Positions 1-44,778 of a DNA stretch of 44,778 nucleotides are shown piece by piece. The position numbers and the translations under genes are program-made. Below the pieces are notes generated by a model. That model was not told where the DNA came from. It searched no databases and was given only the letters and a program-made list of their open reading frames with translations. This stretch comes from Marine Group I thaumarchaeote. Its GTDB lineage: Archaea; Thermoproteota; Nitrososphaeria; Nitrososphaerales; Nitrosopumilaceae. Location of the stretch: contig JACASW010000007.1 of NCBI GenBank assembly GCA_013390785.1, positions 1 through 44,778 on the forward strand, in the 5' to 3' direction. The stretch's first letter is position 1. Each line of letters opens with the position of its first letter.

Positions 1-141
1 CTCTTCTTTGTTGTTTGGGTCAGGAACTATATCACCCAACCAAAACGAGAATCGCTTAAGCGTAAGATCAGGTGTTGAAAAGGTCAGTGTGTGACTTGAC
101 ATATACTGCTCTGCAGCTTCCTTGCCGTTGAATACCTTCAT
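1..141 (-). CDS. N-terminal fragment of an unrecognised protein
   Basis: Only the first 47 codons lie in the window; the gene runs off the left edge. The visible residues begin MKVFNGKEAAEQYM and end with an acidic stretch (PDPNNKEE) with no stop codon. There is no signal peptide or membrane segment in this part. The ATG at 141 is chosen because an AT-rich TATA-like element (about 161-170) lies some 25 bp upstream, as expected for a leaderless archaeal message, and because tRNA-Ala lies just beyond. I do not recognise the family, and no function can be given from this fragment. Confidence 0.55.
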   Translation of the reverse strand, partial: MKVFNGKEAAEQYMSSHTLTFSTPDLTLKRFSFWLGDIVPDPNNKEE

Positions 142-183
142 GTGATATGATTTCCTAGTTTATGTATAATGTTTTCTAGATAG

Positions 184-255
184 TGGACTGGAAGGGAATT
201 GAACCCTTGACAACCACGTTGCGAACGTGGCATTATACCACTAAATCACCAGCCC
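184..255 (-). tRNA. tRNA-Ala (anticodon CGC)
   Basis: A 72-base cloverleaf reads on the minus strand. The acceptor stem GGGCTGG/CCAGTCC contains the G3-U70 wobble pair that identifies alanine tRNAs. The anticodon stem CCACG/CGTGG encloses the loop TTCGCAA, giving anticodon CGC. The T arm is AAGGG-TTCAATT-CCCTT and the discriminator base is A. No CCA is encoded and no intron is visible. A second alanine tRNA (GGC) lies at 26525. Confidence 0.95.
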
Positions 256-328
256 TCAATATTCATCATTCAATCGGTTTTTATTCATTTACTCAACTAC
301 AAATAGCGGATTTTTATAATAAAATTGG

Positions 329-1726
329 ATGACATGTGACACAGTAATTGTAGGTTCCCATGTGGTTCTGCCTACGGGAATAATTGATAAAAACATAGTT
401 TTAGACGAAGGGAAAATAATTGGTTTTACAAATGATATGCCATCATCCGACAGAAAAATTAATGCGGATGGACTTGTTGCGATTCCGGGTGTTATTGATA
501 CACATGTACACTATGGAGTTTATTCTCCCATAGAACATGCAGCTGTATCAGAATCACACGCAGCTGCAATTGGTGGAATAACCACTATGATGCGAATGCT
601 TCGACGAGGTGATTCGTATAAGAATTCATTATCTCCGCAATTAAATGCAAGTTCAAAATCACATTATGTTGATTATGCAATTCACGCATCAATCTTCAAT
701 TCGCAACAAGTAGATGAAATGCAGTACTGCGTAGAAAATGGCGTTACATCCTTCAAGTTATACATGAATCTAGGAGGAGAAGTAGGCCATGTTTACATGG
801 ATATGGAACCTGGAAAAAATCTCCTACAGGAAGAACGTGTAGAAGTGACTTCTGAAATAGTCGAAAAAGTTGTGAAAAATGCATCTTCATTTGGTTGTCC
901 TGTTTTGGTTCATGCAGAAGATTACGAACAATGTGGCTGTGGAATAAAAAAAGCCAAGGAAAAAAATCAAGATGGACTTGATGCGTGGTCTGAAAGTAGA
1001 CCAACTAAATCTGAAATAAAATCGATACAAACTATTTCAAAATTTGCTAGAGATTCTAACTGTATTCTTTATTTCGCTCATATTGGTTCACGTCATGCCT
1101 TAGAACAAATTAGTGAAGAAAGAAAAAATGGAACAAAAATTTTTGTAGAGACATGTCCTCACTACTTAACACTCTCCCATGAAAATCAAGAAGGCTATCT
1201 TGCTAAGGTAATGCCACCAATAAGAAGTGAAAGTGATGTTTTGTCCGTCTGGAATGCGATTAGTCAAAACCATGTAAATACAATTGGAACAGACCATGTT
1301 GCAAACCAATTAAAACTCAAACTAAATGGTGATACAGTTTGGGATGCACTTGCGGGTTTTCCGGGTATTGGAACACTGTTACCATTGATGTTAAGTGAGG
1401 GTGTAAACAAAAACAAAATTACCATTTCCCAATTAGTAAGTCTCACTAGCATGAATGCCGCAAAAATTTTTGGGATGTATCCTACAAAAGGTTCACTTGA
1501 ACTTAATTCCGATGCAGATATTACACTAATTGATCTAAAGAAAGAGCAGAAAGTAACATCTGAATTGTTCGGAGGATTTTCTGATTATATTGTGTACGAT
1601 GGATGGAAATTGAAAGGTTGGCCAGTGAAAACCATTATTCGTGGTCAAACTGTTGCTGAAGATTTTCAAGTTATAGGTAAGCCTGGTTATGGCAAACTTG
1701 TGTCTAGAAAAACCAATTCTACTTGA
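329..1726 (+). CDS. Hydantoinase/dihydroorotase-type cyclic amidohydrolase
   Basis: A full-length (465 residues) metal-dependent amidohydrolase of the dihydropyrimidinase, allantoinase and dihydroorotase group, which open cyclic amide rings in pyrimidine or purine metabolism. The binuclear metal site is complete: H59 and H61 in DTHVH, K143 in TSFKLYMN (the lysine carboxylated in this family), H195 in VHAED, H251 in FAHIGS and D322 in GTDHV. The motifs ETCPHYLTL and MPPIR resemble hydantoinase and allantoinase more than short dihydroorotases. It is a single-gene unit that ends 8 bases inside the convergent rpiA. Whether it is the cell's dihydroorotase or acts on another ring cannot be settled here; the amidohydrolase class is sure, the substrate is not. 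Confidence 0.85.
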   Translation: MTCDTVIVGSHVVLPTGIIDKNIVLDEGKIIGFTNDMPSSDRKINADGLVAIPGVIDTHVHYGVYSPIEHAAVSESHAAAIGGITTMMRMLRRGDSYKNSLSPQLNASSKSHYVDYAIHASIFNSQQVDEMQYCVENGVTSFKLYMNLGGEVGHVYMDMEPGKNLLQEERVEVTSEIVEKVVKNASSFGCPVLVHAEDYEQCGCGIKKAKEKNQDGLDAWSESRPTKSEIKSIQTISKFARDSNCILYFAHIGSRHALEQISEERKNGTKIFVETCPHYLTLSHENQEGYLAKVMPPIRSESDVLSVWNAISQNHVNTIGTDHVANQLKLKLNGDTVWDALAGFPGIGTLLPLMLSEGVNKNKITISQLVSLTSMNAAKIFGMYPTKGSLELNSDADITLIDLKKEQKVTSELFGGFSDYIVYDGWKLKGWPVKTIIRGQTVAEDFQVIGKPGYGKLVSRKTNST

Positions 1727-2393
1727 TCACATCAAACTTTCCATCTGATCGTGCCTTGTAAATAATATCTGGTTTTCTAGTAAAAATTCCCACCTCCAAA
1801 ACTCCAGAAATATTCTTAATCTTTTCTCGCAATAATTTTGGTTTTTTTATCACACCAAAATTGCAATCAAGAATGATGTTTCCATTTTCTGTAATGAATG
1901 GATACCCCCTGTCCAGTATTCTGATCTTAGGTTTGCCACTAATTTTTGAAATATTTTTGGTTACAGTATTTCTAGCTAAAGGATGAACTTCTACAGGTAC
2001 ACTTCTATCAAAATTTGTTACAAATTTTGAATCATCTGCCATTATCACAACTTTTTTTGCTGCATTGATCAGAATATTTTCTCTTAGTAACGCACCACCT
2101 CCACCTTTTATCAAATTTTTTCCCTTGTCGATCTGATCAGCTCCATCAAAAACAATGTCAATTTTGTCAAGAACTGTATCTATAAGATGTAGATTTCCCT
2201 TCTCAGCTTCTAATTTTATTTGTAAAGAAGTTGGAACACATTTTATATTGTATTTCTTTTTTTTGACAAGCGATGATAATGACTTTACAAATGCAGTTGC
2301 AGATCTGCCACTACCTAATCCTATAGTCTGATGGTTTTTTACTAGCTTTACAGCATCCTTCGATAATGCCGTAATGGCATCATCATATGTCAA
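1719..2393 (-). CDS. rpiA: Ribose-5-phosphate isomerase A
   Basis: This enzyme interconverts ribose 5-phosphate and ribulose 5-phosphate in the pentose phosphate route that supplies nucleotides. At 224 residues it has the usual RpiA length. It shows the phosphate-binding GLGSGRS (residues 25-31), the DGAD turn (83-86) and the catalytic KGGGGALLREN loop (96-106), where E105 is the expected general base. It starts one base downstream of the stop of the unknown 283-residue gene on the same strand, so both probably belong to the L37e-LSm transcript. Its tail overlaps the convergent amidohydrolase gene by 8 bases. Confidence 0.95.
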   Translation of the reverse strand: MTYDDAITALSKDAVKLVKNHQTIGLGSGRSATAFVKSLSSLVKKKKYNIKCVPTSLQIKLEAEKGNLHLIDTVLDKIDIVFDGADQIDKGKNLIKGGGGALLRENILINAAKKVVIMADDSKFVTNFDRSVPVEVHPLARNTVTKNISKISGKPKIRILDRGYPFITENGNIILDCNFGVIKKPKLLREKIKNISGVLEVGIFTRKPDIIYKARSDGKFDVIK

Positions 2394-3245
2394 TTACTCT
2401 ACCTCAGCTTGATCTAATTTGTCCAATGATTCATTCATTTTTTTCGTAAGTGCACTAATATCAACATCGTCATCTTCTAGGTTGCTGTCATCTGGTAATC
2501 CGTCATCAATTTCAGCTTGTGGCACTTTTTCAACTTCCAACCCAGAAAGAACTACTTTCTTTTCACTGGTGGTGGATTCTTTTGCGTTTGGATCAGTATG
2601 TACTGAACAATGCTTGTTAGAAAACTTTGGATTGGTACAATCAGGATATTCACAAACATTAGAGTGTATTACTTTTACCTCGCTTACATTTTCTGCAATT
2701 TTTACCACTTTCTCATTATCGCTAGGTTCTACATGTTGTGTTTTTGGAATAGATGGTTTGAGTTTTTTCTTGAAAAATTCTGGAAGCGCATTTGGTATCT
2801 GAGTTAGAGTAGTAATTTCGAGAGGTCCATAGTTGTGCGAGTCTAGTTTCACATCCGACGTGTAAGTAGGTTTTTTCTTATTTTTTGGGACTGATGATTG
2901 TATGTTCCTTTGTGCCTGTCGCTCTGCGCGTTTATTGGATGGAGTTTTTCTTGATGACATTTCTTCTAGTCTTTCATCTATCCGTGATAATTTTTGTTCC
3001 ATAGCCGCGAACAATCCTTCATCAGAATGATTCGTGCCTGTATTCCTCATTGCATTTCCTAATTCTTCTATCTTAGTTACTACTACTCCGAGTTGATGCT
3101 GATATCTCGTTAAAAGCTTGTCCCGTTGAATTTTGGTTAAATTGGAACCTTGCTGGTAAACCCTAAAAATTGTTTTTGTGAGAATATCCCGCTCTATAAT
3201 TAATGAATTAGCCTCATTTCTAGTGCTATATTCAATTTCTTGCAT
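2394..3245 (-). CDS. Unknown protein with zinc-knuckle-like CCCH cluster
   Basis: I do not recognise this family. The 283-residue product has three parts. Residues 1-100 are charged and probably helical, possibly coiled coil. A basic, low-complexity linker follows at about 100-130. Near the C terminus C198, C203, C213 and H216 form a compact C-x4-C-x9-C-x2-H cluster that looks like a small zinc site. The last 50 residues are strongly acidic. No signal peptide or membrane helix is seen. The ATG directly abuts the L37e stop codon, so it is co-transcribed with L37e and LSm. That placement suggests, without proving, a role in RNA or ribosome metabolism. Confidence 0.7.
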   Translation of the reverse strand: MQEIEYSTRNEANSLIIERDILTKTIFRVYQQGSNLTKIQRDKLLTRYQHQLGVVVTKIEELGNAMRNTGTNHSDEGLFAAMEQKLSRIDERLEEMSSRKTPSNKRAERQAQRNIQSSVPKNKKKPTYTSDVKLDSHNYGPLEITTLTQIPNALPEFFKKKLKPSIPKTQHVEPSDNEKVVKIAENVSEVKVIHSNVCEYPDCTNPKFSNKHCSVHTDPNAKESTTSEKKVVLSGLEVEKVPQAEIDDGLPDDSNLEDDDVDISALTKKMNESLDKLDQAEVE

Positions 3246-3413
3246 TTACGTGTACCATTTGATCCAAGAGTATTTTCTTCTTTTAGCATCAGGGAACCCA
3301 CAACTCGCACAAGTGTGATGACGTAAATGAAATGAGTTTTTGCCACACCGTCTACATCTGATATGTGGATGTTTTCTAGTAAAACCACCCATCGATGTTG
3401 TTCCTTTTACCAT
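3246..3413 (-). CDS. rpl37e: Ribosomal protein L37e (eL37)
   Basis: A 55-residue zinc ribosomal protein of the large subunit, too short to appear in most ORF screens. It begins [10 protein letters not shown] and carries two CxxC pairs (C20/C23 in RCRRCG and C35/C38 in CASCG) that bind zinc. The basic C terminus ends KYSWIKWYT. It lies between LSm upstream (12-base gap) and the unknown zinc-knuckle gene downstream, which starts at the next base. The LSm-L37e pairing is a conserved archaeal arrangement and supports both calls. Confidence 0.96.
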
Positions 3414-3425
3414 TTTGTTATCACC

Positions 3426-3653
3426 TTATGCAGGAGGTGGAGATATCATTACTACGTTATCTCCTCTCACAACTATGGATCCTAGACTCTTAGAATCGCC
3501 TTCAGAAGGGATCTCTTCTGATTGGTCGAGTAGCAGGTTCATGTGCTGGTCAAAGCCAAGAAGATTACCTCGAATGGTTTTGTTTCCTTTCAGCTTGATC
3601 AGTACTATTTTGTTAATACTTTCATCCAGTACTTTTACTGCCATATCAACGGA
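3426..3653 (-). CDS. Sm-like archaeal RNA-binding protein (LSm)
   Basis: A Sm/LSm protein that forms a ring and binds U-rich RNA. The Sm1 motif is seen as [21 protein letters not shown] followed by DQHMNLLLD, and Sm2 as [12 protein letters not shown] near the C terminus. I chose the second methionine (75 residues, beginning MSVDMAVKV) because it matches the usual archaeal LSm start and has a GTGAT ribosome-site-like element a few bases upstream; an in-frame ATG at 3674 would add seven residues. A TATA-like element on the minus strand at 3688-3697 probably drives LSm, L37e, the zinc-knuckle gene and rpiA together. Confidence 0.92.
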
Positions 3654-3733
3654 CATTATATCACTTATTGTCATTGACTATGAAGCCGTATATTAAACAT
3701 TCACTGGTAAAATTTTCAACTATACTCAGTAAG

Positions 3734-4450
3734 TCAAGATTGACACTCTTTTGCCAAGTTCCTTACAATTTCAGCAAGAAATTTCTTTCCGTCCTTCTTT
3801 GTTGCGCCTGTTGGGTCACCCCACACTCCGTTCTTTGCAACTTTGGGAAATCCACCCTGTTGTGTAGAAAGTTTGTTAATTCTTTGGATTTCCTTCTCGC
3901 TCAAGCCCTTTGTTATTAACCCCTTTTTCGCCCTCTTCATCTTAACTTTATCAGAAATGGCGAGCATCATTGATGTCTCTACGAATCCAGCATGATCAAA
4001 TTCATGCTTCATAAAATGCCAATATGAGTAAAATCTTATTTTCCGCATTCTAGCAGGTCTTTGGAGAATTGTCTTTCTTTCTGCTAGTTTTAATGATAAA
4101 GCGTTTCCATGATGCCCATTCAAAATTATAACTGACTTGAGTTTGTTTTTTACCACTGATCTATCAATATCACCTATGATATTCCAAAGGGTATTGCCTT
4201 CAAGACTCACGTTAAAAAAAGGATCGTGTTCCTGAGAAACACCATAGCTAATGGTTGGAAAAACTATGAAGCCGCATTTTTTTCCTAAGCGTGAAGCAAT
4301 CTCTGTAACAATATCGGAGTCAGTTGTTATCGGTAAATGAGCCCCATGTTGCTCAAGCGAACCGACAGGAATGATAACTGTCTGCTTCTTGGATTTGATT
4401 AATTTTCTAAATTCTGGATCATACAGTTCGCTAGCGTCCATTACTTTCAC
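3734..4450 (-). CDS. arfB: Creatininase-family hydrolase, ArfB-like formamide hydrolase
   Basis: A 238-residue creatininase-superfamily metal hydrolase. In archaea a member of this family, ArfB, removes formate from the formamidopyrimidine intermediate of riboflavin and F420 synthesis. The metal and catalytic motifs are present: E33 and H35 in SLEQHGAHLP, D44, NGHHGN (111-116), HAGFVETS with E158, and GVWGDPTGAT (208-217). The first base of its ATG overlaps the purU stop as ATGA, so the two are translationally coupled. The family is certain. The ArfB assignment rests on archaeal context and on an F420-type reductase elsewhere in the window, so it is likely but not proven. Confidence 0.75.
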   Translation of the reverse strand: MKVMDASELYDPEFRKLIKSKKQTVIIPVGSLEQHGAHLPITTDSDIVTEIASRLGKKCGFIVFPTISYGVSQEHDPFFNVSLEGNTLWNIIGDIDRSVVKNKLKSVIILNGHHGNALSLKLAERKTILQRPARMRKIRFYSYWHFMKHEFDHAGFVETSMMLAISDKVKMKRAKKGLITKGLSEKEIQRINKLSTQQGGFPKVAKNGVWGDPTGATKKDGKKFLAEIVRNLAKECQS

Positions 4451-5289
4451 TTTGACTTGGTGTGAACTTTTCTCCAGCGAACTTCTAACTTGTTATCCAA
4501 ATGCATCTTTACAGCCTTCAAAAGGGTAGTAGCTTCCAATTTCTGACCTCTCTTTTTTATCGATTCGAGAGTGTCCTCTGGTGTCACTTTGAAGGAATCT
4601 TGGAAGATTATTGGTCCCTGATCAAGGTTTTCGGTAACATAGTGTGATGTTACACCGACGATTTTCGTTCCACGTTCAAATGCCTGCGCATAAGCCAGCG
4701 AGCCAGGAAATGCTGGAAGCAATGATGGATGAATGTTAATTATTCTATTTGGATACCGCCAGACAAAGTTTGGTGTCAAAATTCGCATATATCGTGCCAG
4801 AACAATCAGATCCACCTGATACTTTTTACAAATTTTGAGTAATTTCTCTTCAGCCTTCTCTTGGCTTCTGTCTTCAACAACAACAAATGGAACTTTTGCC
4901 TTTTTTGCAAGTGATGCAAGCGTTCTTTCCGTACCAACAATAACAGAAATCTTACCTCTAATTGCACGTCTAGCTGATAAGATTTCTTTCAGACAATGAT
5001 CCTCTTTGGTAACAAATATGGCAATACTTTTTTCCACATTAGTTTCAGAATGTGTACTTACCTCCATCCTTAGTTTTTTACCCAATTTTTGAAGCCCGGA
5101 ATTAAGTTGCTTAAAATTAATCTTAGAAGTAAAAGATACTTCTAGATACATTCCAAATAGACCTTTGATTACATTTTGATTTACTTTCTCAACATTACCG
5201 CTATTCTGAAATACAAAGTTTGTAAATTGTGCAACAACACCCTCTTTGTCTTTTCCAACAACAGTGATACCAATTATGGTTTTCTTCAT
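4447..5289 (-). CDS. purU: Formyltetrahydrofolate deformylase
   Basis: PurU hydrolyses 10-formyltetrahydrofolate to formate and tetrahydrofolate. The 280-residue protein has the two-domain layout of PurU: an N-terminal ACT domain (about residues 5-80, with GKDKEGVVAQFT) and a formyltransferase-type catalytic domain (about 88-275). The catalytic triad is visible as N185 and H187 in INIHPSLLPAF with D223 in NLDQGPI; H216 in VTSHYV is also conserved. The ACT domain separates it from PurN. It is first in a two-gene unit with the ArfB-like hydrolase, with a 4-base overlap. In archaea the formate could feed ATP-dependent purine formylation, which is inference. Confidence 0.9.
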   Translation of the reverse strand: MKKTIIGITVVGKDKEGVVAQFTNFVFQNSGNVEKVNQNVIKGLFGMYLEVSFTSKINFKQLNSGLQKLGKKLRMEVSTHSETNVEKSIAIFVTKEDHCLKEILSARRAIRGKISVIVGTERTLASLAKKAKVPFVVVEDRSQEKAEEKLLKICKKYQVDLIVLARYMRILTPNFVWRYPNRIINIHPSLLPAFPGSLAYAQAFERGTKIVGVTSHYVTENLDQGPIIFQDSFKVTPEDTLESIKKRGQKLEATTLLKAVKMHLDNKLEVRWRKVHTKSK

Positions 5290-5323
5290 TGGCGTGGTTG
5301 GTAATTAATTCCATATATACCAA

Positions 5324-5411
5324 TGGTGCGGGAGGTGGGATTCGAACCCACGAACTCCTGAGAGACAGGGTCCTAAGCCCTGCGCCTTTGACCAGGCTGG
5401 GCGACTCCCGC
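5324..5411 (-). tRNA. tRNA-Leu (anticodon TAG), CCA encoded
   Basis: A class II tRNA with a long variable arm on the minus strand. Acceptor GCGGGAG pairs fully with CTCCCGC, and the discriminator is A. The anticodon stem CAGGG/CCCTG surrounds loop CTTAGGA, giving anticodon TAG. The T arm is GTGGG-TTCGAAT-CCCAC. The three bases after the discriminator are CCA (5324-5326), so the 3' end is encoded. It is the only one of the seven tRNAs here for which this is true. It sits between purU and the divergent hexosamine phosphate mutase. Confidence 0.96.
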
Positions 5412-5430
5412 AAGCTTTGTGTAACAACAG

Positions 5431-5440
5431 ACAAATTTAT
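5431..5440 (+). promoter_or_regulatory. TATA-like element for the phosphate mutase gene
   Basis: The AT-rich element CAAATTTATC is centred about 25 bp before the ATG at 5460, the distance expected between a TATA box and a leaderless start. It supports this ATG over an upstream in-frame start that would run through tRNA-Leu. Confidence 0.5.
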
Positions 5441-5459
5441 CGGTATTGTATTGCACTGT

Positions 5460-6809
5460 ATGGGCAAATTATTTGGAACAAATGGTGTAAGAGGAGTTTT
5501 TTCTGAAGATTTTACTTTGGAGTTTGTACATGATCTTGTATTATCAATTTCAACTTATTTCAAGGAAGGTACAATTCTTGTTGGATATGATGGAAGAAAC
5601 TCTAGTAAAGTAATTTCAAAAATAGTTTGTTCTACATTAAATTCTGCTGGTATTAATTCCGATCTGGCAGGTCTTGTCCCCACTCCATGCTTGGAATTTG
5701 CAACCAAAAAGCTAGGATATAATGGTGGAATTATGATCACAGCTTCACATAACCCACCTGAGTATAATGGTATTAAACCAGTTGCAAGTGATGGTGTAGA
5801 GATTTCACGTGAGGATGAAAACATGATTGAAGAGATTTTTTTTCAAAAAAACTGGAACCAGAACATTTCTGAATTTGGTTCAACAAAAAATGATGATAGA
5901 TCAATTCAAACATATCTTGATGGAATAAAATCACAAGTAGATGTTTCAAAAATAAAATCAAAAAATCTCAAAGTTGCATTAGATCTTGGAAATGGTGCCC
6001 AAACAATTACTGCAATAAAATTGTGTGAGCAATTGGGATGTGAAACTATAGCAATCAATCAGGAAATTGATGGAACTTTTTCTGGAAGGGGTCCTGAACC
6101 CACTCCATACAACCTTGAAGAACTATCTTCAGCTGTTGTAAATAACAATGCTGACCTTGGTGTTGCATTTGACGGTGATGGTGATAGAAGTATATTTTGT
6201 GATAATACAGGAAAACTACTCTCTGGTGATAAATCTGCACTATTATTGTCAAATTATCTATTAAAGAAAAATCCAAATTCTAAAGTGGTCACATGCATTA
6301 ATTCTGGAAACACAATTGACGAGACAGTTAGACATACTGATTCCACTGTTATCAGAACTAAGGTTGGAAGTGTTGAAGTCTCAAGAAAAATGCTCATTGA
6401 AGATGCGCTTATAGGATTTGAAGAAAATGGTGGGTTCATGTTCGGAAAACATAATCATGTGAGAGATGGTGGCATGACACTAGCTTTATTCTTAGAATTA
6501 CTTGCAAGCTCAAACAAGAGTATAAGTGAAGAACTTGAAACTTTACCACCTTCTTTTACAACTAAAGATAAAATTTCATGCAAAAAAGAGGACGTGGATA
6601 GAATAATCTCCGAACTCTCAGAGGAGTTTCCAAATGCAGATACCACAGATGGTATAAAGATTGTTTTTGATAAGAAAAACTGGATTATGATAAGACCGAG
6701 TGGTACCGAACCTATAATCAGAATTTATGCTGAATCTGATTCAGAAAAAAACCTTGAAGCACTTATGAAAGAGTATACACAAAAAATTAAATCGTTTCTG
6801 GACAGATAA
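5460..6809 (+). CDS. glmM: Phosphoglucosamine/phosphomannomutase family enzyme
   Basis: An alpha-D-phosphohexomutase of 449 residues that moves phosphate between the 6 and 1 positions of a hexosamine or hexose, supplying UDP-sugar precursors. All four signature loops are present: the phosphoserine loop TASHNPP (94-100, S96), the metal loop DGDGDR (238-243), the sugar-binding EENGG (321-325) and the phosphate-binding RPSGTEP (412-418). The start at 5460 gives MGKLFGTNGVRG, the canonical GlmM-type N terminus. The long open frame upstream only reflects readthrough of the tRNA-Leu gene. GlmM specificity is favoured by that N terminus, but a mannomutase or dual activity is possible. Confidence 0.88.
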   Translation: MGKLFGTNGVRGVFSEDFTLEFVHDLVLSISTYFKEGTILVGYDGRNSSKVISKIVCSTLNSAGINSDLAGLVPTPCLEFATKKLGYNGGIMITASHNPPEYNGIKPVASDGVEISREDENMIEEIFFQKNWNQNISEFGSTKNDDRSIQTYLDGIKSQVDVSKIKSKNLKVALDLGNGAQTITAIKLCEQLGCETIAINQEIDGTFSGRGPEPTPYNLEELSSAVVNNNADLGVAFDGDGDRSIFCDNTGKLLSGDKSALLLSNYLLKKNPNSKVVTCINSGNTIDETVRHTDSTVIRTKVGSVEVSRKMLIEDALIGFEENGGFMFGKHNHVRDGGMTLALFLELLASSNKSISEELETLPPSFTTKDKISCKKEDVDRIISELSEEFPNADTTDGIKIVFDKKNWIMIRPSGTEPIIRIYAESDSEKNLEALMKEYTQKIKSFLDR

Positions 6810-6859
6810 CACTTTTAATACCAATTGGCTTGATTTTTGGAATGGAGATGATCCCTCAG

Positions 6860-6865
6860 GGTGAT
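6860..6865 (+). promoter_or_regulatory. Ribosome binding site of the L7Ae operon
   Basis: GGTGAT, complementary to the archaeal 16S rRNA 3' end, stands 4 bases before the L7Ae ATG. The first gene of this operon therefore has a leader and uses Shine-Dalgarno initiation. A TATA-like CTTTTAATACC lies farther upstream near 6814. Confidence 0.6.
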
Positions 6866-6869
6866 GTAA

Positions 6870-7256
6870 ATGGCAAAACCATACTATGTAAAATTTGAAA
6901 TACCGGAAAATCTAGTCAGCCCTATTTATGAATCTCTTAGGGTAGCTGTTGAGACAGGAAAAGTAAAAAGAGGTACAAATGAGGCTACCAAAGCAATTGA
7001 GAGAGGTGTAAGCAAATTAATTATTATCGCAGAAGATGTAGAACCACCGGAAGTTGTAGCACATCTTCCAATAATTTGTGAAGAACAAGGAGCCGCTTAT
7101 GCTTTTGTTCCAAGTAAACAAGAGTTAGGAAAAGCATTAGGTATTGAAGTTATCTGTGCTGCAGCTGCAATTTTGGATTCTGGTGATGCTCAACATATAA
7201 TTGATGAAGTTATAGCATCAATTACAAAAATTAAAGGTGGCAAACCGGACAAATGA
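6870..7256 (+). CDS. rpl7ae: Ribosomal protein L7Ae (eL8)
   Basis: A kink-turn RNA-binding protein of 128 residues, the usual length. In archaea it serves both in the large ribosomal subunit and in C/D and H/ACA guide RNPs and RNase P. The RNA-binding core is seen as [18 protein letters not shown] (about residues 36-53), followed by [16 protein letters not shown] and [20 protein letters not shown]. It opens the operon L7Ae-S28e-L24e-ndk-aIF5B, a well-known archaeal translation cluster. Its stop overlaps the S28e start by 4 bases. Confidence 0.97.
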
Positions 7257-7474
7257 GCAGTACAAAATCACAAATTGATGAATTAACACCAGCTGAAGTT
7301 ATTCAAATTGTAGGAAGAACCGGTATTGCTGGAGAAGTTATTCAAGTTAGAGTAAAAGTCTTAGATGGTAAAGACAAGGGGAGAGTACTTACAAGAAACG
7401 TTAAAGGCTCAGTACGATTATCTGATATTCTAATATTAAGAGAAACAGAACGTGAAGCTAAAAAGATTAGGTAG
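7253..7474 (+). CDS. rps28e: Ribosomal protein S28e (eS28)
   Basis: A 73-residue small-subunit protein with the S1-like OB fold. Diagnostic stretches are [20 protein letters not shown], where the hydrophobic strand pattern matches S28e, and the conserved tail [12 protein letters not shown]. The ATG overlaps the L7Ae stop as ATGA, and the gene ends just before L24e. Its length and position between L7Ae and L24e are standard for archaea. Confidence 0.96.
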
Positions 7475-7482
7475 TGAATTTT

Positions 7483-7689
7483 ATGAGTATGTTAATAAAA
7501 TCATGTAATTTTTGTAACCGTCCAATAGCAAAAGGCTCTGGTACAATGCTTGCAAAGAATGATGGAACTGTACTGTGGTCTTGTTCTTCTAAATGTAAAA
7601 AAAATCTCCTTGTTCTAAAGCGTGATCCTAGAAAGCTAAAATGGACAAAAAAATACGTTAAAGGCGGAATTAAAAAAGCAAAAAAGTAA
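7483..7689 (+). CDS. rpl24e: Ribosomal protein L24e (eL24)
   Basis: A zinc-containing large-subunit protein of 68 residues. C8 and C11 (SCNFCNRPI) with C34 and C38 (CSSKCKKN) form the zinc site, and the typical GTMLAKNDGTVLWSCSSKC and KRDPRKLKWT stretches are present. I start it at the ATG 9 bases after a possible in-frame GTG (7474), because the first conserved residues follow directly and the GTG start would overlap the S28e stop. It is the third gene of the L7Ae operon; ndk follows after one base. Confidence 0.93.
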   Translation: MSMLIKSCNFCNRPIAKGSGTMLAKNDGTVLWSCSSKCKKNLLVLKRDPRKLKWTKKYVKGGIKKAKK

Positions 7690-7690
7690 G

Positions 7691-8089
7691 TTGACAGAAC
7701 AGACACTAATCATTGTAAAGCCAGATGCAGTAAAACGAACCCTAGTAGAAGAAATTCTCTCACGTTTTAAAAAGAAGGGGTTCGCTATTTCAAAGCAAAA
7801 AATGTTAAATTTTACAACAGAAATGGCAAAGGAATTCTATTCTGCACACAGCTCTAAACCATTTTTTGATGAATTGGTGTCATTTATCACGTCAGGAGAT
7901 GTTGTCGCTGCAATAATTGAACGTGATAATGCGGTCAGCCTAACCAGGGAAATTATAGGTAACACAAACCCTAAGGAAGCTAGTGCTGGTACAATACGTG
8001 GTGATTTTGGTATAAGTATAACAGAAAACTCTATCCACGCATCAGACTCTAGAGAAAGTTTTGATAAGGAAGTGAATGTAATATTCTAG
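7691..8089 (+). CDS. ndk: Nucleoside diphosphate kinase
   Basis: It transfers the gamma phosphate of ATP to nucleoside diphosphates through a phosphohistidine. The 132-residue chain holds the N-terminal TLIIVKPDAVKR with K10, the binding region GDVVAAIIERDNAVSLTREIIG, TIRGDFG and the active-site H116 in NSIHASDS. It is slightly shorter at the C terminus than many family members. The start is a TTG one base after the L24e stop; no ATG or GTG lies closer to the conserved N terminus. Location between L24e and aIF5B is a conserved archaeal arrangement. Confidence 0.94.
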   Translation: MTEQTLIIVKPDAVKRTLVEEILSRFKKKGFAISKQKMLNFTTEMAKEFYSAHSSKPFFDELVSFITSGDVVAAIIERDNAVSLTREIIGNTNPKEASAGTIRGDFGISITENSIHASDSRESFDKEVNVIF

Positions 8090-8098
8090 TGATTAAAA

Positions 8099-9880
8099 AT
8101 GCGCATTCGACAACCAATCGTGTCTGTTTTAGGACATGTTGATTCTGGGAAAACCTCACTACTTGACAAAGTACGTGGAACTGGCGTACAAGGAAGAGAA
8201 GCTGGTGGTATAACTCAGCATATAGGTGCAAGTTTTCTACCAGTAGAAACTATACAAAAAATTTGTGGACCATTATATGAAAAATTAAGTAAAGTTGAAC
8301 ATAAAATTCCAGGCATTTTAGTAATTGATACACCAGGCCACGAAATTTTTACAAATTTACGTTCACGCGGAGGCTCTGCAGCAGACATTGCAATTTTAGT
8401 AGTTGATGCAAATAGGGGATTCCAACCCCAAACTAATGAAAGTTTAAAAATTTTAGAAAGCCGTAAGGTACCTTTTGTTGTAGCACTAAATAAAACTGAC
8501 ATGATTTCTGGTTGGAAGGATGTACAAACACAATTTATTTCACAAATAATTGAGAAACAAAATCCTGAAGTGCAAACATTTTTGGATGAAAAAATTTACA
8601 ACGTAGTAACTGCACTTTCTGTTTTGGGATATCAATCCGAGGCATTTTACAGGATTAATGACTACAAAAAGGAGATTGCGATAGTGCCAGTTAGTGCAAA
8701 AACAGGTATCGGTATACCTGAACTATTTGCTGTTCTAGTTGGATTGACCCAGCAATATCTAAAAGAAAAATTAAACCAGGAGGAAAAAACCAATCGAGGA
8801 ATTGTATTAGAAGTTAATGATGAAGTAGGTTTGGGTCCTACAGCAAATGTGATTTTGATTGATGGAGAGATGAAAAAAGATGATTCAATAATAATGGCAA
8901 AAAGAGATTCAGTGATTGTTACAAAACCTAAGGCTTTACTGTTGCCTAAGGCATTAGATGAAATGAGAGATCCTCGAGATAAATTCAAACCAGTAGAGCA
9001 CATACAAGCAGCTGCTGGTGTAAAAATAGCATCGCCTGATTTGGAAGGTGTTTTGCCTGGTAGCACACTTTATGCAACAGATGATAATTTGGAGATGGAA
9101 GGTTTTAAAAAATCCATTGAGGATGAAATGCAATCTGTTTTTATTAATACTGAAACAAATGGAATAATTCTAAAATGTGATGCTATTGGATCTCTTGAAG
9201 CTTTAACAGAAATGTTACGGCGTCAACAAATTCCTATTTCAAAAGCTGACATAGGACCAGTAACTCGTAGAGATGTCCTAGAAGCTATGGCAGTAAAAGA
9301 AAATGATAGACATCTGGGTATAATTTTGGCGTTCAATGTAAAGACTTTACAAGACGCTGAAACCGAAGCGGAAGATAATCATATCAGAGTTTTTGCTGAT
9401 AAAATAATCTACAATTTAATTGATACATACACACAATGGGTTGAGGATGATAAAGCTGATGAAGAAAATTCTATTTTGGCTGAACTAACTCCAATATGCA
9501 AGTTCACTTTTCTCAAAGGTTTCATTTTTAGAAATAACAATCCAGCAGTGTTTGGCATCAGAGTCGACGTAGGAACCTTACGTCAGAAAGTTCCCTTCAT
9601 GAACAAGGCTGGAAAAAAAATTGGTGTTATACACCAACTCCAACATGATGGCAAAACCATAACTTCTGTTAAAGTTGGACAAGAAGTAGCATGCTCTGTG
9701 CAAAACATAACTATAGGAAGACAGATAGTAGAAGAAGAAGTATTCTATACATTACCTTCTTCTTCAGATACAAAGAAAATACTAAAACGATTCACGCAGA
9801 AATTAAACTCCGAAGAGAGAAATACACTAAATGAAATTCTAGAGATTAAGCGAAAAATAGATCCAGCCTATGGATATTGA
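8099..9880 (+). CDS. infB: Translation initiation factor aIF5B (IF-2 homologue)
   Basis: A GTPase of 593 residues that promotes subunit joining and initiator tRNA placement. The G motifs are complete: GHVDSGKT (12-19), DTPGHE (77-82), NKTD (131-134) and SAKTG (199-203). The downstream beta barrel, IF2 domain 3 and C-terminal barrel give the normal archaeal length, without the long N-terminal extension of bacterial or eukaryotic forms. No intein is seen. It closes the L7Ae operon and its stop lies 5 bases from the convergent archease stop. Confidence 0.97.
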   Translation: MRIRQPIVSVLGHVDSGKTSLLDKVRGTGVQGREAGGITQHIGASFLPVETIQKICGPLYEKLSKVEHKIPGILVIDTPGHEIFTNLRSRGGSAADIAILVVDANRGFQPQTNESLKILESRKVPFVVALNKTDMISGWKDVQTQFISQIIEKQNPEVQTFLDEKIYNVVTALSVLGYQSEAFYRINDYKKEIAIVPVSAKTGIGIPELFAVLVGLTQQYLKEKLNQEEKTNRGIVLEVNDEVGLGPTANVILIDGEMKKDDSIIMAKRDSVIVTKPKALLLPKALDEMRDPRDKFKPVEHIQAAAGVKIASPDLEGVLPGSTLYATDDNLEMEGFKKSIEDEMQSVFINTETNGIILKCDAIGSLEALTEMLRRQQIPISKADIGPVTRRDVLEAMAVKENDRHLGIILAFNVKTLQDAETEAEDNHIRVFADKIIYNLIDTYTQWVEDDKADEENSILAELTPICKFTFLKGFIFRNNNPAVFGIRVDVGTLRQKVPFMNKAGKKIGVIHQLQHDGKTITSVKVGQEVACSVQNITIGRQIVEEEVFYTLPSSSDTKKILKRFTQKLNSEERNTLNEILEIKRKIDPAYGY

Positions 9881-9885
9881 GTTAT

Positions 9886-10302
9886 TTACAAGTCCAAAAG
9901 ATATTGCATAGTTACTCCATCATTTTCTTTTATTTCCATTAAATGAAATGTGGGAGACTTGATTTCTACTTTGAAACCGTGCTTTTTTAGATCTAATTTT
10001 TCACCAGAAACCTTTGAAACTATTTCATACTCGGTATTTTTTTTAATATTAACAGAGAATTTCTTTATAGCAAAACCATCAGTTATCGTTATTGTTACAA
10101 TCTCTTCTAACCAATTATATAACAAATTTAGAAGGTTTCTGCCTTTAACTTTGATACTTTTTTCTTCAATTTCTTGAATGTTTTTCAAATCAATTATAGT
10201 TTCAACAACTGATTTTCCTGCAACCAAAAATGCTTCTTCTAAGGTTTTTGCCTTAACTTCTATAAATGCGTCAGTTGAATGTTCAAGATATTTGTAGCTC
10301 AT
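9886..10302 (-). CDS. Archease, RtcB ligase activator
   Basis: Archease helps the RNA ligase RtcB complete its guanylylation cycle during tRNA splicing. The 138-residue protein begins MSYKYLEHSTDAFIEV, where D11 in the HSTD motif is the conserved metal-binding acid, and continues with a KTLEEAFLVAG helix and an alternating strand pattern typical of the family. The frame stays open for 20 codons upstream, but the family always starts close to this YxxxxHTAD-like motif, so the ATG at 10302 is used. It is transcribed divergently from hisS. RtcB is not in the window. Confidence 0.92.
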   Translation of the reverse strand: MSYKYLEHSTDAFIEVKAKTLEEAFLVAGKSVVETIIDLKNIQEIEEKSIKVKGRNLLNLLYNWLEEIVTITITDGFAIKKFSVNIKKNTEYEIVSKVSGEKLDLKKHGFKVEIKSPTFHLMEIKENDGVTMQYLLDL

Positions 10303-10382
10303 GTTTTTTTTATGAATTTCTGCTATTAATGAGTTAAAGTAAACAGCAAATCTTAAAGGCACTTTTCACGATTTTTTTTTGA

Positions 10383-11657
10383 ATGGAATTACCACGTGGA
10401 ATGAAGGATTTTGATACAGATGAGATGATAAAAATTGATTTCGTTCGTCAAAAATTTTTGGAGACAGCAAAGGTATTTGGATTTAATTTAATGGAACCTT
10501 CGCCCATTGAGCTTTTATCGGTATTAGAAGCAAAAAGTGGACCCTCTATTAGAGATGAGATATATCAATTCAAAGATAAAGGTGACAGAGAAGTAGCATT
10601 AAGATTCGATTTTACCGTTGGTCTAACAAGATATGTTGCATCTCAAAAAACTTTGAAGTTACCAGCAAAATTTTCTTCATTTGGTGGTGTTTGGAGATAT
10701 GATGAACCACAAAAGGGTAGATACAGATTCTTCCATCAATGGAATATTGAAACGTTTGGTAATCTAAATACAGAACACGATGCAGAACTTATAGAATTTA
10801 CATCTAGATTTTTTGACAGCCTTAAACTACAAAACATCAGTATTGATATCAATCATAGAAAATTAGTTGAATCATATATCAACCAAATTTTTGAATCAAA
10901 TGACACTACTTTACTTCATGATATTTTCAGAGCTGTAGATAAAATTCAGAAAAAATCAAAAAATGAAATATTGCAAGAATATAAACAAAAAGGACATTCT
11001 CCAGAAAAATTGGAAAAAATATTAGAATTTTCAAATCTTAAGGGAATACCATCAGAAATTGAAAAAAACTTTGATACTTCAAGTTTGGATGGCTGGAATG
11101 AATTATGTGATCTATATGAATCACTAAAAAATAGGGGAGTTAATAACACTAGGATTAACTTTGGTATTGTAAGAGGTCTTGATTATTACTCTGGTATAGT
11201 TTTTGAAGCATTTGATACCACTTCTGACTTAGGTGCATTAGTAGGTGGTGGAAGATATGATAGTCTACCAAAGATTTTTGGTCGTGATGATTTAGGAGCT
11301 ACTGGGGTAGCAGGTGGTGTGGAAAGAATCATCCTACGTCTTGATGAACAAGGCATTTCTTGTACTCCGTCTAGTAATACAATATCTGTACTCTATGTAA
11401 ATGACGAGTTAAAATCAGATGCGATTAATTGTGCGTCAAAACTACGAAAACTTGGAATATCAACAAACATCGATTTAACTGCCAAGTCATTAAAGAAACA
11501 GATGGAAATTTCGTCAGGATCAAAGTTTTCCATTATTTTTGCCCCTAAGGAATTTGCTGAAAAGAATGTTGTGCTAAGAAATATGATAGATAAAACTGAA
11601 AAACAAATTTCTTTGGATAAATTAATTACAGACACTAAAAGCGTTCTTAATTTGTAA
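10383..11657 (+). CDS. hisS: Histidyl-tRNA synthetase
   Basis: A class II aminoacyl-tRNA synthetase that charges tRNA-His, 424 residues, normal for the family. It starts with the typical LPRGMKDF. Motif 2 is VWRYDEPQKGRYRFFHQ (103-119); the two histidine-specific loops are RGLDYYSG (264-271) and GGGRYD (288-293); motif 3 is GVERIIL (312-318). A C-terminal anticodon-binding domain covers about residues 330-420. A TATA-like element (about 10349-10358) lies some 28 bp before the ATG. The end overlaps the convergent aIF6 gene by 11 bases. Confidence 0.97.
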   Translation: MELPRGMKDFDTDEMIKIDFVRQKFLETAKVFGFNLMEPSPIELLSVLEAKSGPSIRDEIYQFKDKGDREVALRFDFTVGLTRYVASQKTLKLPAKFSSFGGVWRYDEPQKGRYRFFHQWNIETFGNLNTEHDAELIEFTSRFFDSLKLQNISIDINHRKLVESYINQIFESNDTTLLHDIFRAVDKIQKKSKNEILQEYKQKGHSPEKLEKILEFSNLKGIPSEIEKNFDTSSLDGWNELCDLYESLKNRGVNNTRINFGIVRGLDYYSGIVFEAFDTTSDLGALVGGGRYDSLPKIFGRDDLGATGVAGGVERIILRLDEQGISCTPSSNTISVLYVNDELKSDAINCASKLRKLGISTNIDLTAKSLKKQMEISSGSKFSIIFAPKEFAEKNVVLRNMIDKTEKQISLDKLITDTKSVLNL

Positions 11658-12312
11658 ATGCTCGTGTTAGCATCATAATTTCTGGACCATTTGTTAAGTT
11701 GCCAACTACAACAGCATTACTATTAGCCAAGATGCCAGAGGAAACAAATGGAATACCACCGTTAATTGTCGCAGGTTCAATGTTGACACCTAAAACATTT
11801 GAAAAATTTTTAATGTCTTCCTCATCTGTTTCAGGATGAATAACACCTCCAAGATTATTAGCTTCCATTACAGCACCAACCTGATGATATCCAGCAACCC
11901 TCTTTTGTACCACTTCTATATCTAAAACATCAGCAATTTCTTTGATGAATTCCTTTTCAACAATAGGAGAAATAATCCCACCTTTATCATTAACACAGAT
12001 TAAATTTCCTAAAGCGTTATGTTTTGTATCTAATTTTTTTACATTTAAATCAGTACACTTTTGTAAATTAGCGATCTCCTCTGGAGAAGATGTTCCTGGC
12101 AAAAGTATTCCATGATTGTTTAGAACCATCAGAACCCCAAGTAATCTAGTATTTGCAACAGGTGTCATGAGATATTCGGTTTGAAGATAATGGGCTAAAT
12201 TCTCAGCCTTAGTTTTAGCAAATCCATTTGGAACAAATAAAAACTTGTCATTTACACTAGTAAAAATTCCAATGTTTGATCCGCTATAAACGTCATATTT
12301 GAAAATATCCAA
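11647..12312 (-). CDS. eif6: Translation factor aIF6
   Basis: An anti-association factor that binds the large ribosomal subunit and keeps it apart from the small one. The 221-residue protein shows the fivefold pseudo-repeat of the family, with recurring strand-turn units such as NIGIFTSVNDKFLFVP, VNNHGIL-like turns, CVNDKGGIISP, ANNLGGVIHPETDEED and GGIPFVSSGILANSNAVVVG. It overlaps the 3' end of hisS. It is divergent from the ferredoxin gene across a 140-base spacer that holds the promoters of both. Confidence 0.96.
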   Translation of the reverse strand: MDIFKYDVYSGSNIGIFTSVNDKFLFVPNGFAKTKAENLAHYLQTEYLMTPVANTRLLGVLMVLNNHGILLPGTSSPEEIANLQKCTDLNVKKLDTKHNALGNLICVNDKGGIISPIVEKEFIKEIADVLDIEVVQKRVAGYHQVGAVMEANNLGGVIHPETDEEDIKNFSNVLGVNIEPATINGGIPFVSSGILANSNAVVVGNLTNGPEIMMLTRAFTN

Positions 12313-12420
12313 CGATCAGAAAATATCATGAAAAGATATGAACGTAAGGAATAAACTAAAAACGGTGTTATAATTTTTAAATTTTAAAACAATTCGTATT
12401 GCAATAGATGAAATTGTTTA

Positions 12421-12430
12421 GATTTAAATA
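12421..12430 (+). promoter_or_regulatory. TATA box of the ferredoxin gene
   Basis: GATTTAAATA is centred about 27 bp before the ferredoxin ATG at 12453, which implies a leaderless transcript. The remaining part of the 12313-12452 spacer is AT-rich and presumably also holds the aIF6 promoter; no other structure is evident. Confidence 0.6.
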
Positions 12431-12452
12431 ATATTCAAAAATAGATGTCTTA

Positions 12453-13004
12453 ATGCCAATTAAAGAGGACTTCTGTAAAGGAGACAAAAAGCCAATTGGA
12501 AAGATCGCACTTGACGATGAACAATTTCATTGGGTTTGGCCTTCTCAAGCTGGTGAACCAGGAAATGACTGGGATGCATCTAAAGATGAGAAAGTTCTAG
12601 CTGATTACAAGAAACACAAAGAAAAGATGGTGAAACTTGGAATCACTGGTACAATGGTAGCAAATGATTGGGATGTTTGTGTCGCTGATGGCGCTTGCAT
12701 TGAAGCATGTCCTGTACAAATATTTCAATGGTACAGAACTGACAAGGACATATCAGGCATAAAAGCAGTGAAAGATACAACCCCATGGCCAGGCGCAGGC
12801 ACAACTGAAAAAGAGGAACGACTTGATTTCACAGATAAAGCCGATGCAATCAGAGAACATGACTGCATTTGGTGTATGGCATGTGTATCAGTTTGCCCCC
12901 CACTAGCAGTTTTAGTAGACCAAGGAAATCAAGAGTTTCACGAAAAAGCTGCAGGAACTTTCAAACAGTTAGGTTCTGGACAAGCAAATCCACACAGTCA
13001 TTAG
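12453..13004 (+). CDS. Seven-iron dicluster ferredoxin
   Basis: A soluble electron carrier of 183 residues. The second cluster motif is complete (C138, C141, C144, C148 in [13 protein letters not shown]). The first motif has C76, C82 and C86 but D79 in place of the central cysteine ([13 protein letters not shown]). This is the pattern of the Sulfolobus-type [3Fe-4S][4Fe-4S] ferredoxins, so seven iron atoms are expected. A long N-terminal extension (about 70 residues) resembles the extended archaeal zinc ferredoxins, although the zinc ligands cannot be assigned with certainty. It is monocistronic, with its own TATA box and a T-tract after the stop, and is probably a main ferredoxin of the cell. 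Confidence 0.9.
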
Positions 13005-13008
13005 AATC

Positions 13009-13037
13009 GAACTAACGTTCATTTTTTTTCTTTTTTT
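13009..13037 (+). terminator. T-tract terminator after the ferredoxin gene
   Basis: Five bases after the stop codon a short GAAC-TAAC-GTTC inverted repeat leads into a run of 15 T interrupted by one C (13022-13037). Oligo-T tracts are the main archaeal intrinsic termination signal. The hairpin is weak and may be accidental. Confidence 0.55.
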
Positions 13038-13073
13038 AAAACAAATTTTAATTAGTTATTATCATTGGTTTTT

Positions 13074-13157
13074 GCAGAGGTCGCTTAGCCTGGTAGAGCG
13101 CGGGCCTTGAGAGCCTGTGTGCGCAAGCACGCGGGGGTTCGAATCCCTCTCTCTGCG
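13074..13157 (+). tRNA. tRNA-Ser (anticodon TGA)
   Basis: An 84-base class II tRNA. Acceptor GCAGAGG pairs with TCTCTGC (G7-T66 wobble) and the discriminator is G, as in archaeal serine tRNAs. The anticodon stem CGGGC/GCCTG encloses CTTGAGA, anticodon TGA. The long variable arm is GC-rich (TGTGCGCAAGCACG) and the T arm is GGGGG-TTCGAAT-CCCTC. CCA is not encoded. Confidence 0.96.
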
Positions 13158-13161
13158 TTTA

Positions 13162-14118
13162 TTATTTACCAATTTTTGCTAATTCAGCTAATAGTGCAGA
13201 TAACTGAATTTCAGGATTAGCACCTACCAAAATTCTGTAATCATACTTTGCAATTGTTTCTAATATTCCATCAAGATTGTTGACTTTGGAAGTAAAAACT
13301 GCTTGATTGATATATTTCAGAAAATCTGACTCTGACATTCCATAAACTTTGATCAATTCTATCATTTTGTCCCTTGCATCAGAAATCTTTCCACCAAGTG
13401 CTAATTTTAGAACATCTTGAACATCTTTTGTTTTAGTTAACCCAACAATTGACTTAACAACAGACTCGGTTACATTTCCTGAACTGGCAGCAGCTTGAAG
13501 AATATTAATTGCGTGACGTAGATCTCCATTGGTATAATCAGATATAGCATTCAAGCCATTTTCATCTGTCTTAATCTTCTCTTTTTTAGCAATGGATTTT
13601 AATTGAGAAAGAATTTCCTTGTCTGAAATCTTAGTAAATTTGAACACAACACATCTACTTTGAATGGGTTCAATTATTTTTGATAAGTTATTTGCAATTA
13701 AAATAAATCTGCAAATTTTTGCAGTGTCCTCGATTATTCTTCTAAGTGCAGTCTGTGCATCAGTTGTCATCTCATCTGCTTCGTCAAGGATTATTATTTT
13801 AAATGGAATTTCAGTATCTAATCCGGCAAACCGAGAAAATTTTTTTACCCGTTCTCTTACCATGTTTATTCCACGCTCATCAGATGCATTAAGTTCCAAA
13901 GTATAGTCCTTCCAATGTTCACCCAAGATTTCCCTTGATAGACAAAGTGCGGCAGAAGTTTTTCCTACTCCAGCTGAACCTGAAAATAAAAGATGAGGTA
14001 ATTCAGACTGATTTTTCAGCATGGAACTTATACTGCCAATAGTTTCCTTTTGATTTACTAATTCAGAGATTTTCTGGGGACGGTATTTCTCTACCCACAT
14101 CACGTTTGATGATGACAT
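13162..14118 (-). CDS. rfcS: Replication factor C small subunit
   Basis: An AAA+ clamp-loader subunit of 318 residues that helps load PCNA at primer ends. It shows WVEKYRP at the N terminus, Walker A GSAGVGKTS (47-55), the DEAD-type Walker B LDEAD (111-115), sensor 1 and the SRC motif (154-156) that supplies the arginine finger. C-terminal helices for pentamer assembly follow. No intein is present. The ATG lies about 27 bp from a TATA element. The gene diverges from gins-mcm-hel308, which places it in a replication locus. The large subunit is not in the window. Confidence 0.97.
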   Translation of the reverse strand: MSSSNVMWVEKYRPQKISELVNQKETIGSISSMLKNQSELPHLLFSGSAGVGKTSAALCLSREILGEHWKDYTLELNASDERGINMVRERVKKFSRFAGLDTEIPFKIIILDEADEMTTDAQTALRRIIEDTAKICRFILIANNLSKIIEPIQSRCVVFKFTKISDKEILSQLKSIAKKEKIKTDENGLNAISDYTNGDLRHAINILQAAASSGNVTESVVKSIVGLTKTKDVQDVLKLALGGKISDARDKMIELIKVYGMSESDFLKYINQAVFTSKVNNLDGILETIAKYDYRILVGANPEIQLSALLAELAKIGK

Positions 14119-14140
14119 TAGATCTGATCCAGCCTGTCCT

Positions 14141-14150
14141 ATTAATAAAT
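14141..14150 (-). promoter_or_regulatory. TATA box of rfcS
   Basis: The minus-strand element ATTTATTAAT is centred about 27 bp upstream of the rfcS ATG, consistent with a leaderless start. Confidence 0.55.
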
Positions 14151-14159
14151 GGCATAAAG

Positions 14160-14197
14160 GATCAAATGATCAAAGCTTTTTGTAAATTCATTTGATC
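14160..14197. repeat. 10-bp inverted repeat between divergent replication genes
   Basis: GATCAAATGA (14160-14169) and its exact reverse complement TCATTTGATC (14188-14197) are separated by 18 bases. The arms lie just upstream of both TATA elements: about 10 bp beyond the rfcS box and about 10 bp before the gins box. This is the position of a shared operator or activator site for rfcS and gins-mcm-hel308. Function is inferred from position only. Confidence 0.6.
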
Positions 14198-14206
14198 GAT
14201 CGTACC

Positions 14207-14214
14207 CATTAAAT
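14207..14214 (+). promoter_or_regulatory. TATA-like element of gins-mcm-hel308
   Basis: The element centred in CATTAAAT lies about 27 bp before the TTG at 14238. It supports that codon as a leaderless start of the GINS gene. Confidence 0.45.
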
Positions 14215-14237
14215 GGTTCAATGATGTTACAGATCCA

Positions 14238-14771
14238 TTGGAAATATCTGAACTGATACATATGCATTCAATAGGAAATAGTCTAAAGGATGTTAAAGTT
14301 GAATTTAAGAAAGATACTGCTTTAGATGTTTCAGATATCTCAATCAAAGGAAAACAGGGTGAAATTCTTAACATTCCTAGATGGATTGCTAATGTTTTAG
14401 AATCTGAAAAACATGTTGAAATTCAAGATGTAGATATGCTTGTAGAATTAAAACAAGCTGTTGAAAAGGAAAAAATGCTGGGTCAGTTTGACCTGTCAAC
14501 ACTTCAAGTACAACATCAAGCAGATCCTCATTTTTACATAAAGATGAAATCGTACATGAATGGATTACATGAAAAAGATTATGATAAGGTTGAAAGCATG
14601 CTAAACACACTACTCAGAACTAGACAAACCAAAATAATTCGTCTTGCAGATGCGTCCAAACTAACAGCTGATATTTCTCAGAAATTGTCCATAGAAGAAC
14701 GTGAATTCTACAATAACCTTCATGATAATAGCTCCAAGTTTTCTAAAACAATAATAGGTAACAAGAAATGA
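14238..14771 (+). CDS. GINS complex subunit, Gins23-type
   Basis: A component of the CMG-like replicative helicase, which bridges MCM and other replisome proteins. The 177-residue protein has a small beta domain first (about residues 28-60, with ISIKGKQGEILNIPRWIA) followed by a helical A domain. This B-A order is that of archaeal Gins23, not Gins51, though I made the call from the motif rather than an alignment. The TTG start is favoured by the TATA spacing; an in-frame ATG at 14262 would remove eight residues. It overlaps mcm by 4 bases (ATGA). The gins23-mcm pairing is known from other archaea. Confidence 0.8.
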   Translation: MEISELIHMHSIGNSLKDVKVEFKKDTALDVSDISIKGKQGEILNIPRWIANVLESEKHVEIQDVDMLVELKQAVEKEKMLGQFDLSTLQVQHQADPHFYIKMKSYMNGLHEKDYDKVESMLNTLLRTRQTKIIRLADASKLTADISQKLSIEEREFYNNLHDNSSKFSKTIIGNKK

Positions 14772-16861
14772 CTGCGGAAGAGGCACATACAAAATCAGCA
14801 CTTGCAGACAAAGTAAAAGAATTTTTAACTCAATACAAAGATACTACTGGCTCTTTTTCTTACGTTGAACAAATTGATCAAATGGTAGTTAAACAGGCAA
14901 CGTATGTTGTTGTAGATTTTAATGATTTAGTATCAGTCCCACTTATTGAATCAAAATTCAGAGAAAGTGCTGACGAAATTCTTGCTGCATTCAGAAAAGC
15001 TATTTTTGAAATGTTGAAGGAAAGAAACCCAGAATATGCAGAAAAGATTGAACATGATATACGTGCACGTATAGCAAATTTTCCAGATGAACGGAGTTTA
15101 CGTCAGATTAACTCTGATGTAATAACTAAGATGATAAGTGTCTCTGGTATGGTGGTAAGGGCTTCAGAAGTAAAACCACTAGCTAAAGAATTAACTTACA
15201 AGTGTCTTGACAAGCATACATCACAGTTCACTCTACTTGATGGAATGAGTTTGGATAAAGCTGTAAAATGTCAGAGTCCAAAGTGTCCACATACCAATTT
15301 AGCTATAGTGGCTGAAGAAAGCAGATTCATAGATTTTCAAATAGTCAGATTACAGGAGTTACCTGAAGATCTTCCACCTGGACAGTTACCACACTATGTG
15401 AATGTCAGTATGAAGCAAGACTTGGTAGATTATGCACGTCCTGGTGATAGAATTGTTTTAACAGGAATTGTCAGAATTGAGCAAGAACGAGTATCTGGAG
15501 TAAAACAATCTGAAAGCGCGCTTTACAGACTACGAATAGATGGAGATAATGTTGAATTTATTGGAGGTAAAGGAACTAAAAGCTCAAGACGAACAGAAAG
15601 GGAAGAAATTTCTCCAGATGAAGAAAAAATAATCAGAACGTTATCAAAAAATTCAGATATTTATGATAGATTGATTGGCTCCTTTGCACCGCATATACGT
15701 GGGCATGAGATATTCAAAGAAGCAATTCTTTTGCTTATTGTTGGTTCAACACAACGTGCACTTTCAGATGGCTCGAAAGTTAGAGGGGACATAAACGTTT
15801 TTCTTGTTGGAGATCCTGGTACAGCAAAAAGTGAAATGCTAAAATTCTGTTCAAGAATTGCTCCTAGAGGATTATACACATCGGGAAGAGGTTCCACTGC
15901 TGCAGGTCTTACTGCTGCTGTTGTGCGTGATACTTCAGGAATTTTTATGCTAGAGGCTGGTGCTGTGGTTCTTGGTGATCAGGGTCTAGTTTGTATAGAT
16001 GAGTTCGATAAAATGAGACCAGAAGATAGAAGCGCTCTACACGAAGTGATGGAACAACAATCAGCTAGCATAGCAAAAGGTGGTATAGTTGCAACACTCA
16101 ATGCAAGAACATCAATATTGGCTGCAGCAAACCCTATGTTTGGAAAATATGATCCCTTCAAAAATTTGACTGAGAATGTAAATCTTCCAATCCCACTACT
16201 TACAAGATTTGACTTGGTTTTTGTTGTAAGAGACATTCCTGGAGAGGAAAAAGATAGACAGATTGCACAGCATATCATAAGTCAACATGGAGAATCTGGA
16301 ACTGATACTACATCGCTCATAGATATAGATATTCTCACAAAATACTTGGCATATGCGAAACGAATCGATCCAACTCTTACAAAAGAAGCTGAAAGTAAGA
16401 TAATGGAATTCTATCTGAAAATGAGAGGTATCGAGGGTGAGGACAAAGAAAAAATGATCACAATTACGCCAAGACAGCTAGAAGGACTGATTAGGTTAGC
16501 TACGGCTAGGGCAAGACTTCTGTTGAAGAATCAAGTTGAAGGGGACGATGCGGACAGAGCAATTTTCCTATTCAATAAAATGTTGGAGAATTCAGGAATT
16601 GATGTCAATACAGGAAAGGTCGACATTGGCGTACTTCAAGGCCGTCCACGCAGCGAAATTTCAAAAATGGATGCATTTGTGGAGGCCATAAGATCACTTG
16701 AGGGTACAAGTAAAGAACCTGTACCAGAACAAGAGTTAGTTGATGAGATTATAAAAACAGAGAAATTCAAAAATGAAGATGAAGTTAGAAGATATATTCA
16801 GAAAATGCAACAAGGAGGTATTATTTATGAGTCAAAACCAGGTTATTGGAATACAGTATGA
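14768..16861 (+). CDS. mcm: Replicative helicase MCM
   Basis: The hexameric helicase that unwinds DNA at the fork, 697 residues. The N-terminal domain carries a zinc motif with C146, C168 and C173 (H150 possible as the fourth ligand). The AAA+ core has Walker A GDPGTAKSE (348-356), Walker B CIDEFDKM (409-416) and the arginine finger LLTRFDL (477-483). A winged helix domain ends the protein. No intein interrupts the ATPase motifs. It starts inside the gins stop and its own stop overlaps the hel308 start, so the three genes form one tightly coupled operon. Confidence 0.98.
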   Translation: MTAEEAHTKSALADKVKEFLTQYKDTTGSFSYVEQIDQMVVKQATYVVVDFNDLVSVPLIESKFRESADEILAAFRKAIFEMLKERNPEYAEKIEHDIRARIANFPDERSLRQINSDVITKMISVSGMVVRASEVKPLAKELTYKCLDKHTSQFTLLDGMSLDKAVKCQSPKCPHTNLAIVAEESRFIDFQIVRLQELPEDLPPGQLPHYVNVSMKQDLVDYARPGDRIVLTGIVRIEQERVSGVKQSESALYRLRIDGDNVEFIGGKGTKSSRRTEREEISPDEEKIIRTLSKNSDIYDRLIGSFAPHIRGHEIFKEAILLLIVGSTQRALSDGSKVRGDINVFLVGDPGTAKSEMLKFCSRIAPRGLYTSGRGSTAAGLTAAVVRDTSGIFMLEAGAVVLGDQGLVCIDEFDKMRPEDRSALHEVMEQQSASIAKGGIVATLNARTSILAAANPMFGKYDPFKNLTENVNLPIPLLTRFDLVFVVRDIPGEEKDRQIAQHIISQHGESGTDTTSLIDIDILTKYLAYAKRIDPTLTKEAESKIMEFYLKMRGIEGEDKEKMITITPRQLEGLIRLATARARLLLKNQVEGDDADRAIFLFNKMLENSGIDVNTGKVDIGVLQGRPRSEISKMDAFVEAIRSLEGTSKEPVPEQELVDEIIKTEKFKNEDEVRRYIQKMQQGGIIYESKPGYWNTV

Positions 16862-19011
16862 GAATTGATGAATTACAACTTGATCCTAATATAATTAATT
16901 TCTTAAAATCAGAAGGTTATACAGAACTTTATCCTCCACAGAATGATGCAGTCAAAGCAGGAGTTCTTGATGGTAAGAGTATACTAGTTTCTGTACCTAC
17001 TGCTAGTGGAAAGACACTCATTGCAATGCTAGCAACATTATCTCATCTATCAAAAAACAAATCCAAAGTGATCTATCTTACTCCATTACGAGCACTAGCA
17101 TCTGAAAAGTTTGAAGAATTTAAAAAATTAGAAAAAATCAGTGGTGGTAAAATCAAAGTGGCAATATCTACGGGTGATTTTGACTCAAAGTATAATGACT
17201 TGGATGGTGCAGATGTTATAATTCTCACAAACGAAACCATGGATGCAATGATGACATTTCAAAAATCTTGGATTTATGAAATAGGATTAGTGATTTCTGA
17301 TGAGATCCACCTAATTGGTGATTCTGGGAGAGGACCTACATTAGAAATGATTCTTACTCGATTGAAAACTGGTTATGTTGGAAAAAAACCACAGATAGTA
17401 GGATTAAGTGCTACTATATCAAATTCTTCTTTACTTGCAGAATGGTTAGATTGTAAGCTAGTTGAAAGTGAATGGAGACCTGTACCATTATCTGAGGCAG
17501 TATATAGTAATCATACTATAACGAATCAAGATCGTGTTGAATCTGAAGGGAATCTTGATAAAAAAAGAGAGACTAGACATAGCAAACCTGCAATAGGTTT
17601 AGGATTAGATATTGTAGAAGACGGAGCACAAAGTCTAATATTTACTATGACAAGAGCTAGTTCAGTAGCTACTGCAACTGAAGCTGGAAAATTTGTTGCG
17701 GAACAATTGAAAAAAGATGAACTCGAAAAACTAATTAAAATTTCAAAAATAATACTTCCAAGGGAAACTGAAGATCAAACAAAGTTAGTAAAAAAGTTGG
17801 CAGACGCAGTAAAAAATGGCACTGCATTTCATCATGCAGGGCTTGATCAAAGATGCCGTACAATAGTTGAAACGGAATTTAAAAATGGTAATATCAAACT
17901 GTTAACTGCAACACCAACTTTAGCTGCAGGTGTGAATCTTCCTGCACGTCGAGTAATAATCTCAAGCGTATTCAGATTTGGTCTAAATGGAAATGCACCA
18001 ATTAGTATCTTAGAGTATAAACAGATGTGTGGAAGAGCTGGTAGACCACAATATGATGATGAAGGTGAATCGATAATTGTCGCAAAGGGTTCACCAAATC
18101 AGTATCTAGAACATTATGTAGATGGAATTCCAGAATCTCTCGAATCACAAATACTTGAAGAAAGTTCTTTAAGAATTCATTTACTTGGTTTGATTGCTAC
18201 ATCATCTACTTTTTCTGCAATTTCTGAAGAAAAGATCAATGAATTTTTTTCTCAAACTTTTGGGGGTTTGTCTGACGATGAGTTAGATGACAAAATATCT
18301 GAACGCCTAAAAGAGTTGAAAACATATGATATGATTACAGATGAAGGTGGTTTCAAACCTACAAAATTTGGACAAAAAGTATTTTGGTTAAGAATAGATC
18401 CTAAAACAGCATTCGATATAACTGCACATCTTGAAGATTATGTTAAAGGAAACAAACACACATTTGGTTTCTTACATATGATTACTAACCTTCCTGAATT
18501 CTATCCACAGTTTGGTGTCACAGAAAAACTTGAAGAAAAAATGGAAGAGATACACGATAATTTTAAACATGAAAAATTATATGCTGAACAGAAGCTGGAT
18601 CACGATTGGACAAAAAGTCTACTAATATTACATCATTGGATTGATGGTATGACTTATTCTACTATGTCTGAAGAGTTTAATGCTGAACCCGGTGATATAT
18701 TTCAAATACGTCAAAATACGGAACGTTTGGCATACATTATTAGGGAAATTGCTAGATTTTGGAAAAACCAAGTTCTTGCTGATGAATTAGACACTCTCAG
18801 GCAGCGAATTAGACATGGTGTCCCAGAAAAATACCTTGATCTAGTAAAAATCAAAAATGTAGGGCGTGTACGAGCAAAAATACTGTACAAGTATAATTTT
18901 CGTGATCGTGTAGATTTGAAAAAAGCGACGCTTGAGAAATTAGCAGCAATAGATAAAATTGGTATGACTGTTGCAAAAAGCATCAAGTTGCAGATAGAAA
19001 AGGTAGGATAA
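16858..19011 (+). CDS. hel308: Hel308-type Ski2-like DNA helicase
   Basis: A 3'-5' superfamily 2 helicase thought to act at stalled forks. The 717-residue protein shows the Q motif (PPQ, residue 28), Walker A PTASGKT (47-53), TPLRALASEK, DEIH (148-151), GLSATI, FHHAGL and QMCGRAGRPQYD, followed by a winged helix, ratchet and helix-hairpin-helix tail (KNVGRVRAKILY, IDKIGMTVAKSI). The start used (MRIDELQ) overlaps the mcm stop as ATGA; four further in-frame codons upstream include another ATG. Co-transcription with mcm and gins ties it to replication. Confidence 0.95.
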   Translation: MRIDELQLDPNIINFLKSEGYTELYPPQNDAVKAGVLDGKSILVSVPTASGKTLIAMLATLSHLSKNKSKVIYLTPLRALASEKFEEFKKLEKISGGKIKVAISTGDFDSKYNDLDGADVIILTNETMDAMMTFQKSWIYEIGLVISDEIHLIGDSGRGPTLEMILTRLKTGYVGKKPQIVGLSATISNSSLLAEWLDCKLVESEWRPVPLSEAVYSNHTITNQDRVESEGNLDKKRETRHSKPAIGLGLDIVEDGAQSLIFTMTRASSVATATEAGKFVAEQLKKDELEKLIKISKIILPRETEDQTKLVKKLADAVKNGTAFHHAGLDQRCRTIVETEFKNGNIKLLTATPTLAAGVNLPARRVIISSVFRFGLNGNAPISILEYKQMCGRAGRPQYDDEGESIIVAKGSPNQYLEHYVDGIPESLESQILEESSLRIHLLGLIATSSTFSAISEEKINEFFSQTFGGLSDDELDDKISERLKELKTYDMITDEGGFKPTKFGQKVFWLRIDPKTAFDITAHLEDYVKGNKHTFGFLHMITNLPEFYPQFGVTEKLEEKMEEIHDNFKHEKLYAEQKLDHDWTKSLLILHHWIDGMTYSTMSEEFNAEPGDIFQIRQNTERLAYIIREIARFWKNQVLADELDTLRQRIRHGVPEKYLDLVKIKNVGRVRAKILYKYNFRDRVDLKKATLEKLAAIDKIGMTVAKSIKLQIEKVG

Positions 19012-20001
19012 TTGGAAGAAAAAATAATCGTGGCTATAATTGTATCAGCAATTGCATTTTTTTCGATTTATGCTTTTACTCCAATTTTGATTAAATTCTT
19101 AGAAAAACGAAATCTGACGGTAAAGGACGTTAACAAAATGGGCAATGTTATGATACCACGACCGGGTGGTATCTCCATACTGATTGGAATTGTTGCATCA
19201 GAAATTGTATTGTACTCATTTTTTCCAATTTCAGAGATTTTAGCTATAATCATAACATCAATTTTGGGATTTTCGGTTGGAATAATAGATGACAAAAAAA
19301 CTATGGGTGGTTGGTTTAAGCCGCTCGCACTTGCATTTTGTGCAGCTCCAATACTTTTGTTAGGTGCATATGATTCAAATCTTGACTTTCCACTGTTTGG
19401 ATCGGTCAAAATACCATCTTTGTATTTAGCTTTGGTAGTGTTTATGATCCCAATTATGGGAAATACAATAAACTCTATTGATGTTCTTAATGGAATAGCT
19501 AGTGGAGTTACTACAATTGCAAGTTTTGCGTTGGCAGTTTCACTGTTTATTCTACAAAATTATGAAATTGGTATAGCTTGTTTATGCTTAGCTTTTGCTT
19601 CTCTTGGTTTTTACAAATATCACAAATTCCCAAGTAGAATATTTCCTGGTGATTCCGGAGCAGTGATGTTTGGTGCAACATACGGTGTTATAGCTATTGT
19701 TGGTCAGGTAGAAGTTATTGCAGCGATTGCAATTTTACCTGCTGTAATTAATTCATTCTTGTTTCTCTCAAGTGTAAAGAAGATAGTTGAGCATAGGGAA
19801 ATTAAAAATCCTGTCAAACATACTGATGACTTTAAACTAAAATCCACTGACGAAAATCATGCACCAATTACATTGGTAAGATTACTTATTGCAAAAAAAC
19901 CATTGTCAGAAAAACAAATTTGTAATGAAGTTTTAAAATTGACAGCATTCTCAGGAATTTTAGCCGTTATTACTGCGTTTATGATGGGTGTGAGGATTTA
20001 A
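19012..20001 (+). CDS. GT4-family phospho-sugar transferase (WecA/Alg7-like membrane enzyme)
   Basis: A polytopic membrane enzyme of 329 residues that moves a sugar phosphate from a UDP-sugar to a polyprenyl or dolichyl phosphate carrier, the first step of N-glycan or surface glycan assembly. Family motifs are DDKK (93-96), NSIDVLNG (154-161) and FPGDSGAVMFG (211-221), with about ten hydrophobic segments. The start is a TTG immediately after the hel308 stop. A small membrane protein follows with a TAATG junction. Whether the sugar is GlcNAc, as in Alg7, cannot be told from the sequence. Confidence 0.88.
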   Translation: MEEKIIVAIIVSAIAFFSIYAFTPILIKFLEKRNLTVKDVNKMGNVMIPRPGGISILIGIVASEIVLYSFFPISEILAIIITSILGFSVGIIDDKKTMGGWFKPLALAFCAAPILLLGAYDSNLDFPLFGSVKIPSLYLALVVFMIPIMGNTINSIDVLNGIASGVTTIASFALAVSLFILQNYEIGIACLCLAFASLGFYKYHKFPSRIFPGDSGAVMFGATYGVIAIVGQVEVIAAIAILPAVINSFLFLSSVKKIVEHREIKNPVKHTDDFKLKSTDENHAPITLVRLLIAKKPLSEKQICNEVLKLTAFSGILAVITAFMMGVRI

Positions 20002-20231
20002 TGGCGATAAAAATTTATAGTTTTATTTTTACCATGTGGGTTTTGATATTAATTGGCGGTGGATTGATAGTAACAATCATAGGACCATTTTCGTTAGGTG
20101 GTATTGGAAATGTTAATCCCATAATTTTATCTGGAATTAAGGTTGGTATTGCTCTAGTTTTGATTTTTGTGTGGGTTTTCACACTAACAAAAGTTAAGAA
20201 TTGGATCTTCAAAACAGATGTAAAATATTAG
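20001..20231 (+). CDS. Small two-helix membrane protein, unknown
   Basis: A 76-residue protein with two clear hydrophobic segments (about residues 5-30 and 42-66) joined by a glycine-rich loop and ending in a short basic tail. I do not recognise the family. The ATG shares its A with the stop codon of the GT4-type transferase (TAATG), so the two are translationally coupled. It may be an accessory of that enzyme, but this is inference from position. The end is 2 bases from the convergent acyltransferase gene. Confidence 0.65.
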   Translation: MAIKIYSFIFTMWVLILIGGGLIVTIIGPFSLGGIGNVNPIILSGIKVGIALVLIFVWVFTLTKVKNWIFKTDVKY

Positions 20232-20233
20232 AT

Positions 20234-20710
20234 TTAGATACTCTTCCATTCACTTTGTTTTTTATTATATTCATCACGCGAATATTTTGGTTTTGCAGGT
20301 ATTCCTGCAACTACAGTATCTGGTGGAACGTCATTGATGACTACTGCACCCATAGCAACTACACTGTTTTTACCAACAGTTACACCAGCTTTAATGACTG
20401 CTTTACTACCAATTATGGCATTATCCTCAATTATCACGCCAACTAATTTTTCACTAGGAGGATAAGGGTCATTTGTTAATGCAGCGCTTGGTCCAATGAA
20501 GACATTTTTCCCAATCCTAGAAAGTGGCGGAATGTAAACCAATCCCTCAATTAGCGTACCATCTCCAATTTTTACATCATAATCTATATGAGATAACGAA
20601 CCAATTTTGACATTATTTCCAATGTCAACATCATCACCAACATAAACAAAATGCCAAATTTTGGTATTTTCACCAATATTTGCTTTGTCAGAAATATAGT
20701 TAGTAACCAA
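20234..20710 (-). CDS. Left-handed beta-helix acetyltransferase (WlbB/WbpD-like)
   Basis: A hexapeptide-repeat acyltransferase of 158 residues, with many [IVL]-G-x4 turns such as ANIGENTKIWHFVYVGDDVDIG, IGSLSHIDYDVKIGDG, RIGKNVFIGPSA and IIGSKAVIKAGVTVGKNSVVAMGAVV. It ends with the usual GIPAKP. The family includes N-acetyltransferases that modify 3-amino UDP-sugars. It is last in a minus-strand operon with a Gfo/Idh/MocA dehydrogenase, the normal partner of such enzymes in acetamido-sugar synthesis. The exact substrate is not known. Confidence 0.87.
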   Translation of the reverse strand: MVTNYISDKANIGENTKIWHFVYVGDDVDIGNNVKIGSLSHIDYDVKIGDGTLIEGLVYIPPLSRIGKNVFIGPSAALTNDPYPPSEKLVGVIIEDNAIIGSKAVIKAGVTVGKNSVVAMGAVVINDVPPDTVVAGIPAKPKYSRDEYNKKQSEWKSI

Positions 20711-20716
20711 AATACA

Positions 20717-20986
20717 TCACAAATGCCATGGTAATCCTTGCGTTACAATTTTCTCTGGTAATTCTTTTATGTTTCCCTTTAGAAATTCAATATCCTGTTT
20801 TTTGTTTCTTAATTCGTCAGGTAACATTATAGGAATTTCATCTATTATTGGAAAAAACCTAGAACATTTTTTACAGTACAAAGCTCCAGTAGTTATTTTT
20901 TCATCGTCTGATTTATTCTCATAAAGTTCCAGAGGATTAGATTTGTCTATAGGACATGCTAATATGTTCAACAATTTTCTGTTCAT
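20717..20986 (-). CDS. Trm112-like zinc protein
   Basis: A small protein of 89 residues of the Trm112 family, whose members bind and stabilise several methyltransferases for tRNA, ribosomes and release factors. It begins MNRKLLNILACPIDKSNPLEL, and C11, C38 and C41 (with D14 in the place of a fourth cysteine) resemble the archaeal Trm112 zinc region, followed by FFPIIDEIPIMLP. The ATG overlaps the dehydrogenase stop by 4 bases, and the acyltransferase starts 6 bases after its stop. No methyltransferase is adjacent, so its partners must lie elsewhere. Confidence 0.85.
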   Translation of the reverse strand: MNRKLLNILACPIDKSNPLELYENKSDDEKITTGALYCKKCSRFFPIIDEIPIMLPDELRNKKQDIEFLKGNIKELPEKIVTQGLPWHL

Positions 20987-21918
20987 CTTAGATCAAGATA
21001 AATTGGAGTACCCCTTTGGCTTGATAAAAGTGCAGCTTCTGCAATTTTTGTAACATTTACGGCCTGTTCTGGTTTTACTAAAAGATCATCCTTACCATCT
21101 ATTGCATCAAGAAAATTTTTTATTTCTAATGATAGTGGTTCAGCTTTTTCATTTTTTGGATTTTCTGTACCGTTATCTGTCTCAATTCTAATTTCTTGAG
21201 TTATAAAATCAGAAAATATCCTTGCTTCAGTACAAACAGCATTAAAATTTCTTACACGTATTGGAGTAATCCAATTTGAAGAGATCGTCGCAGTTTTGTT
21301 ATCTTTGAAGCCGAGTGTTATGGTAGCAAAATCCTCATGTTCATGATTAATTTTACCTGCAATCGCAAATACAATTTCTGGTGTTTCATCAAATAACCAC
21401 ATTGCAGTATCAATATCATGAACTGATGTATCATAAATTACTCCAACATCTTTGATATGTTGAGGCATTCTATGTTCACGATAAAATTCAAGTCTGATTA
21501 AATCACCATATTTTTGTGATTTAAGAAAATCCTTGACAGAAGCAACAGCAGGATTGAATCTTTCTATATACCCACAAGTGAGTATTACGTTATTTCTTTT
21601 TGCAGCATCAATAAGGTTTTGACCATCTTCAGATAAATACGTCATTGGTTTTTCTACGAAAACATGTTTTTTATTTTCGATTAACCTTTTAGTAATATCT
21701 GAATGTGTAAATGTTGGTGTACAAACTAATGCGGCATCGAATTCCTCATGTTTTAACAAACTTTCAAACGAATCGTATGAGTTAACAGAATATTTTTTTC
21801 CAAATTCTTTAGCGCGTTGTGAATTTGTATCACATACCGCAGAAAGTACACCAAATTCTGAAAGTACTCTTGAATGGTTTTTTCCCCATCCTCCAACACC
21901 TATCTGAACAACTTTCAA
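20983..21918 (-). CDS. Gfo/Idh/MocA-family sugar dehydrogenase
   Basis: An NAD(P)-dependent oxidoreductase of 311 residues. The Rossmann motif is GVGGWGKNH (7-15), the catalytic lysine motif is EKP (89-91) and the substrate-site histidine is H167 in YDTSVHDID. Close functional relatives oxidise the 3-hydroxyl of UDP-GlcNAc or its uronic acid. The gene sits directly after the aminotransferase stop and before the Trm112-like and acyltransferase genes. The pairing with a hexapeptide acetyltransferase suggests synthesis of a 3-acetamido sugar for the cell surface, which is inference. Confidence 0.87.
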   Translation of the reverse strand: MKVVQIGVGGWGKNHSRVLSEFGVLSAVCDTNSQRAKEFGKKYSVNSYDSFESLLKHEEFDAALVCTPTFTHSDITKRLIENKKHVFVEKPMTYLSEDGQNLIDAAKRNNVILTCGYIERFNPAVASVKDFLKSQKYGDLIRLEFYREHRMPQHIKDVGVIYDTSVHDIDTAMWLFDETPEIVFAIAGKINHEHEDFATITLGFKDNKTATISSNWITPIRVRNFNAVCTEARIFSDFITQEIRIETDNGTENPKNEKAEPLSLEIKNFLDAIDGKDDLLVKPEQAVNVTKIAEAALLSSQRGTPIYLDLR

Positions 21919-22836
21919 TTAATACACCACAGTTAACCAGTTAGAATAATTTTTGTTTTTATTCATTACGATGTCTGAATAAGTATGCATAAGCAAGTTA
22001 GTTATATTTCCAACTTTTCCATCACCTATTTTCCTTTTATCTATTTTAATTACTGGTGTAATTTCTGCAGCTGTACCAGAAAGAAAAATTTCGTCAGCTA
22101 GTCTTAATTCTTCTTTGCTAACCTTTTTTATTTTAATTTTCAATTTTATATCATTAGCTAAAGTGATGATTGATCTTCGTGTAATTCCATCTAGTGCAGA
22201 TGAGTTAAGTGATGGAGTTATCAACTTGTTATTTTTTACCAAAAATATGTTTTCTCCAGGTGCCTCACTTACATTTCCAGATTGATCCAATAGAATTGCT
22301 TCGTCAAATCCTTTTTGTTTTGCATCCTGTGTTGCTAAAACAGAATTTAGATAATTACCGCCCATCTTTGCCTGTGTAGGTGTTGATGTGTCACTAAATT
22401 TTCTCCATTTTGATATGGTTGTAGTAATCCCATTTTTATTGAATAAATCACCAAATGGAAAAGCAAAGATAGCTGTATGGGTTGGTGCTTTCTGAGTTAC
22501 GTGAAAATTAATCCCATACTGACCTACAAAATAAAACGGTCTAATGTAACATGATTTTTTGATTTTGTTTTTCTTACATAGATCTATTACAGCATTTTCT
22601 ATTTGTTTATCAGAAAAATTTAATGCAATATTATAAAATTGACCTGAATTTCTAAACCGCTTGATATGATCTTTCAATCTAAAAACATACAAGTTTTTTG
22701 AGTTCCAATATGCTCTAATTCCTTCAAATATCGACGTACCATAATGTATTGCATGTGTGGTGACCGGAACTTTAGCCATATTTACAGGTACAAGTTTTCC
22801 ATCAAACCAAATGTATTTTGAAAGAGGAAATTTCAC
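21919..22836 (-). CDS. ilvE: Branched-chain amino acid aminotransferase
   Basis: A fold-type IV PLP enzyme of 305 residues that performs the last step of valine, leucine and isoleucine synthesis. It begins with the typical YIWFDGKLVP and has HAIHYGTSIFEGIRAY (28-43), the PLP lysine K157 in AKMGGNYLNS, and SEAPGENIF (190-198). The stop is followed directly by the dehydrogenase ATG. A branched-chain transaminase within a sugar-modification operon is unusual. The motifs fit IlvE well, so it may simply be co-transcribed, but a sugar aminotransferase role is not excluded. Confidence 0.9.
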   Translation of the reverse strand: MKFPLSKYIWFDGKLVPVNMAKVPVTTHAIHYGTSIFEGIRAYWNSKNLYVFRLKDHIKRFRNSGQFYNIALNFSDKQIENAVIDLCKKNKIKKSCYIRPFYFVGQYGINFHVTQKAPTHTAIFAFPFGDLFNKNGITTTISKWRKFSDTSTPTQAKMGGNYLNSVLATQDAKQKGFDEAILLDQSGNVSEAPGENIFLVKNNKLITPSLNSSALDGITRRSIITLANDIKLKIKIKKVSKEELRLADEIFLSGTAAEITPVIKIDKRKIGDGKVGNITNLLMHTYSDIVMNKNKNYSNWLTVVY

Positions 22837-22865
22837 AAAAATTTGAATAGTGATCTATAATTAAT

Positions 22866-23468
22866 CTATTTTGAATTATAACCTTCTTTTGGAAATTTCA
22901 TTCCAGCTACTCTGGTAGTCATGTCTTCTTCAGAAGCAAATTTTTTGATTGTTTCCCAGTTTTCGTTTATTATCTGAGCAACACTTGAAGGTACAAATTT
23001 TTTCCATGGTGAATTATTGCCATCCGCGGCCGTATACATTTCATTTTTTACCGATGTTGCAGATACTGACTTTCTAATTCCTACTTTTGGATTTAATCTG
23101 TATAATTTTAGCATAAGACCCTCTGCCTTATCTCCAGTATATGTAAAATATGCACCATCAATTCCCCGTAAGATCTGTTTTCTTAACGACCATGATTTTG
23201 GTGAAATGAGCGGCGGAAAATATTTTTTGAATGGCGCCAGGAATGTATAGTTTGATGAAACTGCCACCGAATCATTAAACACTGATTCAATCATTTTTTT
23301 TCTAGTTTCAAAATTAAATGGAAAACTTTTACTGTTGATCTCTTTTTCGCCCTTTAAAAAACGCACAGGCATTACAACTACTTTATTTTCTTTTTTTTGC
23401 TCCTCAATGATCTCAACGTGAGCATTTGTCACTGGATTCAAATGTGCAAGATAGATACAAGTTGTCAA
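22866..23468 (-). CDS. Nucleotidyltransferase-superfamily protein (HxGH-like)
   Basis: A 200-residue member of the nucleotidylyl transferase superfamily, which joins a nucleotide to a phosphate-bearing partner. The N terminus IYLAHLNPVTNAHVEII carries a degenerate HxGH motif (TNAH at 14-17, alanine for glycine). The distal motif SVSATSVKNEM (134-144) resembles the ISxTxxR motif of NMN and pantetheine-phosphate adenylyltransferases. The substrate is unknown. The start is a TTG; no ATG is in frame nearby. It heads the minus-strand operon leading to ilvE (29-base gap). Confidence 0.75.
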   Translation of the reverse strand: MTTCIYLAHLNPVTNAHVEIIEEQKKENKVVVMPVRFLKGEKEINSKSFPFNFETRKKMIESVFNDSVAVSSNYTFLAPFKKYFPPLISPKSWSLRKQILRGIDGAYFTYTGDKAEGLMLKLYRLNPKVGIRKSVSATSVKNEMYTAADGNNSPWKKFVPSSVAQIINENWETIKKFASEEDMTTRVAGMKFPKEGYNSK

Positions 23469-23513
23469 TCATGCATTATTAATCATGGTCATATTTCAAT
23501 GATTGATTTGATA

Positions 23514-23587
23514 TGGGAATGGTGGGAGTTGAACCCATGATCTCCAGTACCCAAGGCTGACAGTATACCAAGATAACCTACATTCCC
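23514..23587 (-). tRNA. tRNA-Pro (anticodon TGG), with two A-C mismatches
   Basis: A 74-base tRNA with acceptor GGGAATG/CATTCCC, discriminator A and anticodon loop CTTGGGT (anticodon TGG). Two positions do not pair in the DNA: C31 opposite A39 in the anticodon stem (TCAGC/ACTGG), and A49 opposite C65 in the T stem (ATGGG/CCCAC). All other stem positions pair or wobble. CCA is not encoded and length leaves no room for an intron. C-to-U change at both positions would restore Watson-Crick pairs. Confidence 0.9.
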
Positions 23588-23628
23588 AAATTATATAGAA
23601 TCTAACAGTACTATTTTTTTTAGTTATT

Positions 23629-24498
23629 TTAGCCGTATGATTCAAACTTGACGGAAAAGTTTCCATCTTTGGATTTATCTTTTTCTTTTTCTAATAGAAA
23701 TCCAAGTGGACGTACAAAATTCAAAACACCGTCAACTGTTCCCTGCCAACCACAAACATAAAAAATAGTATTTTCTGGAGTTATTTTTTCCCCAACTAGT
23801 TCTTCGAGAGGTGATTTGCCACCATTTTGTGGTTTTAAAAATTGTTCAACTCTTCCTGTTTGACCGGTCCATGACCTATTGAACCATTCTTGGGGTCTGC
23901 TAATTGCTGCTCTGTACTTGAAGTTCCATTTATCAGGACCTCGGTCTATACTTTCTTGATCTAAAGCAGTTAACTCATCCTTGTAGCTCAGTTCATCAAC
24001 ATAACTAGAACCATGCAAATTGATAAGCTCTCTATGATCACCTATAGCATGAAGATGTCTAGCAAATGCCATGAATGGAGCAATTCCCGTTCCACCGCTT
24101 ACACAAACAATTCTTCTTTGATCTTTGCTACCATCTGCTAACTTCTCATTAATTTGTAAAGCAGCACCAGTTGGTGGGAGCCATGACACTTCGTTACCCT
24201 CACCAGCATTGAATAATGCGGTTGTCACACGACCTGGTAGTGGCTTTCGAACCCATCTAATTACTAATTCTATGAATCTTTTATTTTCAGGATGTGAAGC
24301 TATAGAATATGCTCTTCGAATCATTTTATTGTCCTCGCTTGGTATTGGCATACCAAGAGTAATGAATTGACCAGTCTCATAATCCGGAATCACACCATCT
24401 TCTGGAACAAGTCTAAAGACTGCTAGATCCTCCTTCATTAATTGAACGTATGTCAAAGTAGCCTTTTTGTCTACTGCCATATTCGTTAGATCCGACAT
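23629..24498 (-). CDS. FAD/NAD(P)-binding oxidoreductase, ferredoxin-NADP reductase type
   Basis: A soluble flavoprotein of 289 residues that probably exchanges electrons between NADPH and ferredoxin or a similar carrier. The FAD motif RRAYSIAS (61-68) follows a beta-barrel domain. The nucleotide-binding GGTGIAPFMA (135-144) and the late FYVCGWQG motif form the second domain. It resembles bacterial Fpr-type reductases. No [2Fe-2S] domain is fused. It is divergent from the coiled-coil gene across 119 bases, so it has its own promoter. The 7-Fe ferredoxin in this window is a plausible partner, though nothing in the sequence shows this. Confidence 0.87.
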   Translation of the reverse strand: MSDLTNMAVDKKATLTYVQLMKEDLAVFRLVPEDGVIPDYETGQFITLGMPIPSEDNKMIRRAYSIASHPENKRFIELVIRWVRKPLPGRVTTALFNAGEGNEVSWLPPTGAALQINEKLADGSKDQRRIVCVSGGTGIAPFMAFARHLHAIGDHRELINLHGSSYVDELSYKDELTALDQESIDRGPDKWNFKYRAAISRPQEWFNRSWTGQTGRVEQFLKPQNGGKSPLEELVGEKITPENTIFYVCGWQGTVDGVLNFVRPLGFLLEKEKDKSKDGNFSVKFESYG

Positions 24499-24586
24499 TA
24501 GTAGTTAATAAGTTTCACAGAAATGAGTTACACCTAATTTGATTTTTTATAATATTACAAAAAAACAAAATTTCTGCATGATAAAT

Positions 24587-24596
24587 GTTAAAATTT
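24587..24596 (+). promoter_or_regulatory. TATA-like element of the coiled-coil gene
   Basis: GTTAAAATTTA is centred about 26 bp before the GTG at 24618 and supports that codon as a leaderless start. The 24499-24617 spacer also contains a TTTTTATAATATT stretch that could serve the divergent reductase. Confidence 0.5.
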
Positions 24597-24617
24597 AGCC
24601 AACCATAGTTAATTTTT

Positions 24618-25334
24618 GTGTCTGACAAGAAGGAAGAATCACAACCCTCAACACTTTCAGAAGCAGAAGCTGAACAAGCTCTAGCCAAAGCAGAATATGA
24701 GGCAGCCAAGGAGGAAGCAGAAGAAGCAAAGCCTGCTGACGGTACACTCAGAACACCAACAATTTCAGATGCCGTAGATGCATCAGAAGGAATAGCACAA
24801 GCTGAGGCTACATATGAAGCGGCGAAGGCAAAAGTTAAAGCTGCAAGAGAAGCATCAGAAGCTGCCTGGAAGGCAGAATATGAATCAATAAAGGCTGAAG
24901 CAGGAGAAAAAAGAGAAGCGGGACAATTTTCTGATAGACACAAACAAGATCGTATATTTCGAAGAGAGATGGGTGAACCAGAATTCTTCTTAATGGATAG
25001 AGACATTCCATTAACAGCTATACTTACGGGTGATGAAATAGAAGAGATTAGTAGTAAAGTCCAGACCCCAAAGGATCAAACACCACAATACAAACCAGAA
25101 AATATACTGAGCCCTGAGTTTGGTGGAGGATCAAATTATGAAACTGGTCTAACAGATTTAATTGAAGAGGCTAAACAAAAATTGGACAGGCTTTTGAATG
25201 ATCCTGAAACCAATAGCCAAGAACTTGAACTTGCCAAACTTGATCTAAAGAAATTACAATATCTGTATGATAACTATAATCTGGGAATGAATGTTTTCAG
25301 AACTGCTAAAGGCGGTAGAGACACACTTGAATAA
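24618..25334 (+). CDS. Unknown Ala/Glu-rich coiled-coil protein
   Basis: I do not recognise this family. The 238-residue protein has an N-terminal half (about residues 12-102) dominated by alanine, glutamate and lysine with heptad-like spacing, predicting a long helix or coiled coil. A more ordered segment follows (RIFRREMGEPEFFLMDRDIPLTAIL, about 112-136), then a proline-rich linker and a C-terminal helical pair (about 178-222). There is no signal peptide or membrane segment. The start is a GTG. It ends 13 bases before the glutamyl-tRNA reductase homologue, so the two are probably co-transcribed. Confidence 0.7.
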   Translation: MSDKKEESQPSTLSEAEAEQALAKAEYEAAKEEAEEAKPADGTLRTPTISDAVDASEGIAQAEATYEAAKAKVKAAREASEAAWKAEYESIKAEAGEKREAGQFSDRHKQDRIFRREMGEPEFFLMDRDIPLTAILTGDEIEEISSKVQTPKDQTPQYKPENILSPEFGGGSNYETGLTDLIEEAKQKLDRLLNDPETNSQELELAKLDLKKLQYLYDNYNLGMNVFRTAKGGRDTLE

Positions 25335-25347
25335 AAGGTAACATGAA

Positions 25348-26475
25348 TTGACTGAAAATAATTTCCAAATCATGAATGCAAGGATTACTTTTAGAAATGT
25401 TCCATTGCATAAGTTAGCAAATTTTTCATTCAAAGATGTACCTGCAGCATGTAAATCCTTTATAGAAAATGCTGATGCTTCAGAATGTCTAATAATACAA
25501 ACTTCTAGTAGAATTGAAGTTTTTACTGTTGGTGGTATGCAAACAGGAGAAATACCTGATGCAAGAAGGAACTTTGAAACAGATGGAACACCTGCAAAGA
25601 TACAAGGAAAAAAACTTAATGTAAGTAAGATCCTATCAACTTGGTCATCACTTGCAGACATGGACCAATTTGATCTTGATCACTGGGACCAAACTCTAGA
25701 GATTTACAAAGATGTTGATGTGTATGAACACCTTCTAAGGCTAGCGTGTGGTTTAGAATCACTAGTTGTTGGAAAGGGTGAGATCGTTGAAGAGTTAGAA
25801 AAAGCAATATCAATTGCAAAGGAGGCTAAAACATCAGGTAAAATATTAGATAAATTATTTGACAGCACTAGGCGTGTTGCAACAAATATTAGAGATTCTA
25901 CTGGAATTGGTAAAGATGTGGTAACAATGGGAGATAGAGCTGTGAAACTTGCTGAAGAAAGTATAGACAATGTTGGTTCTAAGAAAATTCTGCTTATAGG
26001 GACGGGAGAAACAGCAGGTCTAGTTGCTAAAACTCTTAATAAAAGCAATTATCCGTTTGACGTTACCAGTATGACAGTTGAACGAGCTACTGGTTTTTCT
26101 AAAACATTAGGTGGAAAACCAATTGATTTTAAAGATGTGATGATTGGTTTTGATAAATTCGATGTTATCTTTGTTGCAACAACTGCGGATACCTTTCTAA
26201 TTACATTTAAAAAAATTGAAAAAATTATGAAAAACAAAAAGAAAGGTACATTGATAATGGATTTATCTGAACCTAGAACAGTTGATGAACAAATAGCTAC
26301 TATTAAGGGAATAAAATTAGTAAATCCAGCTCAAATTAATGAGATGATAGCGGAAAATACGAAGAAAAGATTGAATGCAGTTTCTTCCATTGAAGAAAAG
26401 ATCGACGAAGAAATTCCGATTATTGAAGCAACTCTGAAACGTATTAGTGGAGAATCCTTAGTTAACGCTAGCTAA
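25348..26475 (+). CDS. hemA: Glutamyl-tRNA reductase homologue lacking the catalytic cysteine
   Basis: Homologous to HemA, which reduces glutamyl-tRNA to glutamate semialdehyde for tetrapyrroles. Conserved parts are IIQTSSRIEVF (49-59), HLLRLACGLESLVVG (128-142), LFDSTRRVATNIRDSTGIG and the nucleotide loop IGTGETA (215-221). Four things are odd. The cysteine nucleophile of the TCNR motif is serine (S53). Roughly 35 extra residues lie between this motif and H128. The usual ANRT segment after the nucleotide loop reads TSMTVERA. The protein stops soon after the linker helix, at 375 residues, without the usual C-terminal dimerisation domain. The TTG start is the earliest fitting; an ATG eight codons later (MNARITF) is an alternative. 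Confidence 0.75.
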   Translation: MTENNFQIMNARITFRNVPLHKLANFSFKDVPAACKSFIENADASECLIIQTSSRIEVFTVGGMQTGEIPDARRNFETDGTPAKIQGKKLNVSKILSTWSSLADMDQFDLDHWDQTLEIYKDVDVYEHLLRLACGLESLVVGKGEIVEELEKAISIAKEAKTSGKILDKLFDSTRRVATNIRDSTGIGKDVVTMGDRAVKLAEESIDNVGSKKILLIGTGETAGLVAKTLNKSNYPFDVTSMTVERATGFSKTLGGKPIDFKDVMIGFDKFDVIFVATTADTFLITFKKIEKIMKNKKKGTLIMDLSEPRTVDEQIATIKGIKLVNPAQINEMIAENTKKRLNAVSSIEEKIDEEIPIIEATLKRISGESLVNAS

Positions 26476-26524
26476 AAATCAATTAGAAATCCTAAAAGGG
26501 CTAAACGTATGCTAATTTTTTATT

Positions 26525-26598
26525 GGGCCGGTCGTTCAGCCTGGTAGGATGCGCCCATGGCATGGGTGAGGTCAAGGGTTCAAATCCCTTCCGGTCCA
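26525..26598 (+). tRNA. tRNA-Ala (anticodon GGC)
   Basis: A 74-base tRNA with acceptor GGGCCGG/CCGGTCC including the G3-U70 alanine identity pair, discriminator A, anticodon stem CGCCC/GGGTG with loop ATGGCAT (anticodon GGC) and T arm AAGGG-TTCAAAT-CCCTT. CCA is not encoded. It follows the hemA-like gene after a short AT-rich spacer. Confidence 0.96.
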
Positions 26599-26609
26599 CT
26601 ATTATGAAT

Positions 26610-26993
26610 TTACGCAGTCTTGTTTGCTCTAAGATATTCTAATGCGCCTAAAGCACAGGATCCAACCATACTGTTTGGATCCTTAGCTAGCAATTCAAGG
26701 GCCGGCATTGCATTTACATCACCTCTATTAGCTAACACCAAAGCTGAAAATGCCTTAATGTTTTTATTTTCTGAGCTTAGAGCATCAATTAAAAATTTTG
26801 AAATGTCATTTTTGTTAAGGAAGAGAGAACTAAATGCTTCACCCCTAACTTCTATTTCAGAGTCATCAAGTTTTGTTATTATTTTATTGATTATTTCCTG
26901 ATCGCTAGATTGGCTTAAAGATTCTAGAATACTAATTTTATCCTTCGTTATTCCATGATCTAAAATTTCACGAATTCTCATAGATTCGTTCAT
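26610..26993 (-). CDS. HEAT-repeat protein
   Basis: A 127-residue all-helical protein with about three HEAT-like repeats. The second helices are seen as SEIEVRGEAFSSLFLNKND (about 45-63), NKNIKAFSALVLANRGDV and NSMVGSCALGALEYL. Such repeats form a curved scaffold for protein binding. I see no catalytic residues. It is monocistronic, between tRNA-Ala and the divergent alba gene. The start may be the first ATG or the one four codons later (MRIREIL). Its partner cannot be inferred. Confidence 0.75.
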   Translation of the reverse strand: MNESMRIREILDHGITKDKISILESLSQSSDQEIINKIITKLDDSEIEVRGEAFSSLFLNKNDISKFLIDALSSENKNIKAFSALVLANRGDVNAMPALELLAKDPNSMVGSCALGALEYLRANKTA

Positions 26994-27066
26994 TAATAAT
27001 ATACATCAATCATCAAATATGTAAAAATTTCAACTAGTACTTATTTTTCAATAATTCAATTCTAGG

Positions 27067-27075
27067 TTTAAATTA
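27067..27075 (+). promoter_or_regulatory. TATA box of alba
   Basis: TTTAAATTA is centred 25 bp before the alba ATG at 27096, consistent with a leaderless, strongly expressed chromatin gene. Confidence 0.55.
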
Positions 27076-27095
27076 TCCCAAATTATAATTGCAAT

Positions 27096-27440
27096 ATGTC
27101 AAATGACGCAACTGAAGCAAATAATACAACTGCAATGACCCAAGCAGAAAAGCGATCTGGAACGCCTGAAGTGAGAGACACAGTATACATTGGTAAGAAA
27201 CCATTGATGGCTTATGTCACATCTACACTAATCCAATTGGCTAACGTTCCATCTGTAACTATCAAAGCACGAGGAATGAGCATTGGGCGTGCTGTAGACG
27301 TGTCACAAATAATTTCACGCAAGACAGAAAATGCAGGATATAGTATAGGAACCATCAAGATTGATTCCGAAGCATTAGAATCTCAGGATGGAAGAACAAG
27401 AAATGTTTCTACTATTGAAATACAAATAAAGAGAAATTAA
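27096..27440 (+). CDS. albA: Alba chromatin and RNA-binding protein
   Basis: A small basic nucleic acid-binding protein of 114 residues that coats archaeal DNA and binds RNA. The core begins VYIGKKPLMAYVTSTLIQL, with the paired lysines K34 and K35 that touch DNA, then VTIKARGMSIGRAVDVSQII and the C-terminal strands ending STIEIQIKRN. A flexible N-terminal tail of about 25 residues precedes the core and is longer than in the Sulfolobus protein. It has its own promoter and a T-rich region after the stop. Confidence 0.96.
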   Translation: MSNDATEANNTTAMTQAEKRSGTPEVRDTVYIGKKPLMAYVTSTLIQLANVPSVTIKARGMSIGRAVDVSQIISRKTENAGYSIGTIKIDSEALESQDGRTRNVSTIEIQIKRN

Positions 27441-27450
27441 TAATTATCTT

Positions 27451-27481
27451 TATTCTGTTTTTTATTTTTTATATTGTTTTT
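27451..27481 (+). terminator. T-rich terminator of alba
   Basis: Right after the alba stop the plus strand has several T runs (TTCTGTTTTTTATTTTTTA and more). They lie partly within the 3' end of the convergent lyase gene, whose AAG/AAA-rich tail also explains the composition, so the call is tentative. Confidence 0.35.
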
Positions 27482-28319
27482 CTAATTTTCTATACTTTTT
27501 TAATTCTACAAGATCATTGAATTGATTAAAATTAACTAGTTTTTTATTAAATTTTCTAGTAGTTCCTGATCTTTTTAATTCCCTTAAAATTTGAAGCGTT
27601 GCATATGTATTAGAAAATAAAACTGAAAGTGGGTATAAAATAATTTTAAATCCCATCTCAAAAAGATTGGTTTGGGAACTTATTGGGGTTGCACCACCTT
27701 CAATCATATTAGCCACAAGAGGTGCATTAATAGTACTCCCAATTTTTTTCATTTCCTGAATTGTTTTTGGTGCTTCAACAAAAATAACATCTGCACCAAC
27801 TTTTTTGTAATATAATCCTCGTTCAATAGCCTTATCTAATCCCTCAGTTGCCCTGGCATCAGTACGTGCTACAATTATGAAATTCTTATTACTTCTAGCA
27901 TCTAGTGCAGCTTGCAACTTTTCTGTATATTCTTCTTTGGAAACTACTTCTTTTCCTTGCATATGTCCACATCTTTTTGGCCACCGTTGATCTTCCAAAA
28001 AAATTCCTGATGCACCTGCATTTTCTAATTCATTGACTAGCTTCCATACACTAAGTGCGTTACCATATCCAGTATCTGCGTCTACTATTACAGGAACAGA
28101 TACTGCACGACAAATTCTACGTGCATTATCAACAGTTTCAGTAGAACCGATAAAACCATAATCAGGCATGCCGAATAGAGTAGCAGAGGTTCCATATCCA
28201 GTTTGAAACATTGCTTCAAAACCCACTTTTTCTGCTATTTTCGCTCCTATTGCATCATAAACTCCAGGTATCACCAATGGCTTTGTTTTATCTTGTAGAA
28301 GTTTTCTTATGCTTTTCAC
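27462..28319 (-). CDS. Isocitrate lyase/PEP mutase superfamily enzyme (2-methylisocitrate lyase-like)
   Basis: A TIM-barrel carbon-carbon lyase of 285 residues. The signature KRCGH (115-119), whose cysteine is the catalytic acid of isocitrate and methylisocitrate lyases, follows the metal-binding DADTGYGN (80-87). VARTDAR and PLVANMIEGGATP are also typical. The KRCGH loop argues against phosphoenolpyruvate mutase and so against phosphonate synthesis. The real substrate is uncertain; oxaloacetate-type or 2,3-dimethylmalate-like lyases share this motif. It is preceded on the same strand by the padR gene with a 31-base gap and could be part of its regulon. Confidence 0.85.
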   Translation of the reverse strand: MKSIRKLLQDKTKPLVIPGVYDAIGAKIAEKVGFEAMFQTGYGTSATLFGMPDYGFIGSTETVDNARRICRAVSVPVIVDADTGYGNALSVWKLVNELENAGASGIFLEDQRWPKRCGHMQGKEVVSKEEYTEKLQAALDARSNKNFIIVARTDARATEGLDKAIERGLYYKKVGADVIFVEAPKTIQEMKKIGSTINAPLVANMIEGGATPISSQTNLFEMGFKIILYPLSVLFSNTYATLQILRELKRSGTTRKFNKKLVNFNQFNDLVELKKYRKLEKQYKK

Positions 28320-28350
28320 AGATCGTCTATTTTGTTGAATTATTTATGAC

Positions 28351-28857
28351 TTAGTCTATCTTGATATTCTTCCCCTTTTTGTTGGGCTTAGTTTCCATTT
28401 TTTCTAGCTCAGACTTTAAGAATTTCTTATACTTTTCAATCTCTTCTTTTGACATTTCTGCCGCATTTTCACTTAAAATTGAACCCAAAGTATAAACTCG
28501 TTCTATCATATCAAGTGCTACAAATCTACCCACATTACCAATTCTGAATAAAACGTCAAGTTGATTTTTTACAATATTATTGATTGTTTCTAGATCGTCT
28601 GCTGTTGTAGTACCTCTTTTTGTTATTTTGTATTTACCGCCAGTAGTTTCCTGTATCAATTTTTCATCCAATAGTCTTCCTAGTAGTGGATAAATCAGAC
28701 CTGGGGAAGGTTTCCATTTCCCCTCAGTTTGTTTTATAGCAAAATCAATAAGCTCTTTTCCTGTATGTGGTTTCTTTTTGAGTGTTTCAAGTATGAAATG
28801 TCGTGAAAATCCCCTTGGAACTGAACTGCCAACACGTTGAATCCATTCAGATTGCAT
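28351..28857 (-). CDS. PadR-family transcriptional regulator
   Basis: A 168-residue winged-helix repressor-type protein. The DNA-binding domain (about residues 15-95) has RHFILETLKKKPHTGKELID, the hallmark WKPSPGLIYPLLGRLLDEKLI (48-68) and the wing TGGKYKITKRGTTT. The helical C terminus (about 96-155) should mediate dimerisation, and the last 15 residues are lysine-rich. I use the ATG at 28857 (MQSEWIQ). An upstream in-frame ATG would place its first codons inside a tandem palindrome. A TATA element 25 bp upstream fits the chosen start. It is divergent from sdhA and precedes the lyase gene. Confidence 0.88.
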   Translation of the reverse strand: MQSEWIQRVGSSVPRGFSRHFILETLKKKPHTGKELIDFAIKQTEGKWKPSPGLIYPLLGRLLDEKLIQETTGGKYKITKRGTTTADDLETINNIVKNQLDVLFRIGNVGRFVALDMIERVYTLGSILSENAAEMSKEEIEKYKKFLKSELEKMETKPNKKGKNIKID

Positions 28858-28879
28858 CACTGGTGATATCACTAGTGAT
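28856..28879. promoter_or_regulatory. Tandem palindromic operator at the padR start
   Basis: Two 12-bp units, ATCACTGGTGAT (28856-28867, imperfect) and ATCACTAGTGAT (28868-28879, a perfect palindrome), abut with no gap. They cover the padR start codon and reach its TATA box. A bound dimer pair would block transcription initiation, so autorepression is likely. The element is about 45 bp from the sdhA TATA box on the other side. Confidence 0.7.
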
Positions 28880-28887
28880 ATATATTA
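28878..28887 (-). promoter_or_regulatory. TATA box of padR
   Basis: The minus-strand element TAATATATAT is centred about 25 bp before the padR ATG at 28857. It touches the edge of the perfect palindromic unit. Confidence 0.55.
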
Positions 28888-28920
28888 ACATTTTGTTTTG
28901 ATCTCTAGTTGAATTTACAC

Positions 28921-28930
28921 TCATATTTAA
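28921..28930 (+). promoter_or_regulatory. TATA-like element of the sdh operon
   Basis: TCATATTTAA lies about 29 bp before the sdhA ATG at 28955, which implies a very short leader. A GTGAT element (about 28944-28948) just before the ATG could act as a weak ribosome site. Confidence 0.45.
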
Positions 28931-28954
28931 CAGAGTTTCAGATGTGATAGCAAG

Positions 28955-30667
28955 ATGACTAATACTATTGAATACGATCTGATTATTGTTGGTTCTGGTC
29001 TTGCTGGTTTGAGAGCTACAATTCAAGCTGCACGAAGAAATTCCAAGATACGTATTGCAGTAGTATCCAAAGTACAAGTTATGCGTTCTCATTCAGTTTC
29101 CGCAGAGGGAGGAACTGCGGCAGTACTGTTTCCAGATGAAGGAGATTCTATTGAATCGCATATCTATGATACGGTTAAGGGCAGCGATTTTCTTGCAGAC
29201 CAAGATGCTGCAGAACGACTTTGTAAAGAAATGCCTGATGAAATATACCAACTTGAACACTGGGGCATGCCATGGTCCAGACGGGAAGATGGTAAAATTG
29301 GTCAGCGTGCTTTTGGTGGATATAGCTTTCCTAGAGCATCTTATGCATCAGATAAAGTTGGATTTTTTGAAATGCAGACATTATATGATACATGTCAAAA
29401 ATTTGATAACATTGAATTTCTCAATGAGTGGTTTGTAACTTCTATTATACAGAATGAGAAAAAATTTACTGGTATTACGGCAATTGAATTGTCTAATGGT
29501 GATTTCCATGTCATTAAAGGCAAGGCATTGATTATCGCAACTGGTGGTGCGGGTAGGATTTACAGTTTTTCAACATATGCTCTTTCATCTACACCTGATG
29601 GTCTTGATATGGCGTACCGAGCAGGTCTTGCTCTAAAGGACATGGAATTTGTACAATTTCATCCGACAGGAATTATGCCTTCTGGAATCTTGATAACGGA
29701 AGGGGCTAGAGGTGAAGGTGCCTATCTTATCAACAAGGATGGTGACAGATTTATGAAAAAATATGCCTCTAAACTAATGGAGCTAGCTCCAAGAGACATA
29801 GTATCAAGATCAATAATGACTGAAATTAATGAAGGTCGTGGCTTCAAAAATGAAACAGGAGTAGATTGTATGAAGTTAGACCTTAGACATATTGGCGATG
29901 AAATAATAAAAGAAAAACTCGGTGGCATTCGTGAAATATCATTGAAATTTTCAGGTGTAGATCCAGCACAAGAAATGCTAGATATCCGACCTGTATGTCA
30001 TTATATGATGGGCGGTATTCATACCGACATAAATGGAGCTTCCGAACTTAAAGGGGTGTGGGCTGCTGGTGAAGCAGCATGTATTAGTATTCACGGTTCA
30101 AACAGATTAGGAGCGAATTCAACTTCAGAATGTATAGTTTGGGGGAAAATAACAGGAGATGAGGCTGTAAATTACATAGAAAAAGCAACCCCTGCAACAT
30201 CACTGCCTACTGATTTGGTAAATATGGAAGAAAAAAGAATCTATGATGGTATTTTTAGAGGAAGAGGACAAGCCAATCCATATGAAATAAGGCAAGAGCT
30301 TACTGATACACTCAACGATAAAGCATATGTCTATAGAAACCAAACTGACTTGCTAGAAGGATTGAAAAAAGTTCGTGAATTAAAGGCAATGACCTGGAAG
30401 CATGTAGACGATCAAGCAAAAGAATACAATACAAACTTTTCAAATGTAATGGAATTAGATTCTATGTTTAGAATAGCTGAAGTGGTTTTGATTGGGGCTA
30501 TCAATAGAAAGGAATCTCGTGGATCTCATGCCAGAACTGATTTTCCAAAACGAGATGATAAGAAATTCTTGCATCATACATTAGCGTATTATGATCCTGA
30601 GGAACCTATCATGAAAAAACATCCAGTAACAATAACTAATTACAAACCTGTGGAGAGAAAATACTAG
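28955..30667 (+). CDS. sdhA: Succinate dehydrogenase flavoprotein subunit
   Basis: The catalytic subunit of complex II, which oxidises succinate to fumarate, or runs in reverse. It has 570 residues. The FAD motif is IVGSGLAGLRA (11-21), the histidine that would bind FAD covalently is H46 in MRSHSVSAEGG, and the active-site regions HPTGIMPSGILITEGARGEG and ISIHGSNRLGANS are intact. It opens the sdhA-C-D-B operon; sdhC starts at the next base after its stop. The gene is transcribed away from padR, so the regulator may also influence it. Confidence 0.97.
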   Translation: MTNTIEYDLIIVGSGLAGLRATIQAARRNSKIRIAVVSKVQVMRSHSVSAEGGTAAVLFPDEGDSIESHIYDTVKGSDFLADQDAAERLCKEMPDEIYQLEHWGMPWSRREDGKIGQRAFGGYSFPRASYASDKVGFFEMQTLYDTCQKFDNIEFLNEWFVTSIIQNEKKFTGITAIELSNGDFHVIKGKALIIATGGAGRIYSFSTYALSSTPDGLDMAYRAGLALKDMEFVQFHPTGIMPSGILITEGARGEGAYLINKDGDRFMKKYASKLMELAPRDIVSRSIMTEINEGRGFKNETGVDCMKLDLRHIGDEIIKEKLGGIREISLKFSGVDPAQEMLDIRPVCHYMMGGIHTDINGASELKGVWAAGEAACISIHGSNRLGANSTSECIVWGKITGDEAVNYIEKATPATSLPTDLVNMEEKRIYDGIFRGRGQANPYEIRQELTDTLNDKAYVYRNQTDLLEGLKKVRELKAMTWKHVDDQAKEYNTNFSNVMELDSMFRIAEVVLIGAINRKESRGSHARTDFPKRDDKKFLHHTLAYYDPEEPIMKKHPVTITNYKPVERKY

Positions 30668-31096
30668 ATGGATAAAGATCGTAAAGAAGGTATCAGGGGA
30701 ATGGCCAACCCAGGTAGGTATGGAATAGAACGTGTGGCATATTGGTTAATGAGAATTACTGGTCTTGGATTGTTATTTTATTTCATTGGTCATATCTATG
30801 AAACAAGTAGTCTGCTTGATGGAAAAGCAGCTTGGAATTCTATGTTAGAATTAACACAAACCACAGAGGGTCACATATTCTTGACGCTAGTTATTGGTAT
30901 GTGTGTATTTCATACAGGCAATGGAATTAGATTGATGATTGCGCAATCAGGATTCGGACTTGGTAAACCACGTAGACCTGATTATCCTTACACACCAAGC
31001 TCATTAAACATGAAGAATAAATTATGCATTTATGTTACGATTGGGCTTGCTGCATTAGCTATGATGTATGGTTTGGGAGTGATGTACGATGTCTAG
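30668..31096 (+). CDS. sdhC: Succinate dehydrogenase cytochrome b subunit
   Basis: A membrane anchor subunit of 142 residues with three transmembrane helices (about 25-45, 70-90 and 115-138). Histidines that may ligate heme or the quinone site are in FIGHIYE and VFHTGNGIRLM. The N terminus begins MDKDRKEGIRGMANPGRYG before the first helix. It follows sdhA directly and overlaps sdhD by 8 bases. The family of short three-helix SdhC proteins fits well. Confidence 0.9.
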   Translation: MDKDRKEGIRGMANPGRYGIERVAYWLMRITGLGLLFYFIGHIYETSSLLDGKAAWNSMLELTQTTEGHIFLTLVIGMCVFHTGNGIRLMIAQSGFGLGKPRRPDYPYTPSSLNMKNKLCIYVTIGLAALAMMYGLGVMYDV

Positions 31097-31448
31097 TATA
31101 ATACGTGAAAGTCATATAATGAAAATTCATTATTTGACTGCTCTAGTAGCTGTTGGGTTTGTAATTATTCATATTATGATTAGATTCACACATGGATCAT
31201 TCGCAAATTCCCTAGAGTTTGAAAGTGTGATTGCAAACTACAAATCTATTCCCTATGCTATAGTGTTAGAAGCTATGCTAATACTCATTTCAGTACATGG
31301 ATTCAATGGTTTACGTATAATCTTACTTGAGTTAAAACAGGGAAAGGCATATGAAAATGCAGTTACATACGGGTGTTTAGCTGCGATGATTGCTCTTATT
31401 GCATACGGTTCTAGAACAATAATCATGGCAAGCATGGGAATGGTATAA
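31089..31448 (+). CDS. sdhD: Succinate dehydrogenase membrane anchor subunit
   Basis: A 119-residue hydrophobic protein with three transmembrane segments (about 12-30, 52-72 and 90-112). Conserved-looking histidines occur in VIIHIMIRFTHG and ISVHGFNGLR. The second motif echoes FHTGNGIR of the neighbouring SdhC, so the two anchors look like distant relatives. It overlaps sdhC by 8 bases, and sdhB follows after one base. The assignment rests on membrane topology and operon position more than on distinctive motifs. Confidence 0.85.
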   Translation: MSSIIRESHIMKIHYLTALVAVGFVIIHIMIRFTHGSFANSLEFESVIANYKSIPYAIVLEAMLILISVHGFNGLRIILLELKQGKAYENAVTYGCLAAMIALIAYGSRTIIMASMGMV

Positions 31449-31449
31449 A

Positions 31450-32268
31450 ATGACTAAAGGTGGATTATTACCAAAAGGATTTGAAAGACCAACTGTTTTA
31501 GCTTCACCAAGTGATTCAGGTGTACAAGAAAAATATGAAGAAGTAAAATCATCTTCCAAAACAATTGTTCTTAGAATTTCTAAGTTTAATCCTGAGAAAG
31601 ATCAAAGAACAACATTCTTAGAATTTACAGTACCGTATCAGAGATGGACTACAGTATTGGATGCAATTTTGGAAGTAAAAAATAACTATGATCATTCAAT
31701 AGGTGTACGCTATTCGTGCCGACAAGCAACATGCGGTTCATGTGGAATGATCATTAACGGCAAACCTAAACTTGCATGTTTTACAAAAATATCTGAATTA
31801 GATTCAGATGTGGTTACTGTTGAACCAATGAATAACTTTCCGGTAATACGTGACTTGGCTGTTGGCTTTGAAAGAATGATCTCAACCCACAAACGAATTA
31901 AACCATACATAATTCGTGAAGATTCGGAAATTAGTTCTGGAACAAAAGAATTTTTGCAAACTCCAGAAGATGTTGAAAAATATATACAATTTGCAAGTTG
32001 TATCAAATGTGGTTTGTGTAACTCCGCTTGCCCTACTATGGCAACAGATTCTACATTTATCGGACCACAGGGACTTGCCCAAGCATATCGCTACATTGCG
32101 GATAATAGAGATCAAGGCAAAGATGAACGTCTTAAAATTATTGATGAACGTCATGGTATATGGGGATGTCATTTTGCTGGTTCCTGTAGTCAAGTATGCC
32201 CAAAGGGTGTTGATCCGGCGATGGGAATACAGATGCTACGAGGATACCTATTAGGATACAGAAAATAA
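31450..32268 (+). CDS. sdhB: Succinate dehydrogenase iron-sulfur subunit
   Basis: The electron-transfer subunit of complex II, 272 residues. The [2Fe-2S] site is C90, C95, C98 and C110 (CRQATCGSCG then LAC). The second cluster motif is CIKCGLCNSACP (C184, C187, C190, C194), and the third is CHFAGSCSQVCPKG (C240, C246, C250). The three-cluster layout of classical SdhB is intact. An N-terminal extension of about 38 residues, charged and probably unstructured, precedes the ferredoxin domain. It ends the operon and converges tail to tail with the MIP18-family gene, stop next to stop. Confidence 0.96.
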   Translation: MTKGGLLPKGFERPTVLASPSDSGVQEKYEEVKSSSKTIVLRISKFNPEKDQRTTFLEFTVPYQRWTTVLDAILEVKNNYDHSIGVRYSCRQATCGSCGMIINGKPKLACFTKISELDSDVVTVEPMNNFPVIRDLAVGFERMISTHKRIKPYIIREDSEISSGTKEFLQTPEDVEKYIQFASCIKCGLCNSACPTMATDSTFIGPQGLAQAYRYIADNRDQGKDERLKIIDERHGIWGCHFAGSCSQVCPKGVDPAMGIQMLRGYLLGYRK

Positions 32269-32592
32269 TTATTCTTTTTTGTGTGGATTTGGGCTGTTGT
32301 TTACTTGATTGTTAATCTGCTCAGCCATGAAATGGTTTGAAACATTCACCTTAACGTCATCAATACCGTCAATCTTCAAAAGATTGTCATGTACATCTTG
32401 ACAAATTTTAAAGCCGAATACAGCTGGACAGAAAGGACTGGTTAGATGAAGATCAATTTTTACACCACCATCCTGAATATCAACTTCGTCGATTAATTCC
32501 AATTCAGTAATTGACACGTTTATCTCAGGATCAACAATTGCAGATAGTTCATCAAAAATTTTCACTCTTAATTGCTTCAGTTCTTGTGCCAT
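32269..32592 (-). CDS. MIP18/DUF59-family iron-sulfur assembly factor
   Basis: A 107-residue protein of the MIP18 (DUF59, SufT-like) family, which helps mature Fe-S proteins. Diagnostic residues are D21-P22-E23 in IVDPEINVSITEL and C55 in TSPFCP. The ATG at 32592 (MAQELKQ) is preferred over an ATG three codons earlier because a palindromic TATA box is centred 25.5 bp away. The C-terminal 20 residues are polar and probably disordered. It converges with sdhB and diverges from argH. A role in loading clusters on complex II is plausible but only from position. Confidence 0.88.
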   Translation of the reverse strand: MAQELKQLRVKIFDELSAIVDPEINVSITELELIDEVDIQDGGVKIDLHLTSPFCPAVFGFKICQDVHDNLLKIDGIDDVKVNVSNHFMAEQINNQVNNSPNPHKKE

Positions 32593-32611
32593 GAACAACA
32601 AAATAATTTAT

Positions 32612-32623
32612 GCTATATATAGC
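32612..32623. promoter_or_regulatory. Palindromic TATA box shared by two divergent genes
   Basis: GCTATATATAGC is a perfect 12-bp palindrome centred at 32617.5. The argH ATG lies 26.5 bp to the right and the MIP18-family ATG 25.5 bp to the left, both ideal for leaderless transcription from one element. No other TATA-like sequence sits at the right distance for the MIP18-family gene. Confidence 0.65.
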
Positions 32624-32643
32624 CATTTTTACCTGTATATACA

Positions 32644-34104
32644 ATGTATCGAGCAAGGCTTGGAAAAAATTTAGAGAAAGTGACTTTGGATTATGTGTCA
32701 TCGATAGATGACGATGTTGAAATTGCACACTATGACATTTTAGGAAGCCAAGCCCATGCCATAATGCTTTACGAGAATAAAATACTAACAAAAAAGGAGA
32801 TAAAAAAAATCCTCAAGGGACTTGAAAGTCTAAAAAAAGTAAAACTCACAAAGAAAACTGACTCTGAAGATATTCACGAACTGATAGAATCTCTAGTGAT
32901 TAAAAAGATAGGAATTGATGCCGGTGGAAAAATGCACACCGCACGATCAAGAAATGATCAAGTAGCGTTAGATATACGGATGAAAATTCGTGATGATATC
33001 AACATTGTATGTCAATGTTTGCTGGATACCATAAAAGCACTTGTTGTGTTAGCTAAAAAACACCAAGATACTATAGTTCCACTATATACACATCTTCAAC
33101 AAGCTCAAGTGGGTCTGTTCTCTCACTATCTTCTATCTTATGCTGACGCATTGTTTAGGGATCTAGACAGGCTTTATGTTACATATGGTAGGGTAAATGA
33201 AAACCCATTAGGTGCTGGACCAATTGGTGGTACAAGTATACCTATTGATAGGCTTAGTACTGGAAAAATGCTAGGATTGAAAGGAGTTGTTGAAAACTCA
33301 ATTGATGCAACAACTACAAGGGATTCTGCAGTTGAATATATTGCAGCTGTTGCAATTTTAATGACTAATTTAAGCAGGGTTTCAAAAGATTTTTCCATAT
33401 GGTCCACTTCAGAATTTTCTTTCCTTGAACTGTCTGATGAATTTACTTCACCATCAAGTGTAATGCCACAGAAAAAAAATCCTGACATTCTAGAACTTAC
33501 ACGTGGAAAAACATCACATGTGATTGGTAACTTAACGTCTATGCTTTCAACAATACAAGGACTTCCATCGGGTTATAGTAGGGACTTGCAACAGATCAAT
33601 CCAGCTATATGGTCTGCCTCTAAAATTGTGATATCTGCACTTTTGATTATGGAATCTATGTTGAAAACAGTTGTAATTAATAAAAAAAATATGCGAAAAG
33701 CTGCAGAAGATGGACATCTTATAGCACTTGATCTAGCTGAAAAATTAGTTCATAATGATATACCATTTAGGAAAGCACACCAAATCATTGGACGTGTTGT
33801 CAAACTTGCGCATAAATCAGGCAAACCCATTTCTAAATTAAGTGAGTCCGAGGTAAAAAAAGCGATAAAGAGTAAGGAAGTTAGCTTGAAACTTCTTATG
33901 AAATTAATTCAGTCTACAACCCTTACGTCATCACTTCATGACAGGAAATCTCAAGGCTCTTCCGGAATATCAGAACAAAAAAGAATGACTGCACACAGAA
34001 TGAACAAAATAGGAATGTATCAAACTGGAGTAAAAAAGCGCACCTTTGCAGTGCAAAACTCACTAAATCAGATGCATAAGAAAGTAAAACAATTGACAAG
34101 ATAA
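32644..34104 (+). CDS. argH: Argininosuccinate lyase
   Basis: It cleaves argininosuccinate to arginine and fumarate, the last step of arginine synthesis. The 486-residue protein has the fumarase/aspartase superfamily signature SSVMPQKKN (271-279), the substrate loop HTARSRNDQ (98-106) and THLQQAQ. The length is normal. It is monocistronic, starting at an ATG 26.5 bp from the shared TATA box, and ends 3 bases from tRNA-Lys on the opposite strand. The fumarate product could enter the cycle with SDH, which is encoded next door, though no regulation linking them is visible. Confidence 0.96.
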   Translation: MYRARLGKNLEKVTLDYVSSIDDDVEIAHYDILGSQAHAIMLYENKILTKKEIKKILKGLESLKKVKLTKKTDSEDIHELIESLVIKKIGIDAGGKMHTARSRNDQVALDIRMKIRDDINIVCQCLLDTIKALVVLAKKHQDTIVPLYTHLQQAQVGLFSHYLLSYADALFRDLDRLYVTYGRVNENPLGAGPIGGTSIPIDRLSTGKMLGLKGVVENSIDATTTRDSAVEYIAAVAILMTNLSRVSKDFSIWSTSEFSFLELSDEFTSPSSVMPQKKNPDILELTRGKTSHVIGNLTSMLSTIQGLPSGYSRDLQQINPAIWSASKIVISALLIMESMLKTVVINKKNMRKAAEDGHLIALDLAEKLVHNDIPFRKAHQIIGRVVKLAHKSGKPISKLSESEVKKAIKSKEVSLKLLMKLIQSTTLTSSLHDRKSQGSSGISEQKRMTAHRMNKIGMYQTGVKKRTFAVQNSLNQMHKKVKQLTR

Positions 34105-34106
34105 GG

Positions 34107-34180
34107 CGGGTCTAATGGGATTCGAACCCATGACAGCCGGATTAAGAGTCCGGTGCGCTACCTGGCTGCGCTATAGACCC
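34107..34180 (-). tRNA. tRNA-Lys (anticodon CTT)
   Basis: A 74-base tRNA with acceptor GGGTCTA/TAGACCC, discriminator G, anticodon stem CCGGA/TCCGG with loop CTCTTAA (anticodon CTT) and T arm ATGGG-TTCGAAT-CCCAT. All stems pair. The two bases after the discriminator are CC but the third is T, so CCA is not fully encoded. Confidence 0.96.
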
Positions 34181-34228
34181 ATAAAAAAAGAAAACAATAC
34201 TGTCTTTATTTAAACTTGGTATGATAAC

Positions 34229-34834
34229 TTAATTCTTGATTTCAGGCTGATTTTGATCATACTTTTCAAGAATTGAAGTGAGTACTTTGGAAACTGGAAT
34301 GTTATTCATCTTCTTCTTTTCTGATAGAAGCTTTTGGTATGCGTCAAGAGTAATGTAGACTGGTATTGAACCATTTCCTTCCAACAAGCCCCTAACGTTG
34401 TAGAGGGCATTCTCCATTCCCTTTTCTGCACTCTTTGCAAACTTTAGTTTGTCAATAATTCCTCCCAATGGACCAAGTGGCATTTCGTAATCCACAGTCA
34501 TTGTTACGCGAGTTAGATTATCATTCAATGCTTTGAACTCATTTGTAATTTCCCATCTCTTGAATTTTCCTTTAATCATCTTTGCAGCAATTTTTTCATT
34601 TCTGTCAAACTGTGTGGTCTCACAATCCCATGTTAGACGTCTTCCATCAAAGTCTCCGATTATTCTGAATGTAGTTCCTACTCCCATTCCTTCTTTGATA
34701 TCCATGGGAATGACTGTCATTCCAACGCGTTCTTGATCCTTTAATTGGTCAGAAACGTGTTCTGGTCTAGCAAAGTAGGTAAATACAGTATCAACCGGTG
34801 CCTTGATCTCGATTGATTTACTAACTAGAGTCAA
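34229..34834 (-). CDS. SRPBCC-domain protein with C-terminal ribbon-helix-helix
   Basis: A 201-residue two-part protein. Residues 1-150 form a START/Bet v1-like (SRPBCC) ligand-binding fold: SKSIEIKAPVDTVFTYFARPE, a curved strand set, TRVTMTVDYEMPLGPLGG and a final long helix. Residues 157-193 have the strand-helix-helix pattern of CopG-type DNA-binding domains: IPVYITLDAYQKLL, then IPVSKVLTSILEKY. This suggests a ligand-responsive DNA-binding or dimerising protein, which is inference. The start is a TTG with a TATA-like TTTAAA 28 bp upstream. It diverges from the exported copper-type protein gene. Confidence 0.75.
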   Translation of the reverse strand: MTLVSKSIEIKAPVDTVFTYFARPEHVSDQLKDQERVGMTVIPMDIKEGMGVGTTFRIIGDFDGRRLTWDCETTQFDRNEKIAAKMIKGKFKRWEITNEFKALNDNLTRVTMTVDYEMPLGPLGGIIDKLKFAKSAEKGMENALYNVRGLLEGNGSIPVYITLDAYQKLLSEKKKMNNIPVSKVLTSILEKYDQNQPEIKN

Positions 34835-34896
34835 TGTTGGGATTCTTTACAGTGAAGATTTAAAGCTTTTGGCAAATACCGCCAGCAAATTCCTTT

Positions 34897-34907
34897 ACAA
34901 TATATTG
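34897..34907 (+). promoter_or_regulatory. TATA box of the exported copper-type protein gene
   Basis: ACAATATATTG is centred 27 bp before the ATG at 34929. It supports this start over an in-frame upstream ATG at 34803 that lies inside the opposite gene. Confidence 0.55.
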
Positions 34908-34928
34908 ATTATATTTGTAAGAAAGAAA

Positions 34929-35447
34929 ATGCAAATACTGAAACTAGTTTTTTTGTTTTTTGTGATTATACCAATGATCAACCTGATCCCTGAAGCTGAA
35001 GCACACGCATTGTTTAATTCAGGAGAAGAATGGATAGGGGATTATCGAATTCAAATCGCTACGCTACCTGAAATACCAGCTGTTGATGAAGAGATTCAAG
35101 TTCTTTTCCAAATAGTAGATGCTGATTTCCAAGAACTAGATCAATTTACGATGGGAATTAGGATTTTTTATGATGGAGAACAAATTGATGCTATTATGCC
35201 TAACATGTATCAAAATGGGCATATGGAAATGGATTATATTTTCGAGATGTCAGGAAACCATGTTTTTAGAGTAGATCTATATGATATTGCTGCTGATGGA
35301 CAGCCGCTTACTTACACATTTAACATAAGCTCTCAGGATACATTTGGGTTTATTTTTATCGGTGCAATTACAATGGGTGGGATTATGACTGCAATAATAT
35401 TCATTTACGTATATGTGTCAAAGCGCAGAGCAAAATCTAAACAGTAG
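34929..35447 (+). CDS. Exported, membrane-anchored protein of YtkA/copper-handling type
   Basis: A 172-residue protein with a signal peptide (about 1-25, ending PEAEA before a mature N-terminal H26), an extracellular beta-sandwich domain (about 27-135) and a C-terminal transmembrane helix (139-163) with a basic end, SKRRAKSK. The outer domain resembles YtkA-like or CopC-like domains in layout. An N-terminal mature histidine is a common copper ligand in such proteins. The ATG at 34929 is chosen from the TATA spacing and signal peptide. Its last 11 bases overlap the convergent CtaA-type gene, in the oxidase region. The family call is moderate. Confidence 0.65.
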   Translation: MQILKLVFLFFVIIPMINLIPEAEAHALFNSGEEWIGDYRIQIATLPEIPAVDEEIQVLFQIVDADFQELDQFTMGIRIFYDGEQIDAIMPNMYQNGHMEMDYIFEMSGNHVFRVDLYDIAADGQPLTYTFNISSQDTFGFIFIGAITMGGIMTAIIFIYVYVSKRRAKSKQ

Positions 35448-35880
35448 TCTGAATAGATTTGGGTTTTAGCCTGAATGCAAACAATGTAGTTAACAGAACC
35501 ATTGCAAAAAGCAATATTCCAATACCAAAATGTATGGTTACCAATACGGCATGCAGCAGCGTATCTATTACCAATGCTCCTAATGTTATCTGGGTTACAA
35601 CGAATATTGCTGCCAATGTTCCAGTAGTTCTAATCTTCCAATGAGAACCTGCTGTAATCCAAGAACCCACGGCGGTGGCTATTACCAATGCCCCAGTAGT
35701 TGCAGCAATCAATCTATGCATCCATTCAACAAAGTATTCATCGTCAGGCAAAAGTCCATTTGGGCATAACGGCCAATCTGGGCAAGTCAATCCAAGTCCT
35801 GCTGCAGAAATATACCCTCCTATAACCATCAAACAATAAAGGACTATCAAAGATGTTAGTGCTAAGTATTTTAATTTCAA
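35437..35880 (-). CDS. ctaA: Four-helix CtaA/Cox15-type heme A synthase
   Basis: A membrane protein of 147 residues with four transmembrane helices, half the size of bacterial CtaA. It converts heme O to heme A for the terminal oxidase. Key residues match one half of the eight-helix enzyme: C33 and C39 in LTCPDWPLCPNG (a disulfide-type pair), E52 and H55 in VEWMHRL, and H110 and H117. A four-helix form is known from Aeropyrum pernix, so this is probably a complete enzyme acting as an oligomer. It is last in the oxidase operon, one base after the cupredoxin stop. Confidence 0.88.
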   Translation of the reverse strand: MKLKYLALTSLIVLYCLMVIGGYISAAGLGLTCPDWPLCPNGLLPDDEYFVEWMHRLIAATTGALVIATAVGSWITAGSHWKIRTTGTLAAIFVVTQITLGALVIDTLLHAVLVTIHFGIGILLFAMVLLTTLFAFRLKPKSIQTTV

Positions 35881-35881
35881 G

Positions 35882-36445
35882 TTACTCTACTATGATTGTT
35901 CCAACCATACCCATTTCTCTGTGTCCTGGGACAGTACAGATGTAATAGTATGTTCCTGGTTCGCCTGGAATAAATTCAGAAGTTCCACCATCGCCAGGCT
36001 TTAATGGATTGTTTGGAGATGCAACAGCTGAGTTTCCTAATATTCCACCAAATCCTTCTTCATCCAGTGTAACACCAAATGCATGGAACGACTTTCCGGC
36101 ATTCAAAATATTAAAGATTATTCTGTCACCTACTTTTGCATTAATCGTTGGGTTATTTCCAGGATCACCAGGTAATTCATTAAAAGCTAACGTCCTAAAA
36201 TCAGCTGATTCTATAAAGTCCAAGGTTATTGGTATATCTTTACCTGTTTGTTCTACAACCGGTGCTGCAGCTTGATCACTGATACCAGCAAAAGTATCAC
36301 CTGCGGGGGAAAGTTCAGAGATCCAGTAATCTCCAAGGGCAAAGAAGATTATTGCACCAACAATAACTGTCCCACATAATATCGCCATAAGTTTTCCAAG
36401 TCTTCCGGTAGAAGTTCTGTAAATTGTTTCGTCGTGTTCACTCAT
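35882..36445 (-). CDS. Membrane-anchored blue copper protein (plastocyanin type)
   Basis: A 187-residue cupredoxin with an N-terminal membrane anchor (about 17-38) and a copper-binding domain outside. The type 1 copper ligands are H121 in SFHAFGV, C170 and H175 in YICTVPGHREMGM, and M180 (M178 less likely). A proline and glycine-rich linker joins the two parts. It is a likely electron donor to the neighbouring oxidase, as expected in thaumarchaea, which use copper carriers instead of cytochrome c. The ATG at 36445 has GGTGAT 4 bases upstream; a GTG three codons earlier lies in that site. Confidence 0.9.
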   Translation of the reverse strand: MSEHDETIYRTSTGRLGKLMAILCGTVIVGAIIFFALGDYWISELSPAGDTFAGISDQAAAPVVEQTGKDIPITLDFIESADFRTLAFNELPGDPGNNPTINAKVGDRIIFNILNAGKSFHAFGVTLDEEGFGGILGNSAVASPNNPLKPGDGGTSEFIPGEPGTYYYICTVPGHREMGMVGTIIVE

Positions 36446-36449
36446 CTTT

Positions 36450-36455
36450 ATCACC
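36450..36455 (-). promoter_or_regulatory. Ribosome binding site of the cupredoxin gene
   Basis: GGTGAT on the minus strand, 4 bases before the ATG at 36445 and overlapping the stop codon of oxidase subunit I, fixes the cupredoxin start. Confidence 0.6.
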
Positions 36456-37981
36456 TAATGATGCGGATTACGCTGTGCGTACGGATAATAGTATTTTCCA
36501 CCCAGCCCAAACGGATCTTCCATATTGGCAGGTTTACCTTTAGCTGTACTGTAAATCATGTTGGCCAAAAATATCACCATGCCCACAAGTATGATCATAG
36601 CACCCACACTAATGAGTGCATTCATGGATATCCATGAGTCTATTTCTGGATAATCATAAATTCTTCTTGGCATTCCAAACAGTCCCAATATGTGTTGGGT
36701 GAAGAACGTAATACATGCACCAACAAAAGCTAAGATAAAGTGTACAATGCCCCACTTTTCGCTATACATTCTGCCAGTTATGTACGGGAATAGGTAATAG
36801 ACGAATCCAATTGTACCAAATGCAATTGTTCCAAATACAAACAGGTGGAAGTGACCTACAACCCAGTAAGAGTCATGTGTGATAAAGTCTAATGGCATTG
36901 CTGAGTTAACTACACCGCCAGCTCCGGCTGCAAAGAATAATGCAATTCCACCTACAGCCCACATCATTGGTGTTGCGAACTTAATTCTGCCATTCCACAT
37001 GGTAGCAAGGAAGTTGAAAACATGCATTGCAGATGCAGGCACGGCTGCTAATGTTCCAATCATAAATACAGTCTTTTCCGTAAATGACATTCCAGTCGCA
37101 TACATGTGGTGAGCCCAAGATGCAAACGCAACTAAAGACAGAATGACAAAAGCAGCAACTCCAGAAGAATGACTGAAGATTGGTCTTCGTGAAAATCTTG
37201 GTATAATCTCATACATCATTCCAATTGCAGGAATTACAAGCACATAGACTTCCGGATGGAAAGTAAACCAGAACAGGTGTTGGTATGCAATCGGGTCTCC
37301 TCCCATAGCTGGATTGAAAAATCCTGTGGCGCCAAGTCTGTCTGTCAATAACATCAAGAGTGCAGCTGCAAATGTTGGCATGGCGGCAAGTACAATTATA
37401 GATGATGACAAAAATGACCATGCCAGCAACGGTACTTTGCCAAGTGACATGTCTGGGTGTTTACATTTCAGTATTGTTACAACAAAGTTAACGGAACTAA
37501 GAATTGATGAAACACCCAATACTTTTAATCCAAATATCCACATCTCCGCTGCCGGTGCAGGAGCACTGATTACAGAGTAAGGCGGGTTTGCATACCATCC
37601 AAAGTCAGCCATTCCAAGCCATACAAGTGCTGCTGCTGGTGGAATCATCCAGAATGCAATAGCATTAAGTTTTGGATAAGCCATGTCTTTGTATCTGACC
37701 ATGATTGGAACAAGATAGTTCCCAACTGCAGATGCAGATGGAAGCAAAAACAAGAAGATCATGGTAGTTCCATGGGCTGTAAACAGTCTGTTATACGACA
37801 TAGAATCTTCAATGAGTTGTATGCCAGGAGCAAACAACTCAACACGAAGTGCAATAGCCATTGCACCGCCTATAAACATAGCAAGAAGAGAAAAAACCAA
37901 GTAAAGAAGTCCAACATCCGTGTGATGAGTTGAAAACATTATTTGCCAAACTGGACGTGCTTTTGCAAGTGCTAGAACCAT
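36455..37981 (-). CDS. coxA: Heme-copper oxidase subunit I (aa3 type)
   Basis: The catalytic subunit of the terminal oxidase, 508 residues with about twelve helices. Ligands for low-spin heme are H70 (FTAHGTTMIF) and H379. CuB is held by H242 in FHPEVY with the cross-linked Y246, and by H291 and H292. H377 (VVGHFHLF) binds the high-spin heme. The glutamate E244 of HPEVY marks an A1-type oxidase. It is preceded by subunit II and followed by a blue copper protein. The ATG has a strong GGAGGAT ribosome site. A separate subunit III is not found here. Confidence 0.97.
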   Translation of the reverse strand: MVLALAKARPVWQIMFSTHHTDVGLLYLVFSLLAMFIGGAMAIALRVELFAPGIQLIEDSMSYNRLFTAHGTTMIFLFLLPSASAVGNYLVPIMVRYKDMAYPKLNAIAFWMIPPAAALVWLGMADFGWYANPPYSVISAPAPAAEMWIFGLKVLGVSSILSSVNFVVTILKCKHPDMSLGKVPLLAWSFLSSSIIVLAAMPTFAAALLMLLTDRLGATGFFNPAMGGDPIAYQHLFWFTFHPEVYVLVIPAIGMMYEIIPRFSRRPIFSHSSGVAAFVILSLVAFASWAHHMYATGMSFTEKTVFMIGTLAAVPASAMHVFNFLATMWNGRIKFATPMMWAVGGIALFFAAGAGGVVNSAMPLDFITHDSYWVVGHFHLFVFGTIAFGTIGFVYYLFPYITGRMYSEKWGIVHFILAFVGACITFFTQHILGLFGMPRRIYDYPEIDSWISMNALISVGAMIILVGMVIFLANMIYSTAKGKPANMEDPFGLGGKYYYPYAQRNPHH

Positions 37982-37986
37982 TTTCT

Positions 37987-37993
37987 ATCCTCC
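37987..37993 (-). promoter_or_regulatory. Strong ribosome binding site of coxA
   Basis: GGAGGAT on the minus strand, 5 bases before the coxA ATG at 37981, is the best Shine-Dalgarno match in the oxidase operon. Confidence 0.65.
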
Positions 37994-38033
37994 GTATTTT
38001 GGTATAATTTTTGTCGTGAAATTAAATACAACA

Positions 38034-38459
38034 TCATTTAACATCCTCCACAATAAGTGTTGCACGCATATTATAGTGAATTAAACCGCAATATTCTCTG
38101 CATTGTATATCAAACTCACCAGCTTCGTTAGGAGAGAACCAGACAGTATTGATTTGCCCAGGAACTGCATCCAACAATACAACATATTCATGTATGTTGA
38201 AATTATGATTGACATCTTTACTTTCAATTTCAAATTTGTAAGCATGATCCTTTTTCAAATGAAGCTCACCGACTTCCTTTGTACCATCTTCATGCTCGAA
38301 ACTCCAAAACCACTGCTGAGCAGTTACTTTGATGACTTCAGCGTCTTCAGGTACATGCTCTATAAGATTTTCAATATTCCAAGCTTCTGCTCCAACATAG
38401 GTTAGAAGCGCAATCACTACCGCAACGTAGATCCATTCAGCCCAGTTTGAATGCGCCAT
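38034..38459 (-). CDS. coxB: Oxidase subunit II, CuA domain with one membrane helix
   Basis: The electron entry subunit of the terminal oxidase, only 141 residues. One transmembrane helix (about 9-23) precedes the domain. The complete CuA site is H90, C120, E122, C124, H128 and M131 in IHEYVV and CREYCGLIHYNM. The aromatic VTAQQWFWSF region is also present. The usual first membrane helix is missing and is encoded by the gene just upstream, separated by a TAA and one codon in the same frame. A GGTGA site (38470-38474) precedes this ATG, so it is translated on its own. It is 52 bases upstream of coxA. Confidence 0.93.
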   Translation of the reverse strand: MAHSNWAEWIYVAVVIALLTYVGAEAWNIENLIEHVPEDAEVIKVTAQQWFWSFEHEDGTKEVGELHLKKDHAYKFEIESKDVNHNFNIHEYVVLLDAVPGQINTVWFSPNEAGEFDIQCREYCGLIHYNMRATLIVEDVK

Positions 38460-38462
38460 AAT

Positions 38463-38723
38463 TTACAATTCACCTTTCTCTTCATATGGGGTAGGTTTTG
38501 CTTTTGGATTAGATTCTCTAAATCTCCATACTTGCCAAACCATTGTACCAGCTATTACTCCCCCTACAACAAATGCAACTGTCATCATACGGAAAAACAG
38601 GTTCCATATTTCGGCTTTTCTGTCTAAATATTCACCAGTAGTTTCAGCGGCAAAAACCAGACTAATTGTTGGAATTATGCATAAAGTCGCAATTATAATT
38701 GATAAATGAAATATTTTGCTCAT
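38463..38723 (-). CDS. Small membrane protein, first helix of split oxidase subunit II
   Basis: An 86-residue protein with a signal peptide (about 1-26) and one transmembrane helix (about 46-66), ending WRFRESNPKAKPTPYEEKGEL. This topology and the basic, proline-containing tail match the N-terminal hairpin region of ordinary subunit II between its signal and first helix. It has the same reading frame as the CuA gene, 3 bases away. It is the first gene of the oxidase operon, about 32 bp from a TATA box. I read it as a separate N-terminal piece of subunit II, though a distinct small subunit is possible. Confidence 0.8.
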   Translation of the reverse strand: MSKIFHLSIIIATLCIIPTISLVFAAETTGEYLDRKAEIWNLFFRMMTVAFVVGGVIAGTMVWQVWRFRESNPKAKPTPYEEKGEL

Positions 38724-38749
38724 TATCGTTGTTTTGAGTGGCTGTACGA

Positions 38750-38760
38750 TATAATTTAAA
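38750..38760 (-). promoter_or_regulatory. TATA box of the terminal oxidase operon
   Basis: TTTAAATTATA on the minus strand is centred about 32 bp before the first ATG at 38723, predicting a leader of only a few bases and one transcript for the split subunit II, coxA, the cupredoxin and ctaA. Confidence 0.55.
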
Positions 38761-38779
38761 ATTTATGGAAGATTTGGAT

Positions 38780-39400
38780 TTACCAAGTTTGATCATATCG
38801 ATCAATATCCATTGCATTTATTGCTGAAAGAGAGAATTTCTTGTCCTGTTCTGTTATTATAGTAAGAGAAGCATTTGCGACGATTAACTCAAACAAAGTT
38901 TGTGGCACTAGATTCATCACTTTAGCAAGCATCGATTTTATTGGATCCATATGTGTCACAAGTATCACGTTTTCATTATTATGCTTCTTCAGTACATGAT
39001 CGACCATATCTAGAACGCGTTTTTGTACATCCGGAAATGTTTCAACTTCATGCTCAGAAATTACAGGATCATTTTCATAAAACTTCAAAAATATATTACC
39101 ATATTTAGCAAACATATCATCATAATTCATACGAGTAAACTTGCCCATGTCTATTTCTGTAAGCCTTTCATCTATTACAACTTCTTCTAATGAACAATTT
39201 TTTGCAACAATTTCTGCTGTATGTTTTGCACGTTCTATTGGGCTTGAATAGATAGCAGATATATCAATAGGTGCCAGATATTTTGCGATTCGTTCTGCCT
39301 GTTCGATACCTGTTTTAGTCAAAGGTACACCTTCAGTACGTCCTGCAAGAATACGTTTAGTATTATTCTCTGCCTGTGCATGTCTTAGGAATATTATCAT
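38780..39400 (-). CDS. Histidine phosphatase family protein (phosphoglycerate mutase-like)
   Basis: A 206-residue branch-1 histidine phosphatase. The catalytic loop is LRHAQAE with R6 and H7 (alanine replaces the glycine or glutamine often seen after the histidine). Further catalytic residues are R57 in YSSPIERAKHTA, E82 in RLTEIDMG and H150 in VTHMDPIKSM. Such enzymes act on phosphorylated sugars, nucleotides or cofactors, and the substrate cannot be deduced. It is monocistronic with a CTATATAG element 25 bp upstream, divergent from the F420-type reductase. Mutase activity is less likely than phosphatase activity but not excluded. Confidence 0.87.
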   Translation of the reverse strand: MIIFLRHAQAENNTKRILAGRTEGVPLTKTGIEQAERIAKYLAPIDISAIYSSPIERAKHTAEIVAKNCSLEEVVIDERLTEIDMGKFTRMNYDDMFAKYGNIFLKFYENDPVISEHEVETFPDVQKRVLDMVDHVLKKHNNENVILVTHMDPIKSMLAKVMNLVPQTLFELIVANASLTIITEQDKKFSLSAINAMDIDRYDQTW

Positions 39401-39459
39401 TTTTCAGCTTGTTTTGAATTCCTATATAGAGATAATAATAACATTGTTAGATCCACTTC

Positions 39460-40131
39460 ATGAAAATTGGTATAATTGGCGGAACTGGAGGAATGGGAAA
39501 AGGTTTCGCACTCAGATGGTGTAAAAAACACGAAGTAATCATTGGTTCTCGTGATGCGGAGCGGGCAATAACTGCAGCAAATGGGTATTTGAGCTTAGCA
39601 AAGGATGCGTATGGAAACATTAATGGAATAATTTCAGGGAAGGATAATCTTTCAGTTGCAAAAGAATCAGATGTTTTAGTTTTATCAATTCCATATGGAA
39701 ACATTGATGCAACCTGTTCACAATTATTACCTGAGATCAGCGATCAATGCGTTGTAATTTCACCCATTGTTCCAATGACAAAAACCGATGTAGGTTTTGA
39801 ATGCGTAGCAATTAAAGACAATAAGACATTTTCACATCAAATGGTTGAAAAACATATGAAAGATAAAACAAAATTAGTTTCTGCGTTTCATGTGATTTCA
39901 GAAAAAAAACTTGTTAATCCTACCTTATCATTAGATTATGATATTTTCGTTGCTGGCGATGACAAAAATTCAGTTGAGATAGTCAATGGTTTAATTAATG
40001 AAATTGAGGGGTTACGACCAATTTACTTGGGTCCTGGAGTATTGGCATATCTTGTTGAAATGTCAACACCATTGCTGCTAAATGCAATGATTAGAAACAA
40101 AATGAAAAATCCTGGAATCAAACTTGTTTAA
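39460..40131 (+). CDS. npdG: F420H2:NADP oxidoreductase-like reductase
   Basis: A 223-residue Rossmann-fold reductase resembling NpdG/Fno, which passes hydride between coenzyme F420 and NADP. The N terminus MKIGIIGGTGGMGKGFALRW contains the nucleotide loop GGTGGMGKG (7-15), followed by the NADP-phosphate site IGSRD (32-36) and LVLSIPYGN. The C-terminal helices GPGVLAYLVEMSTPLLLNAM match the F420-binding side. Together with the ArfB-like gene this suggests that the cell makes and uses a deazaflavin. A small membrane protein gene follows on the same strand after 24 bases. Confidence 0.85.
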   Translation: MKIGIIGGTGGMGKGFALRWCKKHEVIIGSRDAERAITAANGYLSLAKDAYGNINGIISGKDNLSVAKESDVLVLSIPYGNIDATCSQLLPEISDQCVVISPIVPMTKTDVGFECVAIKDNKTFSHQMVEKHMKDKTKLVSAFHVISEKKLVNPTLSLDYDIFVAGDDKNSVEIVNGLINEIEGLRPIYLGPGVLAYLVEMSTPLLLNAMIRNKMKNPGIKLV

Positions 40132-40155
40132 AATATACAAATAGAAAAAATAGTC

Positions 40156-40392
40156 ATGAGTGAAGAATATCCTCGCCGTGGAAGAAATTGGTTAACAGCT
40201 ATGGGCATTTTATTTTTAGTTGTTGCGACAGTAACTTTGGTTAGGGACATTATTATTTGGAGCCCTGATTTTGTTGTCGAGTTCTTTTTTAATTCAGAAA
40301 TTAATGCTCAAAAAGTTTCACTGGGAGCAATCACATTTGGTGCATTCATGATAGTTTTAGGATTCACAAAGAAAAATGTACAAGCTAGATGA
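40156..40392 (+). CDS. Small two-helix membrane protein, unknown
   Basis: A 78-residue protein with two transmembrane segments (about 14-32 and 55-71) and a charged N terminus, MSEEYPRRGRNW, suggesting the first helix starts inside the cell. The loop is rich in aromatic residues (WSPDFVVEFFFN). I do not recognise it. It follows the F420-type reductase by 24 bases and may share its transcript. Its end lies 12 bases from the convergent aminotransferase gene. Confidence 0.6.
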   Translation: MSEEYPRRGRNWLTAMGILFLVVATVTLVRDIIIWSPDFVVEFFFNSEINAQKVSLGAITFGAFMIVLGFTKKNVQAR

Positions 40393-40404
40393 ATTTTCTC
40401 AAAG

Positions 40405-41589
40405 CTAAGACTTGGAACTGCTGACAAAATCTTCAATTTTATCCAAGGCAGAATTTAGTTTTTCCATATTTGGAAGAAATACTAATCTAAAATATCCACT
40501 ACCGTATTTGGTACCAAATCCAGAACCGTGAACAGCAAGTACTCCCTTCGACTTTAATAAATTTAAGACAAACTCTTTGTCTGACTTGAATGGGTTATTT
40601 TCTATTTTTGGAAATGCATAAAATGCTCCTTTTGGATTAGAACATGAAATTTCCGGCATTGAATTTAATCTGTTAACAACCAAGTCCCTGTGTTTTTTTA
40701 ACACGGATACAAATTCAGATACGTATTCTTGTGGTCCTCGTAGTGATTCTAACGCAGCATACTGTACTGGGTGGTTCGTTGATATTCTAACACGAGCCAA
40801 TTTTGGTAAATGTTCTTTGATAGAGTCAAGTTGCGGTGAATTATTGAATGCAATATACCCTATCCTCCACCCTGACATCAAGTGCACTTTGGAAAATCCA
40901 TTTAAGATGATAACAGGAGAATCGCCTGCAACTTTTCCAATTCCTACAAATTTTTTATCAAATACAATCTGGTCGTAAATCTCATCGCATATAATATACA
41001 AATTATTCTCGTTTGCAACATCGATTAATTTTTTGAGCGAGTTCTCTTCAAAGACTGCACCAGTTGGGTTGTTAGGACTGATAAGGCATATTGCAACTGT
41101 TTTGGGTGTAATTTTTGATTTTATATCTGCAATGTCAGGAGTTGAGTTTTCTAGGTCCACGGAAAATTCAATGGGTATCCCACCGTGTAGTCTTATGTAA
41201 GATGCATATGGCGGATAATAAGGACCAGGAAGCAAAACCTCGTCACCTTCTTCAACAATGGAAGACATGACCATGTCCAATCCTTCCGAGACTCCGTTTG
41301 TAACCAAAATATCATCTGCGTCGATTGAAAGACCCTTTGAGTTTTCTTTGTCGGCAATAGCAGATCGTAATTCTTGAATTCCCTCGGAAGGAGAATAATA
41401 ATTCTCATCTTGTTTAATTGCATTAATGTAAGCTTGCTTTACATTTTCAGGAGGATGAAACCCGTATTGTACTGGATCACCAATATTTAGATAATCTATT
41501 GTTCTTCCCTGCTTTTCTAAATCCTTGGCAGCTGAAACTATATCTCTAATAGCATATTCAACGCCTGAAACTTTTTTTGATACTTTCAT
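40405..41589 (-). CDS. Class I/II PLP aminotransferase (alanine/aspartate type)
   Basis: A fold-type I aminotransferase of 394 residues. The PLP lysine is K234 in NGFSKVHLMSGWRIGY, with D202 and Y205 in CDEIYDQI and the SPNNPTG motif (171-177). TNGVSEGLDMV and PGPYYPPY are typical of the archaeal alanine or aspartate aminotransferase group, which are often broad in substrate. The start MKVSKKVSGVEYAIRDI is normal for the group. It stands alone, divergent from tRNA-Arg. Amino acid specificity is not predicted. Confidence 0.9.
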   Translation of the reverse strand: MKVSKKVSGVEYAIRDIVSAAKDLEKQGRTIDYLNIGDPVQYGFHPPENVKQAYINAIKQDENYYSPSEGIQELRSAIADKENSKGLSIDADDILVTNGVSEGLDMVMSSIVEEGDEVLLPGPYYPPYASYIRLHGGIPIEFSVDLENSTPDIADIKSKITPKTVAICLISPNNPTGAVFEENSLKKLIDVANENNLYIICDEIYDQIVFDKKFVGIGKVAGDSPVIILNGFSKVHLMSGWRIGYIAFNNSPQLDSIKEHLPKLARVRISTNHPVQYAALESLRGPQEYVSEFVSVLKKHRDLVVNRLNSMPEISCSNPKGAFYAFPKIENNPFKSDKEFVLNLLKSKGVLAVHGSGFGTKYGSGYFRLVFLPNMEKLNSALDKIEDFVSSSKS

Positions 41590-41631
41590 AGTTTAGACAA
41601 ATATTTAGACCTGATAAATTCTTACTTGTTT

Positions 41632-41706
41632 GGACCCGTAGCTCAGTCTGGATAGAGCGGGTGGCTTCGGACCACCAGGCCGTGGGTTCGAATCCCATCG
41701 GGCCCT
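41632..41706 (+). tRNA. tRNA-Arg (anticodon TCG), with an A3-C70 mismatch
   Basis: A 75-base tRNA with D arm GCTC/GAGC, anticodon stem GGTGG/CCACC, loop CTTCGGA (anticodon TCG) and T arm GTGGG-TTCGAAT-CCCAT. In the acceptor stem GGACCCG/CGGGCCC, A3 faces C70; the other six positions pair. A U at position 70 would restore the stem. The base at the discriminator position is T, and no CCA follows. Confidence 0.92.
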
Positions 41707-41752
41707 TTTGAACAACAATCAAGTATATTACATGTATTTCCAAAGACTGTGT

Positions 41753-41992
41753 ATGAATCCTGGAATTGGCTTAATGGATAGAAGATTAAAGACTAAAAAA
41801 AATGCAATCTCCCTTGCTACATCAGGTATTCTAAAAAATTACAAAGTAACTGCAAGTAGTATTGAGATCTTGGAGACTAAATATGATAATGATGCAGGAG
41901 ATTGGTATGTTGCACTAGGATGGAAAGACAAACGTGCAATTGTAAAGATGGATTCTGTCTTAGCAACTATAACTGAAATTAAAGAAATTTAA
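41753..41992 (+). CDS. Short conserved-looking protein, unknown
   Basis: A 79-residue soluble protein beginning MNPGIGLMDRRLKTKK, with an amphipathic N-terminal region and three probable strands (VTASSIEILETKYD, DWYVALGWK, RAIVKMDSVLATITEI) joined by turns. I do not recognise the family. The ATG at 41753 is chosen because a TATA-like AGTATATTAC (about 41722-41731) lies 26 bp upstream; the frame is open back to the tRNA. It ends 2 bases from the convergent 525-residue gene. Confidence 0.65.
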   Translation: MNPGIGLMDRRLKTKKNAISLATSGILKNYKVTASSIEILETKYDNDAGDWYVALGWKDKRAIVKMDSVLATITEIKEI

Positions 41993-41994
41993 TT

Positions 41995-43572
41995 TTAAAA
42001 TAAATGGTCTCCAGAAACTGAACCAGAATTATTAAAATTAAAGTAAAAGCCCTGAATGTAAGGATTATTAGCTTTGATTGTAACCCATCCCTCTGTTTTA
42101 ATGAATTGTTTAATGTCAGCATCATTTGAATAAATCCTCTCTTCACAATTTGCTTTAAGAGTAAATTTTTTGGAAATTGTTGATGAATCTTCCTTCCTAA
42201 AAAAAGTCATTTCAATTTCGGAATCTCTCTGATAATTCTTCAACGTAGAAAAATTACCTATTGCGATCACGGAATTACGGTTGGGAAATATGGGAGCCCA
42301 ATGAAATGAACCAGGTTTATTTTCAATCAATGGGTTACCCATTTTTGAATTAAAACAAATGTTACAAGGCAATTTAGATTTCAAGTTACGCATGCCTACA
42401 TCAAGACCAAATTTTATTCGTGATGGAATTTTATTGTTCTCAAAGTTACATGTTATGTTTGAACAATAAATTTCACTATTTTCATATTTAGAAATTATTT
42501 CATTAAAATCTATTTTATGTAATTTTGATTTTGTAGTATCAACATGTAAAAATTTTGGCAACTCATGAATTTTTTCACCATTTTTATTATAAAATTCAAG
42601 ATTTATAGAGAAATTACAAGGAGAAAAATTTGGGTATATAATCAAGTTGGTATATTCATTATTTCTTGTAAAAAGTGGTATGTAGATTGATGAATCATTA
42701 TGTGTATCATTATTACGATTCCAAAAATCTGTTTTATCTGAACATGATGTACAATCATAATATGAGTGAGTAAAACTTACAGAAGGGAGAGATGACTGTC
42801 TAGTACCTACAAGAAATCGTGGGTAAAATCCTTCAAAATTATGCTTTAATGATATTGAACCAGAATTATTTTTTAGAAAACTTGACAAATTTGTAATGTG
42901 TTCTCTAAATTCAATAAATTTTGTTTCAAACGATTTTAAATATCCTAGACTAAAACTTCCAGTAAGTTTTTCTGAATTTGAGTTTGTCACCTCATATTGA
43001 ACAATTCCTTCATTGTTTGGTAATGGTCCATTTACAAAAGAAAGGAAAGAATTCAGATCATCATTTACATGAATGTCAAAACCAGATTCGGGAACTTTGA
43101 AAGATTCATTTTCTTTTAGATCCTCAGGATCATTATAGATCCTACCTAAAGTATGAACACATGTGTTAAATTTTTCATTATGGTATTCTAATACTAATGC
43201 AGGATAAGGAAAAACTAAATCTTTCGTACTATGAAATTCAATTTCAATGGAACCAAGAAAATTATTTTTTATATCAAAATCAATTTCTGATAAGAGAGAA
43301 CTAAGATTAACTGAGAATGCTTTTGCAACATCAATAATTTCTGTTTTTTGAAGTAATGTTGTACCATCAGCATTACGTAATGTTATACCAAGAGTTATTT
43401 CAGGAATATTACGTTTGAGTAACCAATAACCTAGAAAATGTATTGAGCTAGAATAGTGTTGGTTTTGAATCACGGGAAATATCCCAGAACTACGTAAAAT
43501 TGGTTTTTTTGTAGTGGAATGCGTTTCACCAAATTCTTGTGTTGATTTCAGATGTTGAGGGTAACTTTTCAT
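41995..43572 (-). CDS. Large protein with repeated beta-sandwich units, unknown
   Basis: A 525-residue protein of no family I can name. There is no signal peptide or membrane helix. It seems to hold four similar beta-rich units, at about 55-145, 185-280, 305-412 and 433-525. Each has a strand pattern around a N-x-x-G turn (LRNADGTTLL, EVTNSNSEKL, EFYNKNGEKI). Units two and three end near CxxC pairs (C274/C277 in YYDCTSC and C403/C406 in LPCNICF), and unit one has C138 and H140 at the matching place. The C terminus reads NPYIQGFYFNFNNSGSVSGD. Composition is rich in Asn, Ser and Phe. It stands alone with a short spacer to the MIP18-PqqD gene. Confidence 0.7.
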   Translation of the reverse strand: MKSYPQHLKSTQEFGETHSTTKKPILRSSGIFPVIQNQHYSSSIHFLGYWLLKRNIPEITLGITLRNADGTTLLQKTEIIDVAKAFSVNLSSLLSEIDFDIKNNFLGSIEIEFHSTKDLVFPYPALVLEYHNEKFNTCVHTLGRIYNDPEDLKENESFKVPESGFDIHVNDDLNSFLSFVNGPLPNNEGIVQYEVTNSNSEKLTGSFSLGYLKSFETKFIEFREHITNLSSFLKNNSGSISLKHNFEGFYPRFLVGTRQSSLPSVSFTHSYYDCTSCSDKTDFWNRNNDTHNDSSIYIPLFTRNNEYTNLIIYPNFSPCNFSINLEFYNKNGEKIHELPKFLHVDTTKSKLHKIDFNEIISKYENSEIYCSNITCNFENNKIPSRIKFGLDVGMRNLKSKLPCNICFNSKMGNPLIENKPGSFHWAPIFPNRNSVIAIGNFSTLKNYQRDSEIEMTFFRKEDSSTISKKFTLKANCEERIYSNDADIKQFIKTEGWVTIKANNPYIQGFYFNFNNSGSVSGDHLF

Positions 43573-43600
43573 GTCTAATTGGAAGTTTTATACTATAAAA

Positions 43601-44242
43601 TTAGTTACTACTTTTGAATTCTACGTTTGGTGTATCGTTCTGGGTTGGAATAACTAACAAGCCACCTTCATGAAGTTGTTTTAAAAGTTGCATTACTTCT
43701 TTTTCTACTTGAGAACGTTGTAGCCCTGTCTGTTGTGCAAAAAGATCTACTAATTCTGTAACCTTTCTTTCTCCATTACATGATCTCCAAAAATCGATAA
43801 TTGCTTGGTTTACCATGAATCCTTGGTCATGTTCGTTAGCTAGCATCATAGAACCGTCGTCTTGTTTTACCATTTTGCCTACTCCTTGCGGTAGCGCTGT
43901 TTCATAGTTGATTGGTGCAGGTGTAGATTGGTTTCCAAAACCTTTCATTTTTGCTTTAGCGTCATCTGACATTTTATCCATGGACCATGGAGGATCCCAA
44001 ACTATGTCAACTTGAACGTTATTTACACCAGGAACTTTTTTTGCATATCTAGTAACATCATCAACCATAGTATCATGTAGCGGACATCCTTTGGTGGTCA
44101 TTGTCATTTTAATATTAACATCATTGTTTTCAGTAACATCAATTCCGTAGATTAATCCCATATCCACAATACTTAGAGGGACTTCTGGATCCATACATTG
44201 TTTAAGTGAATTTTTAATTTGTTCAGTACTAACTTGGCTCAT
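43601..44242 (-). CDS. MIP18/DUF59 domain fused to a PqqD-like domain
   Basis: A 213-residue two-domain protein. Residues 5-95 are a MIP18/PaaD-type Fe-S assembly domain: DPEVPLSIVDMGLIYGIDV, C53 in TTKGCPLHD, and VDIVWDPPWSMDKMSDDA. After a short linker (about 100-120), residues 122-198 form a PqqD-like winged helix (MLANEHDQGFMVNQAIIDFWRS, then NGERKVTELVDLF and VMQLLKQLHEGGLLVI). PqqD domains usually bind a peptide or protein partner. The combination suggests a factor that delivers clusters to a particular target, which is inference. It lies downstream of mtnA on the same strand, 37 bases away. Confidence 0.82.
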   Translation of the reverse strand: MSQVSTEQIKNSLKQCMDPEVPLSIVDMGLIYGIDVTENNDVNIKMTMTTKGCPLHDTMVDDVTRYAKKVPGVNNVQVDIVWDPPWSMDKMSDDAKAKMKGFGNQSTPAPINYETALPQGVGKMVKQDDGSMMLANEHDQGFMVNQAIIDFWRSCNGERKVTELVDLFAQQTGLQRSQVEKEVMQLLKQLHEGGLLVIPTQNDTPNVEFKSSN

Positions 44243-44279
44243 ATGCTGACAAAATCATGGAATAAATAAAAACTTTCTA

Positions 44280-44778
44280 TTAATTAGCTGCAAATAACTG
44301 TCTTATAGATTTCTCAAATGGTGGTTTTGCTATACCATTTTCAGTTATAATTCCAGAAATTAATTCAGGTGGGGTCATATCAAAGGCAGGGTTAATCACA
44401 GCAATCCCATCAGGTGCAGTTTTTGTATCTCCAATTCCAGTTACTTCACTTGCTTTTCTTTGTTCTATTACTACATTCTCAGGATTGCTCTTAAGGTCAA
44501 ATGTTGATAATGGTGCTGCAACATAAAATGGGATGTTGTGTTGTTTTGCCATAGTAGCAACCTGATACGTTCCGATTTTATTGAATACATAACCTGTACG
44601 CAATATCCTATCTGCACCAACTACAACACCATTTACAAGACCATTTGCCATAGTATAACCAACTGCCGTATCTGGAATTAAACTAACATCAATCCCATCA
44701 TGTTTTAGCTCAAATGCTGTAAGCCTTGAACCTTGTTGTATTGGTCTTGTCTCTGTAGCAATCACTTTGATGTTTTTT
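44280..44778 (-). CDS. mtnA: S-methyl-5-thioribose-1-phosphate isomerase family, C-terminal part
   Basis: The gene enters from the right edge, and 165 codons are visible. The sequence VIATETRPIQQGSRLTAFEL, VVVGADRILRTGYVFNKIGTY, PFYVAAPLSTFD and NPAFDMTPPELISGIITE matches the C-terminal Rossmann-like half of MtnA and related eIF2B-alpha-like sugar phosphate isomerases. D in GADRI is the catalytic acid. The N-terminal half, which would separate MtnA from ribose-1,5-bisphosphate isomerase of the archaeal AMP pathway, is outside the window; the ETRPxxQGxRLTA and NKIGTY forms favour MtnA. Confidence 0.82.
   Translation of the reverse strand, partial: KNIKVIATETRPIQQGSRLTAFELKHDGIDVSLIPDTAVGYTMANGLVNGVVVGADRILRTGYVFNKIGTYQVATMAKQHNIPFYVAAPLSTFDLKSNPENVVIEQRKASEVTGIGDTKTAPDGIAVINPAFDMTPPELISGIITENGIAKPPFEKSIRQLFAAN

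Follow-up and report, generated by a model that had tools for sequence, protein, structure and literature searches.

Background

The closest described relative of the gene analyzed here is that for glutamyl-tRNA reductase (GluTR, HemA). GluTR catalysis proceeds through a thioester on a cysteine, Cys48 in Methanopyrus kandleri, and the enzyme dimerizes via its C-terminal domain (PMC3778395, PMC6399207). The cysteine is conserved in all GluTRs analyzed (PMC3778395). For N. maritimus, a published inventory of heme genes across the archaea records a single hemA, Nmar_0510 (PMC3004389). Also relevant is the epsilon subunit (AccE/PccE, PF13822) of actinobacterial acyl-CoA carboxylases, whose gene adjoins that of the carboxyltransferase and which supports assembly and activity of the carboxylase (PMC13118682).

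We analyzed a 44,778-nucleotide stretch of DNA (the window) from a Marine Group I thaumarchaeote of the family Nitrosopumilaceae. Members of this family rank among the most abundant marine archaea. The gene of interest, which we call P, occupies positions 25348..26475 on the + strand, starts with a TTG codon and encodes 375 amino acids; its neighbors C0 and C2 are described below. Our literature search found no paper that mentions this GluTR paralogue. As judged from the comparisons below, the Nitrosopumilaceae possess a conserved but unnamed protein descended from HemA. By the known mechanism it would be unable to produce the heme precursor, and it is encoded in a fixed pair with a protein that gene order connects to the key CO2-fixing carboxylase. 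We regard P as a putatively GluTR-inactive, repurposed member of a well-known fold family, located in a conserved gene module that we did not find described; the module is well supported.

Homology and predicted fold

P is a true homologue of GluTR by profile, sequence and predicted fold. It matches the Pfam families GlutR_N (E=8e-26) and Shikimate_DH (1e-22) far above chance, as well as the M. kandleri GluTR structure (PDB 1gpj; E=1e-31). When the AlphaFold model of P (pLDDT 83) is searched with Foldseek, the best matches are the GluTR structures 1gpj, 5yjl and 4n7r, and the top matches are all GluTR. At the level of the superfamily, P has the GlutR_N domain and a Shikimate_DH-type Rossmann domain with its GxGxxA loop. 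It thus shares with HemA (TIGR01035; 1gpj, 4n7r, 5yjl) the fold, the N-terminal catalytic-type domain, the Rossmann domain and the spinal helix, as well as the Q-T-x-x-R-x-E frame. However, what distinguishes the HemA enzyme is missing, i.e., the catalytic cysteine and the asparagine of its motif, the GExQILGQ motif and, in the window's copy, the C-terminal dimerization domain. The score against TIGR01035 (hemA) is 187.2 bits, under that model's equivalog cut-off of 209.55 bits. The preliminary description of this locus, as a GluTR homologue with QTSSR in place of TCNR and without the dimerization domain, is confirmed. P is also a warning against automatic annotation as "hemA".

Residues of the active site

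Residue counts in this section come from an alignment of 85 paralogues (P and its orthologues) and 57 canonical HemA copies. The catalytic cysteine is present in 57/57 canonical copies and in 0/85 paralogues. In the window, its position holds Ser53 (codon TCT, 25504..25506, + strand). Among the paralogues, this site is Ala in 57 of 85 and Ser in 18, and otherwise Thr, Gly, His, Asn or Pro.

The preliminary description took serine to be the nucleophile. That P is a working GluTR with serine, or else Cys47, as its nucleophile in place of Cys48 might be suggested by the presence of Ser53 in the window and near relatives, and by the conservation of Cys47 in 83 of the 85 paralogues. However, since the catalytic cysteine is absent from all orthologues and most have Ala at its position, serine can be excluded as the nucleophile of this family. 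Cys47 was rejected as a substitute, because it is also found in 49 of the 57 canonical copies, where the real cysteine follows six residues later. Moreover, a canonical HemA is encoded in the same genome (see below). We therefore consider a working GluTR of this kind very improbable. As a separate observation, the 1gpj chain itself reads QTSNR, with Ser at the Cys48 site, and is apparently an active-site variant; a comparison with 1gpj alone thus makes serine seem natural.

Other positions of the catalytic domain have changed as well. Asn54, Glu143 and Gln145 are lost in all 85 paralogues (position 145 is Glu in the window's copy). His128, the equivalent of the conserved catalytic-domain histidine (25729..25731, + strand), is present in the window and lost in 30 of 85. 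Nine residues, Q51, R55, E57, G218, T219, G220, S307, P309 and R310, are invariant throughout the paralogues, which have also gained new invariant residues, namely D71, R73, H112, D114, Q115 and D281. D71 and R73 belong to a P-D-x-R-R motif (25555-25569, + strand) in a paralogue-specific inserted loop (residues 65-87; 25540..25608, + strand), which has low confidence in the AlphaFold model. H112, D114 and Q115 lie in the stretch H112-W-D-Q115 (25681..25692, + strand), which is unconserved in canonical HemA, and Asp281 (26188..26190, + strand) corresponds to Pro in 56 of 57 canonical copies. The insertion, which is 18-28 residues long, had been estimated at about 35 extra residues before His128; its presence is confirmed, and it amounts to 28 residues relative to the canonical HemA of the same genome, and to more relative to M. 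kandleri.

In the Rossmann domain, the nucleotide loop GTGETA is kept (25999..26016, + strand). The segment after this loop was correctly described as changed: in the window's copy, SRT has become SMT and TAP has become TAD. The arginine of the SRT motif is found in all canonical copies, whereas the corresponding position 242 of the paralogues is R, M, K, L or Q. Since this position is unconserved, NAD(P) binding may have drifted as well. As judged from the alignment, the pattern among paralogues is one of loss of the GluTR reaction, with its Cys-thioester nucleophile, and gain of a new constrained site, in that the active cleft has been remodeled to the new invariant residues; it is not a pattern of decay.

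Canonical HemA, origin and selection

The same genome encodes a canonical HemA of 417 amino acids (G000:C24:31372-32622) with QTCNR and a full C-terminal domain, which scores 329 bits against TIGR01035, above the cut-off, and adjoins a siroheme-synthase-like gene. This intact copy would serve the heme/B12 work, and its presence implies that P is a paralogue and not the lineage's working enzyme. Of the two alternatives in the preliminary description, the use of a modified enzyme by the lineage is therefore not supported, in line also with the predominance of Ala among the orthologues. The other, in which P is a paralogue that has taken on a new function and may act with the coiled-coil protein encoded just upstream, is strongly supported by the canonical copy and by the gene pairing reported below. 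On this basis P probably has a new, non-heme job, and it is probably inactive as a GluTR; what that job is, we infer.

In a maximum-likelihood tree, all paralogues form one clade (100/100) nested in the family's canonical HemA, and monophyly of canonical HemA is rejected (p-AU 0.0013). This phylogeny indicates that P arose once, within the ammonia-oxidizing Nitrosopumilaceae. The canonical sequences nearest the paralogue clade belong to the window's own lineage (100/98; L053, L225-L229), which stand apart from the canonical copies of the genus-mates G019, G036 and G147, so the exact donor branch is not firm. We rejected gene conversion of P with its canonical counterpart in the window's lineage, as an identity scan found no breakpoint.

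Pairwise dN/dS is approximately 0.10-0.17 for P and 0.05-0.07 for canonical HemA of the same lineage, values that indicate purifying selection on P. These values also bear on the idea that P is a copy of hemA that is decaying as a pseudogene. Although such a copy would be expected to lose its catalytic residues and C-terminal domain, P has an open frame under constraint, new invariant residues and a fixed partner gene, and it is present in about 133 of the 200 family genomes searched with the window's protein as query. We regard decay as extremely improbable.

Named loci with P include Nitrosopelagicus, Nitrosopumilus, Nitrosarchaeum, Nitrosotenuis and Marine Group I. P is missing from eight whole genera (g5, g6, g7, g9, g11, g16, g17 and g22) and from part of another (g18). 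Because many ammonia oxidizers thus do without it, P is not essential to the CO2 cycle. Outside the family, an order-wide search gave no clear second hemA copy among the matches listed. One family member, G027 (1.3 Mb, 95% complete), has no hemA match, unlike all others searched.

The C-terminal domain

The window's copy of P stops about 77 residues short of canonical HemA, close to the 80 previously estimated, and the dimerization domain is absent. This absence had been presented as a feature of the protein. While it is real in the window, it is not a defining trait: several orthologues keep the domain, and its state changes at least 6 times on a tree of 21 rows, i.e., it has been lost repeatedly and secondarily. 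A tRNA-Ala gene lies downstream (26525-26599), but its position is incidental, because it is not conserved directly behind P in relatives. We rejected the possibility that an assembly error or this tRNA caused the loss of the tail, as relatives without the tail also lack that tRNA, and separate losses have occurred in several lineages.

The variable state of this domain is pertinent to the proposal that P serves tetrapyrrole synthesis as a regulatory subunit, namely a dead GluTR that adjusts ALA formation by pairing with canonical HemA or with a tRNA/HemL partner. Such a role would fit the retained GluTR fold, the retention of Arg55, Thr52 and Ser138 in substrate-side motifs, and those orthologues in which the dimerization domain survives. 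There is a partial parallel in the plant GluTR-binding proteins (4n7r, 5che, 5yjl), which are also non-catalytic partners on a GluTR-type protein; however, the plant GluTR is active and its binder is a separate protein, whereas P is itself inactive by sequence. Repeated loss of the dimerization domain argues against this proposal, as does the location of P, which was not seen near hem genes and adjoins C0, C2 and often a carboxylase. The new invariant residues, moreover, lie largely in an insertion that is absent from HemA. We consider this role improbable.

The upstream partner C0

The gene 13 nucleotides upstream of P encodes the long form of a coiled-coil protein of 238 amino acids that we call C0 (24618..25334, + strand). 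C0 directly precedes P at all named loci (80/80), and the same holds for 20/20 genome regions in a second set that overlaps the first, which settles in the affirmative the earlier question of whether this pair is conserved. The gap between the genes is mostly 0-19 nucleotides, and the wider gene neighborhood differs between genera.

C0 proteins linked to P combine an Ala/Glu-rich coiled coil with a module that ends in EPEF; in the window, this module (FSDRHKQDRIFRREMGEPEFF) is at 24927..24989 (+ strand). A module of the IFRREMGEPEFF type (EPEF) is present in 76/76 P-linked C0 proteins, as compared with 0/13 short C0 proteins scored, from a list of 28 loci. These 13 include the carboxylase-linked short forms of two genomes (G017 and G076, of genus g18) that hold both forms, with the short C0 by the carboxylase and the long C0 by P. 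In other words, P is always directly downstream of a long C0, and the extra module is absent from the C0 of P-less genomes. Comparison of C0 with solved structures gave nothing significant, and its structure model is poor (pLDDT 65).

Our preferred reading, to which we assign a probability of roughly 55%, is that P has been repurposed as an NAD(P)-binding protein that is complexed with C0 via the module; it would then be a pseudoenzyme or else catalyze an altered reaction. The proposed mechanism would consist of formation of a P-C0 complex through the EPEF module, binding of NAD(P) by P, an effect of P and C0 on the carboxylase discussed next and, possibly, redox coupling of P with C2.

Possible link to the carboxylase

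The C-terminal part of C0, its core (25017..25334, + strand), is homologous to a small protein encoded upstream of acetyl/propionyl-CoA carboxylase in all ammonia-oxidizing archaea tested. In P-less genomes the core stands alone, directly upstream of an operon of carboxyltransferase, biotin carboxylase and BCCP. Overall, it is upstream of the carboxyltransferase gene in 17 of 18 loci from several ammonia-oxidizer families, and it is absent from 8/8 genomes from seven other families of the order. In many genera, the carboxyltransferase gene follows P within 1.0-1.4 kb or at a distance of about 4.6-5.5 kb, and several genera have P placed between C0 and the carboxylase. The C0-P pair of the window's lineage is remote from the carboxylase: some 55 kb separate them in G052, and the carboxylase was not found in the window's own genome, which is 82% complete. 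On the basis of this synteny, P and C0 are possibly linked to the carboxylase, and the core is a candidate for an unrecognized carboxylase subunit.

The core resembles the actinobacterial epsilon subunit in being small and in adjoining the carboxyltransferase gene (PMC13118682). However, it is upstream of that gene instead of downstream, and it has no sequence match to PF13822; indeed, neither long nor short C0 matches any Pfam or NCBIfam family above threshold. By sequence C0 is not a member of PF13822, and we use the likeness only as an analogy. Short C0 proteins (L107-L114, L123-L124, L207-L224) and the window's core together make up a small helical family that is nameless in Pfam and NCBIfam.

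The neighboring oxidoreductase C2

On the other side of C0, on the - strand, is C2 (23629..24498), a ferredoxin-NADP-reductase-like (FNR-like) FAD/NAD oxidoreductase. P-less genomes of the family have at most one copy of C2, while P-holding genomes usually have two, one of them beside P. A second copy is present in 25 of 36 genomes with P and in 0 of 18 without; as these genomes are related, a Fisher p value is not a true probability here. The P-side copy keeps its flavin and nucleotide motifs.

Such neighbors raise the possibility that P catalyzes a changed reaction, as an NAD(P)H-dependent reductase or dehydrogenase acting on an activated substrate (a CoA thioester or semialdehyde) for which no cysteine is needed. 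The FNR-like neighbor and the carboxylase linkage are compatible with this possibility, and so are the retained GTGxxA loop and DLSxPR frame, the new invariant His, Asp and Gln, and the replacement of Pro by Asp281. However, P-less ammonia oxidizers carry the same carboxylase, which makes P an improbable candidate for a core reductase missing from the CO2 cycle; the lack of conservation at Rossmann position 242 is a further difficulty. We judge a changed reaction of this kind unlikely.

Returning to the repurposed partner of C0, a more specific and quite tentative extension, itself unlikely to hold in full, is that the C0 core is a fourth carboxylase subunit, and that marine lineages recruited the retired GluTR into CO2 fixation via the C0 module, along with the duplicated flavin reductase, where it would act as a regulator that responds to NAD(P) or as an electron-linked component. 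P thereby opens the question of carboxylase regulation through a recruited NAD(P)-binding protein in marine ammonia oxidizers.

The FNR-like gene was duplicated together with P (window, G036, G102, G052 and relatives). The only C2 found in the window's lineage is the paralogue beside P (C2b), which clusters with the corresponding P-side copies of G036 and G102; this lineage seems to have lost the ancestral C2 and kept the one beside P.
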